From: Cyclobacterium marinum DSM 745
Lineage (GTDB): Bacteria; Bacteroidota; Bacteroidia; Cytophagales; Cyclobacteriaceae
DNA: 64,000 nucleotides
Reading direction: 5' to 3'
Assembly: GCF_000222485.1 (NCBI RefSeq)
Contig: NC_015914.1
Span: 3,048,501-3,112,500, forward strand
The position numbers and the translations under genes were made by a program. The notes beneath the pieces are model-generated. The model saw only the letters and a list, made by a program, of their open reading frames with translations. It did not search any database and was not told the DNA's origin. Numbering within the stretch: the first letter of the stretch is position 1; each line of letters opens with the position of its first letter. Below, one piece after another: positions 1-64,000 of the stretch.

Positions 1-539
1 GCATCAAACGTAATATTTTACGTTGCTTAGTAGAAAGAGGAATTTACTGTCAGGTTTATCCTGCCAAAACCAGCTTTCAGGAAATGGAACAATGGAATCC
101 GGATGCTTATTTCCTTTCCAATGGACCCGGAGATCCTGCAGTTATGGAATACGCTGTTGATACCACCAAAGAAATTCTAGCTTTGGGCAAACCACTTTTC
201 GGTATTTGCCTTGGCCATCAAATTCTGGCAAGAGCTTGTGGTGTAGGTACTTATAAAATGCATCATGGCCACCGTGGCCTCAATCATCCAATCAAAAATA
301 TTTTGACCGGGAAAAGCGAAATTACCTCTCAAAATCATGGATTTGTGGTGAATAAAGATGATATTGAAAACAATAAAGAATTGGAAATCACCCATTACCA
401 CTTAAATGATGGTACGGTTGCAGGTATTAAACTAAAAAATAAACCCGCATTTTCCGTTCAATATCACCCTGAGAGTTCTCCGGGCCCCCATGATTCAAGG
501 TATTTATTTGATCAATTTATTTCACAAATTCAGAAATAA
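1..539 (+). CDS. carA: Carbamoyl-phosphate synthase small subunit, C-terminal part (partial at window start)
   Basis: This subunit supplies ammonia from glutamine to the large subunit for carbamoyl phosphate, which feeds pyrimidine and arginine synthesis in the cytoplasm. The reading frame is open from base 3, so the gene begins before the window and only the glutamine amidotransferase (class I, triad type) end is visible. The nucleophile elbow GICLGHQ (Cys codon at 207-209), the NGPGDP oxyanion-loop motif and the late QYHPESSPGPHDS motif holding the catalytic His and Glu are all present. An internal ATG at 84 is not the start, because the codons before it still read as CarA (IKRNILRCL). The next gene, eno, begins 21 bases after the stop, so the two may be cotranscribed. 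Family assignment is secure. Confidence 0.95.
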   Translation, partial: IKRNILRCLVERGIYCQVYPAKTSFQEMEQWNPDAYFLSNGPGDPAVMEYAVDTTKEILALGKPLFGICLGHQILARACGVGTYKMHHGHRGLNHPIKNILTGKSEITSQNHGFVVNKDDIENNKELEITHYHLNDGTVAGIKLKNKPAFSVQYHPESSPGPHDSRYLFDQFISQIQK

Positions 540-1838
<1,299 letters not shown>

Positions 1839-1860
1839 ACCTTAGTAGAAATAAATAATT

Positions 1861-1896
1861 AACCTTTTCAGGGACCTCCTGAAAAGGTTTTTTTTT
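1861..1896 (+). terminator. Intrinsic terminator after eno
   Basis: A perfect 12-bp stem pairs 1861-1872 with 1878-1889, with a 5-base loop, and is followed by a run of T from 1890 to 1896. It closes the carA-eno transcript. Confidence 0.9.
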
Positions 1897-2125
1897 GCAT
1901 TGATTTCAACAGGTAAATTTCAGAGGACCATAACTGTAATTTTTAAATTGTCCAGTTTGGTCTTTGGAATTAAAAAAATTGGTTTGGCTCAATTAACAAT
2001 TTACAAGCAGTTTTAACCGTTTAAATGATGGGTTCGATTAGTCATTTGTCTTTTCAGAGTTCAATTTAAAGAATGGAATCTCGTTATTTTCGAGTACCTT
2101 GAAGAAAGGATTGTATTTCTTTTGA

Positions 2126-2133
2126 TATATTTG
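2126..2133 (+). promoter_or_regulatory. Bacteroidota -7 promoter element before the ftsB-like gene
   Basis: TATATTTG matches the TAnnTTTG consensus exactly. No convincing -33 TTTG lies at the expected distance. It sits in the 315-base gap 1839-2153; apart from this element and the eno terminator I see nothing else in that gap. Transcription would begin close to 2140, which argues for the ATG at 2154 rather than a TTG at 2142 as the start of the next gene. Confidence 0.5.
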
Positions 2134-2153
2134 TACAAACATTGAAGCAGATT

Positions 2154-2441
2154 ATGGCCAAATATTTAAAGTATACCAAAAACTTCTACTTCGTTTTTAC
2201 CGTTTTATTCATTACTTGGATGGTTTTTATTGATAGCAATGATATCATCAGTCAATTTAAACTTCGTTCTAAATTAAATGAACTTGAAAAGCAAAAGGAA
2301 TTTTATCAAGAACGAAAGGAGAAAATCCAAATTGAGCGAGAGGAATTATTAAGCAATTTTGAGCTGCTTGAAAAATTTGCTCGTGAGCGCTATTTAATGA
2401 AAAGAAAAACGGAAGACTTATATGTCATTATGGAAGAATAA
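2154..2441 (+). CDS. FtsB/DivIC-like septum formation initiator protein
   Basis: A 95-residue bitopic membrane protein resembling the FtsB/DivIC family, which bridges early and late divisome proteins. A short N-terminal cytoplasmic part is followed by one membrane segment (about residues 10-28, FYFVFTVLFITWMVFI) and a charged heptad-like coiled coil (ELEKQKEFYQERKEKIQIEREELL). The C-terminal FELLEKFARERYLMKRKTEDLYVI matches the FtsB/DivIC pattern in which the chain ends in a '-ERYxMKxxxE' element. I chose ATG 2154 because a TTG at 2142 would lie on top of the predicted transcription start. The next gene starts inside this one (20-base overlap), implying coupled translation. Confidence 0.75.
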   Translation: MAKYLKYTKNFYFVFTVLFITWMVFIDSNDIISQFKLRSKLNELEKQKEFYQERKEKIQIEREELLSNFELLEKFARERYLMKRKTEDLYVIMEE

Positions 2442-2991
2442 ATCAGTTTTATCCGCATTTATAGCGGTTTTTTTTGCTTGTTACCTTAATAATGAGGTCC
2501 ATGCTCAGCGAGTTATCTATGAAGAAGATAACCCTCCCTTGTCAGATAGACTGTATTTTGGTGGGAACTTTAGTTTGCAGCTAGGCAGAATTACGTATAT
2601 AGACATCTCCCCTTTGGCCGGAGCTATGATTACTGAAAAGTATTCTGCTGGTGTAGGTGCTACTTATCAGTATTACAACAATAAGAATTATATAGATGGG
2701 ATGTCCCATGTTTATGGTGGTAGGATATTTAACCGGTACAATATTTTTCGTCAAATATTTCTGCATGCCGAATACGAATCCTTGAATTTGGAAGTGCCTT
2801 ATTTAGATTCTAACAATGAAGTGACTTATTATAGAGAATGGGTGCCTGCATTATTTGGAGGGGCAGGTTATTTTGTGCCTTTCGGAGTTAGGGGTGGAAT
2901 GAATATCATGGCCTTGTATAATTTCAGTTATGACAACAAAAGGTCAAATTATAATGAACCATATGTTTTCCGTGTCGGTTTTGTATTCTAA
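2422..2991 (+). CDS. Small secreted or outer-membrane protein, unknown function
   Basis: 189 residues. The N terminus (LSAFIAVFFACYLNNEVHAQ) is a typical signal peptide ending in A-x-A. The mature part alternates aromatic and polar residues and ends in FRVGFVF, i.e. a C-terminal Phe, as in small Bacteroidota outer-membrane beta-barrels. I recognise no named family. ATG 2422 is the only start that keeps the signal peptide, and it overlaps the upstream FtsB-like gene by 20 bases. The cysE gene follows after 15 bases, so this looks like an operon whose members are not obviously related in function. Confidence 0.75.
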   Translation: MSLWKNKSVLSAFIAVFFACYLNNEVHAQRVIYEEDNPPLSDRLYFGGNFSLQLGRITYIDISPLAGAMITEKYSAGVGATYQYYNNKNYIDGMSHVYGGRIFNRYNIFRQIFLHAEYESLNLEVPYLDSNNEVTYYREWVPALFGGAGYFVPFGVRGGMNIMALYNFSYDNKRSNYNEPYVFRVGFVF

Positions 2992-3006
2992 AGTAGTAAT
3001 TATAGT

Positions 3007-3843
3007 ATGGACCCATTCTTAAGCCGATTACAAAAGGCCCACAGCCTATGCCCTGGCTGTCCTTCGCCCAAGGTCATCAATCGTTTTTTTGGTGAAGTTT
3101 TAGGACTTATGTTTCCTGAACATGCCAATGAAGTATTGAAAGATAAAGATAGTTTGCAGGTTAAATTCTCCGGGTTAAGATTGCAACTCAGTGATATTCT
3201 CAAAAAAAACGTTGCGCTTCATAAGGCTGATGGAGAAGCATTGGCTAGTGAATTTTTCGATAAACTGGAGAAGGAAGTTTATGACAAATTACATGAAGAT
3301 TTGGATGCCATGTATAAGGGGGATCCGGCAGCAAAGTCAAAAACTGAAATTATTCGCTGTTATCCGGGATTCTATGCAATTTCTGCCTATAGAGTAGCGC
3401 ACTTGCTACATCGCTTGGGGGTTGCCTTAATACCTCGGATGATCACAGAATATGCACATAGCAAGACCGGTGTGGATATTCACCCCGGGGCAAGTATTGG
3501 AAGATTTTTTTGCATTGATCACGCCACAGGGATAGTAATTGGTGAAACCACCATTGTAGGAGATAGGGTCAAAATTTATCAAGGTGTTACGCTAGGGGCC
3601 TTGAGTGTGAAAAAAGAAGATGCTGATAAGAAAAGACATCCAACCATTGAGAACGATGTAGTTATCTATGCCGGAGCTACTATTTTGGGAGGAGATACGG
3701 TAATTGGTGAAGGAAGTGTAGTTGGGGGGAATGTTTGGCTGACGAAAAGTATTCCGGCAAAAAGTAAAATTTACTATCAAACAAAATTACTAGATGACGC
3801 CTCCAATCTCACAGATTTTTATGTGTTGAAAAGTGAAGCCTGA
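3007..3843 (+). CDS. cysE: Serine O-acetyltransferase
   Basis: Makes O-acetylserine from serine and acetyl-CoA, the first step of cysteine synthesis; cytoplasmic. The 278-residue chain has an all-helical N-terminal region (about 1-130) followed by the left-handed beta-helix of hexapeptide repeats (about 150-255). The conserved stretch GVDIHPGASIGRFFCIDH, then GIVIGETTIVGD and YQGVTLG, contains the catalytic Asp/His pair and is diagnostic for the EpsC/CysE type. It lies 11 bases upstream of cysM, the enzyme that uses its product, which confirms the role. It ends with TGA directly followed by TAA, showing that TGA acts as a normal stop here. Confidence 0.95.
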   Translation: MDPFLSRLQKAHSLCPGCPSPKVINRFFGEVLGLMFPEHANEVLKDKDSLQVKFSGLRLQLSDILKKNVALHKADGEALASEFFDKLEKEVYDKLHEDLDAMYKGDPAAKSKTEIIRCYPGFYAISAYRVAHLLHRLGVALIPRMITEYAHSKTGVDIHPGASIGRFFCIDHATGIVIGETTIVGDRVKIYQGVTLGALSVKKEDADKKRHPTIENDVVIYAGATILGGDTVIGEGSVVGGNVWLTKSIPAKSKIYYQTKLLDDASNLTDFYVLKSEA

Positions 3844-3854
3844 TAATCACAACT

Positions 3855-4733
3855 ATGAAGCTATTTGAATTAATAGGGAATACCCCTTTAATTGAACTTG
3901 AAAATATCCCTGTAAATCCTAAGGTTAAAATTTATTGCAAGCTAGAAGGGCAAAATCCCGGCGGCTCTGTAAAAGACCGTGCAGCCTACCATATGATTCA
4001 GTCTGCCTTAGATAGAGGGGAGATTACAAAAGGAGACAAATTGGTAGAAGCAACTTCCGGAAATACCGGGATAGCCTTGGCAATGGTAGCCAACCTTTTG
4101 GGGGTTGAAATGACATTGTTAATGCCCGATAACGCAACGAGAGAACGCGTGCTTTCCATGGAAGCTTATGGGGCCAAAGTTATTTTAACTCCTGCAGAAA
4201 AGTCCATTGAGTACTCCAGAACCTTGGCCGAACAAATGGTTAAGGATCAAGGCTACTTTATGCTCAATCAATTTTCTAATCCTGATAATTATTTGGCACA
4301 CTACCATACTACAGGTCCGGAAATTTATGAAGCAACAAATGGAGAAATAACCCATTTTGTTTCAGCAATGGGGACGACAGGGACAATTATGGGAGTCTCC
4401 AGATTTTTAAAAGAACAAAATCCTGACATTCAAATAGTGGGGACCCAGCCTACCGAAGGTTCCAGTATCCCTGGTATTAGAAGGTGGTCACCTGAATTTT
4501 TACCTAAAATATTTGAGCCGGAAAGGGTAGACCAAGTCATTGACGTGAGCCAAGAACAAGCTACTCATATGACAAGAAGAATGGCCAAGGAAGAAGGGAT
4601 TTTAGGAGGAATGAGTAGCGGTGGCGCGCTGCACGCCGCAATTGAACTATCCAAAACCTTAACTTCAGGTCTTATTGTTTGTATCACTTGTGACCGTGGT
4701 GATAGGTATTTAAGTTCCGACTTGTTCGGGTAG
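3855..4733 (+). CDS. cysM: Cysteine synthase B (O-acetylserine sulfhydrylase)
   Basis: PLP-dependent beta-replacement enzyme that converts O-acetylserine and sulfide (or thiosulfate in the CysM type) to cysteine. The PLP lysine lies in GGSVKDRAAYHMI (about residue 41), the phosphate/substrate loop is TSGNTGIALA, and GTTGTIMGVSRFLKE is the phosphate-binding glycine loop. The 292-residue length and the RRWSPEFLP segment fit CysM better than CysK. The gene directly follows cysE as a two-gene cysteine module. No transcription terminator is obvious after it. Confidence 0.93.
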   Translation: MKLFELIGNTPLIELENIPVNPKVKIYCKLEGQNPGGSVKDRAAYHMIQSALDRGEITKGDKLVEATSGNTGIALAMVANLLGVEMTLLMPDNATRERVLSMEAYGAKVILTPAEKSIEYSRTLAEQMVKDQGYFMLNQFSNPDNYLAHYHTTGPEIYEATNGEITHFVSAMGTTGTIMGVSRFLKEQNPDIQIVGTQPTEGSSIPGIRRWSPEFLPKIFEPERVDQVIDVSQEQATHMTRRMAKEEGILGGMSSGGALHAAIELSKTLTSGLIVCITCDRGDRYLSSDLFG

Positions 4734-4935
4734 AGATACTTTTCTTAATACAGCTAAATATCCATTTAACTTCAAAGAACTGATTTCCTATAGATTTCTT
4801 GTTATAGAAAGCCTGAGTTTCATAAGCCAAGTCAGTACATAGTCGTATTGGAATGGTTGCATTTGTTGAGCAAATTCTTTGCTTACCGGAATAAAATCAT
4901 TTGATGAACAGTTAATTTCCCCTTATCTTTTAGCC

Positions 4936-6153
4936 ATGGAAGATTTTCTTAAAATAAAGAAGGCTTGTGATCATAATACAGCCTTAAGTGTTGCCATTTT
5001 GGACAGGTTCCTTTTGTCCTATGCTACGGAAAAAGATAAGCTGGGGAAAGAGGCAGATCAAAAGCTACAGGCCTATCGGCACATTACAGATAGATTTGGT
5101 AGGCAATGGTATGACATGCTTAAATCTCAATACATAATTCATCGATTGATGAAAGATGGTGGACTCATCACCAAATACCTAAAGCATTCTACCATTAATA
5201 ATCTTGAGAAAGAAAAGTTGGATTGGATGGCTTTTCAATCTGCCAATCCTTGGCGCTTTAGTTTTGCTGAAATTAAAGAGCAACCTGAAAAAGATTTTTA
5301 CCAAATGGAAGATGTCTTCACAGGTGAGAATTATTTATTGTATTCCCCTTCTATAAAAGACATAATCGACAGAGACGGAGATAAAGAATTATGGTTTAAC
5401 CTGATAGGCTTTAATGGTTCTTGCTGGCAAACTTACGGTCCTCTATCAGGCTATGCAAGCTTTAGTCCCGACGATATTTATTTTTTCGCTACAGAGGTCA
5501 ATCCAATGATTGAAGATGAAGGGGCGCTAATGGAAGACGTGCAAAAAAATCCGGTGCCATATATGATGTTGTTTGCAGGGTCTACCCAACAGCCGGTGGT
5601 GCATGAGGGAGAAACCTTGGTGATGGTAATTTCTGAAGAAAAGGCTTCTATTCCACAGGTGCAAGAGATGGAACAGGCCTTTAATATTTCCTATACAGGC
5701 GGTGTATATAGACTTGGATTGCATGAGTGGGAAGCATCGCCACACTTTGCAGTAGCCTATTACAATGAAAAAGAACAGACCATACAGGCGACAGCTTTAA
5801 CTGAAAAAGGGTTTGAGGCAATCATTGATGCCTTGAATAAGTTCGGATTGAGTATGGATAAAATTGCAGATATTTATTTGCGACCTTCCATGCAGCAAAC
5901 AGCCCAAGAAATTTTAAAGAAAGAAATAGAATTAATGCCTCTTGAACTTTTATTCGAACCAGATGCTGAAGAAGCATCTGATCAAGAATTGAAAAAATTG
6001 GATGAGTTGGCTAGATTGGCTGTGACGGCCATAACTTCTGAAAGAGAGCCTAATTTGGAAGCTTTGGCTGCAGAAGTTGGTATAGACCTTGAAAGTAATC
6101 GCTTTGTTGTAGAGAAAATAATCAGTGATTTAAAAGAAAAGGTCAAAAAGTAG
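4936..6153 (+). CDS. Conserved hypothetical protein, unknown function
   Basis: 405 residues from the ATG at 4936; a TTG at 4879 would add 19 residues and cannot be excluded. I do not recognise a domain. There is no signal peptide or membrane segment, so it is probably cytoplasmic. The N-terminal 100 residues are helical and charged; the middle (about 120-330) is richer in strands with conserved-looking W and G (NLIGFNGSCWQTYGPLSGYASFSPDDIYFFA). The last 60 residues are acidic, helical and end lysine-rich (SDLKEKVKK). The surrounding genes do not suggest a pathway. Confidence 0.7.
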   Translation: MEDFLKIKKACDHNTALSVAILDRFLLSYATEKDKLGKEADQKLQAYRHITDRFGRQWYDMLKSQYIIHRLMKDGGLITKYLKHSTINNLEKEKLDWMAFQSANPWRFSFAEIKEQPEKDFYQMEDVFTGENYLLYSPSIKDIIDRDGDKELWFNLIGFNGSCWQTYGPLSGYASFSPDDIYFFATEVNPMIEDEGALMEDVQKNPVPYMMLFAGSTQQPVVHEGETLVMVISEEKASIPQVQEMEQAFNISYTGGVYRLGLHEWEASPHFAVAYYNEKEQTIQATALTEKGFEAIIDALNKFGLSMDKIADIYLRPSMQQTAQEILKKEIELMPLELLFEPDAEEASDQELKKLDELARLAVTAITSEREPNLEALAAEVGIDLESNRFVVEKIISDLKEKVKK

Positions 6154-6221
6154 CAGATGGGAAAACAATACAGAACCTGGATGGTCAAAAACCTGTCCAG
6201 CTTCTGATTTGTATATTGTTT

Positions 6222-7550
6222 TTAGCGCAGAGTTGAACCATTAGGAAATCTATTTTCCGGATATTTTGGCGTGGAGATATGCTCAGTAAATAAATTGAAG
6301 CTGCTATTCTGCTTTTGTAAATCAAAAGCGTCATATAACTCATCCAAAACAGTATAGGCGCGATATTGAAGCAAATCCCCATCAATCGTAATCACTTGAT
6401 ACAATTGGGTATTTACAGCTGCCCTGTCCATCCAGCGTTTTTCAGGTACGATTCCATACATTTTAGGGCCAGCCACAGATACAACATATACTGGTCCCAC
6501 TTGCCCATCAGGAACATCGATTGTTTTGGTTTGATGAGCTCCTCTGGCGTATACATGGTCATGACCTTTAAGAACAAGATCCACCTTGTATTTTTCTAAT
6601 ATAGGCTGCCAGGCTTCACGTAGTTCCGGATAATTTCCATGCCTGCCATCTCTTGCAGTAAAAAAAGGGTGGTGGAATGAAACGACAGTCCATTTTTGTG
6701 GATTATCGGCCAATACTTTATCTAGATAATTACTTTGGACTTGCAGATTTTCTGGTGATTTTAAAGCGGCTAAGCTGTTTAAAACGACAAGCCTCATGTT
6801 CTTATAATCCATATAATAAACACTTTCTTCAAGTCCCTTTGGACCATTTAGCGGAAGCTCAAATTGAGGTCGCCAAAACATGGATATTTTCTCTTCATTC
6901 GGATCGTTAGGGTAGGTGTCGTATTCATGGTTTCCAATTACCGGTACTATTGATTTCATCGTTCGAATATGACTTAAAGATTCAAACCATTCTATCCATT
7001 GACTATCCTGATGTCCATCATTGATTAAATCTCCGGCAAACATCATAAATCCCGCCTTGGGAGCTTTGGCATATGCAGCCCTTATGGTTCTACTTCCCCA
7101 AGCTAAAATCTCATTTTGTATATCCCCTAAATAAATAAAAGAGTAGGGGGCATTCGTATTATCGGCAGTAGTGAATTGATTCCATTCACTCATTTTATTG
7201 CCGATTTCTCCAACCCTATATCTGTAAATTCTACCGGGTTTAAGCCCTTCAAAGGTTACCGAATAATAGTAATAACTTTTACCCACTAAGCTTTTTATTT
7301 CTTGAATGGTTGCTTGATAGGTTTGATCATGAGCAGTTATACTACCCACTGAGCTAGCTACTGACACTTGGGCGATGGGTAGCTCAAGCTTTAGGCTTGT
7401 CCTCCAAGTCACACTTTGTGAATGAGATGGGTCTTTTTTTCATGTTAAAACAATATGTTCAGGTTCAGCTGACTGGGCCGTTGATAGCATGGGGGTTGAA
7501 AAAAATAGCCATGAAATAATAAGAGATAAAAGAGAAAAGGTTATTTTCAT
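6222..7550 (-). pseudogene. Secreted metallophosphoesterase with purple-acid-phosphatase-like N domain, interrupted by in-frame TGA
   Basis: Read from the ATG at 7550-7548, the frame gives a clear signal peptide (ITFSLLSLIISWLFFSTPML, cleavage near TAQ), then EPEHIVLT, then TGA at codon 37 (7442-7440), and continues in the same frame with KKDPSHSQSVTWRT. In this family the strand reads I-V-L-T-W-x-x-D-P followed by VTWRT, so the TGA sits at an expected Trp (TGG). Downstream, the calcineurin-like fold is intact: YLGDIQ, FAGDLIND, IGNHEYD, SFHHPFF and GHDHVYAR supply the metal ligands. A restart at GTG 7412 would lack the signal peptide and first strand. Function, if made: periplasmic or secreted phosphoesterase. 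It is a probable pseudogene, read-through gene or base error. Confidence 0.8.
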
Positions 7551-7850
7551 TTTTTTTGTAATTGAATCTACTTTATCTAATTATAGATTTAAGTAGGTAA
7601 TAATTTAAACTTTGGTTTTTAGTGATACTTTTAAAACTCAATTTATACTATGTGTTTAGTAAATTAAAGGATTAAGCTTTACCAATGGATTAAATAATTA
7701 AGCCTAATGGTTACGTTAAACTTCAAGGTTTTTACATTAAAAACCTTCTTTCTCAAAGAATCTGGTGCTTATTTATTGTTTTTGACTTAAAAAGAATAAT
7801 ATTTATTCAGTCAATTCTTATATTACAGCTTAAACCTAAATTTCCATTCC

Positions 7851-8882
7851 ATGAATAATAGAAGAGAGTTTTTAATTAAATCCTTTTTTGGTACTGCAGG
7901 AATTGCTTTGGCATCAACATCCTTGATTAAAGGTGCTCCTGCAATAATTAAAAACTATAATAAACCTGATTCGAAAATAAATGGCGTTCAGATCGGATGC
8001 ATTACCTATTCTTTTCGATCACTTCCGGATCAAAGTGCAGAAGCAACCCTAAAATATGTTACCGACAGCGGAATCAGTGCCATAGAGTTGATGGGTGGGC
8101 CTGCTGAATCTTTTGCAGGCATGCCGGAGTCTACAATGGATAATGGTAGATATAACAACTTGCGTCGAAAGAAAAGAGATGGAGGTCAGCTATCTGCAGA
8201 TGAAAACAAGGAGTTTATGGAGCTGCAAAAAGAGGCAGAAGCTCATGCTGCTAACGTAGCCGCATGGCGTGCCAAAACAGATTTCAAGAAATTCGAAAAA
8301 TTTAGAAAGATGTATAAAGACGCAGGAGTCAGTATTTATGCATTTAAACCCGGTGCCTTTGGAATGAACAATACAGATGCGGAAATTGCATATGGCATGA
8401 AAGCAGCAAGAGCTTTAGGTGCGAGCCATGTTACATTAGAACATCCTGCCAATGATGCCCGGACCCTGAAGTTAGGAAAAATGGGAGAAAAGAATAAAAT
8501 GTCAGTGGGCTACCATGGACATACACAGCAAACTCCTACTTTTTGGGACACGGCCTTGGAACAAAGTCCCAGAAATGCACTAAACCTTGATGCCGGCCAT
8601 TATATTGCTGCCGGATATACGGATATTTTTGAATTACTTCAGAAAAAACACAAGCGCATTCTAAGCATGCATACCAAAGACCGACAAACTCCGGCAAATG
8701 GTAAAGGAAATCTTCCTTGGGGCGAAGGGGACACACCTATCGTGGAATTGTTAAGTGAAATACAAAGTAAAAAATACAAATTCCCGGCTACAATTGAACT
8801 TGAATATAAAATTCCGGAAGGTTCTGATGCGGTGAAAGAAGTACAGAAATGCTTTGAATATTGTAGAAGGTCGTTGGCCTAA
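7851..8882 (+). CDS. Tat-exported sugar phosphate isomerase/epimerase-like TIM-barrel protein
   Basis: 343 residues in the xylose-isomerase-like (AP endonuclease 2) TIM-barrel superfamily. The N terminus MNNRREFLIKSFFGTAGIAL is a twin-arginine signal (RREF plus hydrophobic stretch), so the folded protein is likely exported to the periplasm. Barrel landmarks include IGCITYSFRSL, SAIELMGGPAE, VSIYAFKPGAFG, SHVTLEHPA, VGYHGHTQ, ALNLDAGHYIAAG, ILSMHTKDRQ and ATIELEYKIPEG; the E/H/D residues in these strands are the usual metal ligands. Bacteroidota carry many such proteins and their substrates are usually unknown, so I do not name one. A 300-base gap (7551-7850) precedes it, in which I see no clear promoter. 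Confidence 0.85.
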   Translation: MNNRREFLIKSFFGTAGIALASTSLIKGAPAIIKNYNKPDSKINGVQIGCITYSFRSLPDQSAEATLKYVTDSGISAIELMGGPAESFAGMPESTMDNGRYNNLRRKKRDGGQLSADENKEFMELQKEAEAHAANVAAWRAKTDFKKFEKFRKMYKDAGVSIYAFKPGAFGMNNTDAEIAYGMKAARALGASHVTLEHPANDARTLKLGKMGEKNKMSVGYHGHTQQTPTFWDTALEQSPRNALNLDAGHYIAAGYTDIFELLQKKHKRILSMHTKDRQTPANGKGNLPWGEGDTPIVELLSEIQSKKYKFPATIELEYKIPEGSDAVKEVQKCFEYCRRSLA

Positions 8883-8974
8883 ACATTAAAGATTATTGAG
8901 GGGGTTTACAGATGGTAAGTAAATCCTCTCCTATTATTTTGCCAGTGGTTTGGTGTAAATAAAACCCCTTAATT

Positions 8975-9349
8975 ATGAAACTAGGTGCATTTTCAGTTAG
9001 TCTGGCAGTTAAAAATTTAAAAGCCTCCAAAGAATTTTATGAGAAACTGGGCTTTACTCCATTCGGTGGTTCTTTAGAGAATCATTACCTGATCATGAAA
9101 AATGGAGATACATTAATAGGCCTTTTTGAAGGAATGTTTGAAGATAATATCTTGACTTTTAATCCCGGCTGGGATGCTGATGCCAATGAGATTGAAGATT
9201 ACCAAGATGTTAGAGAAATTCAACAAAATTTAAAAAAACAAGGCCTTAAATTTGAAAGGGAAGCCGATGAAAATGGAAAAGGCCCTGATAATTTTGTTAT
9301 TAAAGATCCTGATGGTAACATTATCCTCGTTGACCAACATGTAGGTTAG
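8975..9349 (+). CDS. VOC (glyoxalase/bleomycin-resistance-like) family protein
   Basis: 124-residue single VOC unit with two beta-alpha-beta-beta-beta modules. The first module starts LGAFSVSLAVKNLKASKEFYEKLGF, and the second ends FVIKDPDGNIILVDQHVG, the usual 'DPdGN.i' signature. Cytoplasmic and probably dimeric. Family members bind metal and act as isomerases, dioxygenases or antibiotic-binding proteins, and substrate cannot be read from sequence. It stands alone, converging with the WYL regulator on the other strand. Confidence 0.85.
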   Translation: MKLGAFSVSLAVKNLKASKEFYEKLGFTPFGGSLENHYLIMKNGDTLIGLFEGMFEDNILTFNPGWDADANEIEDYQDVREIQQNLKKQGLKFEREADENGKGPDNFVIKDPDGNIILVDQHVG

Positions 9350-9370
9350 CCATGGATTGTCTCCCTTGAT

Positions 9371-10330
9371 TTAGTGATATTTTGCTTCTTTCAGTTTTTC
9401 TGTCATATTATTCAGCAATGTAGACATTCTGTCTGAAAGAGTTTTTGGGGAAATAATCGTGACAATGTCCCCGATGGATATTATCCAGCGGGCAAAAAAT
9501 TCCATTGAGCCAACCATAAAAGTGAGTTGGACTTTATCCTCTACTTTTTCTTGCATGACGAAACCTTGATTGTATTTATGGGTTTCAATATACTTTACAT
9601 GAGAAGGATCCATCTGAATGGTTATTTTTATAAGATGATTACCTTCCTCCATTTTTTTTAAGTAGGATTTCAAAGAGGGGTGGTTGGTAGTGAAATATTC
9701 CTCAGTGATATTAATTTTCTGTATGCGATCAATCCTAAATGTTCTATAGTCTTTTCTAAGTTTACAATAGCCAATAAGGTACCAGTTTCCTAGAGAATAG
9801 TACATGCCTATAGGTTCAACAGCCCGGCTTGTATTTTCTTCTTTAATAAAGGAAATGTAATCAAATTGTAGAACCTTACCGGTGGCTAAGGCAGACATAA
9901 TGCGCTGAATGGCTTTTTCGTTTTTCGAAGGGGTAGTCAGTTCATGTTTATAATAAATTACTTGTTCGTCTAAGTGATCAATGGCTAATTTTTGCTGATC
10001 TTTCAACACTGATTTAATTTTGATAAGTGCGGATTGAAAGTGTTGACTAATTTCCTTATCTGTAAATTTTTCGATTACTTTTTCTGCTAGTAATAAAGAA
10101 AAGGCCTCTTTTTCATCAAACATCACCGGTGGTAAACGATAACCTTCTACCAAGGTATATCCTTTACCTGCTTCACCTGTTATCGGGACCCCGGCCTCTT
10201 CAAGCGCCCGTATGTCTCGGTATACAGTCCGGAGACTTATTTCAAATCTATTGGCAATTTCTTCTGCAGGGAGGTGTCTTTTGCTCTGCAGTTGGGTTAA
10301 GATGGCTGTAAGTCGATTTAATCTGTTCAT
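9371..10330 (-). CDS. YafY-type transcriptional regulator (HTH_11 + WYL domain)
   Basis: 319 residues. The N terminus (MNRLNRLTAILTQLQSKRHL, then EEIANRFEISLRTVYRDIRALEEAGVPI) is a DeoR/HTH_11 winged helix. Residues about 140-215 form the WYL domain (LQFDYISFIKE...AVEPIGMYYSLGNWYLIGYCKLRKDYRTFRIDRI), followed by a WCX-like C-terminal extension. WYL domains bind ligands such as oligonucleotides or small effectors. It is divergent from a DinB-family gene with 153 bases between starts, so it may regulate that gene and itself; this is inferred from position only. Confidence 0.88.
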   Translation of the reverse strand: MNRLNRLTAILTQLQSKRHLPAEEIANRFEISLRTVYRDIRALEEAGVPITGEAGKGYTLVEGYRLPPVMFDEKEAFSLLLAEKVIEKFTDKEISQHFQSALIKIKSVLKDQQKLAIDHLDEQVIYYKHELTTPSKNEKAIQRIMSALATGKVLQFDYISFIKEENTSRAVEPIGMYYSLGNWYLIGYCKLRKDYRTFRIDRIQKINITEEYFTTNHPSLKSYLKKMEEGNHLIKITIQMDPSHVKYIETHKYNQGFVMQEKVEDKVQLTFMVGSMEFFARWIISIGDIVTIISPKTLSDRMSTLLNNMTEKLKEAKYH

Positions 10331-10437
10331 TGGAGTCGATGTCGATTAAAACTAATGATAATTCTGTTGATAAAAAATTTTCTTCAGGGGCTTAATTTTC
10401 ATAAAACTACTGACATAGGGTTGTCACTTGCGGTAGA

Positions 10438-10445
10438 TAAGTTTG
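10438..10445 (+). promoter_or_regulatory. -7 promoter element of the DinB-family gene
   Basis: TAAGTTTG fits TAnnTTTG exactly and lies 38 bases before the ATG at 10484. The -33 box is weak. Its position rules out starts upstream of it for the DinB gene. Confidence 0.5.
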
Positions 10446-10483
10446 TATTAAGATTAATTATTTCACTTAAAATATACATCAAG

Positions 10484-10966
10484 ATGGAAACGAAAACACA
10501 GCAAATGATTATTTCACAAGAACAGTTACTAAAGCACTGGCAAGGACATCGTGGGCTCACCCGCAGGGTAATTGAAACTTTTCCTGAGGAGCAACTTTTC
10601 AATTTTACAATCGGGGAAATGAGGCCTTTTGGTGAGATGGTACAGGAGTTATTAGGAATAGCAGGACCTGGAATTAAAGGTTTGGTGACACGTAAATGGG
10701 AACCGCTTAAAGAAGAATTTGCAGTAGAAAATAGCAAAAAAAGGTTATTAGAACTTTGGGACCAAGCTACTGTTGAAATAGACGAGTGGTTTCCAAAGCT
10801 TACAACGGATGATTTCCAAGAAACCGTGTTGGCTTTTGGGCAATATGAAAATAAAATTTATTGCACCTTAATGTATTTTATAGACAATGAGATACATCAT
10901 AGAGGGCAAGGTTACGTTTATCTCAGGGCATTGGGGTTGGAGCCACCCTATTTTTGGGAGCATTAA
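10484..10966 (+). CDS. DinB-family protein
   Basis: 160 residues, a four-helix-bundle DinB/YfiT-like protein. The family usually carries a three-His metal site and includes thiol-dependent transferases. Recognisable segments are ISQEQLLKHWQGHRGLTRRVIE in helix 1, GEMRPFGEMVQELLG in helix 2, and the late EIHHRGQGYVYLRALGLEPP, the characteristic 'H-H-R-G-Q-x-x-x-Y-L-R' motif. An open frame extends upstream to 10355 but crosses the predicted promoter, so I chose ATG 10484. DinB genes next to WYL/YafY regulators are common in Bacteroidota, which supports functional linkage. Confidence 0.87.
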   Translation: METKTQQMIISQEQLLKHWQGHRGLTRRVIETFPEEQLFNFTIGEMRPFGEMVQELLGIAGPGIKGLVTRKWEPLKEEFAVENSKKRLLELWDQATVEIDEWFPKLTTDDFQETVLAFGQYENKIYCTLMYFIDNEIHHRGQGYVYLRALGLEPPYFWEH

Positions 10967-11130
10967 TGTATGTGTTTTGTTAAACACGATTTGCAATAGA
11001 CAATTATTTAACAGTTTAAAGCTCCGAGCAAACTATACTTATTGTGGTTGTGACCTTTCACAAGAAAGGTCAGGGTAGGCATGAGGAAGCCTATGATTTA
11101 TCATCCTAATTAAGTACCATTTTAGATAAA

Positions 11131-11165
11131 AAAATCCCCTAAGTACAATGCACTTAGGGGATTTT
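11131..11165. terminator. Bidirectional intrinsic terminator between dinB-like gene and lysS
   Basis: A perfect 14-bp stem (11131-11144 with 11152-11165, loop 7). On the minus strand it is followed by a T-rich run, fitting termination of lysS; on the plus strand the downstream T tract is weaker. A separate 9-bp hairpin without a T tract lies at 11051-11072. Confidence 0.85.
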
Positions 11166-11185
11166 GTTTTGGCTTGGTGGTGATT

Positions 11186-12907
11186 TTAGCCATTAATCCA
11201 GTTAGACACCTCTTCCTTACTTGGGTTGGGTACATCTAGTTTTAGTTTTTTCTTTTTTCCGCATACATCGTTGAAAAGTTTGTTAGGGTTTAACCCCTTC
11301 AACTGCTCAATGGTATGGATGTTTAATTCTCTGATGGCCGGAATAAGACCTGGGTTTATTCCCAATTCAATAAAGTCTTCATCAGATGCTATTTTTATCT
11401 TTTTCTCTGGTTTCATTTGAGGGAAAAACAAGACTTCCTGAATGGTGCTTTGGTTTGTAAGCATCATGCAAAGTCGGTCTATTCCAATACCTAAGCCGGA
11501 TGTTGGTGGCATGCCATATTCGAGGGCACGAAGAAAATCTTCATCCATGGCCATGGCCTCGTCATCTCCTCTTTGCGCCAACTTGAGTTGATCTTCAAAT
11601 CGCTCTCTTTGGTCTATAGGGTCGTTCAATTCGGTATATGCATTTGCAATCTCTTTACCATTGACAAATAATTCGAATCTTTCCACAAGTCCCGGTTTGC
11701 TTCGGTGCTTTTTAGCAAGGGGAGTCATTTCTATTGGATAGTCTGTGATATAGGTTGGTTGGATCAGGTGTTCTTCCACCTTCTCTCCAAAGATTTCATC
11801 AATCAACTTGCCTTTGCCCATGCTATCATCGACCTCAATATCCATTTCACTACATAGCGCCCTGAGTTCTTTTTCGTCCATTTGACTGACATCTATTCCG
11901 GTATATTCCTGAATAGATTCAAACATTGACAATCTTCTATAAGGTCCTTCAAACTCTATTACCTTATCCCCAACTTTTGCTTGTGTCGTACCCAATACCC
12001 GGTTTGCAATTTTAGCAATTAAGTCTTCCACCATTTCCATCATCCAGATGTAGTCCTTATAGGCCACATAAATTTCCATGGATGTAAATTCCGGATTGTG
12101 GGTTCTGTCCATGCCCTCATTACGGAACATTTTACCGATTTCATAGACCCCTTCAAAACCACCTACAATTAGTCGCTTTAGGTAAAGCTCATTGGCTATC
12201 CTAAGGAATAAAGGGGTGTCCAAGGCATTGTGATGTGTTTCAAAAGGTTTTGCAGCCGCTCCTCCATGTACTTGTTGCAAAATAGGGGTCTCCACTTCCA
12301 TCCAGCCATGGTCATCAAAATAATTTCTCATGGTGGAAATGATTTTGGACCTTGTGACGAAGGTTTCTTTTACCTCAGGGTTAACAATAAGGTCTACATA
12401 CCGTTGTCTGTACCTAAGCTCAGGATCTGTAAATCCATCAAATACATTGCCTTCATCATCTCTTTTTACCACCGGGAGAGGCTTTACTGATTTAGATAAT
12501 AAAGTGAACTCCTGAACATGTAAAGAAATTTCACCGGTTTGAGTAGTGAAAATAAAGCCTTTGAGGCCTATAAAGTCCCCTATTCCTAAAAGCTTCTTAA
12601 ACACTTTGTTGTAAAGGGTTTTGTCTTCATCAGGGCAAAGGTCATCTCTCCTTACGTAAATTTGAAGCCGACCCGTGCTGTCTTGAATTTCTGCAAAACT
12701 TGCAGAGCCCATGATTCTTCTGGTCATTAGTCTACCGGCAATAGTAATTCCCTTATAATCGTTTTTGCGATTGTTGTAGTTTTGATGGATGTCTGCGGCC
12801 GTGGCATTGATCGGAAAGGAGAGTGCCGGATAGGGGTCTATTCCCAAATTCAGTAATGCCTCCCGGTCTTTTCTTCTTTCTATCTCCTGTTCGTTCAGTA
12901 ATTGCAT
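11186..12907 (-). CDS. lysS: Lysyl-tRNA synthetase, class II
   Basis: Charges tRNA-Lys with lysine. 573 residues: an OB-fold anticodon-binding domain (about 55-150, GITIAGRLMTRRIMGSASF) precedes the class II catalytic core. Motif 2 is FRNEGMDRTHNPEFTSME and motif 3 is GLGIGIDRLCMML. About 65 extra residues after motif 3 (from SDEDFIELGINPGLIPAIREL to the end) form a small helical extension, which Bacteroidota LysS proteins commonly have. It lies 13 bases downstream of the proline dehydrogenase gene on the same strand, so the two are probably cotranscribed. Confidence 0.96.
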   Translation of the reverse strand: MQLLNEQEIERRKDREALLNLGIDPYPALSFPINATAADIHQNYNNRKNDYKGITIAGRLMTRRIMGSASFAEIQDSTGRLQIYVRRDDLCPDEDKTLYNKVFKKLLGIGDFIGLKGFIFTTQTGEISLHVQEFTLLSKSVKPLPVVKRDDEGNVFDGFTDPELRYRQRYVDLIVNPEVKETFVTRSKIISTMRNYFDDHGWMEVETPILQQVHGGAAAKPFETHHNALDTPLFLRIANELYLKRLIVGGFEGVYEIGKMFRNEGMDRTHNPEFTSMEIYVAYKDYIWMMEMVEDLIAKIANRVLGTTQAKVGDKVIEFEGPYRRLSMFESIQEYTGIDVSQMDEKELRALCSEMDIEVDDSMGKGKLIDEIFGEKVEEHLIQPTYITDYPIEMTPLAKKHRSKPGLVERFELFVNGKEIANAYTELNDPIDQRERFEDQLKLAQRGDDEAMAMDEDFLRALEYGMPPTSGLGIGIDRLCMMLTNQSTIQEVLFFPQMKPEKKIKIASDEDFIELGINPGLIPAIRELNIHTIEQLKGLNPNKLFNDVCGKKKKLKLDVPNPSKEEVSNWING

Positions 12908-12920
12908 GGGTAAATATTTG

Positions 12921-14111
12921 TTATGCTATTTTTAGATTTTTTCTTCTCAAAATTTCATTTTCGACCATCGTTTTTTCTTTTATAACCTGGTCAGAAATTC
13001 CTGAATTTTCCTTAATTCTCCTACCAAGGTAAGGGAGTACTTCCTTTACCGGTCCATAGGGTACATATTTGACCACATTATAACCTGCATTGGCCAAATT
13101 AAAACTTATATGGTCACTCATTCCATAGAGTTGGGAGAAATAAAACCTCCTGTCCCCCTTTTTCAAACCATGCAATTCCATTAACTCTGCAAGTATGGTA
13201 TTGCTTAATTCATTGTGGGTCCCGTTAACAAGGTAAATTCTCTGTTTATTATTGATGCAAAATTGCAATGCTATATTAAATGCATTGTCTGTTGCTTCTT
13301 TCGTTGCATGGATGGGGTCAGGATAGCCTTCCTTTTTTGCCTTCTGTCTTTCTTTTTCCATGTATGCCCCTCTTACAAGTTTTACCCCAAGATAAAAGCT
13401 ATTGGCTACTGCTTCATGATGGGCATCTCTTAACCTTCTGCTCATGACCTTTCTGTACATCTGGAAGGTGTTATAAATGATTGCTTCTTCCTTATTGTAT
13501 GTTTTCATGGCCTCTAGTATCCAGTGATCTGTTACTGCTTGAAACCAGCTTTCCTCACCATCCACCATTAGCTTCACTCCGGATTTCGATGCAGCTTCAC
13601 AGAGCTTAAACACTCTTTCTTTCGCCTCATCAATTCTTTTTCTCTCTTTAGGTAAAAGCTCTTGTTTGCTTTGAACTTTGGCTAATATTGAAGAGGGGGC
13701 TATGCCCGAAACCTTGAAGACGGCAAAAGGGATCAAAGCATTGCCCTTGGCCTTATGGATCGAATTTAGAATTTCTTCCATTGTCGCCTCTAGGATGTGA
13801 TCTTCTTCTTTCCCTTCAACTGAATAATCCAACACAGAACTTACCCCATACTTGCCTAAACTTTCTACAGTTTTTTGTGAAGTTTCAAAACTTTCTCCAC
13901 CACAAAACTGCTCGAATATCGTTCTTTTTAGAGGTGCTTTTATAGGTAATCCAAGGTTTAAAGAGATTTTGACAAAGAAAATCCCCAGCCTTACTATAAA
14001 AGGGTATCTCATCAACCGATAAAGCTTTTGCATTCTCTTAAGATCATTGATGCTAAGGTGAGCAAAAGCTATTTTTAGATTGTCGAAAGAAAATCCAAGT
14101 TTTATTCCCAT
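12921..14111 (-). CDS. Proline dehydrogenase
   Basis: FAD-dependent oxidation of proline to pyrroline-5-carboxylate, donating electrons to the quinone pool. The 396-residue monofunctional form lacks the aldehyde-dehydrogenase half of PutA. Core segments of the (beta/alpha)8 barrel are visible: SVLDYSVEGKE, KLMVDGEESWFQ, TFQMYRKVMSRRL, LGVKLVRGAYMEKER and the C-terminal YVPYGPVKEVLPYLGRRIKEN, which carries the substrate-binding Y-x-x-R-R-x-x-E pattern. A minus-strand TATCTTTG box lies just upstream. lysS follows after 13 bases. Confidence 0.94.
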   Translation of the reverse strand: MGIKLGFSFDNLKIAFAHLSINDLKRMQKLYRLMRYPFIVRLGIFFVKISLNLGLPIKAPLKRTIFEQFCGGESFETSQKTVESLGKYGVSSVLDYSVEGKEEDHILEATMEEILNSIHKAKGNALIPFAVFKVSGIAPSSILAKVQSKQELLPKERKRIDEAKERVFKLCEAASKSGVKLMVDGEESWFQAVTDHWILEAMKTYNKEEAIIYNTFQMYRKVMSRRLRDAHHEAVANSFYLGVKLVRGAYMEKERQKAKKEGYPDPIHATKEATDNAFNIALQFCINNKQRIYLVNGTHNELSNTILAELMELHGLKKGDRRFYFSQLYGMSDHISFNLANAGYNVVKYVPYGPVKEVLPYLGRRIKENSGISDQVIKEKTMVENEILRRKNLKIA

Positions 14112-14121
14112 TTTCAGTGCG

Positions 14122-14129
14122 CAAAGATA
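14122..14129 (-). promoter_or_regulatory. -7 promoter element of the proline dehydrogenase-lysS unit
   Basis: The minus strand reads TATCTTTG, an exact TAnnTTTG match, 10 bases upstream of the start codon. That would give a very short or absent 5' leader. No clear -33 element is seen. Confidence 0.4.
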
Positions 14130-14327
14130 TCAAAAAAACAACTAATGAGAGGGGTTAAAGTTTGATTTATCATCAAGCTAATACTTTTCCTCCTAGATTA
14201 TTGCTTCAGAATGGCTAATTTTAAAAATATTCCAAGTATTTGATGTACACTCAAATATACAATTTTATCATGCTTTTATGAAAGCTTAATGTGAGGGTGT
14301 ATCATTCATTCTTTAAAATTGACCTTT

Positions 14328-15392
14328 ATGTGTAAAATGAATTTGAGAAATCCTTCTTTAAGCAGGTTTGTCTTTGGGTTACTTTTTCTTGTCTTTTTTT
14401 TGCTGATAGAATATTCTATGGCCCAAACTGAGAAAGTAATTTTGGATACAGATATGGGTTCTGACTGCGATGATGTGGGAGCCATGGCGCTATTGCATCA
14501 TTTTGCTGACCAAGGTAAGGTGGAAATCCTAGGGGTCATATTTAGCTCCGGAAAAATCCCTTTTGGGGTAGGAATAATTGAGGCGATCAATGTCTATTAT
14601 GGAAGAAACCAAATTCCTATTGGTGCCAGCCATGACTTGAGTTTTGGGGATCCTAAGGATAAAATGCAAGCTGAAAAACTTGCCAAGGATACAGCAGCTT
14701 ATAAAAATACATTGATTCATAACCATGAAGCTTTCGAACAAACCAAATTGAATAGGAAATTGCTCGCTGAAGCGCAAGATAATTCCATAACTTATATTAC
14801 CATTGGACATACCAAGGGTTTGTATGAATTGTTAAGGTCCATTCCTGACAACATATCACCTTTGAACGGTTATGATTTGGTGAATAAGAAAATTAAAAGA
14901 TGGGTGGCTTTGGGTGCTTTGGGAGCTTCGAATGAAAACGTTGGAGCGGTAAAAGATTGGAATTTTTACAAAAATAATTCAGCAATCTATACAGATTTTT
15001 TAATAGACCAATTTCCAAAACCTGCTTACTTCGTGGATGCCGGAGCCAAAGTTTATACAGGGAAGTCCTTGGACACGCTAAGTGCAGGTAATATTTTAAG
15101 AACCGCCTACAGGGATTGGCTATGGAATATGGAGAAGAAAACTTTAATAGAGCAAAGGCCGAGTTGGGATCTTGTTACAGTATATTATGCAGTTATGGGC
15201 CCGGATAAGTTTTTTGAAGAATTGGCACCCGGGGTTCTGGTATTTGATTTGAAGGAGGGGAGTCGTTGGGTAAGGCATCGTGTAAATCCCCTCCATCATT
15301 TTATTCTTCAGAAGCAAGGAAATGATAGGGACTTTGCAAAAATCTTAAATACCGCCATTGCTGCTAAACCCTTAAATACTACTCTCAAATGA
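14328..15392 (+). CDS. Secreted nucleoside hydrolase-like protein
   Basis: Inosine/uridine-preferring nucleoside hydrolase family (IunH-like). The N-terminal stretch SRFVFGLLFLVFFLLIEYSMAQ is a signal peptide, so the enzyme is exported, unlike the cytoplasmic salvage enzymes. The calcium-binding signature VILDTDMGSDCDDVGA opens the mature domain. Strands such as YITIGHTKGLYELL and WVALGALGASNENVG follow the family pattern. ATG 14328 and ATG 14337 are both possible, and a TTG at 14319 is less likely. Its stop overlaps the start of the next gene (ATGA), so the two are translationally coupled and probably act on the same secreted substrate; the sugar specificity is unknown. Confidence 0.85.
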   Translation: MCKMNLRNPSLSRFVFGLLFLVFFLLIEYSMAQTEKVILDTDMGSDCDDVGAMALLHHFADQGKVEILGVIFSSGKIPFGVGIIEAINVYYGRNQIPIGASHDLSFGDPKDKMQAEKLAKDTAAYKNTLIHNHEAFEQTKLNRKLLAEAQDNSITYITIGHTKGLYELLRSIPDNISPLNGYDLVNKKIKRWVALGALGASNENVGAVKDWNFYKNNSAIYTDFLIDQFPKPAYFVDAGAKVYTGKSLDTLSAGNILRTAYRDWLWNMEKKTLIEQRPSWDLVTVYYAVMGPDKFFEELAPGVLVFDLKEGSRWVRHRVNPLHHFILQKQGNDRDFAKILNTAIAAKPLNTTLK

Positions 15393-16747
15393 ATTCAAGG
15401 TTTGGATTATTTATAGTTTTATTGTCCTGGTTTTCCACATCTTTAATTTATGGTCAAAGTTTTGAAAACCAATCAGTTTTAACAAAGGATCAATTTCATT
15501 TTCTGGAAGAACTTACCCTCTCAGTATTGGAAGCCTCCCGAATATACCCCAAGCAATTCATTTCTGATGATTTTGGAGCAAATAATACCGGAGGTATATT
15601 GATTAGGCCCGGAGGAAGGAATGCCTATCCCAGTTTTTGGATCAGAGATTATGCCATGGCCTTAGAAACGGGGATGATTTCGGCATCTGAACAAAATCAC
15701 ATGCTGATGCTTACAGCAAAAACTCAAGCTGGGAATACCTGGATTACAAAAGGCGGAAGTATGGTTCCTCTGGGAGCGATTGCAGACCATATTAGAATAG
15801 ACAATAGTCTTCCAATATATTTTCCGGGGACTTATAGTGTTGTTGAGCAGGGGATAGAAAAATGGGGGACACTGCCTCCCTACGGAGATCAATTTTTGTT
15901 TGTTCATATGGCATATACGTATATTAAAGAAGTTGGTGAGCTTTCTATTCTTTCCGAAAAAATCAATGGGTTTTCATTGATTGACAGATTAGCCTTGGCT
16001 TTTCAGGTTCCTCCGGCAGAGCCGATAGACCATTTGGTCTTTGCTTCTGAAAAATTTAGAGGAGTAGATTTTGGTTTTAGAGATGCAATTCATATGACTG
16101 GAAAGTTATTGTTTCCTTCTTTACTTAAGTTCAGGGCAGCAAAAGAGCTTGCTGAACTCTATTCCTTAATGGGCAATGCAAAAGAGCGCTTAAAATACGA
16201 GCGAATAGCTACCAAAATAAAAGAAGCGATTCCGGTGGTATTCAATGATGAAAGTGGTTTTTTAAAAGCTTCCACCAAGCATAGTTCTCAACCCGATGTT
16301 TGGGGAACTTCTTTGGCAGTATATTTAGGGGCTTTAGAAGGTGAAGGTCTAGTCTGTGCTAGCGAAGTGTTGGCAGCTGCTTATAAAAAAGGAACCATTA
16401 GCTATCGAGGCAATATTAGACATGTGCCCTTAGATCAAGATTTTGATGAAAAGAATGTCTGGGAAAAATCCCTTGTTGCAAAAAACACTTACCAAAATGG
16501 GGCGTTTTGGGGTACACCTACAGGCTGGGTAGCATTTGCCATCAATTTAAGTAGCCCTCAATTGGCACGGGAACTAGCTACGGAATACATAAGTGAGCTT
16601 AAAGAAAATGATTTTCGAAAAGGAGAATCTTTTGGTGCTCCCTATGAATGCTTTGACAAAAAGGGGGGGACGCAAAATCCCGTTTACCTCACATCTGTTG
16701 CATGTCCTCTTGTAGCATTCAGAAGGATGGAGGGTATAGAACCGTAG
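15389..16747 (+). CDS. Secreted six-hairpin-glycosidase-like protein
   Basis: 452 residues with a signal peptide (FGLFIVLLSWFSTSLIYGQ). The remainder looks like an (alpha/alpha)6 barrel glycosidase, with repeated aromatic and acidic helix-end motifs: YPSFWIRDYAMALETGM, GTLPPYGDQFLFVHMAYTYI, VFNDESGFLKAS, QPDVWGTSLAVYLGALEGEG, YQNGAFWGTPTGWVAFAI and GESFGAPYECFDK. Asp or Glu in WIRDY and PYECF are candidate catalytic residues. I cannot assign a glycoside hydrolase family number. Four-base overlap with the nucleoside hydrolase gene indicates a two-gene operon, with both proteins exported. Confidence 0.72.
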   Translation: MNSRFGLFIVLLSWFSTSLIYGQSFENQSVLTKDQFHFLEELTLSVLEASRIYPKQFISDDFGANNTGGILIRPGGRNAYPSFWIRDYAMALETGMISASEQNHMLMLTAKTQAGNTWITKGGSMVPLGAIADHIRIDNSLPIYFPGTYSVVEQGIEKWGTLPPYGDQFLFVHMAYTYIKEVGELSILSEKINGFSLIDRLALAFQVPPAEPIDHLVFASEKFRGVDFGFRDAIHMTGKLLFPSLLKFRAAKELAELYSLMGNAKERLKYERIATKIKEAIPVVFNDESGFLKASTKHSSQPDVWGTSLAVYLGALEGEGLVCASEVLAAAYKKGTISYRGNIRHVPLDQDFDEKNVWEKSLVAKNTYQNGAFWGTPTGWVAFAINLSSPQLARELATEYISELKENDFRKGESFGAPYECFDKKGGTQNPVYLTSVACPLVAFRRMEGIEP

Positions 16748-16947
16748 AAAATGCTTTTAAAAAGTGATGTTTTAATAATTATAAGAACTTGAGTGTAAGG
16801 GGGTATAGATAATTGTTGGCTGAATTAATTTCAATTCCATTTGGTTTAAATTGCTGTTTTTCAGCATATTGAGTGGTTTAGGGGAGTATTGAAGGGCTAT
16901 TTAGACCCTATGAATAGGAGATTAAAATTTAAAAAAGTGAATAACTA

Positions 16948-16979
16948 TTTGATTTTTAAAGGTGGAAGGGTTACATTTG
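16948..16979 (+). promoter_or_regulatory. Strong Bacteroidota promoter for the aromatic leader/operon
   Basis: TTTG at 16948-16951 and TACATTTG at 16972-16979 are separated by 20 bases, an almost ideal -33/-7 pair. The predicted start of transcription is at about 16983-16986, on top of the leader peptide ATG at 16984. The leader mRNA would therefore have almost no 5' untranslated region. The rest of the gap 16748-16947 shows nothing recognisable. Confidence 0.75.
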
Positions 16980-16983
16980 ACGC

Positions 16984-17079
16984 ATGAAAAATTTCGCAGC
17001 TACGTATTTTAGCTTCTTTTACTTTTACTTTCGTCCCCAAGGTCGAATCGGAGCTGCGTATTGTCTTGATAAAAAATAA
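16984..17079 (+). CDS. Phe/Tyr-rich leader peptide of the aromatic amino-acid operon
   Basis: A 31-codon open frame begins MKNFAATY and contains the run YFSFFYFYF: six of six consecutive codons at 17014-17031 are Phe or Tyr (F F Y F Y F). It ends AAYCLDKK and TAA at 17077-17079. It sits between a strong promoter and an intrinsic terminator, upstream of DAHP synthase/chorismate mutase. Known attenuator leaders for Phe operons are similarly short and carry Phe runs. I infer that ribosomes stalling at these codons when charged tRNA-Phe or tRNA-Tyr is scarce allow read-through into the operon. It may be leaderless or nearly so. Confidence 0.8.
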   Translation: MKNFAATYFSFFYFYFRPQGRIGAAYCLDKK

Positions 17080-17128
17080 AAAAAGATAAATCACATAGAA
17101 GCCCGATTCGAAAGAGTCGGGCTTTTTT
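16995..17128 (+). promoter_or_regulatory. Ribosome-mediated transcription attenuator with mutually exclusive hairpins
   Basis: Four segments can be read. Segment 1 (16995-17001) is perfectly complementary to segment 2 at 17052-17058 (7 bp). The adjoining part of segment 2 (17043-17051) is perfectly complementary to segment 3 at 17103-17111 (9 bp, antiterminator). Segment 3 (17099-17108) also forms the terminator stem with segment 4 (17115-17124, 10 bp with one G-U), followed by six T. The Phe/Tyr codons lie between segments 1 and 2, so a stalled ribosome would cover segment 1 and favour the 2:3 antiterminator. Pairings are seen directly; the mechanism is inferred. Confidence 0.78.
17099..17128 (+). 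terminator. Attenuator terminator upstream of DAHP synthase/chorismate mutase
   Basis: Ten-bp stem 17099-17108 with 17115-17124 (one G-U pair), loop CGAAAG, then TTTTTT through 17128. It lies 29 bases before the ATG of the structural gene and after the leader peptide stop, where it can only act as a regulatory terminator. Confidence 0.85.
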
Positions 17129-17157
17129 ATTTTAATATTAAACCGAAGAATAAGGAA

Positions 17158-18264
17158 ATGGAAAATCACTTACAAACAAAAGACTGGGGTTTAGGCCTTA
17201 ACAATGAGCACCTGATTATTGCAGGGCCATGTAGTGCCGAAACTCCTGAGCAGATCGAGAAGGTTTGCCAAGACATGATCACCGCCAATGTTATCCCTGA
17301 TGTGTTCAGAGCAGGTATTTGGAAGCCAAGAACTAGGCCGGGAAGTTTCGAAGGTATCGGAGAAGATGGATTGAAGTGGATGGAAATCGTACGTGAAAAA
17401 CTTAATATTCCTATCACCACAGAGGTAGGGAATGCAGCACACGTAGAAATGGCTTTGAAGCATGATGTAGACATTCTTTGGATAGGAGCTAGAACTACTG
17501 TAAACCCTTTCGCAGTTCAAGAGATTGCAGACGCTCTTAAAGGTGTGGATATTCCTGTAATGGTGAAAAACCCAATGAACCCTGATCTTGAACTTTGGAG
17601 AGGTGCATTGGAAAGGCTTCAAGCTGTAGGAATTAATAAGCTTGCTGCAATCCACAGAGGGTTCAGTGATGCTTATGACAAGAAATTCCGTAACAAGCCT
17701 AACTGGTCTATGCCGATTCATTTGAAAAGGTTATGGAAAGGAATGCAAGTAATCAATGATCCTAGTCATATTGTAGGTAACAGGAAAGGAATTCTTGAAA
17801 CATCTCAACGTGCGATTAATTTCGGTTTAGATGGTTTAATGATTGAAACACACCATGATCCTGATAATGCATGGAGTGATGCCAAACAACAAGTAACTCC
17901 TCAGCAACTTAGGGATATTTTGGACAAAATTGATTTCAAACATCCTGTAGAAAATGAGCATCCTTCAGAAAAACTTCAAGATTTAAGAAATGCTGTTGAT
18001 CACCTAGATGACCAATTGCTAGATCTTTTGGCCGAGAGATTTGCTATTATTGATCAAATTGGTGCACACAAACGTGAAAATAATCTAACTGTTTTTCAGG
18101 CAGATCGCTGGAAGCAAGTGATGGAATCCAGAACCAAGAATGGTGTGGACAAAAACCTTAGCGAAAAATTCATGAAAGAATTACTTTATTGCATTCATGA
18201 AGAATCTGTAAAGCGTCAAGAAAAAAAATTACGAGAAGACATTTCTGAGAAGAAATCAGTTTGA
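17158..18264 (+). CDS. Bifunctional 3-deoxy-7-phosphoheptulonate synthase / chorismate mutase
   Basis: 368 residues. The N-terminal part (about 1-265) is a type I beta/KDO8P-like DAHP synthase: LIIAGPCSAETPEQ, FRAGIWKPRTRPGSFEG, TTEVGNAAHVEMAL, VMVKNPMNPD, AAIHRGFSDAYDKKFRN, VINDPSHIVGNR and LMIETHHDPDNAWSDAKQQ. The C-terminal 90 residues are an AroQ-type chorismate mutase (DLRNAVDHLDDQLLDLLAER through IHEESVKRQ, with the K-R-E-N motif). The protein thus holds the first step of the shikimate pathway and the branch step to Phe/Tyr. The fusion is typical for Bacteroidota and suggests allosteric cross-talk. It is preceded by the attenuator and heads the aroB-aroA-pheA-aminotransferase-tyrA block. 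Confidence 0.95.
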   Translation: MENHLQTKDWGLGLNNEHLIIAGPCSAETPEQIEKVCQDMITANVIPDVFRAGIWKPRTRPGSFEGIGEDGLKWMEIVREKLNIPITTEVGNAAHVEMALKHDVDILWIGARTTVNPFAVQEIADALKGVDIPVMVKNPMNPDLELWRGALERLQAVGINKLAAIHRGFSDAYDKKFRNKPNWSMPIHLKRLWKGMQVINDPSHIVGNRKGILETSQRAINFGLDGLMIETHHDPDNAWSDAKQQVTPQQLRDILDKIDFKHPVENEHPSEKLQDLRNAVDHLDDQLLDLLAERFAIIDQIGAHKRENNLTVFQADRWKQVMESRTKNGVDKNLSEKFMKELLYCIHEESVKRQEKKLREDISEKKSV

Positions 18265-18267
18265 TGC

Positions 18268-18467
18268 TTAAGCCCGTTTTTATTCTTAAATAATAAAAGC
18301 TGATAAGGTTCCATACATCATCCCTTGCCTTGACCTTAGGAAGGGATAATCCCCACAAAGGAGTTAATCCTTTTGGAAGAATTGGTACACATTATCAGAG
18401 GTTGGATGTCAAGAGTTTATTAAGCTTGTTCATTCGGTTTATTTTTAAGGGATAAAAACGGGTTTAA
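18268..18467 (+). repeat. Long-range inverted repeat between DAHPS/CM and aroB
   Basis: 16 bases at 18268-18283 are complementary to 18452-18467 with one G-U position, enclosing about 168 bases. A smaller hairpin sits inside (18321-18346, outer stem tccctt/aaggga). There is no T tract, so it is not a simple terminator. It could be an mRNA processing or regulatory structure in the 229-base gap. Confidence 0.4.
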
Positions 18468-18493
18468 TTTTTACCTTTACAAAAAAACAGATT

Positions 18494-19531
18494 TTGGAAA
18501 CAATTATATTTTCTTCCCGAATAGCACAGGATTTGACACGATTCCTTGATTCAAAAAAATACTCCAAACTTGGAGTTATCATGGACAGCAATACAGTCAA
18601 ACACTGTTACCCTTTGGTTTCAACCCATCTTCCAGAACATTCAAGTTTTATATTTGAAGCAGGAGAAGTGAACAAAACCCTAGATACATGTGTGAAAATT
18701 TGGGATTGGATGACGGAGAATAGCTTTGACCGTAAAACCCTTATACTCAATATTGGGGGTGGAGTGACCGGAGATATGGGGGGCTTTTGTGCCAGTACTT
18801 ATAAAAGAGGGATACGCTTTATTAATCTGCCAACTACCCTATTGTCTCAAGTGGATGCCAGTGTTGGAGGGAAGCTAGGAATTGATTTCAAAGGTTTCAA
18901 AAACCATATAGGTGTATTCAATCAGCCTGAAGGGGTTTTAATAGGAGAAGAGTTCTTGGGTACCCTTCCTGAGCCTGAACTGCGATCCGGCTATGCTGAA
19001 GTAATCAAGCATGGGCTGATTAGGAATGTAAACTATTTTAATAGCCTAAAAACCGAAAATTGGCAGGCTCAATCTTGGAAGGATATTATCTCTGTATCTG
19101 TAGGAATCAAAAGAGATGTTGTTGACAAGGACCCAAAAGAAGATGGTTTAAGAAAAATCTTAAATTTCGGCCATACCATAGGGCATGCTGTAGAGTCTTA
19201 CTATCTTGATACCCCTTTCCATTTATTGCATGGGGAGGCCATAGCAATTGGCATGATCGCTGAAGCTTACCTTTCCCATAAATTTTTACGATTACCAAAG
19301 GAAGAACTTGGGATTATACAGGAGAATCTTTTGGCAGTATTTGGAAAAATTCAAATTGATAAAAAAGGCTTTGATACCATCATAGACCTGTGTTTCCAAG
19401 ACAAGAAAAACGAAGGGAATGCGTTGAATTTTTCTCTGCTCAAAAGAATTGGAGAATGTGATTTCAATATAGTAGTAGGGAGAGAGGCAGTTGCAGAGGC
19501 CTTGGATTATTACAATCAATTGTCCAATTGA
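18494..19531 (+). CDS. aroB: 3-dehydroquinate synthase
   Basis: Cyclises DAHP to 3-dehydroquinate (second shikimate step) using NAD and a divalent metal. 345 residues. The NAD-binding segment is NIGGGVTGDMGGFCASTYKRGI, followed by INLPTTLLSQVDASVGGKLGID. The metal ligands appear in SGYAEVIKHGL, LNFGHTIGHAVE and LLHGEAIAIGM. No ATG lies near the true N terminus: the first in-frame ATG (MDSNTV) would cut about 29 family-conserved residues, so the TTG at 18494 is the likely start. A TACCTTTA box at 18472-18479 (7 of 8 bases of the -7 consensus) may give an internal promoter. Confidence 0.94.
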   Translation: METIIFSSRIAQDLTRFLDSKKYSKLGVIMDSNTVKHCYPLVSTHLPEHSSFIFEAGEVNKTLDTCVKIWDWMTENSFDRKTLILNIGGGVTGDMGGFCASTYKRGIRFINLPTTLLSQVDASVGGKLGIDFKGFKNHIGVFNQPEGVLIGEEFLGTLPEPELRSGYAEVIKHGLIRNVNYFNSLKTENWQAQSWKDIISVSVGIKRDVVDKDPKEDGLRKILNFGHTIGHAVESYYLDTPFHLLHGEAIAIGMIAEAYLSHKFLRLPKEELGIIQENLLAVFGKIQIDKKGFDTIIDLCFQDKKNEGNALNFSLLKRIGECDFNIVVGREAVAEALDYYNQLSN

Positions 19532-19590
19532 TTGGTGGACTTTTTCCCACTGTTGTGCTAAACCTTTAAATTTCAAGCTTTATAAAGTTC

Positions 19591-20820
19591 ATGAATACTA
19601 TTGTACTGCCTAAAAAAGAATCATTTGGTCAAATCCAAATACCATTGCCCTCCTCAAAAAGTGAAAGCAACAGGGTTTTAATCATTGATGCCCTTACCAA
19701 AGGAGAAAATAAACTGTCTAACCTTGCTGAAGCAAGGGATACCCAAACAATGATCCGGCTCCTAAGAGATGACCCGGAAACATTAAATGTGTTGGACGCC
19801 GGAACGACGATGCGGTTTTTGACAGCTTATGCAGCCTTAAATAACAAGCAAAAGATTATGACAGGTACTCCACGAATGTGTGAGCGACCCATTGGGATTT
19901 TGGTAGATGCCTTGAGAGATCTCGGTGCTAATATCAATTACCTCAAAAAGGAAGGCTACCCTCCATTGTCCATAGAAGGTTTTTCAGGTCAAAAAACAAG
20001 TGAGATAGAAATTAGAGGAGATGTAAGTAGTCAGTATATTTCTGCGTTGCTAATGAATGCCCCTTTATTACCGCAAGGATTGGTATTAAACCTTACCGGT
20101 AAAATTGGTTCGAGGACCTATATCACCATGACCTTGGAATTAATGAAGGAATTCGGTGTGGATTATATTTTTGAAGGAAGCAGAATTGAAATAAAGCCCG
20201 GTGCGTATGTTCCAACCACCTTTGCTGTAGAAAGCGATTGGTCGGGGGCAAGCTACTGGTTTAGCTTATTGGCCTGTGCAGATGAAGGTGAGCTTTTCCT
20301 TAAAGGACTTAAGGCAGATAGCTTACAGGGAGATGCTATGATTGTAGGGATAATGGACCAATTAGGCGTTCAAAGTGAATTTCAGGAGACTGGCATATCC
20401 CTTAAGAAAAAAGAAGTTCGTGGTTTGCCAAGCTTCGATTTTACACATTGCCCGGACTTGGCGCAGACAGTAGCTGTCACTTGTGCCTTAATAGGACAAA
20501 CATCAGAGTTTTCAGGCTTGGAAAGTTTGAGGATTAAAGAAACGGACCGTATTGATGCCTTGCAAAAAGAATTGGCAAAAATTGGGGCTTTGTTGGAAGA
20601 ACGAAAAGAGGGTGTTTTCACACTAGTACCCGCCACAAAATTACCTGCAAAGGTAAAAGTGGCTACATATGATGACCATAGGATGGCCATGGCATTTATG
20701 CCATTAATTACCAAAACTGCCTTGGAAATTGAAGAACCAGATGTGGTCAATAAATCCTATCCAAGTTTCTGGAAACATTGTGCTTTACTGGGTATTCAGC
20801 CAAAGCACAGTAATGACTAA
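19591..20820 (+). CDS. aroA: 3-phosphoshikimate 1-carboxyvinyltransferase (EPSP synthase)
   Basis: Transfers enolpyruvate from PEP to shikimate-3-phosphate, the step inhibited by glyphosate. 409 residues, two inside-out alpha/beta domains. Visible substrate contacts are PLPSSKSESNRVLIIDAL (Lys/Ser/Arg), LDAGTTMRFLTAYAAL, RMCERPIGILVDAL, GDVSSQYISALLM, ESDWSGASYWFSLLACA, RIKETDRIDALQKEL and DDHRMAMAFMPL. The DAGTTMRF loop replaces the more usual NAGTxxR form by one residue, as often seen in Bacteroidota. ATG at 19591, 59 bases after aroB; same operon by spacing and pathway. Confidence 0.94.
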   Translation: MNTIVLPKKESFGQIQIPLPSSKSESNRVLIIDALTKGENKLSNLAEARDTQTMIRLLRDDPETLNVLDAGTTMRFLTAYAALNNKQKIMTGTPRMCERPIGILVDALRDLGANINYLKKEGYPPLSIEGFSGQKTSEIEIRGDVSSQYISALLMNAPLLPQGLVLNLTGKIGSRTYITMTLELMKEFGVDYIFEGSRIEIKPGAYVPTTFAVESDWSGASYWFSLLACADEGELFLKGLKADSLQGDAMIVGIMDQLGVQSEFQETGISLKKKEVRGLPSFDFTHCPDLAQTVAVTCALIGQTSEFSGLESLRIKETDRIDALQKELAKIGALLEERKEGVFTLVPATKLPAKVKVATYDDHRMAMAFMPLITKTALEIEEPDVVNKSYPSFWKHCALLGIQPKHSND

Positions 20821-20932
20821 CACAGGATAGGTGTTGTGTTATAAAGCAAACATACTGTGGTTATGTTGGATGGTTTCTACCATGCCTTGACTTTTGATCC
20901 TACCTTTTTAAATCTAAATTTTGAAAACAAAA

Positions 20933-21748
20933 ATGAAAATAGCAATACAGGGCGTTTTGGGCTCCTTTCACCATCAGGTTGCCCAGCAATATTTTGGAGA
21001 AGATATCGAGGTTTTTGGTTTCAATACTTTTGAAGAAGTAGCCAAAAGTGTTGCATCCGGAGCTGTGGATGTGGCTGTAATGGCCATAGAGAATTCAATT
21101 GCTGGTGCCATATTGCCCAATTATGACATCATCGATCGCCATGAACTTTACGTTGCTGATGAATATTATTTACCCATCTCTCATAATTTAATGGCGCTTC
21201 CTGGACAGCAACTTGCTGACATTAAAGAGGCCAGGTCACATCCAATGGCCTTGTTGCAATGCAAGAATTTCTTCGCAAAGCATCCGGGGATTCAACCTAT
21301 CGATGATGTGGACACGGCCTATATCGCAAAGATCATTTCCGAACAAAAAATAAAAGGTTTGGCTGCAGTGGCAAGCGTGAAAGCTGCAGAATTTTATGGT
21401 TTGGAAATGTTGGCTGAAGACATTCAGACCATAAAAAATAATTTTACAAGGTTTATCATTCTGCAAAAGGACAAACCCCAACATGAAACAACTCCTACTA
21501 AAGCAAGCCTAAAAATCACCATAAAAAATCAAAAAGGTGGTCTTGCAAAACTGCTCACTGTATTGAGTGACAATGACCTTGATTTAACAAAAATACAATC
21601 TATACCGGTGATGAGTAAGCCGTGGGAATATTCATTTTTTATCGATACACTTATTGCTGATGAGGCTAAGTTTAATAAGGCCATGGAGTTAATTGCCACT
21701 AATTATGGGGCTGTGAAAATTTTCGGTACTTATCAAAGTAGAAAATAA
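20933..21748 (+). CDS. pheA: Prephenate dehydratase with ACT domain
   Basis: Converts prephenate to phenylpyruvate, committing flux to phenylalanine. 271 residues: dehydratase domain about 1-180 with VLGSFHHQVAQQYF, AVMAIENSIAGAI and the catalytic KNNFTRFIIL (Thr-Arg-Phe); then an ACT regulatory domain (LKITIKNQKGGLAKLLTVL). The usual Phe-binding ESRP motif reads QSIP here (KIQSIPVMSKPWEYSFFID), so feedback inhibition may differ; the GGLAKLL half is kept. A TTG at 20921 is in frame, but the ATG at 20933 fits the family. The stop overlaps the next start by one base (TAATG). Confidence 0.93.
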   Translation: MKIAIQGVLGSFHHQVAQQYFGEDIEVFGFNTFEEVAKSVASGAVDVAVMAIENSIAGAILPNYDIIDRHELYVADEYYLPISHNLMALPGQQLADIKEARSHPMALLQCKNFFAKHPGIQPIDDVDTAYIAKIISEQKIKGLAAVASVKAAEFYGLEMLAEDIQTIKNNFTRFIILQKDKPQHETTPTKASLKITIKNQKGGLAKLLTVLSDNDLDLTKIQSIPVMSKPWEYSFFIDTLIADEAKFNKAMELIATNYGAVKIFGTYQSRK

Positions 21749-22899
21749 TGAAAGGATTTTCGGACAGACTCGGAGAGGTTCAGGAATACTATTTCTCCAA
21801 AAAGCTCAAAGAAGTTCAAAAACTCAGGGAATGTGGGAAGCCCATTATTAATATGGGTATAGGGAGTCCTGATCTCCCCCCGGATAAAAGCGTTATTGAG
21901 GCGTTGAAGCAGACGGCTGATTCTTCATCCGGACATGGATATCAATCTTACCAAGGAACTCCTGAGTTAAGAAATGCGATTTCAGCCTTTTATGATAGAA
22001 ATTATCAGGTGTCGCTAGATCCTGGTTCTGAAGTTTTGCCTTTAATGGGGTCGAAAGAAGGGATCATGCATGTTTCAATGGCTTTCCTAAATGAAGGGGA
22101 TGAGGTTCTCGTTCCCAATCCGGGATATCCTACTTATACTTCTGTGACCAAATTACTTAATGCCATTCCTGTTTATTATTCGCTGAACGAAGGGGATAAT
22201 TGGGCGCCTGATTGGGAGGAATTGGAGGCAATGAATCTTTCTAAAGTGAAGTTGATGTGGGTAAATTACCCTCATATGCCTACAGGAGCCAATGGGAATG
22301 ATGCTTTGTTTAAGAAGTTGATTGAATTTGCTAAAAAACACAATATTCTTTTGGTACATGACAATCCCTATAGCTTTATTTTAAATGATACCCCAAAAAG
22401 TATATTGGCAATTCCGGAGGCAAAGGACCATGCTTTAGAGTTAAACTCCTTAAGCAAAACCTTTAATATCCCGGGATGGAGAGTTGGAATGCTTGCCGGT
22501 CGAAAAGATTATTTGGAGGCGGTTTTAAGAGTGAAAAGCAATATGGATTCAGGAATGTTTTTGGGATTACAGGCCGGAGCTGTTGCTGCCCTTAATCTAA
22601 ATCAGTCTTGGATCAAGAACATGAATGCCCTATACGCCCGAAGAAAAGCTTTGGTTTTGGAAATGGCAACATTATTGCGTCTGGAAGTAAACGAAGATGC
22701 TGTAGGCATGTTTGTTTGGGGGAAAGTGCCTGAAGGTAAAAAAGCTACAGAAATTGTGGATCAATTGCTTTATGATTATGATATTTTCATTACCCCAGGT
22801 TTAATATTTGGAAGCAATGGGGCTTCATATGTTCGGTTTTCTTTGTGCATAGATGAAAGTAAAATTAAAGAAGCCATTGCAAGGTTAAAAAAACACTAA
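21748..22899 (+). CDS. Class I/II pyridoxal-phosphate aminotransferase, probable aromatic amino-acid transaminase
   Basis: 383 residues of fold type I. The N terminus INMGIGSPDLPPD, the NPGYPTY substrate loop, YPHMPTGAN, VHDNPYSFI and the PLP lysine in ELNSLSKTFNIPGWRVGM are all intact. The family also contains aspartate and LL-diaminopimelate aminotransferases. Its position between pheA (prephenate dehydratase) and tyrA, overlapping pheA by one base, argues that it aminates phenylpyruvate and 4-hydroxyphenylpyruvate. That specificity is inferred from context, not from residues. Confidence 0.9.
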   Translation: MKGFSDRLGEVQEYYFSKKLKEVQKLRECGKPIINMGIGSPDLPPDKSVIEALKQTADSSSGHGYQSYQGTPELRNAISAFYDRNYQVSLDPGSEVLPLMGSKEGIMHVSMAFLNEGDEVLVPNPGYPTYTSVTKLLNAIPVYYSLNEGDNWAPDWEELEAMNLSKVKLMWVNYPHMPTGANGNDALFKKLIEFAKKHNILLVHDNPYSFILNDTPKSILAIPEAKDHALELNSLSKTFNIPGWRVGMLAGRKDYLEAVLRVKSNMDSGMFLGLQAGAVAALNLNQSWIKNMNALYARRKALVLEMATLLRLEVNEDAVGMFVWGKVPEGKKATEIVDQLLYDYDIFITPGLIFGSNGASYVRFSLCIDESKIKEAIARLKKH

Positions 22900-22904
22900 A
22901 CGCT

Positions 22905-23753
22905 ATGAAAAAGATACATATCATAGGATTGGGATTGTTGGGAGGTTCTTTTGCCCTGGCAACAAAAAAAGCAAAACCTGAAATGGAGATCACAGGTTTT
23001 GATAGCGACGAGCAAAATATAGCAATTGCTTTGGAAATGGGACTTATTGCTAAATCTCTTTCCGTTCCGGATAAGGATACGGATTTGGTGATTTTAGCAA
23101 CACCAGTTGATACTTTATTTGATCTTTTGGTTAAAACCTTGGATCAAATTGGTGAGCATACCCTTGTAATGGATTTTGGGTCTACCAAAGACCAGCTTTG
23201 CCGTCAAATTACTGAGCACCCTAAAAGAGCTCAATACTTGGCAGTGCATCCAATTGCGGGTACTGAAAATTCAGGTCCCAAAGCAGCAAAGGAAGACCTT
23301 TTTGATGGGAATGTGATGATCATTTGCGAAATGGAAAAAACAGATGTACACCTTAAGGGGATGGCCTATGATATTTTTGATGCGCTCAACCTCAGGTTGC
23401 GCTTTATGGACCCAAAAGATCATGACCTTCATCTTGCTTTTGTTTCACACCTTTCTCACGCAACCTCCTTCGTCTTGGGGAAAACGGTTATTGATAAAAC
23501 CGCTGATGAAAGAAATATTCTGGACATGGCAGGAAGTGGCTTTGCTTCCACAGTTAGGCTGGCCAAAAGCTCTCCCGAAATGTGGGGCCCTATTTTTATT
23601 GAAAATAAAACCAATGTGCTTGAAGCCCTGAATAGCTATATTGACCATCTTGCAGTCTTCAGAGATAAAATTGAAGCAGGTGATATTCAGGGTTTGAAGG
23701 ATGAAATGTTAGAGGCCAATAAAATTAGAAATATTCTGAATTTCACAGAATAA
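22905..23753 (+). CDS. tyrA: Prephenate dehydrogenase
   Basis: Oxidative decarboxylation of prephenate to 4-hydroxyphenylpyruvate for tyrosine synthesis. 282 residues. N-terminal Rossmann fold IHIIGLGLLGGSFALATKK with an acidic residue after strand 2 (GFDSD), indicating NAD preference. VMDFGSTKD, AVHPIAGTENSGPKAA (catalytic His region) and AFVSHLSHATSFVLG are characteristic. No ACT domain follows, so Tyr feedback would have to act elsewhere. It starts 5 bases after the aminotransferase and ends the aromatic block. Confidence 0.94.
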   Translation: MKKIHIIGLGLLGGSFALATKKAKPEMEITGFDSDEQNIAIALEMGLIAKSLSVPDKDTDLVILATPVDTLFDLLVKTLDQIGEHTLVMDFGSTKDQLCRQITEHPKRAQYLAVHPIAGTENSGPKAAKEDLFDGNVMIICEMEKTDVHLKGMAYDIFDALNLRLRFMDPKDHDLHLAFVSHLSHATSFVLGKTVIDKTADERNILDMAGSGFASTVRLAKSSPEMWGPIFIENKTNVLEALNSYIDHLAVFRDKIEAGDIQGLKDEMLEANKIRNILNFTE

Positions 23754-23810
23754 GCCGAAAGAATTGGATTAATTGTTTATTAATTGTGGTTTTGTTGTAA
23801 ATTGGTGCAT

Positions 23811-25025
23811 ATGCATTTGACCATAAATTCTGAATTCGCGACATTAAAGGAGGTAATTGTCCATAGACCCGGGCGAGAAATTGATCGTTTGACACCCTAT
23901 AACAAACACTTGCTTTTGTTTGAGGACGTTCCCTATCTGGAAGAAATGCAAAGGGAGCATGATGTTTTTACCAAGCTGATCCGTGAAAAGTGTGGGGCGG
24001 AGGTTTACTATTTCGATAAATTATTGGGAGATATCCTTTCCGATGACAAATTAAGATATGAGTTAATAAGGGAGGCTTTGGCTGTTTCCAGACTGGATCA
24101 CCTTACCGATGAATTATTGGGTGTACTCACCCAAGAACAATGCGTACAAGCCTTGATTGCCGGAATTAAAGTTCATGAGGTCAGGGGCAGTGTAAGTTCG
24201 AATGCTTTGGCAGACTTATTGGATCTGGCTTTTTTAATTCCGCCATGCCCCAATTTGTATTTCCAACGGGATACCGCAGCCATTTTACCCGGTGGAATTG
24301 TTTTTTCAAGCATGCGTTTGGCGGAGCGTCAAAGAGAGGCCAATATGGTCCGTAAGATTTTTGAGAATCATTCCTTATTCAAAAACAAAATTCATCAAAT
24401 TTATCCGGGGACATCAAACAATCATAACCATTCCATAGAGGGTGGTGATGTTATCATTCTTTCAGACAAGGCAGCAGCCATAGGCTGTTCAGAGAGAACG
24501 GATGAAAAGGCGGTTTACCATGTGGCCAAAAGCTTAATTGCCGATGGCCCCATCGAAAGGGTGTATGAAGTTCACCTTCCTAAAAAGAGAAATTTCATGC
24601 ATTTGGATACGGTTTTCACCATTTTAGATAAAAATAGGGTCCTAACCTACCCTGATGCACTTCAGGCAGTTCAGCACATCTCTGTTTATACCAGAAAAGA
24701 GGATAAAAGTGAGGTTGTAAATATTAAACGGACGGTTTTAAAAAGCACCTTACGGGAAGTGCTCAAAAAGGAAATTGACAATTTGGAAATAATAGGTACT
24801 GACAAGGTAAATCAAGAATATGCCTTAAGAGAACAATGGTTTGATGGGGCTAATGTATTTACAATTGGTCCCGGACAGGTCATTTCTTACAACCGAAACA
24901 AGCACACCAACCAGGCTTTGAGAGATTATGGAATAGAAGTGTTTGAAATGCCTTCATCAGAACTTTCCAGAGGTCTTGGAGGACCTAGGTGTATGAGTTT
25001 ACCTATTGCCAGGTCTGAGGGTTAA
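23811..25025 (+). CDS. arcA: Arginine deiminase
   Basis: Hydrolyses arginine to citrulline and ammonia. 404 residues, guanidino-group-modifying (pentein) fold. Family motifs: HRPGREIDRLTPYN, PPCPNLYFQRDTAAIL (the F-x-R-D motif), HNHSIEGGDVIIL (His and Glu), FMHLDTVFTILD, and the C-terminal RGLGGPRCMSLPIARSEG with the nucleophilic Cys. Frame-compatible TTG and GTG codons occur upstream, but ATG 23811 gives the standard N terminus (MHLTINSEFATLKEVIVHRP). No arcB/arcC neighbours are present, so it is not a classic fermentative ADI operon; it may serve nitrogen release or citrulline supply. Confidence 0.9.
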   Translation: MHLTINSEFATLKEVIVHRPGREIDRLTPYNKHLLLFEDVPYLEEMQREHDVFTKLIREKCGAEVYYFDKLLGDILSDDKLRYELIREALAVSRLDHLTDELLGVLTQEQCVQALIAGIKVHEVRGSVSSNALADLLDLAFLIPPCPNLYFQRDTAAILPGGIVFSSMRLAERQREANMVRKIFENHSLFKNKIHQIYPGTSNNHNHSIEGGDVIILSDKAAAIGCSERTDEKAVYHVAKSLIADGPIERVYEVHLPKKRNFMHLDTVFTILDKNRVLTYPDALQAVQHISVYTRKEDKSEVVNIKRTVLKSTLREVLKKEIDNLEIIGTDKVNQEYALREQWFDGANVFTIGPGQVISYNRNKHTNQALRDYGIEVFEMPSSELSRGLGGPRCMSLPIARSEG

Positions 25026-25050
25026 AGATGATTTTAAAGCCTTTAGTTTA

Positions 25051-27822
25051 TTAGAAGCTATCGAAGAATGACCGTCTTCGTGAAACCTTTAAGTCTCGCA
25101 AGATGTTGGATTTCACTCGAATGTCTATGTTATAGGATGTAAATCTTCCAAAGGGAACCCAATTGACATTCATTTGCCAGCAGTGTAAATCTCTGGCCAT
25201 ACCTATCATGGTTTGGGTGATTTCGGCAGTTGAAAGATCATACCCACTGCTGAAATTTATCTTCCATTTATCCGACAGGCTGATATCCCCGGATATATTG
25301 ATGGCTTGAGTAACATTTTTAGTTCCTGTGGCTGCTTTACTATAACTTAAATTATAACTATAAGTCATGTTCCAAGGAATGGACCAATCAATATACTGGC
25401 TTGGGTCATTCGCAATTCGATTGATTTCATTTTCTACAAAATCATTCATCTGGCCACCTTGGTTTAAGAAGTCATTGGTAAGCTCATCCCTAACTTCCCC
25501 GGGGGATTTTTCTGTCTTACTTGGATTAAAACTTCCATTGATATTAAGAGATGCCCTTCTTATTGTACCAAGTCCTTGTCCATTTTTCCAAGCAAAATTA
25601 TTTACCCTAGCCGTGGTGACTTCTTCTCCATTGGTATAGGTTCCTGTGGCATAGGGGTCCAGTGTTGTGCTTAAGTTTACAGATAGTTTTTTGTCAAAAA
25701 GTGAAGTTCTGGTGCTGAAACTAATAGGTGCCAGATTAAAAGAGTCCGCAGCAAAGTTGTAATTGGTTGAGATATTAAGAGATTGAAGTATCGGGACTTT
25801 TTTCGTTGTAGCTTCTGCTGTGTCACTTTCAGTTTTCACCTTTGCCTCTAAAACATTCCTAATGCTTATGTTTAAAGATTTTGATTCTCCCAGAGGAGCA
25901 CCTCCATAGATAAAGCCTGAATACCTAGAGAGGCGTCGTAAGGTGCCACTGGCATCTGTTTGAACTTCTTGGTAATACCCGTATTTGGGGTCAGAAAAGT
26001 CCGGTGTACTAGAGAATCCGAATGAAGGTTGCATATGATGTCTAATGGCTTCAATTTTTGATCCTTTTTTAAAGGTATAGAAACCATAGATATTTGTAGA
26101 AAGGTTAAAAGAGCTGTTGTAATAATTTACTCTATTAAATCCACTTTCTAGAATTTGATCCAGCCTTTCTTCTTGAGGGTTGTAGTAGTAATTTATTCTC
26201 TCTAAGTACCAAAGTTCAGTAAAGTTCATCGAGGCGGTTCCTGTAAAGAACCGAAAAAGACTAAAGTTGGAAGAAATAGGTACCGTATTTCTGAAGCCAT
26301 TGTCGGCGTTTCTTAACAGTTCAGGTAAATTGGCAAATGAAAAAGGTATTACATCCGGAGTGGAGGTTTCTCCTAATTCTTCGAGCTCCTGTTGGAGGCC
26401 GGGGTCTACTCCCAATTCCGTAGTAATTTCATTATTGATAGAGTTTTGGGCATTGAAATTCCACGATACATTTAAGGTTTTAAGTGGTTCAAATTTGACG
26501 TTCTTAAAAGGGTTTTGCCGATTCATGTTTACAGCTATGTCAGGAAGGAGAAGATTTACTTCGTCAGTTACCTGATTTTGAGAATGCCTTAAGTTTGCGG
26601 ACATACTAAACGGTGTACCCGTAAAGGTCTTACTGTAAGAGATATTTGAAGAAAAATCAGACTGTTGGTTTTGTATAAAATTACCCTGATTTAGGATATT
26701 GTCATTATAGGATTTGGTACCGAAGTTAGCAGATGCAGAAAATCTGGAATTGCCTCTGGTTTCAGGCGTGTGGTTCCACCTAAACCAAAAAGCATTGTAC
26801 TCTAGGGGTACTTCTGCAGTTTCCGGGCTTTTAAATTTTTGATAATCAATATTTAATCCACCTTTATATCGATATCTTTTGTTGTAGACTGAGGCTGTTT
26901 TTAATCCATATCCTCCTTTGGAATAGACCTCACCGGTAACCCTTGTATGGACATAGTCATTGAAAGCAAAGTAATACCCAAAATCCCTTAAAAAGAAACC
27001 TCTCAACTGTTCTTCACCATAGGAAGGAAAGATTATGCCGGATGCTTTTTCTTCAGGAGTATCAGGAATCACTCCAAACGGAAGCCCTAGGGGGGTCGGG
27101 ATATTGTTAAAATACAAGTTAAAAGGGCCGGATATTATGTGTTTGCCACGTACTGATTTTATTTTGGAGGAGGAGATGTGCCAATGAGGTTCCACCAAGT
27201 CACAAGTAGTATAGAAACCCTTACTTAGGTAAACGGAACCTTCATTGTCTTTTTTTACAACAGCTCCTCTTAGAAGTCCTTCATCTTGTTGCGTTACCAC
27301 ATCTGTAATAATGGCTTTCTGACTTTTGAAGTTATAGCGCATCTCTTTGCGGATTTCATACACACTATTGCCTTCTTTAAACATGGGTGTACCCTGAAAA
27401 ACGCCAAGACTATCTTTAAGCCCAGAAGCGTAGAGTTCATTCTTTTTCCAATCTATGGCGATATAATCTGCATCTAAACGAATATTTCCATACTCAAACC
27501 ATGCACCTTTGTACAGAAACACTTTATTTTGCGCAAAGTCTGAAACGATACTGTCTTCGGCGTAATAATTGATTGTGGTTTGGATGTCACCTTTTGGTTT
27601 ATTTAGCGTAGTATCTAAATCAGATGGGCGGATGTTTAGAATGCTATCTGGAAGAACAGGTAAAAGGGTGTCAAGCCTGGCTTCAGGGGTCCCCAAAGTG
27701 TCAGGAGATGAGAGTTCTAGTTCAGAAGTTCTTTCATTGCCGGATTCTTGGGCCCACACAATATGCCCAAAGAAGGAGAGCATACAGAGGGAAAGAAAAA
27801 CGTTCTTAATTATCTGCACCAA
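25051..27822 (-). CDS. lptD: Putative LPS-assembly protein LptD (Bacteroidota type)
   Basis: About 923 residues. A signal-peptide-like N terminus (IIKNVFLSLCMLSFFGHIVWAQ) precedes a proline-rich linker, then an OstA-like jellyroll (TINYYAEDSIVSDFAQNKVFLYKGAWFEYGNIRLDADYIAID). A long C-terminal outer-membrane barrel follows, rich in alternating strands (NLSYSKAATGTKNVTQAINISGDISL) and ending in SRRRSFFDSF. The family inserts LPS into the outer leaflet. The start is uncertain: no ATG gives the full signal peptide, so TTG 27822 or GTG 27819 is likely (an in-frame stop lies at 27867-27865). It is divergent from an amidase gene with only 60 bases between starts, an arrangement that suggests shared envelope regulation. 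Confidence 0.85.
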   Translation of the reverse strand: MVQIIKNVFLSLCMLSFFGHIVWAQESGNERTSELELSSPDTLGTPEARLDTLLPVLPDSILNIRPSDLDTTLNKPKGDIQTTINYYAEDSIVSDFAQNKVFLYKGAWFEYGNIRLDADYIAIDWKKNELYASGLKDSLGVFQGTPMFKEGNSVYEIRKEMRYNFKSQKAIITDVVTQQDEGLLRGAVVKKDNEGSVYLSKGFYTTCDLVEPHWHISSSKIKSVRGKHIISGPFNLYFNNIPTPLGLPFGVIPDTPEEKASGIIFPSYGEEQLRGFFLRDFGYYFAFNDYVHTRVTGEVYSKGGYGLKTASVYNKRYRYKGGLNIDYQKFKSPETAEVPLEYNAFWFRWNHTPETRGNSRFSASANFGTKSYNDNILNQGNFIQNQQSDFSSNISYSKTFTGTPFSMSANLRHSQNQVTDEVNLLLPDIAVNMNRQNPFKNVKFEPLKTLNVSWNFNAQNSINNEITTELGVDPGLQQELEELGETSTPDVIPFSFANLPELLRNADNGFRNTVPISSNFSLFRFFTGTASMNFTELWYLERINYYYNPQEERLDQILESGFNRVNYYNSSFNLSTNIYGFYTFKKGSKIEAIRHHMQPSFGFSSTPDFSDPKYGYYQEVQTDASGTLRRLSRYSGFIYGGAPLGESKSLNISIRNVLEAKVKTESDTAEATTKKVPILQSLNISTNYNFAADSFNLAPISFSTRTSLFDKKLSVNLSTTLDPYATGTYTNGEEVTTARVNNFAWKNGQGLGTIRRASLNINGSFNPSKTEKSPGEVRDELTNDFLNQGGQMNDFVENEINRIANDPSQYIDWSIPWNMTYSYNLSYSKAATGTKNVTQAINISGDISLSDKWKINFSSGYDLSTAEITQTMIGMARDLHCWQMNVNWVPFGRFTSYNIDIRVKSNILRDLKVSRRRSFFDSF

Positions 27823-27882
27823 TAATTTCTGTTTGCTATAAAAATCATTAAATTTTCGGTAAAGTTAAGGTTATTAACGTTT

Positions 27883-28683
27883 ATGAAACGAACCAAAGTG
27901 AAAAATATTCTTTTAATTTCATCGCTCTTAGTAGCAATTGTTTTAGTTGGGTTTATTCCTTCCGAGGAAAAGAAAACAGAGTTTAAGTTAAGGAGGATCG
28001 TAATTGATGCCGGGCATGGAGGTAAGGATCCTGGAACACTTGGCAGAATGTCCAAAGAAAAAGACGTAGCACTTGCGATTGCATTAAAGGTTGGAGGCTA
28101 TATAAATGAGTTGCTTCCAGACGTAGAAGTAATCTATACCCGAAAAACGGATGTTTTTATTGAGCTTAAAGAACGAGCAAATATTGCCAATAGAAACAGG
28201 GCGGATCTCTTTGTATCCATCCATTGTAATGCCATCAATTCGACCAAAGCCTTTGGTACGGAAACCTATGTGATGGGAAATAAAAATTTCAATGCTAATT
28301 TTGAAATTGTTAAAAGAGAAAATGCCGTAATTTTACTTGAGGACGACTACCAAGAGAATTATGAAGGTTTTGACCCTAAATCTCCTGAATCCTATATTAT
28401 GTTTAATTTGATGCAGAAAGCCTATTTTGCAAATAGCCTTTCATTGGCAGGGAAAATTGAAAAAGATTTTTCTACACGGGTAAACAGGCATTCGCGGGGA
28501 GTAAAACAAGCTCCATTCTATGTGTTATGGACCACCAGTATGCCAAGTGTTTTGATTGAAACAGGATTTTTGTCTAATCCATCAGAGGAAAAATACCTTA
28601 ATAGTAAGAGTGGGCAGACCTATGTTGCCTCGGGGATTTTTAGGGCGATTAAGGCATATAAGGAGGAATTGGAGGCTATTTGA
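27883..28683 (+). CDS. N-acetylmuramoyl-L-alanine amidase (Amidase_3)
   Basis: Zinc amidase that cuts the bond between MurNAc and L-Ala in peptidoglycan, used in cell separation and recycling. 266 residues with an N-terminal hydrophobic export segment (NILLISSLLVAIVLVGFI). The zinc site and catalytic residues lie in IVIDAGHGGKDPGTLG, LKERANIANRNRADLFVSIHCNA, and the Glu in PSVLIETGFLSNPSEE. No LysM or AMIN domain is attached, so targeting must come from other proteins. The long insertion between the second and third motifs (ENAVILLEDDYQENYEGFDPKS) resembles the regulatory helix seen in AmiC-type enzymes. Confidence 0.92.
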   Translation: MKRTKVKNILLISSLLVAIVLVGFIPSEEKKTEFKLRRIVIDAGHGGKDPGTLGRMSKEKDVALAIALKVGGYINELLPDVEVIYTRKTDVFIELKERANIANRNRADLFVSIHCNAINSTKAFGTETYVMGNKNFNANFEIVKRENAVILLEDDYQENYEGFDPKSPESYIMFNLMQKAYFANSLSLAGKIEKDFSTRVNRHSRGVKQAPFYVLWTTSMPSVLIETGFLSNPSEEKYLNSKSGQTYVASGIFRAIKAYKEELEAI

Positions 28684-28796
28684 TTGGAATTTTATGGCAA
28701 AATTTATTGAATATACTGCCATAATTGAAGGTCACATGTATTTTATTGCCGAAAATTGGTAAATTTGGTTAGTAGAAATTGTGAGTGAAAGTTGAG

Positions 28797-29645
28797 ATGA
28801 ATATTCAAATGACAGATAAAGAATTAAACGCTCTTGTATCTTTATTGGATGATGGTGATCAGGAAATAAAGGAACATGTTAGGGATAAAATACTCTCTCT
28901 GGGTAATCAGATCATACCTTTTCTTGAAAATAAATGGGAAGGCTCCTTCAATCCTGAACTGCAAAAAGAGATAGAGGAAATTGTCCATGACATGCAATTG
29001 AACTTGCTGAAAGAAAGGTTGAGCAATTGGAAAAATTCTCAAGAAAGAGAATTGTTGGAAGGTTTATGGATTGTCAATACTTACTTATATCCGGATTTAG
29101 AGTTTGATCAATTGAATGCTTTGATGCAGCAAATTTATTTCGACGTTTGGACAAATTTCAAGAATGAATTGTCCGTTTACGATAAAATTAAATTGATCAA
29201 CAATGTGCTGTTTAATGACTTGAAATTTTCAGCCAATACTAAAAATTTTCATAGCCCGGCCAATAGCATGCTTAAAACAGTGTTGGAGACCAAGAAAGGC
29301 AATCCCATAAGCCTTTGCTCAGTTTACCTGTTGGTGGCGAAAAAACTAGGGCTCCCTGTTTATGGGGTTAACTTACCTAATCTTTTTGTGTTGACTTACC
29401 AGTCAGGAAAGTTTAATTTTTATATCAATGCCTTCAACAAGGGGCTTATTTTTACCAAACAGGATATCAACAATTATCTTGATCACCTAAAGGTGGATCC
29501 CAAACCTGAATATTATGAGCCGTGTGAAAACATTGAAATTATCAGGAGAGTAATCCGTAACCTTATATTCTCTTTTGAGAAAATAGGAGATTTAGATAAA
29601 TCTAAAGAGGTCAATCAGCTACTGAAAATTGTGAATCAGGCCTAA
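28797..29645 (+). CDS. SirB1-like transglutaminase-fold protein
   Basis: 282 residues. Residues about 80-200 match the Transglut_core2/SirB1 family: LEGLWIVNTYLYPDLEFDQLNALMQQI, then FSANTKNFHSPANSMLKTVLETKKGNPISLCSVYLLVAKKLGLPVYGVNLPNLFVL. The papain-like Cys in NPISLCSVY and the His replaced by Leu/Phe in PNLFVL (many SirB1 proteins have PGHF) suggest an altered or inactive catalytic site. Start at ATG 28797; a GTG at 28785 is also in frame. It converges with the redoxin gene, and the two stops overlap by 4 bases. Confidence 0.78.
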   Translation: MNIQMTDKELNALVSLLDDGDQEIKEHVRDKILSLGNQIIPFLENKWEGSFNPELQKEIEEIVHDMQLNLLKERLSNWKNSQERELLEGLWIVNTYLYPDLEFDQLNALMQQIYFDVWTNFKNELSVYDKIKLINNVLFNDLKFSANTKNFHSPANSMLKTVLETKKGNPISLCSVYLLVAKKLGLPVYGVNLPNLFVLTYQSGKFNFYINAFNKGLIFTKQDINNYLDHLKVDPKPEYYEPCENIEIIRRVIRNLIFSFEKIGDLDKSKEVNQLLKIVNQA

Positions 29646-30223
29646 GGTTTAAGTTTTATATTGCAGCCAACAGCCCGGGTTACCATAGGGCTGGGGCGGT
29701 CCCTATTAATGATGTCATCCAATGCAGCTGAAAGATGATGCACGGTAGCGCTTTCCATTGCTTGTGCATTGTTGTCAATAGCCCCTCTATATGCGATACT
29801 ATATCCGGTAGGCCCTGAAGTGATAATCACTACTTCAGGTATTTTTGATACCTTGGTCATTTTAGTAAATACTTGTTGAGTATCCATTAAAAAGGGAATA
29901 TTATTGTTCTTGGCAAAGGGAAGAGTGCTAAGTTTTTCAGGGATTTCATTGTCTTCTCCGGCATTTGGATTTACCAAGGCAAAGGAAATATTTGAAGCAG
30001 TATATTTTTCTTTTAAAGCTTTTATCCGGGAATTATAAAGTTTGGAATAAGGGCATTTCAGGGTATAAAAAATAAAAACTTGAGCTGTAGCTGATTTATT
30101 ATTATCAAGGGAATATTCCTGATTGGTGATCGCGTCTACCATCTTAACATTGGAAACCTTTTGGCCAAAAATGGCCGTGGTCCAAAATATACTCATTACA
30201 AAACACCCCAAAAAAATCTTCAT
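29642..30223 (-). CDS. Exported redoxin/peroxiredoxin-like protein with CxxS motif
   Basis: 193 residues with a signal peptide (IFLGCFVMSIFWTTAIFGQ). A thioredoxin-like fold of the AhpC/TSA-redoxin type follows: VFIFYTLKCPYSKLYNSRIKALKEKY holds one Cys (residue 57) and Ser 60 where thioredoxins have CxxC; the cis-Pro loop is KIPEVVII. A second conserved Cys sits near the end (residue 187, TRAVGCNIKLKP), so Cys57/Cys187 could work as a peroxidatic/resolving pair. ATG 30223 is preferred because upstream starts overlap the preceding gene. It lies 32 bases after the phosphopantetheinyl transferase gene. Confidence 0.75.
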   Translation of the reverse strand: MKIFLGCFVMSIFWTTAIFGQKVSNVKMVDAITNQEYSLDNNKSATAQVFIFYTLKCPYSKLYNSRIKALKEKYTASNISFALVNPNAGEDNEIPEKLSTLPFAKNNNIPFLMDTQQVFTKMTKVSKIPEVVIITSGPTGYSIAYRGAIDNNAQAMESATVHHLSAALDDIINRDRPSPMVTRAVGCNIKLKP

Positions 30224-30255
30224 CTCTAGTTGTTTTATAACAAATATAGAAAAAA

Positions 30256-30885
30256 TCACCATACGGTATAAGTAAGAATCATGTCGTTTTCAGAATAAGA
30301 CATAACCTGATAATGATGATCTGAAAAATCTGAGCCATAAATTTTGCCTTTTATGATTTTATCATGGGCTGTAAAAGGCTCCAAAATTATATTTTGACGA
30401 AGGCTAATGCCTTTTTTTCCTTGACATTTATAGATACTTTCCTTAACAGACCAAGCCAAAGTGTATAAGAAAGGGTCTGATCCCAAAAACTCCATTTCGG
30501 AAGGATCCAAGTATTTTGGGCCTAATGGAACTGTTTTGTCTCTAACTCGTTCTAAATCTATGCCTACAGACATCTCTCTATGAAATATCGCGGCAGCATA
30601 GTCTCCATGGTGCGTGAGAGATACATGGCCTGAGTCATCCATGGCGTGGGACTTTCCATGATTGTCTTTATAAAATCCGGGATAGGGTAGGGATAGACTA
30701 TCTAATGTATTCTTGATGGCCAGTCTTGCAGCTTTCCATTCTTTTCTTTTTTGAGGATGCCCTATATTTGCAAGTGAGAGCTTTTCCCTAAAACTCAAAA
30801 AGTCCATGGACGTGTTTTCGGAGGATTTAATATTGTTGATGGCAAAAGCAGATAAAGGACTAATTTTTTCTATTTTTGTTAACAT
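30256..30885 (-). CDS. 4'-phosphopantetheinyl transferase superfamily protein
   Basis: 209 residues. The two core motifs are VGIDLERVRDKT (metal-binding Asp/Glu) and TLAWSVKESIYKCQGKKGISL (catalytic Glu and Lys). HVSLTHHGDYAAAIF precedes them, as in Sfp-like and EntD-like enzymes. It moves the phosphopantetheine arm from CoA to a carrier protein. No carrier protein, PKS or NRPS lies in the window, so the target is unknown. It could be the main acyl-carrier-protein enzyme, as some Bacteroidota lack AcpS. Divergent from the WD40 gene. Confidence 0.85.
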   Translation of the reverse strand: MLTKIEKISPLSAFAINNIKSSENTSMDFLSFREKLSLANIGHPQKRKEWKAARLAIKNTLDSLSLPYPGFYKDNHGKSHAMDDSGHVSLTHHGDYAAAIFHREMSVGIDLERVRDKTVPLGPKYLDPSEMEFLGSDPFLYTLAWSVKESIYKCQGKKGISLRQNIILEPFTAHDKIIKGKIYGSDFSDHHYQVMSYSENDMILTYTVW

Positions 30886-30928
30886 AGTAACTTTAAGGCA
30901 ACTGTATAGTAATTAGGTTCTGCAATAT

Positions 30929-31843
30929 ATGTCAAATATTCAAGTAAGTAAACTTAACACATTACGAGGGCACAATCATTCTGTTTTTGCCCTTGCCAAT
31001 GGTTGCCAAACAAACCTTATTTACACCGGATCAGGAGATGGGATGGTTGTTGAATGGAACCTTTCAGAATTGGGAGATGGCCTTTTACTGGCCAAGCTGC
31101 CAAGCTCTGTATATGCCTTGGAAGTAGACAAACAGAGAAATGTCTTATTTATTGGCCAAAATAATGAGGGGATTCATGCCATTGATTTAAAAAGCAAAAA
31201 AGAAATTTGGTCGCTAAAAATCACCTCCCATCCGATTTTTGATATCAAAGTGCTTGACAACCTACTTTTGGTGGCAACAGGAGATGGGGTGTTGGTAGTA
31301 ATAGATATTGAAGAACGTTCTCCCGTGAGGCACATTAAGATAAGCGATCAATCTTTGCGCGTTTTGGCAGTTGCGCCGAACCAAAAGCAAATAGCCGTAG
31401 GTGCCAGTGATCACTTGATTAAGGTTTTTGATACCCAAGATTGGTCACCATTAGCAAGAATGCAAGGGCATTTAAACTCCGTCTTTGCTTTGGCCTATAG
31501 TCCGGATGGGAAAACCATTGTAAGTGGTGGAAGGGATGCCTCACTTAAATTTTGGGATACTGAAAAATTTGAAATACAACAAAATATAGCTGCACATATG
31601 TATGCAATCAATTATCTTTCGTTCCGGGAAGATGGCAAGTATTTTGTGACTTGCAGCATGGACAAGTCCATTAAGGTATGGGATATGGAAGCGTTTAAGC
31701 TATTGAAAGTAATAGATAAAGCCAGGTATGTGGGGCATGGAACTTCAATTAATAAAGTTTTGTGGACCAAGAATAAGGATCAAGTAGTGGCGATCAGTGA
31801 TGATCATACCGTTTCTGTTTGGGAAATAAATATTGGTCAATAA
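30929..31843 (+). CDS. WD40 repeat protein
   Basis: 304 residues, no signal peptide, so cytoplasmic. Seven beta-propeller blades can be counted, for example LRGHNHSVFALANG...LIYTGSGDGMVVEW, MQGHLNSVFALAYSPDGKTIVSGGRDASLKFWD, AAHMYAINYLSFREDGKYFVTCSMDKSIKVWD and VGHGTSINKVLWTKNKDQVVAISDDHTVSVWE, covering the whole chain. It is a scaffold with no enzymatic motif. It lies 33 bases upstream of a DivIVA-like gene, which hints at a role in cell growth or division; this is a context inference. Confidence 0.9.
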   Translation: MSNIQVSKLNTLRGHNHSVFALANGCQTNLIYTGSGDGMVVEWNLSELGDGLLLAKLPSSVYALEVDKQRNVLFIGQNNEGIHAIDLKSKKEIWSLKITSHPIFDIKVLDNLLLVATGDGVLVVIDIEERSPVRHIKISDQSLRVLAVAPNQKQIAVGASDHLIKVFDTQDWSPLARMQGHLNSVFALAYSPDGKTIVSGGRDASLKFWDTEKFEIQQNIAAHMYAINYLSFREDGKYFVTCSMDKSIKVWDMEAFKLLKVIDKARYVGHGTSINKVLWTKNKDQVVAISDDHTVSVWEINIGQ

Positions 31844-31876
31844 CTTCCGGTCATAGATCGGCTAAATGACGAAAAA

Positions 31877-32719
31877 ATGAAAATTACACCATTGGATATC
31901 CGTCAGAAGACCTTCGAAAAAAATTTCAGGGGCTATGATAAAGATGAAGTTTCAACCTTTTTGAGTTATTTGTCTCAAGAATGGGAAAAGCTTGTAGAAG
32001 AGAAAAATGCTCTTGAGATTAAATATGAGCATGCAGAAAAAGAAGCGTCAAAGCTTAGAGAGGTGGAGCAGTCACTTTTTAAAACATTGAAAACAGCAGA
32101 AGATACCGGTGCAAGTATTATCGAGCAAGCTAACAAAACAGCAGAATTAATTCTCAAAGAGGCGCAAATGAATGCGGATGCCTTACATGCTGAATCAAGA
32201 GGCAAGGCGCGCAATATGATTGATCAGGCAGAGTCACAATCTAAAAACATCATCGAAGACCTTAAAGAAGATGTCAATGTTTTGGTTGAAAATTATGAAA
32301 AGCTACTGGACCAGAGAGACTATTTACTTAAAAACTTGAAACGCACGGCTTCAGAAACCTTGGAAAATGTAAAAACAGCCCAAGATGGATTTACAGAAAT
32401 AGATACCGGAATTCATACCCGCTTGGTCAAAGAGCTTCAAAGAAAAGAAAAAAGCTACGAAGTACCCGAACAAGAAGAATCTAAGCCTAGTCTGTCAGCG
32501 AACACCTATACTTGGGAACAACCGAAAAATCAAGATGTAGCAGAACAAAATAAGATAAATGAAGCCAAGGAGGAAAAGGCGGAAGGAGCCTTAGAAATCG
32601 ATACCATTTCTGAGCAGGAGAAGGCAGAAGGAGATGAGAAAGCTGACAAAATAAATTCTCCCACTGACAAAGGGGGAAAAAAAGACCAGAATGGTTCGTT
32701 TTTTGACCAATTTGAATAA
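31877..32719 (+). CDS. DivIVA domain-containing coiled-coil protein
   Basis: 280 residues. The N terminus KITPLDIRQKTFEKNFRGYD, followed by KDEVSTFLSYLSQEW, is the DivIVA/GpsB lipid-binding motif, then a long coiled coil to about residue 200 (alanine- and glutamate-rich heptads). The last 80 residues are highly charged and low-complexity (repeated EEKAEG/EQEKAEGDEKAD) and probably disordered. DivIVA proteins mark poles or septa by sensing membrane curvature. It overlaps the start of folB by one base (TAATG). Confidence 0.88.
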   Translation: MKITPLDIRQKTFEKNFRGYDKDEVSTFLSYLSQEWEKLVEEKNALEIKYEHAEKEASKLREVEQSLFKTLKTAEDTGASIIEQANKTAELILKEAQMNADALHAESRGKARNMIDQAESQSKNIIEDLKEDVNVLVENYEKLLDQRDYLLKNLKRTASETLENVKTAQDGFTEIDTGIHTRLVKELQRKEKSYEVPEQEESKPSLSANTYTWEQPKNQDVAEQNKINEAKEEKAEGALEIDTISEQEKAEGDEKADKINSPTDKGGKKDQNGSFFDQFE

Positions 32720-33084
32720 TGGGAAAAGTATCACTTGAAGGAATTGAATTTCATGCTTTCCATGGCGTTTTTTCAGAAGAGAAGAAATTAGGTAATCGAT
32801 TTACAGTTGACTTGCATGTTCATACTGATTTTCAACAAGCCATGTATTCTGACGACCTTAATTATACTGTCGATTATTTTAAGCTTTATCAAATTGCTAA
32901 AGCACACATGCAGGTGCCGGTGAAATTGCTCGAACACTTAGGTCATTTAATGATTGAAGATATTTTGAAAGCTTATCCTGACAGTAAGGAAGTTCAAGTA
33001 ATCATCAAGAAGCACAATCCGGCCCTTGGAGGCGTTGTTAATTTTTCCGTGGTAGAAGTGGCTTACCCGAGAGATTACAAGTAA
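32719..33084 (+). CDS. folB: Dihydroneopterin aldolase
   Basis: Cleaves dihydroneopterin to 6-hydroxymethyl-dihydropterin and glycolaldehyde in folate synthesis. 121 residues, the usual size. Key segments: LEGIEFHAFHGVFSEEKKLGNRF (the substrate-binding Tyr position is Phe here, as in 'HAFHGV'), LNYTVDYFKLYQI, KLLEHLGHLMIEDIL (catalytic E-H-L) and VIIKKHNPALGG (catalytic Lys). It overlaps the DivIVA-like gene by one base, so translation is coupled, although the roles are unrelated. Confidence 0.94.
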   Translation: MGKVSLEGIEFHAFHGVFSEEKKLGNRFTVDLHVHTDFQQAMYSDDLNYTVDYFKLYQIAKAHMQVPVKLLEHLGHLMIEDILKAYPDSKEVQVIIKKHNPALGGVVNFSVVEVAYPRDYK

Positions 33085-33097
33085 ATGATCGAAACCG

Positions 33098-33559
33098 ATG
33101 TATACCAAGCAAGAATTAAGTGCAACAAGACAAAAGTTTTGGACAACATTTGGACACTATATGAAGCCTGTTCCAAATGCTGAAGGGAGAAGAATAAATT
33201 GGAAAAATTACAAAACAGGGGTGAAACACATGTATTTCAGGATGAAAGCAGAGCGGGATTTTGCTTCTATATCTATAGAAGTACAGCATCCAGACAGTGA
33301 GATACGAAGTTTATTGTATGATCAATTGCTGACCTTTAAAGGTGTTTTTCAGCAAGAAGTAAATGAAGAATGGGAATGGAAAGCTGATCTTCCCAACGAT
33401 TGGGGTGAAAATTTAAGTAAAGTAGAAAAAAAACTTGAGGGAGTAAATGTGATGGATCAGGATGATTGGCCAAAAATTATTTCTTTCCTAAAACCAAGGA
33501 TAATTGCCATTGATTCTTTTTGGGCCAATATGAAGTACGGCTTTGAGGGTTTGACCTAG
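33098..33559 (+). CDS. DUF4268 domain-containing protein
   Basis: 153 residues, cytoplasmic. The chain begins MYTKQELSATRQKFWTTFGHYM and includes NWKNYKTGVKHMYFRMKAERDFASISIEVQH and the end FLKPRIIAIDSFWANMKYGFEGL, which fit the DUF4268 pattern. That domain shows a nuclease-like fold relationship in larger proteins, but as a stand-alone unit its function is unknown. It follows folB by 13 bases. Confidence is for the family call, not a function. Confidence 0.75.
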   Translation: MYTKQELSATRQKFWTTFGHYMKPVPNAEGRRINWKNYKTGVKHMYFRMKAERDFASISIEVQHPDSEIRSLLYDQLLTFKGVFQQEVNEEWEWKADLPNDWGENLSKVEKKLEGVNVMDQDDWPKIISFLKPRIIAIDSFWANMKYGFEGLT

Positions 33560-33597
33560 GCAAAAATCAGTCAAGTCTACTAGCATAAAGCTGCGCA

Positions 33598-33915
33598 TTA
33601 CTCAACATCGTGCCTTTTGGGCAGTTCAGGGTTGGTGAATACAAACCCTCTGGCTTCATTACTTTCATGGAAATCAACCTGCATTCCCATCAAAAACATA
33701 ACATGTTTTTTCTCTATCAAGACTGTCAAACCTTCTATGTCAAAGCTTTGGTCTTCATCTTTTTTTAAGTCAAAACCTAAAGCGTAAGATACTCCACCAC
33801 AACCCCCACCTTTAACGCCTACTCTTAAAGCATATTCCAAGGGGATGTTCTTTGTGGATATTATGGTTTTAATCTCTTCAAGAGCCTTTGGTGTAATATT
33901 TATCGGTGTTAACAT
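33598..33915 (-). CDS. A-type iron-sulfur cluster carrier-like protein (IscA/HesB fold) lacking the C-terminal CGC
   Basis: 105 residues. The fold is recognisable: ITPKALEEIKTIISTKNIP, then LRVGVKGGGCGGVSYALGFD with the first conserved Cys (residue 39), IEKKHVMFLMGMQVDFHE and ARGFVFTNPE. Canonical IscA/SufA/ErpA continue into a CGC motif after the NP; here the chain ends NPELPKRHDVE with no Cys. Two of three cluster ligands are therefore missing. It may be a specialised variant binding metal or cluster differently (the terminal His and acidic residues are candidates), or have lost cluster binding. No suf or isc genes are adjacent. Confidence 0.82.
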   Translation of the reverse strand: MLTPINITPKALEEIKTIISTKNIPLEYALRVGVKGGGCGGVSYALGFDLKKDEDQSFDIEGLTVLIEKKHVMFLMGMQVDFHESNEARGFVFTNPELPKRHDVE

Positions 33916-34027
33916 GTGAACTTAAGGGCGGTGAATGATAAATGGTTCCAAAATTAAAACAGAAAAACATTTGGTGCATAGTAAAACAGGACATTATTTT
34001 AGATATTGCTAATTAAAAACCTTGACA

Positions 34028-34549
34028 ATGGATTACCTCTTTGATTTATTAAAAATAATTGTTCCTGCCGGCCTGGCAATATATGGCATGTTTATTATTA
34101 CGGTATCATTTTTGAAGAAGGAAAGGGAGATAAAGTGGTTGGATATTAAATCGAAAAACGCTGAACAAATAATCCCTTTGCGTATTCAAGCTGCTGAACG
34201 TCTCTGTCTATTAATGGAGCGGATTTCTCCCAATAACTTGGTGAGGCGAGTTAATGGACCGGAGATGCTTGCAGGCGAATTGCATGGCCTTTTAATTCAG
34301 GAAATCAGGAACGAATTCAATCATAATTTATCCCAACAAGTGTATTTCACTGATGATACTTGGGAAACCATTAGGTCTGCAGTGGAACAAACCATTTCTT
34401 TAATAAACAATGCCTACCAACAAATAGGTGGGGAAGCGAGAAGTATTGAATTGTCAAAAAGAATATTTCAACTCGCAATGGAAGTGGAACAGGATACTCT
34501 GGGAATTGCTCTAAGGAAAATCAAGGATGAAATACGCATATACTATTGA
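34028..34549 (+). CDS. Membrane-anchored protein, probably DUF7935-like
   Basis: 173 residues. One N-terminal membrane segment (about residues 6-28, LLKIIVPAGLAIYGMFIITVSF) is followed by a helical cytoplasmic domain rich in conserved-looking E/R/N (PLRIQAAERLCLLMERISPNNLV, LLIQEIRNEFNHNLSQQVY). Similar small proteins are widespread in Bacteroidota with unknown role. ATG 34028 is chosen over the TTG at 34022. It starts the run of closely spaced plus-strand genes to 38087. Confidence 0.72.
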   Translation: MDYLFDLLKIIVPAGLAIYGMFIITVSFLKKEREIKWLDIKSKNAEQIIPLRIQAAERLCLLMERISPNNLVRRVNGPEMLAGELHGLLIQEIRNEFNHNLSQQVYFTDDTWETIRSAVEQTISLINNAYQQIGGEARSIELSKRIFQLAMEVEQDTLGIALRKIKDEIRIYY

Positions 34550-34575
34550 TTCAAAATTTAATGTAACGAATACTT

Positions 34576-34992
34576 ATGGATAGTTATTCTTCAGGTCAAA
34601 ACCTTTTTGAGAAGGTCAAAGCCATCTACTTAAACAGGGCAGAGCATATTGCAGGAACAGAGAAAAAACTAAAAGCCTTACTAGTAAAAGTTAACCAAAA
34701 ATGGCAAGAGCTTTCTCAAAACCCTACTTTTGCGCAGGTCAAATTTCAGATAGAGATATTTATTAGAATGATAAAAGCTCATCTGAATAAAAAATATGCA
34801 GGTTTATCCAATAGGTCTTTAGGACTAATAGTCTTAGGGCTATTTTATTTTGCCTTACCTACTGACTTGGTGCCGGATTTTATACCGTTTGTAGGCTATG
34901 TAGATGACATCACTGTATTACTGGCTATTTTTAAAAGCATTCAATCTGATATTGAGAAGTTTCTAGATTGGGAAAAAAATCAAGACCTATGA
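34576..34992 (+). CDS. YkvA family (DUF1232) membrane protein
   Basis: 138 residues. The C-terminal half holds the DUF1232 signature GLIVLGLFYFALPTDLVPDF followed by IPFVGYVDDITVLLAIFKSI, i.e. two hydrophobic helices around the 'P-x-D-L-x-P-D-x-x-P-x-x-G-x-x-D-D' core. The N-terminal half is amphipathic helix. Function is unknown in general. It ends within the start of the next gene (ATGA overlap), so translation is coupled. Confidence 0.85.
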   Translation: MDSYSSGQNLFEKVKAIYLNRAEHIAGTEKKLKALLVKVNQKWQELSQNPTFAQVKFQIEIFIRMIKAHLNKKYAGLSNRSLGLIVLGLFYFALPTDLVPDFIPFVGYVDDITVLLAIFKSIQSDIEKFLDWEKNQDL

Positions 34993-35711
34993 GTCGTATC
35001 GCATTCGTGTCAGGAGCTTCTGGACTGATAGGTATTCAGTTGTTACATCAACTTTTTAAAAATGAGTCTTTTGATTGGGTGATTTCCTTTGGTAGAAGGG
35101 AGTTGGCATTCAAGCACCAAAAGTTGGTTCAGGTAAAGGTTGATTTCGGTCAGTTGGACAAAGTGGACCTGATAAATGAAGTAAGGAATCAAAATATGGG
35201 AGGAGATAAACAATCTCTCATCAAAGGTTTGTCAGAAAAAGCGACTACAATCTGTGCCTTTAGTTCATTGGGGACTACCATCAAAAAAGCCGGTTCCAAA
35301 GAAAGCTTTTACCGTATTGATCATGATTTTGTGGTTTCATTTGCAAGGTTTTCCTTACAGAATGGCGCCAAAAGATTTTTGTATGTCAGTGCTTTAGGTG
35401 CAGATGCTCAGTCATCCATTTTCTATAATAAAGTCAAAGGAGAGGTAGAAAATGACCTTAAAAGAATGGACTTTGATTACGTGGGTATTTTCCAACCTTC
35501 TCTATTATTGGGAGAAAGGAAGGAAAGTAGGCCTGGTGAAGAAATAGGGAAAGTGCTGATGAAATTTGTAGCATTTTTTGGGCTATTCAAGAAGTATAAG
35601 CCTATTTATGACCACCAAGTTGCTAAAGCCATGGTGCAAAAGGCTTTAAATATTAAAATGACAGGAAATGAGACCATCCCCTCGTCCGAAATGCATAAAA
35701 TGACACAATGA
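34989..35711 (+). CDS. NAD(P)-binding Rossmann oxidoreductase (atypical SDR, HTATIP2-like)
   Basis: 240 residues. N-terminal nucleotide-binding loop AFVSGASGLIGIQLLHQL, then VKVDFGQLDKV, CAFSSLGTTIKKAGSKESFYRIDHDFVVSFA and RFLYVSALGADAQSSIFYNKVKGEVENDL. The Y-x-x-x-K pair (YNKVK) fits an SDR-like catalytic site. Substrate is unknown. The start is ATG 34989 overlapping the YkvA stop by 4 bases; the longer open frame from 34968 would run far into the upstream gene. The stop overlaps the dtd start, again by ATGA. Confidence 0.85.
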   Translation: MSRIAFVSGASGLIGIQLLHQLFKNESFDWVISFGRRELAFKHQKLVQVKVDFGQLDKVDLINEVRNQNMGGDKQSLIKGLSEKATTICAFSSLGTTIKKAGSKESFYRIDHDFVVSFARFSLQNGAKRFLYVSALGADAQSSIFYNKVKGEVENDLKRMDFDYVGIFQPSLLLGERKESRPGEEIGKVLMKFVAFFGLFKKYKPIYDHQVAKAMVQKALNIKMTGNETIPSSEMHKMTQ

Positions 35712-36160
35712 TTGTAGTTTTACAAAGAGTAAAAGAAGCATCAGTAAGTATAACAGGTAAAGATAAGGCTGCTATTGGATCAGGAATATTGGTCTTACTT
35801 GGTATTGAATCTGCCGATAATCTTGAAGATATTTCTTGGCTATGCAGGAAAATAGTAAATATGAGAATATTTGCCGATGACGAAGGGGTGATGAACAAAA
35901 GTGTGCTGGAAACAAAAGGAGAGGTATTGGTAGTAAGTCAATTTACACTTCATGCAAGTACCAAAAAAGGTAACAGACCCTCTTATATAAAGGCTGCTAA
36001 GCCAGAAATAGCCATTCCACTATATGAAGATTTTGTGAAGGAAATATCCGGTCTATTAGGTAAAACTGTTCCGACCGGTGAGTTTGGAGCAGATATGCAG
36101 GTTTCCTTAGTAAATGATGGTCCGGTTACCATTATTTTAGATTCTAAAAATAAAGTTTAA
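35708..36160 (+). CDS. dtd: D-aminoacyl-tRNA deacylase
   Basis: Removes D-amino acids (and glycine) mischarged on tRNA. 150 residues, the standard length. MIVVLQRVKEASVSI, the SQFTLHAS motif (catalytic Thr-bearing SQFTL) and the cross-subunit Gly-cisPro motif NDGPVTI are all present. It acts as a homodimer in the cytoplasm. Four-base overlap with the SDR gene. Confidence 0.96.
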   Translation: MIVVLQRVKEASVSITGKDKAAIGSGILVLLGIESADNLEDISWLCRKIVNMRIFADDEGVMNKSVLETKGEVLVVSQFTLHASTKKGNRPSYIKAAKPEIAIPLYEDFVKEISGLLGKTVPTGEFGADMQVSLVNDGPVTIILDSKNKV

Positions 36161-36245
36161 TTCACAGCCCCTTATTTGAGGTAAAGATTTGTACCAGCAA
36201 ATCCATTCTGATATTTTTGTCCACATTGGGGTTAATGGCTATTCA

Positions 36246-37751
36246 ATGAAAAAAGAAGAGGTTTTCTTTACAATTAATGATGCGACAATTCAGTCGTTTG
36301 GAAAGACGGTATTTAAAGGGCTAAGTTTTACCGTTGAAAATGGAGAGTCTTGGGCCATTATTGGGCAGTCCGGGAAAGAACGCACATTGTTTTTAGAGAC
36401 TATATTAGGAAGGACAAGTTTAGTGGATGGTAGAATAAGCTGGCCTTTTGCTAGGGAATACCAAGAAAGACAACGCAAGCTTGGTTTGATCAACAGTTAT
36501 AGAGATTTGATTGCCTTGGTGTCTCAGAAATACACCTTTAGAAATAAATCTAGCCAACAAAACTTTTATTACCAGCAACGGTTCAATAGTGCTGAATCTG
36601 AAGATACAGCCACGGTAGATGCGTTCTTGAGAAGTGTTGAAATTAAAAGAAAAGGCCTTTGGGATATAGCTGAAGTTGTTCATTTATTTGGGCTGGAGAA
36701 ATTAAGAAATAAATCACTAATCAAACTTTCTAACGGGGAAACCAGAAAATTGGCGATGGCAGAAGCATTGATGAAAAACCCGAAGCTCCTGTTAATTGAC
36801 ATGCCATTGGTAGGTTTAGATGCACAGACAAGGGAGCGTTTTGAGGGGATACTCATGGCCATACAAGAATCAGGAATTCAGATCATCATGACCTCATCTG
36901 CCAACGAGGTACCTTTATCTGTTGACAAAATTGCTTGGATAGGTGGAGGAAGGCTATCAATTGTTGATGATAGAGATAGTCTTATACCATTAGAAAACGA
37001 GAGCAATTCTCAATTTTATCTTAAACCTGAAGTTTTTCAAGGGTTGCTAAAGAGGAATTCCCTTGCTAATTCAACTCGAGTGATCATAAATATGCATGAT
37101 GTCACTGTCAAATACGGAGATAAAAAATTGCTTGACAATGTTTCATGGAAAGTTTTACCCGGAGAGAAATGGCTTATAAAAGGGCATAATGGGGCAGGGA
37201 AATCAACGCTTATCAGTTTGGTGCTTGGAGAAAATCCTCAAGCATATGCCAATGACATTGTGCTTTTTGATAAAAAAAGAGGTACCGGTGAAAGCATTTG
37301 GGATATCAAACGGCCCATAGGTTTTGTGTCGGCGGAGTTGGCAAGGTACTTTCCTGTAAACCAAACTTGTAAAAAAGTGGTGGCCTCTGGTTTATTTGAT
37401 ACCATGGGTTTGTTTAAAAAATTAAATAAAGACCAGGAAATATTGGTAAATCGGTGGATGGAGGCTTTTCAGCTTTCCCATTTAAGTGAGCTTAGGTTAA
37501 CCCAAATTAGCCTGGAAGAGCAACGTTTCTGTCTCTTGGCTAGAGCAATGATCAAGTCACCAACACTACTGGTTTTAGATGAAGCTTCTCAAGGAATGGA
37601 TGAAGAACAAAGAAATAGGTTCAAGGCTACCATAGAATATTTTTGTGATGAAACAGACTTGACCATGTTGTTTATAAGTCATTATGAAGAGGATATTCCA
37701 AAAAATATTAATAAAACAATTGAGCTAGCCTTAGGAAAAACGATTCAATAA
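36246..37751 (+). CDS. ModF/PhrA-like tandem ABC ATPase with one degenerate nucleotide site
   Basis: 501 residues, two ABC ATPase domains in one chain, no membrane segments. NBD1 (about 1-240): Walker A is GQSGKERT (residues 40-47), where the invariant Gly-Lys is Glu-Arg; signature LSNGE (161-165) is good; Walker B LLLIDMP has Met (186) in place of the catalytic Glu. NBD2 (about 275-500): Walker A GHNGAGKS (313-320) and Walker B LLVLDEAS (Glu 446) are canonical, but its signature reads ISLEE (421-425). Thus the two canonical halves combine into one working site and the two degenerate halves into the other. The start is ATG 36246 (a TTG at 36189 is in frame). A molybdate link is inferred from ModF similarity and the nearby MOSC gene. 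Confidence 0.83.
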   Translation: MKKEEVFFTINDATIQSFGKTVFKGLSFTVENGESWAIIGQSGKERTLFLETILGRTSLVDGRISWPFAREYQERQRKLGLINSYRDLIALVSQKYTFRNKSSQQNFYYQQRFNSAESEDTATVDAFLRSVEIKRKGLWDIAEVVHLFGLEKLRNKSLIKLSNGETRKLAMAEALMKNPKLLLIDMPLVGLDAQTRERFEGILMAIQESGIQIIMTSSANEVPLSVDKIAWIGGGRLSIVDDRDSLIPLENESNSQFYLKPEVFQGLLKRNSLANSTRVIINMHDVTVKYGDKKLLDNVSWKVLPGEKWLIKGHNGAGKSTLISLVLGENPQAYANDIVLFDKKRGTGESIWDIKRPIGFVSAELARYFPVNQTCKKVVASGLFDTMGLFKKLNKDQEILVNRWMEAFQLSHLSELRLTQISLEEQRFCLLARAMIKSPTLLVLDEASQGMDEEQRNRFKATIEYFCDETDLTMLFISHYEEDIPKNINKTIELALGKTIQ

Positions 37752-37757
37752 AATATC

Positions 37758-38087
37758 ATGACCATAGAAGAAGCACAGCAAAAAGTAGATGAATGGATAA
37801 AGACTACAGGGGTTCGTTATTTCAGTGAATTAACAAATATGGCCATTTTGACCGAGGAGGTGGGAGAGGTGGCAAGGGTCATTTCCCGAAAATATGGTGA
37901 ACAATCATTTAAGGAAAGTGACAAAGATGTAGACTTGGGAGATGAAATGGCCGATGTTTTATGGGTTTTGCTCTGTTTAGCCAACCAAACGGGTGTGGAC
38001 CTGACAAAGGCTTTTGAGAAAAATTTTGAAAAAAAGAATACCCGGGACATAGACAGGCATAAAAACAATGACAAGCTTAAATCATAG
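37758..38087 (+). CDS. MazG-like nucleotide pyrophosphohydrolase
   Basis: 109 residues. The all-alpha NTP-PPase signature is visible: ILTEEVGEVARVISRKYGEQ (E-x-x-E pair) and DVDLGDEMADVLWVLLCLANQTGVDL (E-x-x-D metal ligands). Members hydrolyse (d)NTPs to NMPs and PPi, cleaning the nucleotide pool. It starts 6 bases after the ABC ATPase stop, the last gene of the coupled run, and converges with the MOSC gene. Confidence 0.9.
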   Translation: MTIEEAQQKVDEWIKTTGVRYFSELTNMAILTEEVGEVARVISRKYGEQSFKESDKDVDLGDEMADVLWVLLCLANQTGVDLTKAFEKNFEKKNTRDIDRHKNNDKLKS

Positions 38088-38119
38088 CAATGGTCAAGAA
38101 ATTTGCACGATGGAACCAC

Positions 38120-38914
38120 TTACAAAGCCTTTACTTCATCACCTACGGAAATTTTTCCGTTATTTAATGCGATTAGGTTTTGTCCAAAAAGGATTTTCCC
38201 ATCGACCTTCCTGTATTTTGCCAATGTCTTCAATGGTTCTTTACCTTTTGTGGCGGTGTCTTGATCGATTGTAGTCATCACACATCTTGCGCAGGGTTTG
38301 GTGACCTGGAAAAACACTTCGCCAATTTGGATTTTATCCCACGAATCTTCTAGGAAAGGTTTGTCTCCTGTAAATACAATATTGGGTCGAAACCTATTCA
38401 TGGGTACTGGAATCTCCATGCGATCATTTAAATCTTCTAATGAGGCCTCTCCGATGATTAGATAGGGCATACTGTCTGCAAAGCTGACGTATTCATTGTT
38501 TACTTTATATTTATTTTCAATAAACCTCTTATTACTCAGGTCCATTTTTAATAATTGGCAACTTATTTTAAGCTGTGCGGAAAACCAAGTGTCGGCTTCG
38601 GATGACACATGTAAAGCTTCAATAGGGTCATTCCAGACTTGGCTTTTAATTATTTTACCGGAGCTTTGACTGTAAGGAATTTCTATTCCGTTTTGCGGAT
38701 TAGATTGATGGTAAACATATAGGCTGTTTTCTCGAATTTCTGTATAAAACAATGCCATTTCGGGCATGGTTCGTTGGGTAAGGAATTTCCCGTTTTCATC
38801 CACCAGCATCCAATTTCTGTCAAATTGGAAACCTGAAGTTTCTACAATGGCATCTGTAAAATTTATTCCTCCTAGGGATTTGATGGGGAAGATGTTGATT
38901 TGAGAGACTTTCAT
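38120..38914 (-). CDS. MOSC domain-containing protein with N-terminal beta barrel
   Basis: 264 residues. The N-terminal MOSC_N barrel (KVSQINIFPIKSLGGINFTDAIV, FDRNWMLVDENGKFLTQRTMP) precedes the MOSC domain, which carries the Mo-cofactor-binding segment MNRFRPNIVFTGDKPFLEDSWD and the conserved cysteines in VTKPCARCVMTTID. Such proteins (YcbX/mARC-like) reduce N-hydroxylated compounds or carry molybdenum cofactor; here without a ferredoxin domain, so an external electron donor would be needed. The gene neighbours a ModF-like ABC ATPase, converging on it via mazG. Confidence 0.88.
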   Translation of the reverse strand: MKVSQINIFPIKSLGGINFTDAIVETSGFQFDRNWMLVDENGKFLTQRTMPEMALFYTEIRENSLYVYHQSNPQNGIEIPYSQSSGKIIKSQVWNDPIEALHVSSEADTWFSAQLKISCQLLKMDLSNKRFIENKYKVNNEYVSFADSMPYLIIGEASLEDLNDRMEIPVPMNRFRPNIVFTGDKPFLEDSWDKIQIGEVFFQVTKPCARCVMTTIDQDTATKGKEPLKTLAKYRKVDGKILFGQNLIALNNGKISVGDEVKAL

Positions 38915-39067
38915 TCTAAATAATTGATTGACTTATCTTGTAAATATCGACTTCTTTTGCGGTAAAACGATGAGAAATATTGACATTTTTAGAGTTAACC
39001 TGTCACGATTTATGACAATGTGGCATTAATTTTTTGAATATTTCACTTGGCACATTGGTTGTTAGAA

Positions 39068-39075
39068 TAGTTTTG
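39068..39075 (+). promoter_or_regulatory. -7 promoter element of dnaK
   Basis: TAGTTTTG is an exact TAnnTTTG match 34 bases before the ATG. No CIRCE inverted repeat is visible in 38915-39109, so an HrcA operator is not supported. Confidence 0.55.
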
Positions 39076-39109
39076 TGTTTAAAACGAAAACGACAAAATA
39101 TATATAATT

Positions 39110-41029
39110 ATGGGAAAAATTATCGGTATTGATTTGGGTACCACCAACTCATGTGTCGCTGTAATGGAAGGGAATGAGCCTGTTGTCATTCAGAACAGTG
39201 AAGGAAGAAGGACCACACCTTCAATAGTGGCATTTTTGGACAATGGAAATGGAGAGAGAAAGGTTGGAGATCCGGCTAAACGTCAAGCGATTACCAATCC
39301 TGCAAATACAATTTCTTCTGTTAAGAGATTTATGGGAAAGAAATTTTCTGAAATTTCTGAAGATAAAAAACATGCTTCTTATAAAGTAGAAAAAGGACCT
39401 AATGACACTGTAGCAGTTAAAATTGGTGACAGGTCCTACACTGCGCAGGAGCTTTCGGCAATGATTTTACAAAAAATGAAATCTACTGCTGAAGATTTCT
39501 TGGGTCAGGAGGTTTCAGAAGCGGTAATTACTGTTCCTGCTTACTTTAATGATTCTGAGAGACAAGCAACCAAAGAGGCGGGTCAAATTGCCGGGCTTGA
39601 TGTGAAGCGTATCATCAACGAACCTACCGCAGCAGCCCTTGCTTATGGGCTTGACAAGAAAAATGCCGACATGAAGATTGCTGTGTTCGATCTTGGTGGA
39701 GGTACTTTTGATATCTCTGTGTTAGAACTAGGTGATGGTGTATTTGAAGTTAAATCTACTAACGGTGATGTTCACCTTGGGGGCGATGACTTTGACCAAG
39801 TAATCATTGATTGGCTAGCAGCGGAGTTTAAAGCTGAAGAAGATATTGATCTTAAAAATGATCCAATGGCCCTTCAGCGATTAAAAGAAGCGGCTGAGAA
39901 GGCTAAAATTGAACTTTCTAGTTCTTCTGCTACAGAAATTAACTTGCCTTACATTACAGCCACACAGACAGGGCCTAAGCACTTGGTTAGAAGTCTTTCG
40001 AGAGCGAAATTCGAGCAACTTTCAGATAGTCTTGTGAAAAGATCTATGGAGCCTGTTCGAAAAGCAATGGCCGATGCTTCCTTGTCTCCATCTGATATTG
40101 ATGAAGTTATACTTGTTGGAGGGTCAACTCGAATCCCTAAAATTCAAGAGGAAGTAGAGAAGTATTTTGGTAAAAAACCTTCAAAAGGTGTAAACCCTGA
40201 TGAGGTTGTTGCTATAGGTGCTGCCATCCAAGGAGGTGTGCTTACCGGTGAAGTCAAAGATGTATTGTTACTTGATGTAACACCACTGTCATTGGGTATT
40301 GAAACCATGGGAGGAGTGTTCACCAAGTTAATTGAATCTAACTCCACCATACCTACCAAAAAATCTGAAGTATTCTCAACAGCTGCAGACAATCAGCCTG
40401 CGGTAGATATTCATGTACTTCAGGGGGAAAGGTCAATGGCTAAAGATAACAGGACTATCGGTAGGTTCCAGTTGTCTGATATACCACCATCCCCAAGAGG
40501 AGTTCCTCAAATTGAGGTGACATTTGATATAGATGCCAATGGTATCCTTAATGTTTCTGCCAAAGACAAAGGCACTGGTAAGGAGCAAAAAATTAAAATT
40601 GAAGCATCTTCCGGCTTGACTGAAGAAGAAATCGAAAGAATGAAGAAAGAAGCTGAAGCAAATGCTGCTACAGATAAGGAGGAGAAAGAAAAAATCGATA
40701 AAATCAATCAGGCGGACAGTTTAATTTTTCAGACAGAAAAACAACTGAAAGAATTCGGAGATAAATTGTCTGAAGGAAATAAAACAGCTGTTAACGGAGC
40801 ATTGGAACAATTGAAAGCTGCTCACCAAAGTCAAGATTTAGCGGCTATTGATTCTGGAATGGAAGCCTTGAATACTGCTTGGAGCGCCGCTTCTCAAGAA
40901 ATGTACAGTCAAACTCAAGGTGCTGAAGGAGCTGCCGGTCAGCCGGGACCTGATGCTGCTGCAGATGATGCCGGAGATGGCGTCTCAGATGTGGATTATG
41001 AAGAAGTAAACGAAGAAGATAAGAAATAA
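39110..41029 (+). CDS. dnaK: Molecular chaperone DnaK (Hsp70)
   Basis: 639 residues, normal length. ATPase domain (1-385): [18 protein letters not shown], the phosphate loop [17 protein letters not shown] and [17 protein letters not shown]. Then the linker [13 protein letters not shown], the substrate-binding sandwich and the alpha-helical lid. It ends in the EEVNEEDKK tail that recruits co-chaperones. dnaJ and grpE are not adjacent; dnaK stands alone with its own promoter and terminator, and is followed 263 bases later by a GroES-like gene. Confidence 0.98.
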
Positions 41030-41061
41030 AAAATTTCCATTTCTTTATTTAAATTTCTTGT

Positions 41062-41098
41062 AATGGTGTCCCTGAATGTCAGGGATGCCATTATTTTT
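41062..41098 (+). terminator. Intrinsic terminator after dnaK
   Basis: A 14-bp stem with two G-U pairs (41062-41075 with 41079-41092, very short loop) followed by TTTTT. Confidence 0.8.
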
Positions 41099-41292
41099 AA
41101 AGGGGGTTGATGAATCAATCCTTTTAAATTGAATAGTGAAAGATGAAATCGGAATGTAGGCTAATTCAAATTGACCAAAAATTCTCATTAAGAGATTGGT
41201 TTAATATTGTGAGGCTAATTTTTTTCGTACATCTGCATTATAAAAGTTTTGTGCTTAGCAAAGGTTAAGTCCTAATATAATTTAAAAACGGT

Positions 41293-41667
41293 ATGCAGTT
41301 AACATCTGAAAATAAACTTAAAAATTTGATTATAGTTGGTGATCGGCTACTTATTAAATTGAAGAAGCCCAACCAAAAAACATCAAGTGGACTTTATCTA
41401 CCTCCCGGGGTACAGGAAAAAGAAAAAGTCCAACAAGGGTATATCATTAAGGCTGGTCCGGGATATCCCATTCCATTGCCTGTTGAAAATGATGAGCCAT
41501 GGAAAGATCCAAGTGAGGAAGTAAAATATATCCCTTTACAGGCCAAGGAAGGAGATTTAGCCGTTTTCTTATTGAATGGAGCTTATGAGGTGATGTACGA
41601 AGGAGAAAAGTATTATATCGTTCCTCAAAGTGCAATATTGATGTTGGAACGAGAAGAAGAACTGTGA
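41293..41667 (+). CDS. GroES-like co-chaperonin family protein, extended
   Basis: 124 residues, longer than the usual 95 of GroES. The Cpn10 barrel is clear: LIIVGDRLLIKLKKPNQKTSSGLYLPPGVQEKEKVQQGYIIKAGPG and GDLAVFLLNGAYEVMYEGEKYYIVPQSAILMLE. Between them an extra segment (YPIPLPVENDEPWKDPSEEV) replaces the roof/loop region, and the mobile-loop sequence is SSGLYLP. No groL is near. It is probably a second, paralogous Cpn10-fold protein; whether it caps GroEL is unknown. Confidence 0.82.
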   Translation: MQLTSENKLKNLIIVGDRLLIKLKKPNQKTSSGLYLPPGVQEKEKVQQGYIIKAGPGYPIPLPVENDEPWKDPSEEVKYIPLQAKEGDLAVFLLNGAYEVMYEGEKYYIVPQSAILMLEREEEL

Positions 41668-41693
41668 TTGGAGGTGTAAAAATTTTAAGTATT

Positions 41694-41730
41694 AAAGTGA
41701 GCTTGCTTATTGTAAGTTCACTTTTTTTTT
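41694..41730 (+). terminator. Intrinsic terminator after the GroES-like gene
   Basis: An 11-bp stem with one G-U pair (41694-41704 with 41714-41724), loop 9, then a run of nine T from 41722. The rest of the AT-rich gap (41731-42023) shows no further feature. Confidence 0.8.
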
Positions 41731-42023
41731 AACAATTGAAGCCAATATTGAGTTTTATTAATTAAAGAGATATTAATAGAAATTATTTTCTGGTTTCATC
41801 GTTGTGTTCATTGATTGTTTTTATGTATTTTGTTTTTTATTTTGAGTTTTGCATATAAATAATTAATTTTATTGTGTTTTAAACTAGATTTATTGTAGTT
41901 TAATTAGGTGGTTGTCAGGGGGTGGCAATTTTATTTAAATCGAATCTTGATCACCAAAGTTTCAGGTGGCTATTGTTTATTTTGGCTTTAATAATAGTTT
42001 TTTTCAGAATTTAAAAATAGAAA

Positions 42024-44630
42024 ATGATTATTTCATCTTCTTTGGAAAGTATTAAAAGTACTGAGTTGTTTAATTTTTTGCAAGCCCATTTCAGTGAAGG
42101 CATGCTTGTTCTTGAAAAAAAAGAGCAGTGGTTTTGTGAATGCGATGATTCCATGATAGACACCCTTGGGTTTTCAACCCTTGGTAAATCTTTTCCCGGT
42201 CTATTTGATTTGATGAGAAATGCTGATAAATCTGCCTTTATAGATTTCTTGGAAAGGGGAATCCAGGCAAAGCCGGGAGAGATACTTAGTAATAGATTAG
42301 TAGTTCAATCGGCACAAGGGAGATTATTGACTTTGAAATTAAGTGGCTTTGTTACAAAAAGTTCTGAAAACGAAAAATCAATTAGGTTAATCTTTTTTGT
42401 GGAGGATCAAACAGAGAGAATCGATAGAGAGAACTTTCATCACCAGTGCAATCTTACTTCAGGAATAGGGTATTGAAGTATCAATTTTGAAAAAAACAAA
42501 CCTGAATGGAGTGAAGTAACCCGGTTGATTCATGAAGTCCCAGAGGACTTTGAGCCTACCATGGAAGGAGCAATAGAATTTTATAAGGAAGGGTGGAGTA
42601 GGGAGGTCATACGTAAGGCTTTTAACAAAACTATTGAGACAGGAGAACCCTTTGAGCTTGATTTAATAATTGTTACCCATACAAAAAAAGAAAAATGGGT
42701 GAGGGCTATTGGACAAGCAGAATATGTCGACGGAAAGGTTGTCAGAGTATATGGCACTTTTCAAGATATCCATAGTAGAAAAATTGCCCAATTGAAATGG
42801 GAAGAAGAACAAAACAAATTTAAATATGCCATTCAAGGTACAAATCTTGGGACTTGGGAGTGGGATATAGAATCAGGAGCCACCATATTTAGTGAGAGAT
42901 GGGCTGAAATCCTCGGTTATAAGTTGAGCGAATTGGAGCCTATTGATTTTCAAACTTGGGTGGATCTTATGGATCCTGATGATTTAAAAGTGGCCAATTC
43001 AAAATTAAAAAGCTGTTTTGAAGGGGAGTCGGAGTTTTATGACTGCGAGTTTAGGATGACTCATAAGGATGGCTCCAAGAAGTGGATCCATGCCAGGGGA
43101 AAAGTAATAACTTGGACAGAAAATGGGGCTCCTAAATTAATGTTTGGTACTCATCAAGATATCAACCATTCCAAAACCAAAGTTCAGGAGCAGGCAATTT
43201 TAATCTCTCAGGCCCCATTGGCCATAGCCATGTTCGACAGGGAAATGAGGTATCTTGCTGTGTCCTCAAAGTGGTTATTAGATTATAATTTAGGCGATCG
43301 ATCTGTAATAGGTAAATACCATTACAATATTTTTCCGGAGATAGATAATTTTTGGAAAGAAATCCATAAAGAGTGCTTGGGAGGGGCTTCCAGATCAAGT
43401 AAGGAGGATAAGTTTATAAGAAAGGATGGTACGATTCAGTGGCTCAAATGGGAAGTTAAACCCTGGTATGAGGAGACAGGTGCTATTGGAGGCGTCATTA
43501 TGTACACTGAAGATTTGACCGAACATAAACTTGTAGCAGAGAAATTAAATATTTCGCTTGATGCCTTTCAAAGAAATTTTGAGAATGCAGGTATTGGTAT
43601 GGCGATAGTTTCTCAGGAAGGGAAATGGCTCAATGTAAATGACAAAATTTGTCAAATGTTGGGTTATGAGAAAGATGAATTTAGAGGATTGACATTTCAG
43701 GAACTTACCCATTCGGATGATTTGGCAACAGACCTAGAGTATCTAAAAGATATCGTTGCAGGAAAACGTCAAACCTATCAAATTGAAAAAAGATACATCC
43801 ATAAACAAGGATATGAGGTCTCCGCAATATTGGCAGTTTCTGTGGTAAGAGACTCAAAAAACACGATTTTATACTTTATATCTCAACTTATTGATATTTC
43901 TGCTGTTAAGCACGCAGAAAATCAAGTGTCTAAATTATTGAAAATGACTCAAAAACAGAATGAGCGTTTGAGAAATTTTGCACATATAGTTTCTCATAAT
44001 TTACGTTCTCATTCTTCAGGGATGAACATGTTACTAGAGTTACTAGAATTTGAACACCCTGATTTGTTTAAGATGGAAATCATGACTTTGCTGAAAAAGG
44101 GTGCAGTAAATCTTACAGGGACGATTGAACACCTGACCGAAATTGTAAATATCAATTTAAATGAGTCTGCAAAGAAAGAACGTGTGGATCTAACCAAAAT
44201 TATTAGCAAAACAATAGAAAGTGTTTATCCTATTGCACAGAAAGAGGCGGTTGAGTTAATCTGTGAAGTCCCTCCGGAAACTTTTGTGGTTGGTATTTCT
44301 GCTTATGTTGAAAGTATTGTGTTAAACTTTATAACGAACGGTATTAAATATAAGTCACCTGAGAGAGATAGTTATTTGAAGATTCTTGTTGAGCCCCATG
44401 AGGACGACACTATTGGGCTTCGATTTGAAGACAACGGTTTGGGGATTGATCTTGAAAAAAATGGAGAGTCTTTGTTTGGAATGTATAAGACCTTTCACAG
44501 ACATAAAGACTCAAGGGGGATAGGTTTGTTTATCACTAAAAACCAAATTGAAAGTATCGGAGGGAGTGTTGAGGTAGAAAGTCAAGAAGGTGTGGGCACT
44601 ACATTTAGTGTGTTTTTACAGAAAGAATAG
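42024..44630 (+). pseudogene. Multi-PAS sensor histidine kinase, interrupted by in-frame TGA
   Basis: The frame from ATG 42024 meets TGA at codon 151 (42474-42476) and then stays open, in the same frame, to 44630. Around the stop it reads SGIGY-stop-SINFEKNKPEWSEV, and PAS domains of this kind typically read G-Y-W at that point, so the TGA replaces an expected Trp. If joined, the 868-codon chain has about five PAS units (around 1-140, 145-250, 260-375, 380-490, 500-620). A HisKA-like dimerisation helix (NFAHIVSHNLRSHSSGMNML, phospho-His) and an HATPase_c domain (NFITNGIKYK, EDNGLGID, SRGIGLFITKNQ) follow. No membrane segment, so cytosolic. Re-initiation downstream (e.g. TTG 42525) would give a kinase missing the first PAS. 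No response regulator is adjacent. Confidence 0.8.
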
Positions 44631-44668
44631 GTTCTATTTTTATATTGTGGGTTGAGATGGTAAACATT

Positions 44669-44706
44669 AAAAAAGCCATGGTGAAATTTTCCACCATGGC
44701 TTTTTT
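44669..44706. terminator. Bidirectional terminator between the kinase and the porin gene
   Basis: A perfect 15-bp stem (44669-44683 with 44692-44706) with an A-run on the left and a T-run on the right arm, so it can end transcripts arriving from both converging genes. Confidence 0.88.
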
Positions 44707-44726
44707 AATATTATTAGGATATGAAT

Positions 44727-45896
44727 TTAGAATGAGAATACGCCTGCCACCAAGAATGAAGCTAAATTTTTGGAGCTTTGGTAATCATTGTTGATAAAGA
44801 AGTTGTCAGACATCATGTCTAGTCTAGTTTCTGGAATAATGGTAAAGTTATCAGAGATTTTGATGTTTCCGGATAGGGTGCCTGCCACAACTCTGCCATC
44901 ACCAACACCATTTAAACCAACTACCCCATCCAGTCCGTCATTGAATACTTTGAAGTATTCTCCTCTAGCTCCAATAGAAAATTTATCAGAGGTAGCGAAT
45001 TGAAGGTATCCGGCAACACCATAGAAACCATAACCATCTCCTGTGGCATCTTGAATAGAAGAACCGTTATACATTTGTCCGGCAGCAGTAGTATTATAAG
45101 TGGTGTTTAGTCCTATATACATAGATTCAGTTACATCATATCCGGCTGTAAGGTCAATTTGGAAGGTGTTTCCCATAGAGCTAGGGCCGAAAGCTGACAT
45201 AGTATTCATGTCTAATTTGCCATCTTGGTCTCCATACAATAGGTTTAAATAAGTTCCTCCTGCGTCTGTAGTGTAAGCCAGTTGCCCCCCTAAAGTATAT
45301 GATCCATTAAAGTTAAACTCTGTCATATCAGTTGGGTTCATTATAGCAGCCATAAAAGACCAATTGTCTGAGAGTTGAAAATCTGCTTTAAGACCGGTGT
45401 GTGAGAACGGACCATATGAAAACATGTAAGATGTAGAATAATTGAAGTTTCCTGTTGGTGAAATAACCTCGTAACCCAAATACGTGTTAAAGTTACCCAT
45501 GGTGAGTGTTACTACATCACTTACATTGTAATACATGTACAGTTGGTTTACAATCTGAGAACTACCAGCCATACCTCCGGTATACATCGGAGAACCAAAA
45601 ACGGCATCTTCGCCTCTTGGGCCAAATACCAAATCGGCTACAAACCCTACTTTTTCACCCTCATAAGTAGCAATTACATTGGCCATACCTAGTGCAAAGC
45701 CCGGAAGGTTTGCAAATGAAGTAGCAGGTGCTTGTGCAGCATCTCCCTTGTTGGGAGCATTAAGATTGCTTCTGAAATAAGCGTCAACAGATCCTGAAAG
45801 TGAAAATTTTGATGGTGTTTCTTGTTCCTCCTGAGCAAGAATAAATGTTACAGGAACTAAAAAAAGTACTGTTAAAATAGTAAATAATTTTTTCAT
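44727..45896 (-). CDS. Outer-membrane beta-barrel porin-like protein (BBP2-like) next to amt
   Basis: 389 residues from the ATG at 45896 (the open frame extends to 45989, but the signal peptide LFTILTVLFLVPVTFILAQ follows this Met). The mature chain is a porin-like barrel with many amphipathic strands (FSLSGSVDAYFRSNLN, QIVNQLYMYYNVSDVVTLTMG, YLQFATSDKFSIGARGEYFKV) and ends VAGVFSF with a C-terminal Phe. It lies 117 bases downstream of amt on the same strand; a porin paired with an ammonium transporter is a recurring Bacteroidota arrangement. A role in small nitrogen-compound uptake is inferred. Confidence 0.82.
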   Translation of the reverse strand: MKKLFTILTVLFLVPVTFILAQEEQETPSKFSLSGSVDAYFRSNLNAPNKGDAAQAPATSFANLPGFALGMANVIATYEGEKVGFVADLVFGPRGEDAVFGSPMYTGGMAGSSQIVNQLYMYYNVSDVVTLTMGNFNTYLGYEVISPTGNFNYSTSYMFSYGPFSHTGLKADFQLSDNWSFMAAIMNPTDMTEFNFNGSYTLGGQLAYTTDAGGTYLNLLYGDQDGKLDMNTMSAFGPSSMGNTFQIDLTAGYDVTESMYIGLNTTYNTTAAGQMYNGSSIQDATGDGYGFYGVAGYLQFATSDKFSIGARGEYFKVFNDGLDGVVGLNGVGDGRVVAGTLSGNIKISDNFTIIPETRLDMMSDNFFINNDYQSSKNLASFLVAGVFSF

Positions 45897-45936
45897 CTTG
45901 TTTTTGATTAAATTTGGGAAATGGGAAAGTTTTGTA

Positions 45937-45980
45937 AGGATCCTGCCAGATTGATGTTTTGAAAAAATTGACAGGATCCT
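45937..45980 (-). other. Hairpin in the amt-porin intergenic region
   Basis: Nine-bp perfect inverted repeat (45937-45945 with 45972-45980, each containing the palindrome GGATCC) without a following T tract. It could stabilise or process the amt-porin mRNA or act as a protein site; no strong evidence for either. Confidence 0.4.
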
Positions 45981-46013
45981 AAAGTTCAATGCTCTTATTT
46001 ATGATTTTATGAA

Positions 46014-47312
46014 TTATTCGTCATAAATAATGGTGTAACCTCTAATGCCATGCTCGTGGCTATCAAGTCCGGATATTTCGTGTTCTTCAGACACTCTTAC
46101 ACCAATGGTTTTCTTCAATACGAAGAAGATGGCAAGGGCAGAGAAGAAAGCGACTACACCACAAATGGCAATACCTGCTAATTGTGTCAATACAGAATGT
46201 TCAGGGTTGGTAGAAAAGATGCCAACAGCTAACGTTCCCCATACACCGCAGGTAAGGTGTACAGATACAGCACCTACTACATCATCAAGTTTCAGTTTAT
46301 CCAATAGGATGGCAGACAATACAACCAATATACCGGCGATAAATCCTACTAATAGGGCAAATATTGGATTGATAACATCTGCTCCGGCAGTGATACCAAC
46401 CAAGCCAGCAAGGATTCCATTCAGAACCATACCAAGGTCAAGTCGCTTAAAGGCAATATAAGCTGCAAAAAAGCCGCCTAGTCCACCGGCGCAAGCAGCA
46501 AGGGATGTGGTAACAAGTACAAATGACACTAATCCAGGGTCTGCAGAAAGAACAGAACCTCCGTTAAAACCAAACCATCCTAACCAAAGTAAGAATACAC
46601 CAATTACTGCCAAAGGAACACTAGACCCTGGTTTTTCGATGGTTTTACCATTTACATATTTACCGATACGAGGTCCTACCATGATCACACCAGCCAAAGC
46701 TCCCCAGCCACCTACTGAGTGAACCAATGTGGAGCCTGCAAAATCATAGAAACCCATGGCATCCAAGGCGCCTCCGCCCCATTTCCAGCTTCCTATGATT
46801 GGGTAAACGATTCCAACAAAGATAACTGTGAAGAATAGGTAAGCCCAAAGCTTAACTCTCTCAGCAATAGCTCCTGATACAATTGTTGCTGCAGTTGCTG
46901 CAAACATTGCCTGGAAAAGGAAATCTGTCCAGTAAGTATAGCCGGCATCAGCGTACTCAGCGCTTACGTCAACACTTCCAGGGCTAAACCAGAACATGCT
47001 CCATCCGGCGCCGTCAAATCCAAACCATCCTGGTACGTCAAATCCAGGGTACATAAGAAAAAATCCAAGTAAGCCATAAGACAAAATGCCTATTATAGGA
47101 GTTACGGTGTTTTTAAAAAGGATATTCACCGTGTTTTTGGCTTGACCAAAGCCAGCTTCTACACCAGCAAAGCCAAGGTGCATAATAAATACAAGTGCCG
47201 TGGCTAGCATCATCCATACATTATTTGTTGTAAGGAGATTCTGAGTGATTGCATCGGCATAGTCAATTCCACTAGAATCAACTTGTAATAAAGGAGGTAA
47301 AATGTTTTTCAT
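46014..47312 (-). CDS. amt: Ammonium transporter
   Basis: 432 residues, 11 predicted membrane helices. Conserved Amt/Mep/Rh features: NVWMMLATALVFIMHLGFAG (TM1), AGFGQAKNTVNILFKN, the pore His pair in DFAGSTLVHSVGGWGAL and VGAVSVHLTCGVWGTLAVGIF, and GWFGFNGGSVL. There is no cleavable signal sequence. The cytosolic tail (VSEEHEISGLDSHEHGIRGYTIIYDE) fits the family. No glnK/PII gene is adjacent, which is unusual outside Bacteroidota. The -7 box at 47371 precedes it; the porin follows. Confidence 0.96.
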   Translation of the reverse strand: MKNILPPLLQVDSSGIDYADAITQNLLTTNNVWMMLATALVFIMHLGFAGVEAGFGQAKNTVNILFKNTVTPIIGILSYGLLGFFLMYPGFDVPGWFGFDGAGWSMFWFSPGSVDVSAEYADAGYTYWTDFLFQAMFAATAATIVSGAIAERVKLWAYLFFTVIFVGIVYPIIGSWKWGGGALDAMGFYDFAGSTLVHSVGGWGALAGVIMVGPRIGKYVNGKTIEKPGSSVPLAVIGVFLLWLGWFGFNGGSVLSADPGLVSFVLVTTSLAACAGGLGGFFAAYIAFKRLDLGMVLNGILAGLVGITAGADVINPIFALLVGFIAGILVVLSAILLDKLKLDDVVGAVSVHLTCGVWGTLAVGIFSTNPEHSVLTQLAGIAICGVVAFFSALAIFFVLKKTIGVRVSEEHEISGLDSHEHGIRGYTIIYDE

Positions 47313-47370
47313 AAGAAACCTAGAATTAAAGGGTTACAGGTTAAACTTTCACTTATAATTTTATTTGAAA

Positions 47371-47378
47371 CAAATTTA
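47371..47378 (-). promoter_or_regulatory. -7 promoter element of amt
   Basis: The minus strand reads TAAATTTG (exact TAnnTTTG) 58 bases upstream of the start, with a GTTG about 21 bases further up. It lies in the 497-base gap 47313-47809, which otherwise holds only the hemB terminator and AT-rich sequence. Confidence 0.5.
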
Positions 47379-47609
47379 GGCAATTAATAGTCAAAAAAAC
47401 AACTAAAAAATCGAAGATAAGTGTAGAAATTACAAAAATCAGGTCTAAATAACACCTAAAAACAGGATTATAGCATTTAAAAATGTATAAAAGGGTTAAA
47501 AATACACCCTTTACATCTTATTTATATTAGTTTGCTATTTCAGGAATGAGTGAATTTATATTCGGTAAAATGAAATAATATTGAGGGTAAAATTCAAATG
47601 AAATAAAAA

Positions 47610-47642
47610 AAGCCATCACTTATTTTAAATAAGAGATGGCTT
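47610..47642 (-). terminator. Intrinsic terminator for hemB (minus strand)
   Basis: 16-base arms (47610-47625 with 47627-47642, one mismatch) followed on the minus strand by seven T. It lies about 170 bases beyond the hemB stop codon, giving a long 3' untranslated region. Confidence 0.75.
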
Positions 47643-47809
47643 GACCATTTTTTAATGAAAGAAGATTAATTGTATTATTTCAATAATAAATTTATTTTCA
47701 TTTTTTTTATAAAAATCATATAAAAATTAACTGTTAATTATCAAATGCAATTAATATTGACCTGTTTTATAATAAAAACAGAAGGATGTTAATGATTTTA
47801 TAGTGGAAA

Positions 47810-48778
47810 TTACTTTTTCAAAAGGGCGAATTCTTTAGCGAAATAGGTAAGTATTATTTTAGCTCCTGCTCTTTTTATGCTTAGTAATGACTCCCGCATG
47901 GCTCTTTCTCCGTCTAGCCAACCATTCGCTGCAGATGCTTTGATCATCGCATATTCTCCGCTCACATTGTAAGCAGCTATTGGTAAGGGGTAATTGTCAT
48001 GAAGAAGTTTGATAATATCCAAGTATGCCAATGCTGGCTTAACCATTAAGAAATCTGCCCCTTCTTCAAAGTCTAACTGCCCCTCAATTAATGCTTCTTG
48101 GCTATTGGCCGGATCCATTTGGTAGGTTTTTTTATCACCGGCTTTCGGAGCAGAGTCTAGTGCATCACGAAATGGATTGTAAAAAGCACTGGCATATTTT
48201 GCTGTATAAGACATTAATGAAACATCTTGAAAGCCATTTTTGTCAAGCAACCTTCTTAAATAACCGATTCGTCCATCCATCATGTCTGAGGGGCCTATGA
48301 TATCAGCCCCTACTCTGGCTTGTGCCAGAGTCATTTTTCCTAAAATTTCAAGGGTTTCGTCATTTAAGATTTTCCCATCATCAACCAGTCCGTCGTGCCC
48401 ATCTATACTGTAAGGGTCCATGGCTACGTCCGTCATTATACATGCCTCAGGAAATGTTTGCTTGATAGTGAAGAGAGCCTTGAGGTAAAAAGTATCTTCA
48501 TTATGGCTTTCAGTTGCCCAGCGATCCTTTTTGTCTTCGGGGTATGCAGGGAAAATATCGAAAGTAGTAATACCTAATTTCAAGCAACTTTCAATTTCAA
48601 TTAGCATTTGATCCAAGGAATACCTGAAAATACCCGGCATGGATTTTACTGGTACTTTTTGGTTGATTCCTTCAATTAAAAATAGTGGGAGAATAAAATC
48701 TTTGACAGATAGTCTAGTTTCTTCCACCAAGGCACGTATAGCAGGGGATTTTCTATTTCTTCTTGGCCTTCTTAACAT
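47810..48778 (-). CDS. hemB: Porphobilinogen synthase (delta-aminolevulinic acid dehydratase), metal-site Asp type
   Basis: Condenses two aminolevulinate molecules to porphobilinogen for heme. 322 residues, octameric TIM barrel. Schiff-base lysines lie in MSYTAKYASAFYNPFRDAL and FLMVKPALAYLDI. The metal loop reads TDVAMDPYSIDGHDGLV: the three Cys of zinc enzymes are replaced by Ala/Asp, so it belongs to the zinc-independent, Mg-stimulated class. The N terminus RRPRRNRKSPAIR is standard. The gene is monocistronic by spacing, with HAD and rocD upstream on the same strand. Confidence 0.96.
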   Translation of the reverse strand: MLRRPRRNRKSPAIRALVEETRLSVKDFILPLFLIEGINQKVPVKSMPGIFRYSLDQMLIEIESCLKLGITTFDIFPAYPEDKKDRWATESHNEDTFYLKALFTIKQTFPEACIMTDVAMDPYSIDGHDGLVDDGKILNDETLEILGKMTLAQARVGADIIGPSDMMDGRIGYLRRLLDKNGFQDVSLMSYTAKYASAFYNPFRDALDSAPKAGDKKTYQMDPANSQEALIEGQLDFEEGADFLMVKPALAYLDIIKLLHDNYPLPIAAYNVSGEYAMIKASAANGWLDGERAMRESLLSIKRAGAKIILTYFAKEFALLKK

Positions 48779-48844
48779 GGCTTAATAAATTTTAGGGGTG
48801 CTGTTTTGATAATGTTAATTATGTATTATGTCGCAAAGCGTTTC

Positions 48845-49501
48845 TCAACTCATAAGTTCTCGAACAGTTTCAAGGTTGATTTCAGTGTAATCGTTGATGT
48901 ACAACTGGCATGGTGGCAATTCTTCCTGCTTGTGCGAAGAAAGCACACCTACTACTTTCATTCCTGCATTGATTGCGGCGGTGACTCCTGAAAAAGAGTC
49001 CTCAAAAACCAAACAGTTTTCGGGATTTACATCTAGTAATTTTGCTGAGGTTAGGTAAACCTCAGGATCAGGTTTGTGGTTTTTAACATTTTCACTTGCC
49101 AAAATAGATTCCATTTTGGGTGCAAATTTAAGTGCTCCCATAATAAGGTCTAAATTCGCTCTAGGTGCAGAAGTGGCAACACCTGTTCTGAACCCATCAT
49201 TTTTTAATGTTTCCAAAAAGGGGAGAAATTCCGGAAGGGTAATGATTTTGTCGGCATAAATTTCCCTAAAAAGCCCCTCTTTTTCGTTTTCCAGACTAAT
49301 AAACTCCTCCCCAACTATTTCTCTTCCCAAGAAATGCTTAAAAATGTACTTGTTGCTTTTGCCGTACATGTGATTTTCGAATTCTTCTTCGGTAGGATTG
49401 AGCCCTCTTTTTCCAAAAAACACCTTAAAAGCTTCAGAGTGAAATGGGTTGGTGTGGCATATTACTCCATCCATATCAAAGATTACTGCTTGATTTTTCA
49501 T
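48845..49501 (-). CDS. HAD-family phosphatase (beta-phosphoglucomutase/Gph-like)
   Basis: 218 residues. HAD motif I is VIFDMDGVICHTN (DxDG), motif II is GVATSAPRANL, motif III Lys in NHKPDPEVYLTSAKLL, and motif IV is CLVFEDSFSGVTAAINAGM. The cap domain between motifs I and II is helical (class C1). Substrate cannot be read; sugar phosphates or glycolate phosphate are likely. It starts 2 bases downstream of the rocD stop, hence the same operon. Confidence 0.9.
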   Translation of the reverse strand: MKNQAVIFDMDGVICHTNPFHSEAFKVFFGKRGLNPTEEEFENHMYGKSNKYIFKHFLGREIVGEEFISLENEKEGLFREIYADKIITLPEFLPFLETLKNDGFRTGVATSAPRANLDLIMGALKFAPKMESILASENVKNHKPDPEVYLTSAKLLDVNPENCLVFEDSFSGVTAAINAGMKVVGVLSSHKQEELPPCQLYINDYTEINLETVRELMS

Positions 49502-49503
49502 TT

Positions 49504-50787
49504 TTAATTGGCAGGTTTTTCAAAATTTAAGATAGTATGTTCTATGATGTCACAGCAATCATGTAATTCTTCTTCAGTCATTACAAGTGGAGGGGCAAAT
49601 CGAATAATATTTCCATGTGTAGGTTTTGCGAGCAAGCCATTTTCTTTAAGCCCTACGCAAATATCCCAGGCAGTAGTGCTTTCCGGTTTGTCATTAATGA
49701 CAATTGCATTCAATAATCCCCGTCCTCTTACCAAACTTACTAGGTCTGTTTTTTTGATTAGGTTTTCCATCCTTTCTCTGAAAAGCGTACCTAATCGCCT
49801 GGCATTTTGAGCTAACTTTTCATCTTTTACTACTTCCAGCGCAGCAATAGCTACTCTAGCCCCCAAAGGATTGCCTCCGAAGGTAGAGCCATGCTGTCCG
49901 GGGTGAATAACCTCCATAATAGGGTTGTTGGCAAGGACGGCTGAAACAGGGAAAAAGCCTCCTGAAAGCGCTTTGCCTAAAATAAGTATATCGGGAGCTA
50001 CATAACTTTCCTGCTTTTCACAATGCCCCGTGCAAGTACAGTCACCACATACAGCTAATAAAGAGCCGGTTCTTGCAATGCCGGTTTGTATTTCATCTGC
50101 CATTAAGAGAACATTGTGAGTTTCACACAGTTTTTTGGCCTCTTTTATATAGTCCTTGTCCGGAGTAATTACTCCGGCTTCTCCTTGAATGGGTTCTATC
50201 AAAAAACCAACGACATCAGGATTATTGACCAAGGCAGCATTAAGGGCAGTGAGGTCATTGTAAGGGATTTGAATAAAACCCGGGGTGTAGGGGCCGAAAT
50301 TATTGCGAGCATCATCATCTGTAGAAAATGAGACGATGGTTGTGGTTCTTCCATGGAAGTTTTCACTTGCCACGATGATCTTTGCCTGATGAGGAGCAAC
50401 TTCTTTTTTGTCATAGCCCCATTTCCTGGCAATCTTAATCGCTGTTTCCACTGCTTCAGCTCCGGTATTCATTGGGAGGACCTTATCGAAACCAAAATAG
50501 GAAGTAATGTATTCTTCATAAGGGCCTAAAATATCGTTAAAAAAAGCCCTGGAGGTAAGGGTTAGGTTGTTGGCTTGCTCAATCAGTGCATCCTTTATTT
50601 TAGGATGACAATGCCCCTGGTTAACGGCTGAGTAGGCGGAGAGGAAGTCATAATAACGTTTACCTTCTACATCCCAGAGGTAAACCCCTTCCCCTTTGCT
50701 TAAAACTACCGGTAATGGGTGATAGTTGTGTGCTCCAAATTTATTTTCTAATTGAATCGCTTCTTGACTTGTTTTGATATCCTTCAT
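49504..50787 (-). CDS. rocD: Ornithine--oxo-acid transaminase
   Basis: 427 residues from the ATG at 50787 (an open frame continues upstream to 50889 but crosses the predicted promoter). It moves the delta-amino group of ornithine to 2-oxoglutarate. Class III aminotransferase features: [62 protein letters not shown] and the PLP lysine in [13 protein letters not shown] (Lys 272). An inserted Cys-rich loop, [10 protein letters not shown] (Cys 247, 250, 252, 256), lies just before it and might bind a metal. Confidence 0.92.
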
Positions 50788-50847
50788 TCTGGATCTCTTT
50801 TTTAGGCGTTTTAAATAGGTGTTGGCTGCGTATTTGTCGCATTTTGA

Positions 50848-50855
50848 CAAATATA
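50848..50855 (-). promoter_or_regulatory. -7 promoter element of rocD-HAD
   Basis: The minus strand reads TATATTTG (exact TAnnTTTG), 61 bases upstream of the chosen ATG. The -33 region is weak. It supports the shorter rocD start. Confidence 0.5.
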
Positions 50856-50933
50856 ACAAAAGGGTTTTGGAATCATGAATCAAAACCAAAAACTTGGAGT
50901 GCAGGGATTTATTAAATAATTATGGGGTACACT

Positions 50934-50964
50934 TTTGTTATTTAATGAAATCTTCCGATATTTG
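50934..50964 (+). promoter_or_regulatory. Promoter of the rpmB-rpmG-DUF4295 operon
   Basis: TTTG at 50934-50937, a 19-base spacer, then GATATTTG at 50957-50964 (7 of 8 consensus bases). The ATG of rpmB follows 45 bases later. Confidence 0.6.
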
Positions 50965-51008
50965 CAAACCCAATTGAAAAAAGTCAATCATTACTGGATA
51001 CATATATC

Positions 51009-51251
51009 ATGGCAAAAATTTGTGACATTACTGGAAAAAGGCCTCAGGTAGGAAATAACGTATCACACGCCAATAATAAAACGAAGCGTAGATTTTACCC
51101 TAACCTGCATAAGAAGAGCTTTTATATCCCTGAAGAAGACGCATGGATCACTTTAAAAGTGTCGTCCTCCGCTTTGAGAACGATAAATAAAAAAGGAATC
51201 AGCGCTGTGTTAAAAGAAGCGCAGAAAAAAGGAGAGATTATTATTAAATAA
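51009..51251 (+). CDS. rpmB: 50S ribosomal protein bL28
   Basis: 80 residues. The opening MAKICDITGKRPQVGNNVSHANNKTKRRFYPNL and the later KVSSSALRTINKKGISAVL are diagnostic for bL28. It lacks the Cys pairs of zinc-binding forms (only one Cys). It is the first gene of the rpmB-rpmG-DUF4295 cluster found throughout Bacteroidota. Confidence 0.97.
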   Translation: MAKICDITGKRPQVGNNVSHANNKTKRRFYPNLHKKSFYIPEEDAWITLKVSSSALRTINKKGISAVLKEAQKKGEIIIK

Positions 51252-51285
51252 GACTTGCCTCACACCAATATTAAATTAACAGGAA

Positions 51286-51468
51286 ATGGCTAAGAAAGGT
51301 AATAGAGTTCAGGTGATTTTAGAGTGCACTGAACATAAAACAAGTGGAATGCCCGGGACTTCTCGGTACATCACCACCAAGAACAGGAAAAACACCACAG
51401 AGAGGTTGGAACTTAAAAAATTCAACCCTATCTTGAAGAAAGTGACCGTTCATAAGGAAATAAAATAA
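51286..51468 (+). CDS. rpmG: 50S ribosomal protein bL33
   Basis: 60 residues: [18 protein letters not shown], then [20 protein letters not shown], standard bL33. Only one Cys (ILECTEH) remains, so it is the zinc-free form. 34 bases after rpmB. Confidence 0.97.
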
Positions 51469-51499
51469 TCACACACCCCAAGGGTAAAACGATAATATT

Positions 51500-51652
51500 A
51501 TGGCTAAGAAAGTAGTAGCAACACTGAAAAAAGAAGGTGGCGTCACTTATGCCAAAGTGATAAAGGCCGTTAGATCTGAGAAAACCGGAGCTTATACCTT
51601 CAAGGAAGAAATGGTGCCAAGCCAGATGGTTAAGGAAGTGCTTAAAAAATAA
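51500..51652 (+). CDS. DUF4295 small basic protein, putative ribosome-associated
   Basis: 50 residues, very basic: it starts MAKKVVATLKKEGGVTYAKV and ends VPSQMVKEVLKK. It sits 31 bases after rpmG and before ftsY, an order conserved across Bacteroidota, so a ribosome-linked role is inferred from composition and neighbourhood. The chain includes EKTGAYTFKEEMV, typical for DUF4295. No biochemical function is visible in the sequence. Confidence 0.88.
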   Translation: MAKKVVATLKKEGGVTYAKVIKAVRSEKTGAYTFKEEMVPSQMVKEVLKK

Positions 51653-51680
51653 GGCTTCAAGGCTTACTAAGATTTTTACT

Positions 51681-51712
51681 ATCCCTTTCGATTCCAATCG
51701 AAAGGGATTTTT
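51681..51712 (+). terminator. Intrinsic terminator after the ribosomal protein operon
   Basis: An 11-bp (up to 13-bp) perfect stem from 51681 to 51708 followed by TTTTT. It separates the ribosomal genes from ftsY. Confidence 0.85.
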
Positions 51713-51715
51713 GCG

Positions 51716-51723
51716 TATATTCG
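51716..51723 (+). promoter_or_regulatory. Putative -7 promoter element of ftsY
   Basis: TATATTCG matches 7 of 8 bases of TAnnTTTG and lies 18 bases before the ATG, right after the terminator. Confidence 0.4.
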
Positions 51724-51741
51724 GCTCAGATATAAAAAATT

Positions 51742-52698
51742 ATGGGAATATTTGATTTTTTTTCTAAAGAGAAAAAAGAAAGTTTAGACAAAGGACTGGA
51801 AAAATCCAGTGAAAACCTGTTTTCTAAGTTAGGAAAAGCCATCGTAGGTAAATCTAAGGTGGATGATGAAATCTTAGATGAGTTAGAAGAAATACTCATT
51901 ACATCGGATGTAGGAGTAGATACTACGATTAAGATTATCCAACGAATCGAAGAAAGGGTTGCCAAAGACAAATACATAAGTACCGCTGAGCTTGACGTTT
52001 TGCTGAGAGAGGAAATCGCAGGCCTTTTGGAAGAAAACAATACCTTTGATATTGGAAGCTTCGACTTACCTACTGATAAAAAGCCTTATGTTATTATGGT
52101 TGTTGGTGTCAATGGGGTAGGCAAAACCACCACGATTGGTAAACTGGCACATCAATTTAAGCTGGCTGGAAAATCAGTAGTATTGGGTGCTGCAGATACT
52201 TTTAGGGCTGCAGCAGTCGATCAGCTCATTCTCTGGGGAGAGCGTGTGGACGTCCCTGTGATTTCTCATGGGATGAATACAGACCCTGCATCTGTTGCCT
52301 TTGATACTGTAAAGAAAGCAGTGGACATGGATGCTGATGTGGTAATTGTAGATACTGCAGGAAGGCTACATACCAAGGTAAACCTAATGAATGAATTGAC
52401 CAAGATTAAAAGGGTGATGCAGAAATTTATCCCTGATGCTCCTCATGAAATCTTATTGGTCCTTGATGGGTCTACAGGTCAAAATGCTTTTATCCAAGCC
52501 AAAGAGTTCACCAGAGCCACTGAAATAAGTGCATTGGCCATTACCAAATTGGACGGTACAGCCAAGGGCGGTGTGGTGATAGGGATTTCAGATCAATTCA
52601 AAATCCCTGTAAAATACATAGGGGTTGGGGAAAAAATGACAGATTTACAGGTTTTTAATCGCAAGGAGTTTGTCGACTCGCTGTTTCGTAAAAAATAA
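51742..52698 (+). CDS. ftsY: Signal recognition particle receptor FtsY
   Basis: 318 residues; the SRP GTPase that docks ribosome-nascent chains at the membrane. A short N-terminal segment is followed by the N domain (about 20-95) and G domain. G1 is GVNGVGKTTTIGKLA, G2 DTFRAAAVDQL, G3 VIVDTAGRLH, G4 ITKLDGTAKGG; the C terminus PVKYIGVGEKMTDLQVFNRKEFVDSLF is standard. The acidic A domain of the E. coli protein is missing, as in most Bacteroidota. Confidence 0.97.
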   Translation: MGIFDFFSKEKKESLDKGLEKSSENLFSKLGKAIVGKSKVDDEILDELEEILITSDVGVDTTIKIIQRIEERVAKDKYISTAELDVLLREEIAGLLEENNTFDIGSFDLPTDKKPYVIMVVGVNGVGKTTTIGKLAHQFKLAGKSVVLGAADTFRAAAVDQLILWGERVDVPVISHGMNTDPASVAFDTVKKAVDMDADVVIVDTAGRLHTKVNLMNELTKIKRVMQKFIPDAPHEILLVLDGSTGQNAFIQAKEFTRATEISALAITKLDGTAKGGVVIGISDQFKIPVKYIGVGEKMTDLQVFNRKEFVDSLFRKK

Positions 52699-52875
52699 TT
52701 TTTAAGGAGAGTTATGGTTCTCCGATATGCGCTGTATGTTTGAACAAAGCTGTTTTGATTGAAAGCGGGAGTTAATATTGTTAGTGTTAAATTTAATTAT
52801 TTTCTTCGAATAGCCTTGCGTTAACTATAGTCTAAGTAATAGATTCTAGTGCAAATGCTTGGCGGAGGGAATGTG

Positions 52876-52883
52876 TAAATTTG
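52876..52883 (+). promoter_or_regulatory. -7 promoter element of the sulfatase/rhamnosidase gene
   Basis: TAAATTTG, an exact TAnnTTTG match, lies 74 bases before the ATG at 52958. It argues against starts upstream, such as 52859. Confidence 0.45.
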
Positions 52884-52957
52884 CCTTCAGGCAGGTAAGT
52901 GCAGTACGGTCAATTGATCGAATAATAGTACATTTATATTTCATTAATTTTAATCCC

Positions 52958-55900
52958 ATGAATTCCATTTCTACAAGGTTGGTGCTACTTCTGTTAGCCC
53001 TTAATGTTTTCAATTCATTTCGAAGTAATGCGCAAGACCAGCGTCCCAATATCATTTTTATCCTTACTGATGACCAAAGATATGATGCGCTTGGTTATGC
53101 AGGCAATGATTTGATCCATACTCCAGAGATGGACAAACTTGCAGAGGAGGGGAGTTACTTTAAAAATGCATTGGTGACCACCCCCATCTGTGCAGCCAGT
53201 AGGGCCACAATTTTTACAGGACTTTACGAGCGTAGCCATGCATATACTTTTCAAACCGGTCCAATAAAGTCAGCCTATATGGAGAAATCCTACCCTAAAT
53301 TGCTAAAAGAGGCAGGTTATAAGACCGGTTTTTTTGGGAAATTTGGCGTCAACTACAGCAACTTGGAAGGGCTTTTTGATTCTTTTGAATCTTACGATAG
53401 AAAAGGAAGTTTTCCGGATAGACGTGGTTACTTTTACAAAACCCTCGGAGCTGATACGGTACATTTAACTCGGTATACAGGACAACAAGCATTGGACTTT
53501 ATAGAAGAAGCAGACGCTGATCAGCCCTTTTGCCTTTCACTTTCTTTCAGTGCACCTCATGCACATGATAACGCGGAGAAACAATATTTTTGGCAGGATG
53601 AAACCGCTTCCTTGTTGGAAGGAGTGACCATTCCTGATGCCAAAATCTCTGACGATAAGTATTTTGAAGCACAACCGGAAATTGTAAAAAGTGGCTTTAA
53701 CCGACTTCGATGGACTTGGAGATACGATACACCTGAAAAATACCAACACAGTGTAAAAGGCTATTACCGGATGATTTCAGGAATTGACTTGGAAATCGCG
53801 AAGATCAGGAAGCAGCTGAAAGCCAAGGGTATGGATAAGAATACAGTCATTATCCTGATGGGAGACAATGGCTATTTCTTGGGTGAAAGACAAATGGCAG
53901 GTAAATGGTTATTGTATGACAATTCCATTAGAGTTCCCTTGATTGTAATGGATCCTAGACAAAAGAAACAAGTTGATTCTGAAGAGATGGCTGCAAATGT
54001 CGATGTTCCCTCTACCATTTTGGATTTGGCAGGTGTAGAAATTCCATCGGAATACCAAGGGAAAAGTTTGCTTCCTGTGACCAAAGGAGCGCCATTAAAT
54101 AGAGATACAGTATTGGTAGAACACTTATGGGATTTTGAGAACATTCCTCCAAGTGAAGGATTGAGAACCAAAGGATGGAAGTATTTTCGCTATATCAATG
54201 ATCAGTCTATTGCGGAGTTGTATGACCTGACTAATGACCCAATGGAGATTAATAATTTAGCAAAGGATCCCAAGTATGCTTCTAAGGTTGCTGCATTTGA
54301 TAAAAAATTGGATGCCATGGGTTCTAGAATGTCCAATAACAGTACCGCAGCACCTATTAACCACCACGTGGAGATGATTAGGCGATCCTCTGAAAAGAAA
54401 ATTATTGATAAAAGTCCGGAATTTGGTTGGCAAGTCCCGGAAGGAATCAATTTTCAATCGGCCTTCCAATTATTGGTTAGTAGCACTGCTGAAAAGAGCA
54501 AAAAGAATATTGGAGATGTGTGGAATAGCGGGAAAGTGATGGATGGAAATGTGGCCAATATACAATACAAGGGGCCTACGTTAACTGAAGGTAAAACCTA
54601 TTATTGGAAGGTCAGAATTTGGGATGAAGACAATAGAACCGGTCGATATTCAGAAAGTCAAAGCTTTACTATTGGCACAGCAGAACAATATATAACCACA
54701 GGTAATATTTTTGAAGTAGAAGAGATTTCTCCTGTATCTATAAAGGAAGTTGCTAAACAAACCTGGCTAGTGGATTTTGGTAAAGCAGCCTTTGCTAATA
54801 TGTCCTTTGAATATAAAGCAACAAAGGATGGGACAATTACTGTAAGGATAGGTGAGCAATTAAAAGAAGGTAGGCTTAATGCTGATCCCCAAGGTAATAT
54901 TCGTTTTCAAGAAGTAGCCGTTCAGGTTAGTCCGGGTAAATTAAATTATACATTAGATTTGCCTAAAGATAAACGTAATACGGGCCCTGCGGCTGTGGCA
55001 CTTCCTGATAGTTTCCCGGTACTGCTTCCTTTTAGGTACGCTGAAATTATGGCAGAAAAAAAGCCTGAAAAACTAACTCAACAGGCTTATTTCAGCTTTT
55101 TCGATGTGGATGAAAGTAGATTTACAAGTTCTGATACCATATTGAATCAGGTTTGGGAGCTTTGTAAATATTCAATGAAAGCTACTTCCTTTGCCGGAAT
55201 ATATGTGGATGGTGACAGAGAAAGGATCCCCTATGAGGCAGATGCCTACATCAACCAACTGAGCCACTATGCGGTCGATTGGGAATACCCGATTGCAAGA
55301 AAGACCATCGAGTATTTTATGGAAAATCCTACTTGGCCCACCGAGTGGCAATTGCATGTGGCCTTGATGTTTTATGAGGACTATATGTATACCGGTAATC
55401 TAGAACTTGTAGAAAAATATTATGATGAACTAAAGCACAAAACGCTAATGGAGTTGGCGCGTGAAGATGGTTTGATAAGTTCTGAAAAGGCTAGTCCCGA
55501 GTTCATGAAAAAATTGGGATTCAAGGACCCTAAAGTTAAATTAAAGGACATTGTCGACTGGCCACCGGCCCAAAAAGATACCGGTTGGAAACTGGCCACT
55601 CCGGAAGGAGAGCGAGATGGATTTGTGTTTACCCCTATTAACACGGTGATCAATGCCTTGTACTTTCGCAATTTGGAAATTATGGGTGAATTTGCCCGCC
55701 TTTTGAATAGGAATGATGAAGCCAGAGAGTATGAATTGATGGCCATTAAAGTGAAAAAGGCTGTCAATGAAAAATTGATGGATCTTGAGAAAGGTGTATA
55801 TCTTGATGGTGAAGGGGCAGGACATTCCTCTCTTCATGCCAATATGATGCCTTTGGCTTTTAATATGGTGCCGGAAGAAAAGGTAGCTTCCGTAGTCAAT

Positions 55901-56458
55901 TTTATTAAATCTAGAGGGATGGCTTGTAGTGTTTATGGGTCTCAGTACTTGATGGATGGACTATATAATGCAGGAGAAGCAGATTATGCGCTGGAGCTAA
56001 TGACTGCTACACATGACCGTAGTTGGTATAACATGATTGCGATTGGGTCTACTGTTACCCTTGAAGCATGGGACATGAAATACAAGCCTAACTCAGATTG
56101 GAACCATGCTTGGGGAGCTGTTCCCGGTAATATTGTTGCACGTAAAATGTGGGGTATTGTGCCTAAAACTCCGGGAGCAGGATTGCTGGAAATCAAACCC
56201 CAATTGGGTAGTTTGACAGCCACAGAAATTACCGTTCCTTTTATAACCGGAAAGGTGAATGCTTCCTACAAAAAAGTTAACAACCGTTTGCAACGCTATA
56301 TTTTTGATTTACCACCAAATGTATCAGCGGAATTGCTACTGGAGTACAATGCGGGTGATGCGATCTCCCTGAATGGAGAAAAGGTAAATAAAAGTTTCGG
56401 TTCCATAAGGCTTTCCCCGGGGAAAAATGAAATTTTGCTTCAGGTCAATTCATTTTAA
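52958..56458 (+). CDS. Secreted sulfatase / alpha-L-rhamnosidase fusion
   Basis: 1166 residues. Signal peptide [20 protein letters not shown]. Sulfatase (about 30-490): [21 protein letters not shown] with two metal Asp, the formylglycine site CAASR (Cys 78), and [21 protein letters not shown] with the second metal pair. From about 500 a GH78-type rhamnosidase: an N-terminal beta domain ([27 protein letters not shown], then [13 protein letters not shown]), a middle sheet domain, an (alpha/alpha)6 core with [23 protein letters not shown], and a C-terminal beta domain ending in [11 protein letters not shown]. Sulfated L-rhamnose is the repeating sugar of the green-algal polysaccharide ulvan, and a dual sulfatase-rhamnosidase is known in marine Bacteroidota ulvan loci. 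The substrate is inferred. Confidence 0.85.
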   Translation: [1166 protein letters not shown]

Positions 56459-56605
56459 TAGGAACCTTTTAAATCATGGTTTTGTAAAAATAGACAGGTA
56501 TATTTCAATGCATGCTCTTTTGAGATTTTAAATAAGAGTCTGTAATAGAAGTTCTATTTCGGGTTTATCAGTAATTGCATCGATGTTTTAGGCTGAAACT
56601 ATCAT

Positions 56606-57496
56606 ATGGGAGCACACCACCATCACCACCATCAATCAGGGAAAAATCTGAAAATCGCATTTTTTTTAAATCTGGGATTTACCCTTTTGGAAATTGTAGG
56701 TGGATTGTATGTAAATAGTATTTCAATCATTTCAGATGCTGTACATGACCTTGGAGATAGTCTTGCCTTAGGGTCAGCTTGGTATTTGGATAAAAAGGCA
56801 GGGCAAAGATCCGATGCGAAATTTTCATTTGGCTACTCTCGATTTTCGCTGTTAGGTGCCCTTATCAATAGTCTGGTATTAATTGGAGGCTCTGTGTTTG
56901 TAATTAGTGAAGCGGTTGGTCGCTTGCTAAACCCGGAGCAATCAGATGCTGAAGGAATGTTTTATTTTGCCATATTAGGTATACTTGTCAATGGTTATGC
57001 AGCATGGAAAATGAGTGGAGGAAAAACCCTGAATGAGAAAGTGGTTTCTTGGCATTTGCTTGAAGATGTTTTAGGTTGGGTAGCAGTTTTGATTGTAGCA
57101 ATTGTTTTGTATTTCAAGGATATACCCTATTTAGATCCTGCTCTTTCTCTGTTTATAACGGCATATATTTTATGGGGAGTAGTGGGAAGATTGAAGGAGA
57201 CTTTGTATGTGTTTCTCCAAGGGGTCCCCAAAGAAATTGATTTGGTGAAAATTGAGAAAGAATTACTTTCTATCGACCATGTGCAATCCCTACATCATAC
57301 CCATATTTGGTCTTTGGAGGGCGAACATCATGTTTTCTCTACTCATTTGAAACTGGAGAGAATTGACTCTTTTGATAATATATTAAGTGTTAAAAATGAA
57401 GCGAAGACCCTTTTGAAAAAATACCATTTTAAACATTTTACTATTGAGACTGAATTGGATACTGAGAATTGCACCTTGATTTCAGAGGATAATTAG
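56606..57496 (+). CDS. Cation diffusion facilitator (zinc/cobalt/cadmium exporter), CzcD-like
   Basis: 296 residues. The N terminus MGAHHHHHHQSG is a natural His cluster that likely binds metal in the cytosol. Six membrane helices follow; TM2 carries SIISDAVHDLGDSLALG (metal-site Asp/His/Asp) and TM5 HLLEDVLGWVAVL (His-x-x-x-Asp), as in zinc-transporting CDFs. The C-terminal ferredoxin-like domain (VQSLHHTHIWSLEGEHHVFSTHLKLE) has the extra His expected for dimer metal binding. Exports divalent metal by proton antiport. Confidence 0.93.
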   Translation: MGAHHHHHHQSGKNLKIAFFLNLGFTLLEIVGGLYVNSISIISDAVHDLGDSLALGSAWYLDKKAGQRSDAKFSFGYSRFSLLGALINSLVLIGGSVFVISEAVGRLLNPEQSDAEGMFYFAILGILVNGYAAWKMSGGKTLNEKVVSWHLLEDVLGWVAVLIVAIVLYFKDIPYLDPALSLFITAYILWGVVGRLKETLYVFLQGVPKEIDLVKIEKELLSIDHVQSLHHTHIWSLEGEHHVFSTHLKLERIDSFDNILSVKNEAKTLLKKYHFKHFTIETELDTENCTLISEDN

Positions 57497-57897
57497 TTCG
57501 GCTTAGGGACCTCAATTTGTTAGTAGGTGAACTTTAGAAATTGGCGGTGTAGGGCTTTAAAATATCCATTAAATGTTAAGTAGAATTATCGAAAGCCTCG
57601 CTTTCACTGCACCGGTTAAATGAAAATTATGCGATGGATTTTTTCATCTTTTATTTTTAGGACTTTATGATAATTTCAATTTTGTTTAATCTGTTGAATA
57701 GACACTTTCAGTTTGTTAAGGAAATGAAATGCGTGGAAAAGAGATAGATATCTATTATATTTTTTATATTGAATAAGATTATCGGGAGTTGGCCTCTAGT
57801 AGCTCTTAGGTATACAGCATCAATTAAGGTTACCCAAAGAATCTTAATAATTGACAACTTTTGATGATATTCCATTTTAAACCTATAAAAACAAGCC
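57497..57897. other. 401-base intergenic region without a recognisable feature
   Basis: AT-rich spacer between the CDF gene and the dienelactone hydrolase gene. I found no open frame longer than a few codons with credible features, no exact promoter match, no terminator with a T tract and no RNA structure I can name. Confidence 0.5.
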
Positions 57898-58785
57898 ATG
57901 AAAGACTTAAAAAAGGAAGACCTTGACCAAGAAGTTTTTGATCTATATGACGATTATGCACACAGTAGGATAGAGCGAAGAGAGTTTGTAAACAAGCTTT
58001 CCAAATTTGCGGTTGGGGGGTTAACAGTGTCTGCAATAATGGGATTTTTAATGCCAAATTATGCCAAAACTAGTCGATTTTCTGCTGTAGATCCTCGGCT
58101 TATTGAAGAGACCATCACTTATGATTCCCCAAAAGGCGCCGGAAAAATGAAAGCCCTTTTGGTCCGTCCAAAGGAAGTAAAAGGTAAATTGCCGGGCATA
58201 GTGGTGGTGCACGAAAACAGAGGGCTGAACCCTTACATCGAAGATACAGCAAGGCAGGCTGCTTTGGATGGGTTTATTGCTTTGGCACCTGATGCCTTGT
58301 CACCTATGGGTGGATACCCTGGTACGGATGATGAGGGAAGAACGATGCAGGGCAAAAGAGATAGAGAAGAAATGCTTCAGGATTTTATCGCCGGATTTGA
58401 GACACTGAAAGGCCACGAGGATTGCACAGGGAAAGTAGGGGTAGTTGGTTTTTGTTTTGGAGGTTGGGTTTCCAATATGATGGCTGTGAGGGTGCCTGAT
58501 CTTGCTGCAGCGGTTCCATTTTATGGAGGTCAACCAACTGCCGAAGAAACTGCAAAAATACAGGCTCCTTTAATGTTGCACTTTGCGGAATTGGATAAAC
58601 GCGTAAATGCGGGTTGGCCGGACTATGAGGAAGCTTTAAAGGCAAATAATAAATCCTACCTGGCCTATATGTATCCCGAAGTGAATCATGGTTTTCATAA
58701 CCATTCTACGCCACGATATGATGAGGCTGCAGCCAAACTTGCATGGGGAAGAACCATTGATTTTTTTAGGGAAAAATTGCGTTGA
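57898..58785 (+). CDS. Dienelactone hydrolase family protein, probably Tat-exported
   Basis: 295 residues. A 25-residue acidic N-terminal extension precedes [28 protein letters not shown], a Tat-like RRxF signal or membrane anchor. The alpha/beta hydrolase follows: [22 protein letters not shown], nucleophile elbow GFCFGGWV (Cys nucleophile, typical of dienelactone hydrolases), [23 protein letters not shown] (Asp) and [16 protein letters not shown] (His). The family hydrolyses dienelactones and other esters. Substrate unknown. Confidence 0.9.
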
Positions 58786-58900
58786 AAATCTATATTTTTG
58801 AGTTAATTGGCTGGTGAGAATCATATAGGAGGTTTTTTTGAGCCGAACGAAATTAATTCTGTATCGGGTCTATTGGCCTGATTCATTAAAATTTGTTAAA

Positions 58901-60250
58901 ATGAAAGTTATTTTTTTTGGATTTCTTTTGTCTTGGGCCTTGACCGGTTTTTCTCAAGTGACGACTATCACACGAAACCCTGAGATTCAAGAAATGACAG
59001 GGCTGGTCTCTTCTGATAGTTTGGAGAAATACCTAAACGGTCTGGTTGCATTTGGTACCCGTCACTCGTTAAGTGAAGATGCAGAGAATAGGGGGATTGA
59101 GGCAGCCAGGAAATATGTTTTGGCAAAATTCAAGTCATTTGAGCGTCAATCCAAAGGCAGGCTTAGTTCAAAGATCGATTACTTCACTGTTTATCCCGAC
59201 GGAAAAAGGGTAAACAAGGAAGTGAAAATGGGCAATGTAATGGCTACGCTCAAAGGGATTGACCCGGATGATGATAGGGTTTTTGTGGTGAGCGGGCATA
59301 TTGATAGCAGGGTTTCAGATATCATGAACCATGAGAGTGATGCACCCGGTGCGAATGATGATGGATCCGGAGTGGTGGCTTTAATAGAGATGGTAAGGAT
59401 TATGTCCAAACGTGGTTTTCCTGCCACCATAGTTTTTGTGGCTGTATCGGGAGAAGAACAAGGTTTGATAGGCGCTAGTCATTTGGCCAAAAAAGCCAAT
59501 GAGAAACATTGGAATTTGGTAGCAATGATCAACAATGACATGATTGGCAATAGCCAGTCAAGTGGTACAGGAATTAGGGACAATACAAAGTTAAGGGTCT
59601 TCAGTGAAGGAGTTCCCCATTATGAAACGGAGAATATGGCGGTCCTTAGGCAGCGCACCAATGCAGAGAATGACAGTAAGTCAAGGCAACTTGCCCGGTA
59701 TATCAAAGAGGTGGCTGAACGATATGTTGATCATCTGGAAATAAAATTGATTTACAGAAATGATCGGTTTTTAAGAGGAGGAGACCACACTCCATTTTCC
59801 AGAGAAGGGTTTACCGCTGTACGGCTTTGTGAAATGAATGAAAATTATACACAGCAGCATCAGGACCTAAGAGTAGCTGATGGAATTGCCTATGGGGACA
59901 AAGTGGAAAATGTTGATTTTGAATACCTGCGAAAAAATACGGCTGCCAACCTAGCGGTTTTGGCAAGTCTGGCAGGAGCGCCATCTGTACCTCAAAATGT
60001 TGGAGTACGCATAAGTGAACTTACAAATAGTACTCAATTGGTTTGGGAGAAACCAAAACATGGGAAGGTTGCAGGTTATTATGTTTTACTTCGGGAAACC
60101 AGCGCCTCAATGTGGGAAAAGAAATTTTACACCAATGAAACAGCTATCGATTTGCCTTATTCAAAAGACAATTACTTTTTTGCTGTTCAAGCAGTAGGGG
60201 AAAATGGTCAAGAAAGCCTTGCTGTATTTCCTAAGCCCGTACGAGATTAG
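58901..60250 (+). CDS. Secreted M28 family zinc aminopeptidase with C-terminal FN3-like domain
   Basis: 449 residues from ATG 58901 (signal peptide VIFFGFLLSWALTGFSQ); a TTG at 58838 lies in frame after an AGGAGG but would spoil the signal. The two-zinc peptidase core shows VVSGHIDSRVS, PGANDDGSGVVALIEM, SGEEQGLIGASHLAKK, NNDMIGNSQSSGTG and GGDHTPFSREGF (His/Asp/Glu ligands). From about residue 365 a fibronectin-type-III-like domain (PQNVGVRISELTNSTQLVWEKPK...GYYVLLR) may help substrate or surface binding. Confidence 0.9.
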   Translation: MKVIFFGFLLSWALTGFSQVTTITRNPEIQEMTGLVSSDSLEKYLNGLVAFGTRHSLSEDAENRGIEAARKYVLAKFKSFERQSKGRLSSKIDYFTVYPDGKRVNKEVKMGNVMATLKGIDPDDDRVFVVSGHIDSRVSDIMNHESDAPGANDDGSGVVALIEMVRIMSKRGFPATIVFVAVSGEEQGLIGASHLAKKANEKHWNLVAMINNDMIGNSQSSGTGIRDNTKLRVFSEGVPHYETENMAVLRQRTNAENDSKSRQLARYIKEVAERYVDHLEIKLIYRNDRFLRGGDHTPFSREGFTAVRLCEMNENYTQQHQDLRVADGIAYGDKVENVDFEYLRKNTAANLAVLASLAGAPSVPQNVGVRISELTNSTQLVWEKPKHGKVAGYYVLLRETSASMWEKKFYTNETAIDLPYSKDNYFFAVQAVGENGQESLAVFPKPVRD

Positions 60251-60284
60251 GAAGATAAAGTGCTGCTTAGGTGGGTAGATTAGC

Positions 60285-61841
60285 TTAATATGCGAAATTT
60301 AGCAAATGAGCTGCCGAAAAGGTTTTAAATACCTTATTGAAGTAATCACAGTATTCAGCAAACATCCCCGGATTATTGCAGTCCATACCGGTTGATATCG
60401 CAAATGCAACTACCTCTGCCGGAATAGGTATGGTGGCAATTGACATAAAAGTCTTTTCTTCCGTCATCAGTAGGGTCATGTATACATAGAGGCCGTATTG
60501 AAGGCCATCTTGCCCCATAAGGTATTCGTTACCTAAGGATAATATCCACGCTATCTTCCTTCCTCCATCAAATTCATTCCAAAGAGAGTAGTCCGTATCA
60601 ATGGTGAAACCACTAACTCCGAAGCGCATCACAAAGTTTTGATTGATAATTTCACCAACAGCGACCATAAGGTCTTCAAAGTTGGTCTGAGAAAAATCAT
60701 TTTGTACACCGTAAAAGTAAAGTTGCATGTCATTATTATCCGGGTTAATTGCCTGAAAGGCTTCTTCTGCAGGATTGTACATAAGTGAGATGCCTTCAGG
60801 TACAGCAATGACGACCCCTGTACTGATGTCTTCATAAATATCAAAACGCATGGCCTCATAATCCAATTGAATATTCATATCCAACTCAAATTCATCAGAA
60901 AGCATGAGTAGGTTTTCAGGATCATCTGTAGATTCGATCATTTCCGTGAGGGACCTGTTCTTTGTAGGGTGAAATTCAAAACCGGCAGCTTTCACCGGAG
61001 CAATCGTTGCTGAATTAAATTCTGAGTTAGGAAAAAAAGTCTTATTGGTTTGAGTGAGATTTCCCTCATTTTCAGGAAAGTCAATGGTAGCTTCAGCGGA
61101 AAAAAGTTGACGCAAGTTTTCAAAACCATTGGGGAGGGAATTTGTTGACGAGTTTTCCAATTCGGTTAAATATCCTGCAGGGATAATCCAGCTTACATTG
61201 CTGGCGCCTTTTTCAAGTCCACCATCTCCAATTCCAATGAGCTTGCCCTGTGAGTCAAATACCGGGGCTCCGGAAAATCCGGGCAAGAGGCTTCCTTCGA
61301 GGTATAGTATATTGAGGTCAAGGGCAGGGAATCCTATTTTTGCAAGGGCTTCTTTGTCCTTTTTAGGTATCAGATGACTGAGTGTTTCAGGATTTACATA
61401 TCCTTTTTTCATTTGCCTGGAAGAACTTCCGGTGGCACCGCCATTGTACCCAATTGCAAAGACATCCGTTCCAAATTTCACCTTTGTAGGGTTAAATTGG
61501 CTAAGGGGGGCCACTGTTGACGGAGGAGGGGCCTGTCCTTCAATTAATTCCAAAAGAACCAAATCGGCTTTTTGAAGTACTTTTTTTATCCTTGCCTTTC
61601 GCCAGGCTTGGCCTTGGTACAATATTCTTATTTCACCGCTTCGACTCATGCCATGAAGGGAAGTAACCACTTGATTCGGTGTTTTCCAAACAAAACCCGT
61701 TAAGGCATTGGAAGTATTGTTTTGTACCGGGACGATAACCTTCACCAGAGCATTTTTCACTTTATCCGGATCAAATTGCCTGGCAACAATTTTAAAGGAG
61801 AGTAACGATGACAGGGCGAGACACCAAATTATTTTATTCAT
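60285..61841 (-). CDS. Secreted trypsin-like serine protease with unknown C-terminal domain
   Basis: 518 residues. Signal peptide IIWCLALSSLLSFKIVARQ. A chymotrypsin-fold domain spans about 20-230: catalytic His in VVTSLHGMSR, Asp in QKADLVLLEL, and Ser in LLPGFSGAPVFDSQGKLIGIGDGG (G-F-S-G-A-P variant of GNSGGP). Residues about 290-518 do not match a domain I know; they contain LLMLSDEFELDMNIQLDYEAMRFDIYEDIS and a Cys-containing tail. Its start overlaps the upstream gene by 8 bases, so it is translationally coupled to a membrane protein. Confidence 0.82.
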   Translation of the reverse strand: MNKIIWCLALSSLLSFKIVARQFDPDKVKNALVKVIVPVQNNTSNALTGFVWKTPNQVVTSLHGMSRSGEIRILYQGQAWRKARIKKVLQKADLVLLELIEGQAPPPSTVAPLSQFNPTKVKFGTDVFAIGYNGGATGSSSRQMKKGYVNPETLSHLIPKKDKEALAKIGFPALDLNILYLEGSLLPGFSGAPVFDSQGKLIGIGDGGLEKGASNVSWIIPAGYLTELENSSTNSLPNGFENLRQLFSAEATIDFPENEGNLTQTNKTFFPNSEFNSATIAPVKAAGFEFHPTKNRSLTEMIESTDDPENLLMLSDEFELDMNIQLDYEAMRFDIYEDISTGVVIAVPEGISLMYNPAEEAFQAINPDNNDMQLYFYGVQNDFSQTNFEDLMVAVGEIINQNFVMRFGVSGFTIDTDYSLWNEFDGGRKIAWILSLGNEYLMGQDGLQYGLYVYMTLLMTEEKTFMSIATIPIPAEVVAFAISTGMDCNNPGMFAEYCDYFNKVFKTFSAAHLLNFAY

Positions 61842-62703
61842 GGTCGAAAATTTTAATCAGCGAATGAAGAATCATTTCCACTTCACTTGGTGTAAATTGA
61901 TTTTTTAGTCCATTTAATACTTCAGGCCAAGGAGCCTTGGATTTTTCAAAGGCAAGGCTCATTTCATTTAGGCTACTATTTTGATTGATTTGTGTGATAT
62001 CCTTTCCCACTTTTACGCTAGTGGAAGGGCTTTGGTAGTCACCACAAAAATTGTCTTTTAATATCAATAATGTTTTGGTTCCCAGAGGTTCAGTAAGGTC
62101 GTTTTTAAAATTGATTGCCCATTGTTCCCAAATTCCACCAGCCGAGAGAAAAGTATTGTGGATTTCTGCAGGGGCAGTTTCGGAATTGGCATATTCCAAT
62201 AAATCGCATGCTTCAATTGTAAATTCAGTGGAGTAAAGCACATTGGCCTCTCTTTTGGCGATGGTGGAATCTGCCTTGATATAACCTGTAATAAAATTTC
62301 TGGCTTCACTATCTGAATAACCAATTTCAAGATAGTCATTCATTTTATCCGCTAGACTGGGTGCAAAAGGATTGTTAGCGCGAATATAAAGGCCTATTAA
62401 AATACCCACTACGGAAAAGAGACCAAAAGAACCTATTCGCAGACTTTTGATTGGATCCAAGAATTTTTCGTTCAATCCAACCAAAATAGCCAATAAAGAA
62501 GAAATAGTACCGATTACGCCACTCACTACAGGGGAGACTGATAATCCCAATAGCAAGCCTAAAAATGCGCCAATCCCTAATCCATTGAAAATAGCAGCAA
62601 AGGCCTGAAACATTCCGGGTTTATAACTCCCTTGTCCATCGGGGATCAAATCTTTCAATGGTTTATTCGAGGAATTGCTTGTGGTGGGGTTCTGCTCTTC
62701 CAT
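61834..62703 (-). CDS. Membrane protein of unknown function coupled to the trypsin-like protease
   Basis: 289 residues. The first 30 are polar, Asn/Ser-rich and Pro-rich; about three hydrophobic helices follow (residues roughly 32-105: FQAFAAIFNGLGIGAFLGLL, VVSGVIGTISSLLAILVGLN, IGSFGLFSVVGILIGLY). The remaining 180 residues are soluble, acidic and have two isolated Cys (EACDLLEYAN, NFCGDYQSP). I recognise no family. It overlaps the protease gene by 8 bases and precedes it, so the pair probably acts together in the envelope, for example as anchor or regulator and protease. This is inferred. Confidence 0.7.
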   Translation of the reverse strand: MEEQNPTTSNSSNKPLKDLIPDGQGSYKPGMFQAFAAIFNGLGIGAFLGLLLGLSVSPVVSGVIGTISSLLAILVGLNEKFLDPIKSLRIGSFGLFSVVGILIGLYIRANNPFAPSLADKMNDYLEIGYSDSEARNFITGYIKADSTIAKREANVLYSTEFTIEACDLLEYANSETAPAEIHNTFLSAGGIWEQWAINFKNDLTEPLGTKTLLILKDNFCGDYQSPSTSVKVGKDITQINQNSSLNEMSLAFEKSKAPWPEVLNGLKNQFTPSEVEMILHSLIKIFDHE

Positions 62704-63032
62704 TACTTGAAGTGTTTGGTTAAAGAAATGTAATGGTAGAAAATGTGGTTGTCTTTACTCTAATTTAATAAAAAATACGGAATAGTATGAATTTTAATGA
62801 TTTATTTCGTTTCCTAATCTTTCTCCTTTTTAGGATAAGGGTCGGATTTGCTTCAATAAAAAATGCAAGTGAGACCTTTGTAGCTGAATAATGTGGGGTT
62901 ATATATTTAGGTATGATTACTGCTTTAGTATTTATACTATTGAGTAGCTCCATATAGGAGGAATATATATATTGGGTTAGCATCTTTTTTGGTAATCGTT
63001 TAGTGAATTTTGTAAAATTATAACAGGTAGGT
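62704..63032. other. 329-base intergenic region, no confident feature
   Basis: AT-rich spacer between divergent genes. A possible 34-codon frame (62787-62891) begins MNFNDLFRFLIFLLF with no family resemblance. An AGGAGG string at 62956-62961 is isolated and no gene follows it. No terminator or exact promoter match was found. Confidence 0.45.
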
Positions 63033-63314
63033 ATGAAATATTATATGTTAACTTATTTCTTAGCAGAAGACTATATGCAAAAAAGAGGGGGATTTAGAAA
63101 AGATCACTTGTCCCTTGCAGATAAGTTTTATAGAAAAGGTGTGTTATTGATGGGGGGTGCCCTTTCAAGGCCCGCAGATAAAGCGGTTTTGATTTTCCAT
63201 TCTGAAGGAGAAAATGATGCCAAGGATTTTGTAAATGCGGATCCTTATGTTACGAATGGACTTGTAGAAAGTTGGGAATTGAGAGAATGGAATGTTGTAG
63301 TAGGGGTGGTATAA
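63033..63314 (+). CDS. YCII-related (YciI-like) protein
   Basis: 93 residues, a small ferredoxin-like dimeric protein. MKYYMLTYFLAEDYMQKRGGFRKDHL, then GVLLMGGALSRPADKAVLIFHSEGENDAKDFVNADPYVTNGLVESWELREWNVV matches the YCII pattern, with the conserved His (KDHL) and Asp (NADPYV) proposed as active-site residues. Function is unknown in most cases. Confidence 0.87.
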   Translation: MKYYMLTYFLAEDYMQKRGGFRKDHLSLADKFYRKGVLLMGGALSRPADKAVLIFHSEGENDAKDFVNADPYVTNGLVESWELREWNVVVGVV

Positions 63315-63505
63315 AGGATTAATGGGTCTCCGATTAAGAGGATCTATTCATTTAATGGTCCATTGGGCATAGGTATGTGCTTGCTTTATTTTATTTAATT
63401 TTATATATTCATCATGTATTAATTTTATTTTAATGTTTTTTTAAAGGTTAACACTGTTTTATTTTAAATGTATTTTTATTGATTATAAAATATTTTGTAG
63501 GAATT

Positions 63506-63513
63506 TAATTTTG
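63506..63513 (+). promoter_or_regulatory. -7 promoter element of the terminal surface-protein gene
   Basis: TAATTTTG matches TAnnTTTG, but lies only 7 bases before the ATG at 63521, so the transcript would be nearly leaderless. No -33 element is found, so the call is weak. Confidence 0.3.
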
Positions 63514-63520
63514 TTTTAAG

Positions 63521-64000
63521 ATGAGGTATTCAATCGTTTTTACATTTTTATTGATCAGTGAAAGTGTTATTGGGCAATCTACAGATAATAAAATTGAAAC
63601 AAAAGGTAATATTGGTATAGGTACCCTTGATCCGAAAAATAAATTAGAGGTAGTTGGAAGAACAGCGTTGCGTGGTGATTTATATATAATGGGAGATGAG
63701 TTTGTGCAATTTGTACAAGGAAAGGATAGTGACAAAAGAGGTGTTTCCATAGGTGTCAACGATTTTGGCCTTAAAACTAGGTACAGAAGGTGGAGTGGGG
63801 GCTCTAGGGCCTATAATCAGGTATGGTACGATCAGGGTGGAAGCGATTTCTTTTTCGGAGGGTCCACACTTCCAATTTTTTCTATTTCAAATAAAGGAGT
63901 AGGTGTGGGAACAAAGGAGATCACCCATAATCTTTCCATAAATGGCTCGGGGAAATTTATGGGGGCAGAGTCGAGTTATACAGAGATTAATTCAAACAAT
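63521..64000 (+). CDS. Secreted tail-fibre-like / adhesin-like protein, N-terminal part (cut by window end)
   Basis: 160 codons, open to the last base. A signal peptide (IVFTFLLISESVIGQS) is followed by TKGNIGIGTLDPKNKLEVVG, the 'N-x-G-I-G-T-x-x-P-x-x-x-L-x-V-x-G' repeat that opens many Bacteroidota surface proteins with phage-tail-fibre-like shafts and a C-terminal intramolecular chaperone. A variant appears later as ISNKGVGVGTKEI followed by LSING. The middle (RWSGGSRAYNQVWYDQGGSD) is Gly/Trp/Tyr-rich. The full length and C terminus are not visible. Confidence 0.75.
   Translation, partial: MRYSIVFTFLLISESVIGQSTDNKIETKGNIGIGTLDPKNKLEVVGRTALRGDLYIMGDEFVQFVQGKDSDKRGVSIGVNDFGLKTRYRRWSGGSRAYNQVWYDQGGSDFFFGGSTLPIFSISNKGVGVGTKEITHNLSINGSGKFMGAESSYTEINSNN

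Follow-up and report, generated by a model that had tools for sequence, protein, structure and literature searches.

The gene for the DAHP synthase-chorismate mutase fusion enzyme (DAHPS-CM) of Cyclobacterium marinum DSM 745 is very probably controlled by ribosome-mediated transcription attenuation in response to charged tRNA-Phe and tRNA-Tyr, and the genes behind it probably are too. The element lies in the window, the whole 64,000-nt stretch of DNA analysed here, which comes from a genome of a single 6.22 Mb contig. The reading as Phe/Tyr attenuation had been put forward in a first-pass annotation of the same DNA and is supported by a conserved leader, conserved control codons, a terminator and an antiterminator. 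The features of the locus are as follows.

16948..16951, + strand: -33 promoter element TTTG (sequence; close to the 5′ edge of the block conserved in 12/12 genus genomes; consensus from sections of PMC7366714)
16972..16979, + strand: -7 promoter element TACATTTG (TAnnTTTG), giving a predicted +1 at 16984 (sequence; box position from sections of PMC9723704)
16984..17079, + strand: leader peptide frame, 31 codons plus TAA (sequence and conservation; start codon at the predicted +1)
16995..17001, + strand: 5′ arm of the 1:2 hairpin, CGCAGCT (fold, alignment, helix scoring)
17005..17031, + strand: control codons Tyr-Phe-Ser-Phe-Phe-Tyr-Phe-Tyr-Phe, codons 8-16 (genus and family conservation)
17043..17051, + strand: antiterminator 5′ arm TCGAATCGG, mostly R-I-G codons with near-invariant wobble bases (conservation)
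17052..17058, + strand: 3′ arm of the 1:2 hairpin, AGCTGCG (fold, alignment, helix scoring)
17097..17126, + strand: intrinsic terminator hairpin, then a T-rich tail (independent terminator scan, fold, conservation)
17103..17111, + strand: antiterminator 3′ arm CCGATTCGA, overlapping the terminator 5′ arm (conservation)
17158..18264, + strand: DAHP synthase/chorismate mutase fusion, first enzyme gene 3′ of the leader (NCBIfam, both domains matched with scores below the curated cut-offs)
18494..19531, + strand: aroB, 3-dehydroquinate synthase (NCBIfam, above cut-off)
19591..20820, + strand: aroA, 3-phosphoshikimate 1-carboxyvinyltransferase (NCBIfam, above cut-off)
20921..21748, + strand: pheA, prephenate dehydratase (NCBIfam, slightly below cut-off)
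21748..22899, + strand: aminotransferase (NCBIfam, below cut-offs)
22905..23753, + strand: tyrA, prephenate dehydrogenase (NCBIfam, above cut-off)

In the mechanism we propose, RNA polymerase would start at 16984 and the leader mRNA would open with its own AUG, on which a ribosome would have to load in leaderless mode. At a low supply of Phe or Tyr, this ribosome would stall within codons 8-16 and leave 17043-17051 free; a stall early in the F/Y run would put the 5′ arm of the 1:2 hairpin under the ribosome as well. The free segment would pair with 17103-17111, no terminator would form and transcription would continue. When both amino acids are plentiful, the ribosome would translate through the antiterminator arm and beyond it, so that the two antiterminator arms are hidden or held apart as the terminator forms, and transcription would stop near 17128. 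The codon content points to a response to both Phe and Tyr and to sensing of both products. The leader frame is presumably translated, leaderless ribosome loading is the likely route, and control probably reaches into the distal genes.

The leader frame runs from the ATG at 16984 to the TAA at 17077-17079 and encodes a peptide of 31 codons, MKNFAATYFSFFYFYFRPQGRIGAAYCLDKK, with six F/Y codons in succession at 17014-17031, just as first annotated. A run of six consecutive TWY codons occurs once in the window against 0.21 expected, and 15 of 100 shuffles had at least one, so the run on its own is weak evidence. The leader is taken as real because a peptide of the form MKxFAATYFSFFYFYFRPxxRIGAAYCL stands ahead of the DAHPS-CM gene in 12/12 Cyclobacterium genomes, which rules out a chance origin. 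The conserved block in these genomes spans approximately the -33 TTTG to the terminator; sequence farther upstream is hardly conserved.

Throughout the Cyclobacteriaceae the leader was present at 119 of 120 loci, 118 of them found by script and one (L130, which failed the script pattern) by eye. At the sole locus without it (L107), the matched stretch exceeds the gene length and has no start codon at its beginning. The 120 loci consist of 12 from the genus, 80 named loci and 28 from a family search, and genomes recur between these sets. The family search for DAHPS-CM covered 118 genomes, 104 of them with a relative at E up to 1e-100; upstream regions were read for 30 loci and 40 fetched stretches among its matches. 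The leader frame, aromatic codons and stems, which the first-pass annotation had proposed to look for in relatives, therefore recur in all 12 Cyclobacterium genomes and at all but one of the family loci.

The 118 script-matched leaders reduce to 90 distinct sequences, with L130 outside this set. Codons 9, 14 and 16 are Phe and codon 15 is Tyr in all 90; codon 11 is Phe in 89, and codon 13 is Tyr in 84 and Phe in 6. Codons 8-16 as a whole follow the pattern Y F (S/T) F F Y F Y F almost throughout (I in place of S/T in 4, W at codon 8 in 2), and the third base of several codons of the run varies synonymously. Codons 2-7 and 18-20 are far more variable than codons 8-16. The R-I-G codons behind the run are CGA in 88, ATC in 90 and GGA in 86 of the 90.

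The promoter ahead of the frame, also recognised in the first annotation, is of the Bacteroidota type, with TTTG at 16948-16951 and TACATTTG at 16972-16979; a sigma-70 scan reported no promoter at 16948-16979. The TAnnTTTG box of Flavobacterium psychrophilum spans -12 to -5, according to the sections of PMC9723704 compared. Since TACATTTG ends at 16979, this spacing would put +1 at 16984, the A of the AUG, a coincidence that the first-pass annotation had passed over, and the leader mRNA is accordingly predicted to be leaderless. Between the box, taken as TAnnTTT and one further base, and the ATG there are 4 nt in 85 of the 90 distinct sequences and 5 nt in the remaining five. An in-frame TGA at 16978-16980, immediately 5′ of the ATG, excludes a longer leader frame in the window. 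Leaderless mRNA is rare in Bacteroidota: sections of two papers give 5.5% of mRNAs in F. psychrophilum (PMC9723704) and, for Bacteroides thetaiotaomicron, about 3.7% of 5′ UTRs below 10 nt (PMC7366714).

The hairpins were scored in an alignment (A1) of the window and 67 named loci, 68 sequences of which 67 are distinct. It leaves out five loci whose terminator variant the script did not recognise (L051, L079, L086, L091, L094), all five of which are within the 90; by eye, the 1:2 arm is altered in L079, L091 and L094. The terminator arms pair as originally described, and an independent scan placed the terminator at 17097-17126. In A1, 99.0% of its cells are paired, and two of its pairs have changed on both sides. 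For the terminator and 1:2 taken together, the percentage paired and the covariation score lie above all 500 shuffles, but the number of pairs with both-side changes was reached by 114 of the 500, these shuffles being uncorrected for relatedness. The leader RNA folds with z = -3.85, and 1 of 200 shuffles folded as well.

The antiterminator helix (17043-17051 with 17103-17111) also pairs as claimed, with 97.3% of cells paired in A1 against 1-66% in slid controls. No covariation was found for it in A1, where it is near-invariant. Of the stems that the first-pass annotation had hoped to see covary, the terminator shows the both-side changes given above, and the case for the antiterminator is made by its conservation and by the invariance of its wobble bases. 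The antiterminator and the terminator are mutually exclusive, the terminator 5′ arm being common to both.

Folding of the free RNA gave the antiterminator a mean probability of 0.95, above 0.5 in 86 of 90 sequences. The expected contrast, below 0.5 in the free state and above 0.8 with a stalled ribosome, appeared in only 4 of 90. This preference holds with no ribosome on the RNA, so a transcript that goes untranslated might read through, which would run counter to the classical model. When a ribosome sits at the stop codon, the modelled probability of the antiterminator is still 0.87. In the window that ribosome would end about 8 nt past the antiterminator arm, and on steric grounds it should block antiterminator pairing. 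A moving ribosome that hides the arm or keeps the two arms apart is, we infer, the best explanation of the termination state. If a ribosome is assumed to cover 11 nt beyond the first A-site base, one that stalls at the last Phe codon would stop short of the antiterminator arm by 3 nt in 90 of 90 distinct sequences, so the F/Y run ends about where a stall would start to cover that arm.

The part played by the 1:2 hairpin is less clear-cut. Its arms (16995-17001 with 17052-17058) pair as claimed, and the first-pass annotation had it share arms with the other hairpins so that only one structure could form; this is true of the antiterminator and terminator and fails for the 1:2 and antiterminator helices, which are adjacent and have no base in common. 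Once the antiterminator 3′ arm exists, the antiterminator is also lower in energy than 1:2 in 88 of 90 sequences. These two points make 1:2 at most a kinetic protector, a role that we propose for it tentatively. The two helices could also coexist as a pseudoknot, a kind of structure that lies outside the nested folding model.

An attenuator of two hairpins, in which the ribosome does nothing except cover or separate the antiterminator arms and 1:2 has no role of its own, thus has a real chance of being correct, although we think the odds are against it. Besides the lack of a common base and the energetic advantage of the antiterminator, it can call on the shifting register of the 1:2 5′ arm between genera, which accounts for only 74.1% of cells in A1 being paired in the window's register, and on the seven of 90 sequences whose best 1:2 helix has 4 bp. 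Against it, arm-2 position 74, with the register allowed for, forms a standard pair in 81 of 90 sequences (G-C 44, A-U 32, G-U 5; non-standard in 9). The mean 1:2 helix score of 15.2 likewise exceeds that of partner swaps (14.2, maximum 14.7 of 500) and of codon shuffles (11.6, maximum 12.2 of 200). Finally, 1:2-type pairing forms first: as long as the antiterminator 3′ arm is still to be made, 75 of 90 sequences have a normalised 1:2 pairing above 0.5, and in 77 of 90 the antiterminator 5′ arm has a mean paired probability above that value.

Some diverged DAHPS-CM copies carry F/Y leaders unrelated in sequence to the one described above. These occurred in 9 of 40 fetched upstream stretches; eight of the nine had a terminator, and five had an antiterminator arm equalled by at most 5 of 100 shuffles. 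The ten diverged loci analysed for hairpins were picked from the 40 for having a leader or near-leader. No F/Y leader was found by the test in 31 fetched upstream stretches, the copies there being 43-55% identical.

In twelve genomes (among them L117 and L129; stretches L139-L150) the leader-bearing DAHPS-CM gene has another copy, of 43-48% identity, upstream of it at a distance of about 320-800 bp. By the same test these second copies have no F/Y leader.

The diverged leaders bear on a very different explanation, that the nascent leader peptide, and not the decoding of F/Y codons, halts the ribosome on a ligand. Such an arrest peptide would agree with the strong conservation of the peptide in the family, including RIGAxYC behind the run. 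The conserved tail, however, overlaps the antiterminator and 1:2 arms and the wobble bases of R-I-G are near-invariant, so the RNA explains the tail; in addition, Phe and Tyr interchange at codons 12 and 13, and the leaders of the diverged copies have the F/Y run in common but little else. We consider an arrest peptide highly improbable. Equally hard to credit is the view that the frame encodes a small protein, has a promoter of its own and ends in an ordinary terminator, with no attenuation of the genes downstream: promoter, frame and terminator alone would look alike, but by eye there is no second Bacteroidota-type promoter between the terminator and 17158, the terminator arm has a conserved complementary antiterminator, which is seen again with unrelated leaders, and the codon choice fits the pathway.

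Mixed F/Y leaders also precede pheA in other Bacteroidota, so the design is not peculiar to the DAHPS-CM operon. Among 27 pheA loci (L212-L238; 25 from other Bacteroidota families and two from Cyclobacteriaceae), 24 had an F/Y leader and 22 a terminator; in 19 there was an antiterminator arm equalled by at most 5 of 100 shuffles. These loci come from the best 30 of 128 genomes with a match, which are not a random sample, and L209-L211 were left out for having no leader. The pheA genes of the window's genome, L210 and L211 have no leader by the test; in each, the DAHPS-CM gene or its leader is found a few kb upstream in the same orientation.

Other amino acid operons were scored alongside. The host genome has a Trp leader at trpE (L276) and a possible His leader at hisG (L202); about 5 kb away from its trpE there is another DAHP synthase-like gene. 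At trpE loci (L259-L288) W-rich leaders were found in 30 of 30 by a loose test, mostly as WWW, and 27 of them were followed by a terminator. In only two did the tail of the leader contain an antiterminator arm equalled by at most 5 of 100 shuffles, and the trp attenuator may for this reason work differently. His-rich leaders stood at 22 of 30 hisG loci (L179-L208), several of them ending in HHFHHSS; a recognisable intrinsic terminator followed in only 9, and another mode of control is possible there.

Start-codon spacing differs among these groups. In the nine diverged family loci with unrelated F/Y leaders, the box lies 4 nt from the ATG in six (four genera), 6 nt in one and 8 nt in one, and one has no box. 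Where a -7 box was in reach of a pheA leader (11 of 24), the spacing to the script-chosen start codon is 8-24 nt, and 18-24 nt in 10 of the 11, so most of these would have a short 5′ UTR of normal length. The corresponding spacing, again to start codons chosen by script, is 4-21 nt at trpE (15 of 30 leaders, one at 4 nt) and 6-18 nt at hisG (11 of 22); at some his loci alternative start codons would shorten it. Given these values, leaderless starts as a rule for all attenuators of the family are unsupported.

For the Cyclobacteriaceae, together with the diverged members that have unrelated leaders, we lean towards a fixed leaderless Phe/Tyr sensor in which the two amino acids are read in OR fashion at the entry-and-branch-point enzyme, and whose output would also depend on leaderless (70S-type) initiation. 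Bacteroidota mRNAs lack Shine-Dalgarno sequences, and if the AUG start is true, the element would be a natural reporter for leaderless initiation in such bacteria. For the Bacteroidota the element is a tangible example of an amino acid sensor, well conserved and with its arms and codons defined, and judging by sequence, Phe/Tyr leaders with competing hairpins occur in several families of the phylum, at pheA or DAHPS-CM.

A covariance model proved unsuitable as a long-range finder and was rejected. In a search of the order, 35 of 148 genomes matched at E up to 0.01, with only five strong matches (143-165 bits), all inside Cyclobacteriaceae; one of these is the window's own element, the only match in its genome. 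Two further matches, of 64 and 52 bits, fall within one genus. Matches of at most 46 bits are presumed to be mostly chance; one of the weaker ones, at 42.9 bits, sits at a pheA leader.

In enterobacteria, the Phe leader consists of an attenuator and terminator ahead of aromatic genes, and the pheA leader codes for Phe only. The Cyclobacterium element resembles these attenuators in its proposed working, with a leader, a terminator and aromatic genes downstream. It differs in its mixed Phe and Tyr codons, in having the DAHPS-CM fusion as first gene, in its Bacteroidota-type promoter and in its predicted leaderless start. The whole Rfam model Phe_leader (RF01859) aligns with 16988-17130 at 30.6 bits (E 0.0021); membership was rejected, as the gathering score is 55. 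We regard the match as weak for this reason and since the unrelated BTnc231 is similar at E 0.0034. No family reached its gathering score in an Rfam scan of the window.

Leaderless attenuators have precedents. The Cys attenuators of mycobacteria are reportedly leaderless, in work by Canestrari from 2020. In the trpL attenuator of Sinorhizobium meliloti the leader start codon is the RNA 5′ end, as described in sections of PMC7298713. Both are leaderless like the predicted Cyclobacterium leader, but belong to other phyla and serve other amino acids. Closer in descent are the structured 5′ elements at pheA and hisG of F. psychrophilum, whose authors suspected leader-peptide attenuation at amino acid operons (sections of PMC9723704). 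They are from the same phylum and likewise stand at amino acid operons, whereas the Cyclobacterium attenuator occurs in another family and before another gene; the section compared gives no leader sequence. No description of the Cyclobacteriaceae element was found in the openly accessible literature that was searched. Attenuation and leaderless attenuators being already known, what appears to be new is a well-resolved, conserved and predicted leaderless Phe/Tyr attenuator in Cyclobacteriaceae.

The spacer between the DAHPS-CM gene and aroB (18262-18493) has a feature of its own. An imperfect inverted repeat, TTAARCCCGTTTT...AAAACGGGTTTAATTTTT, flanks a variable insert there in 12/12 Cyclobacterium genomes, and by eye is absent from ten printed loci of other genera. 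In the window, a TACCTTTA-like box stands 3′ of this repeat and may be a separate promoter for aroB.
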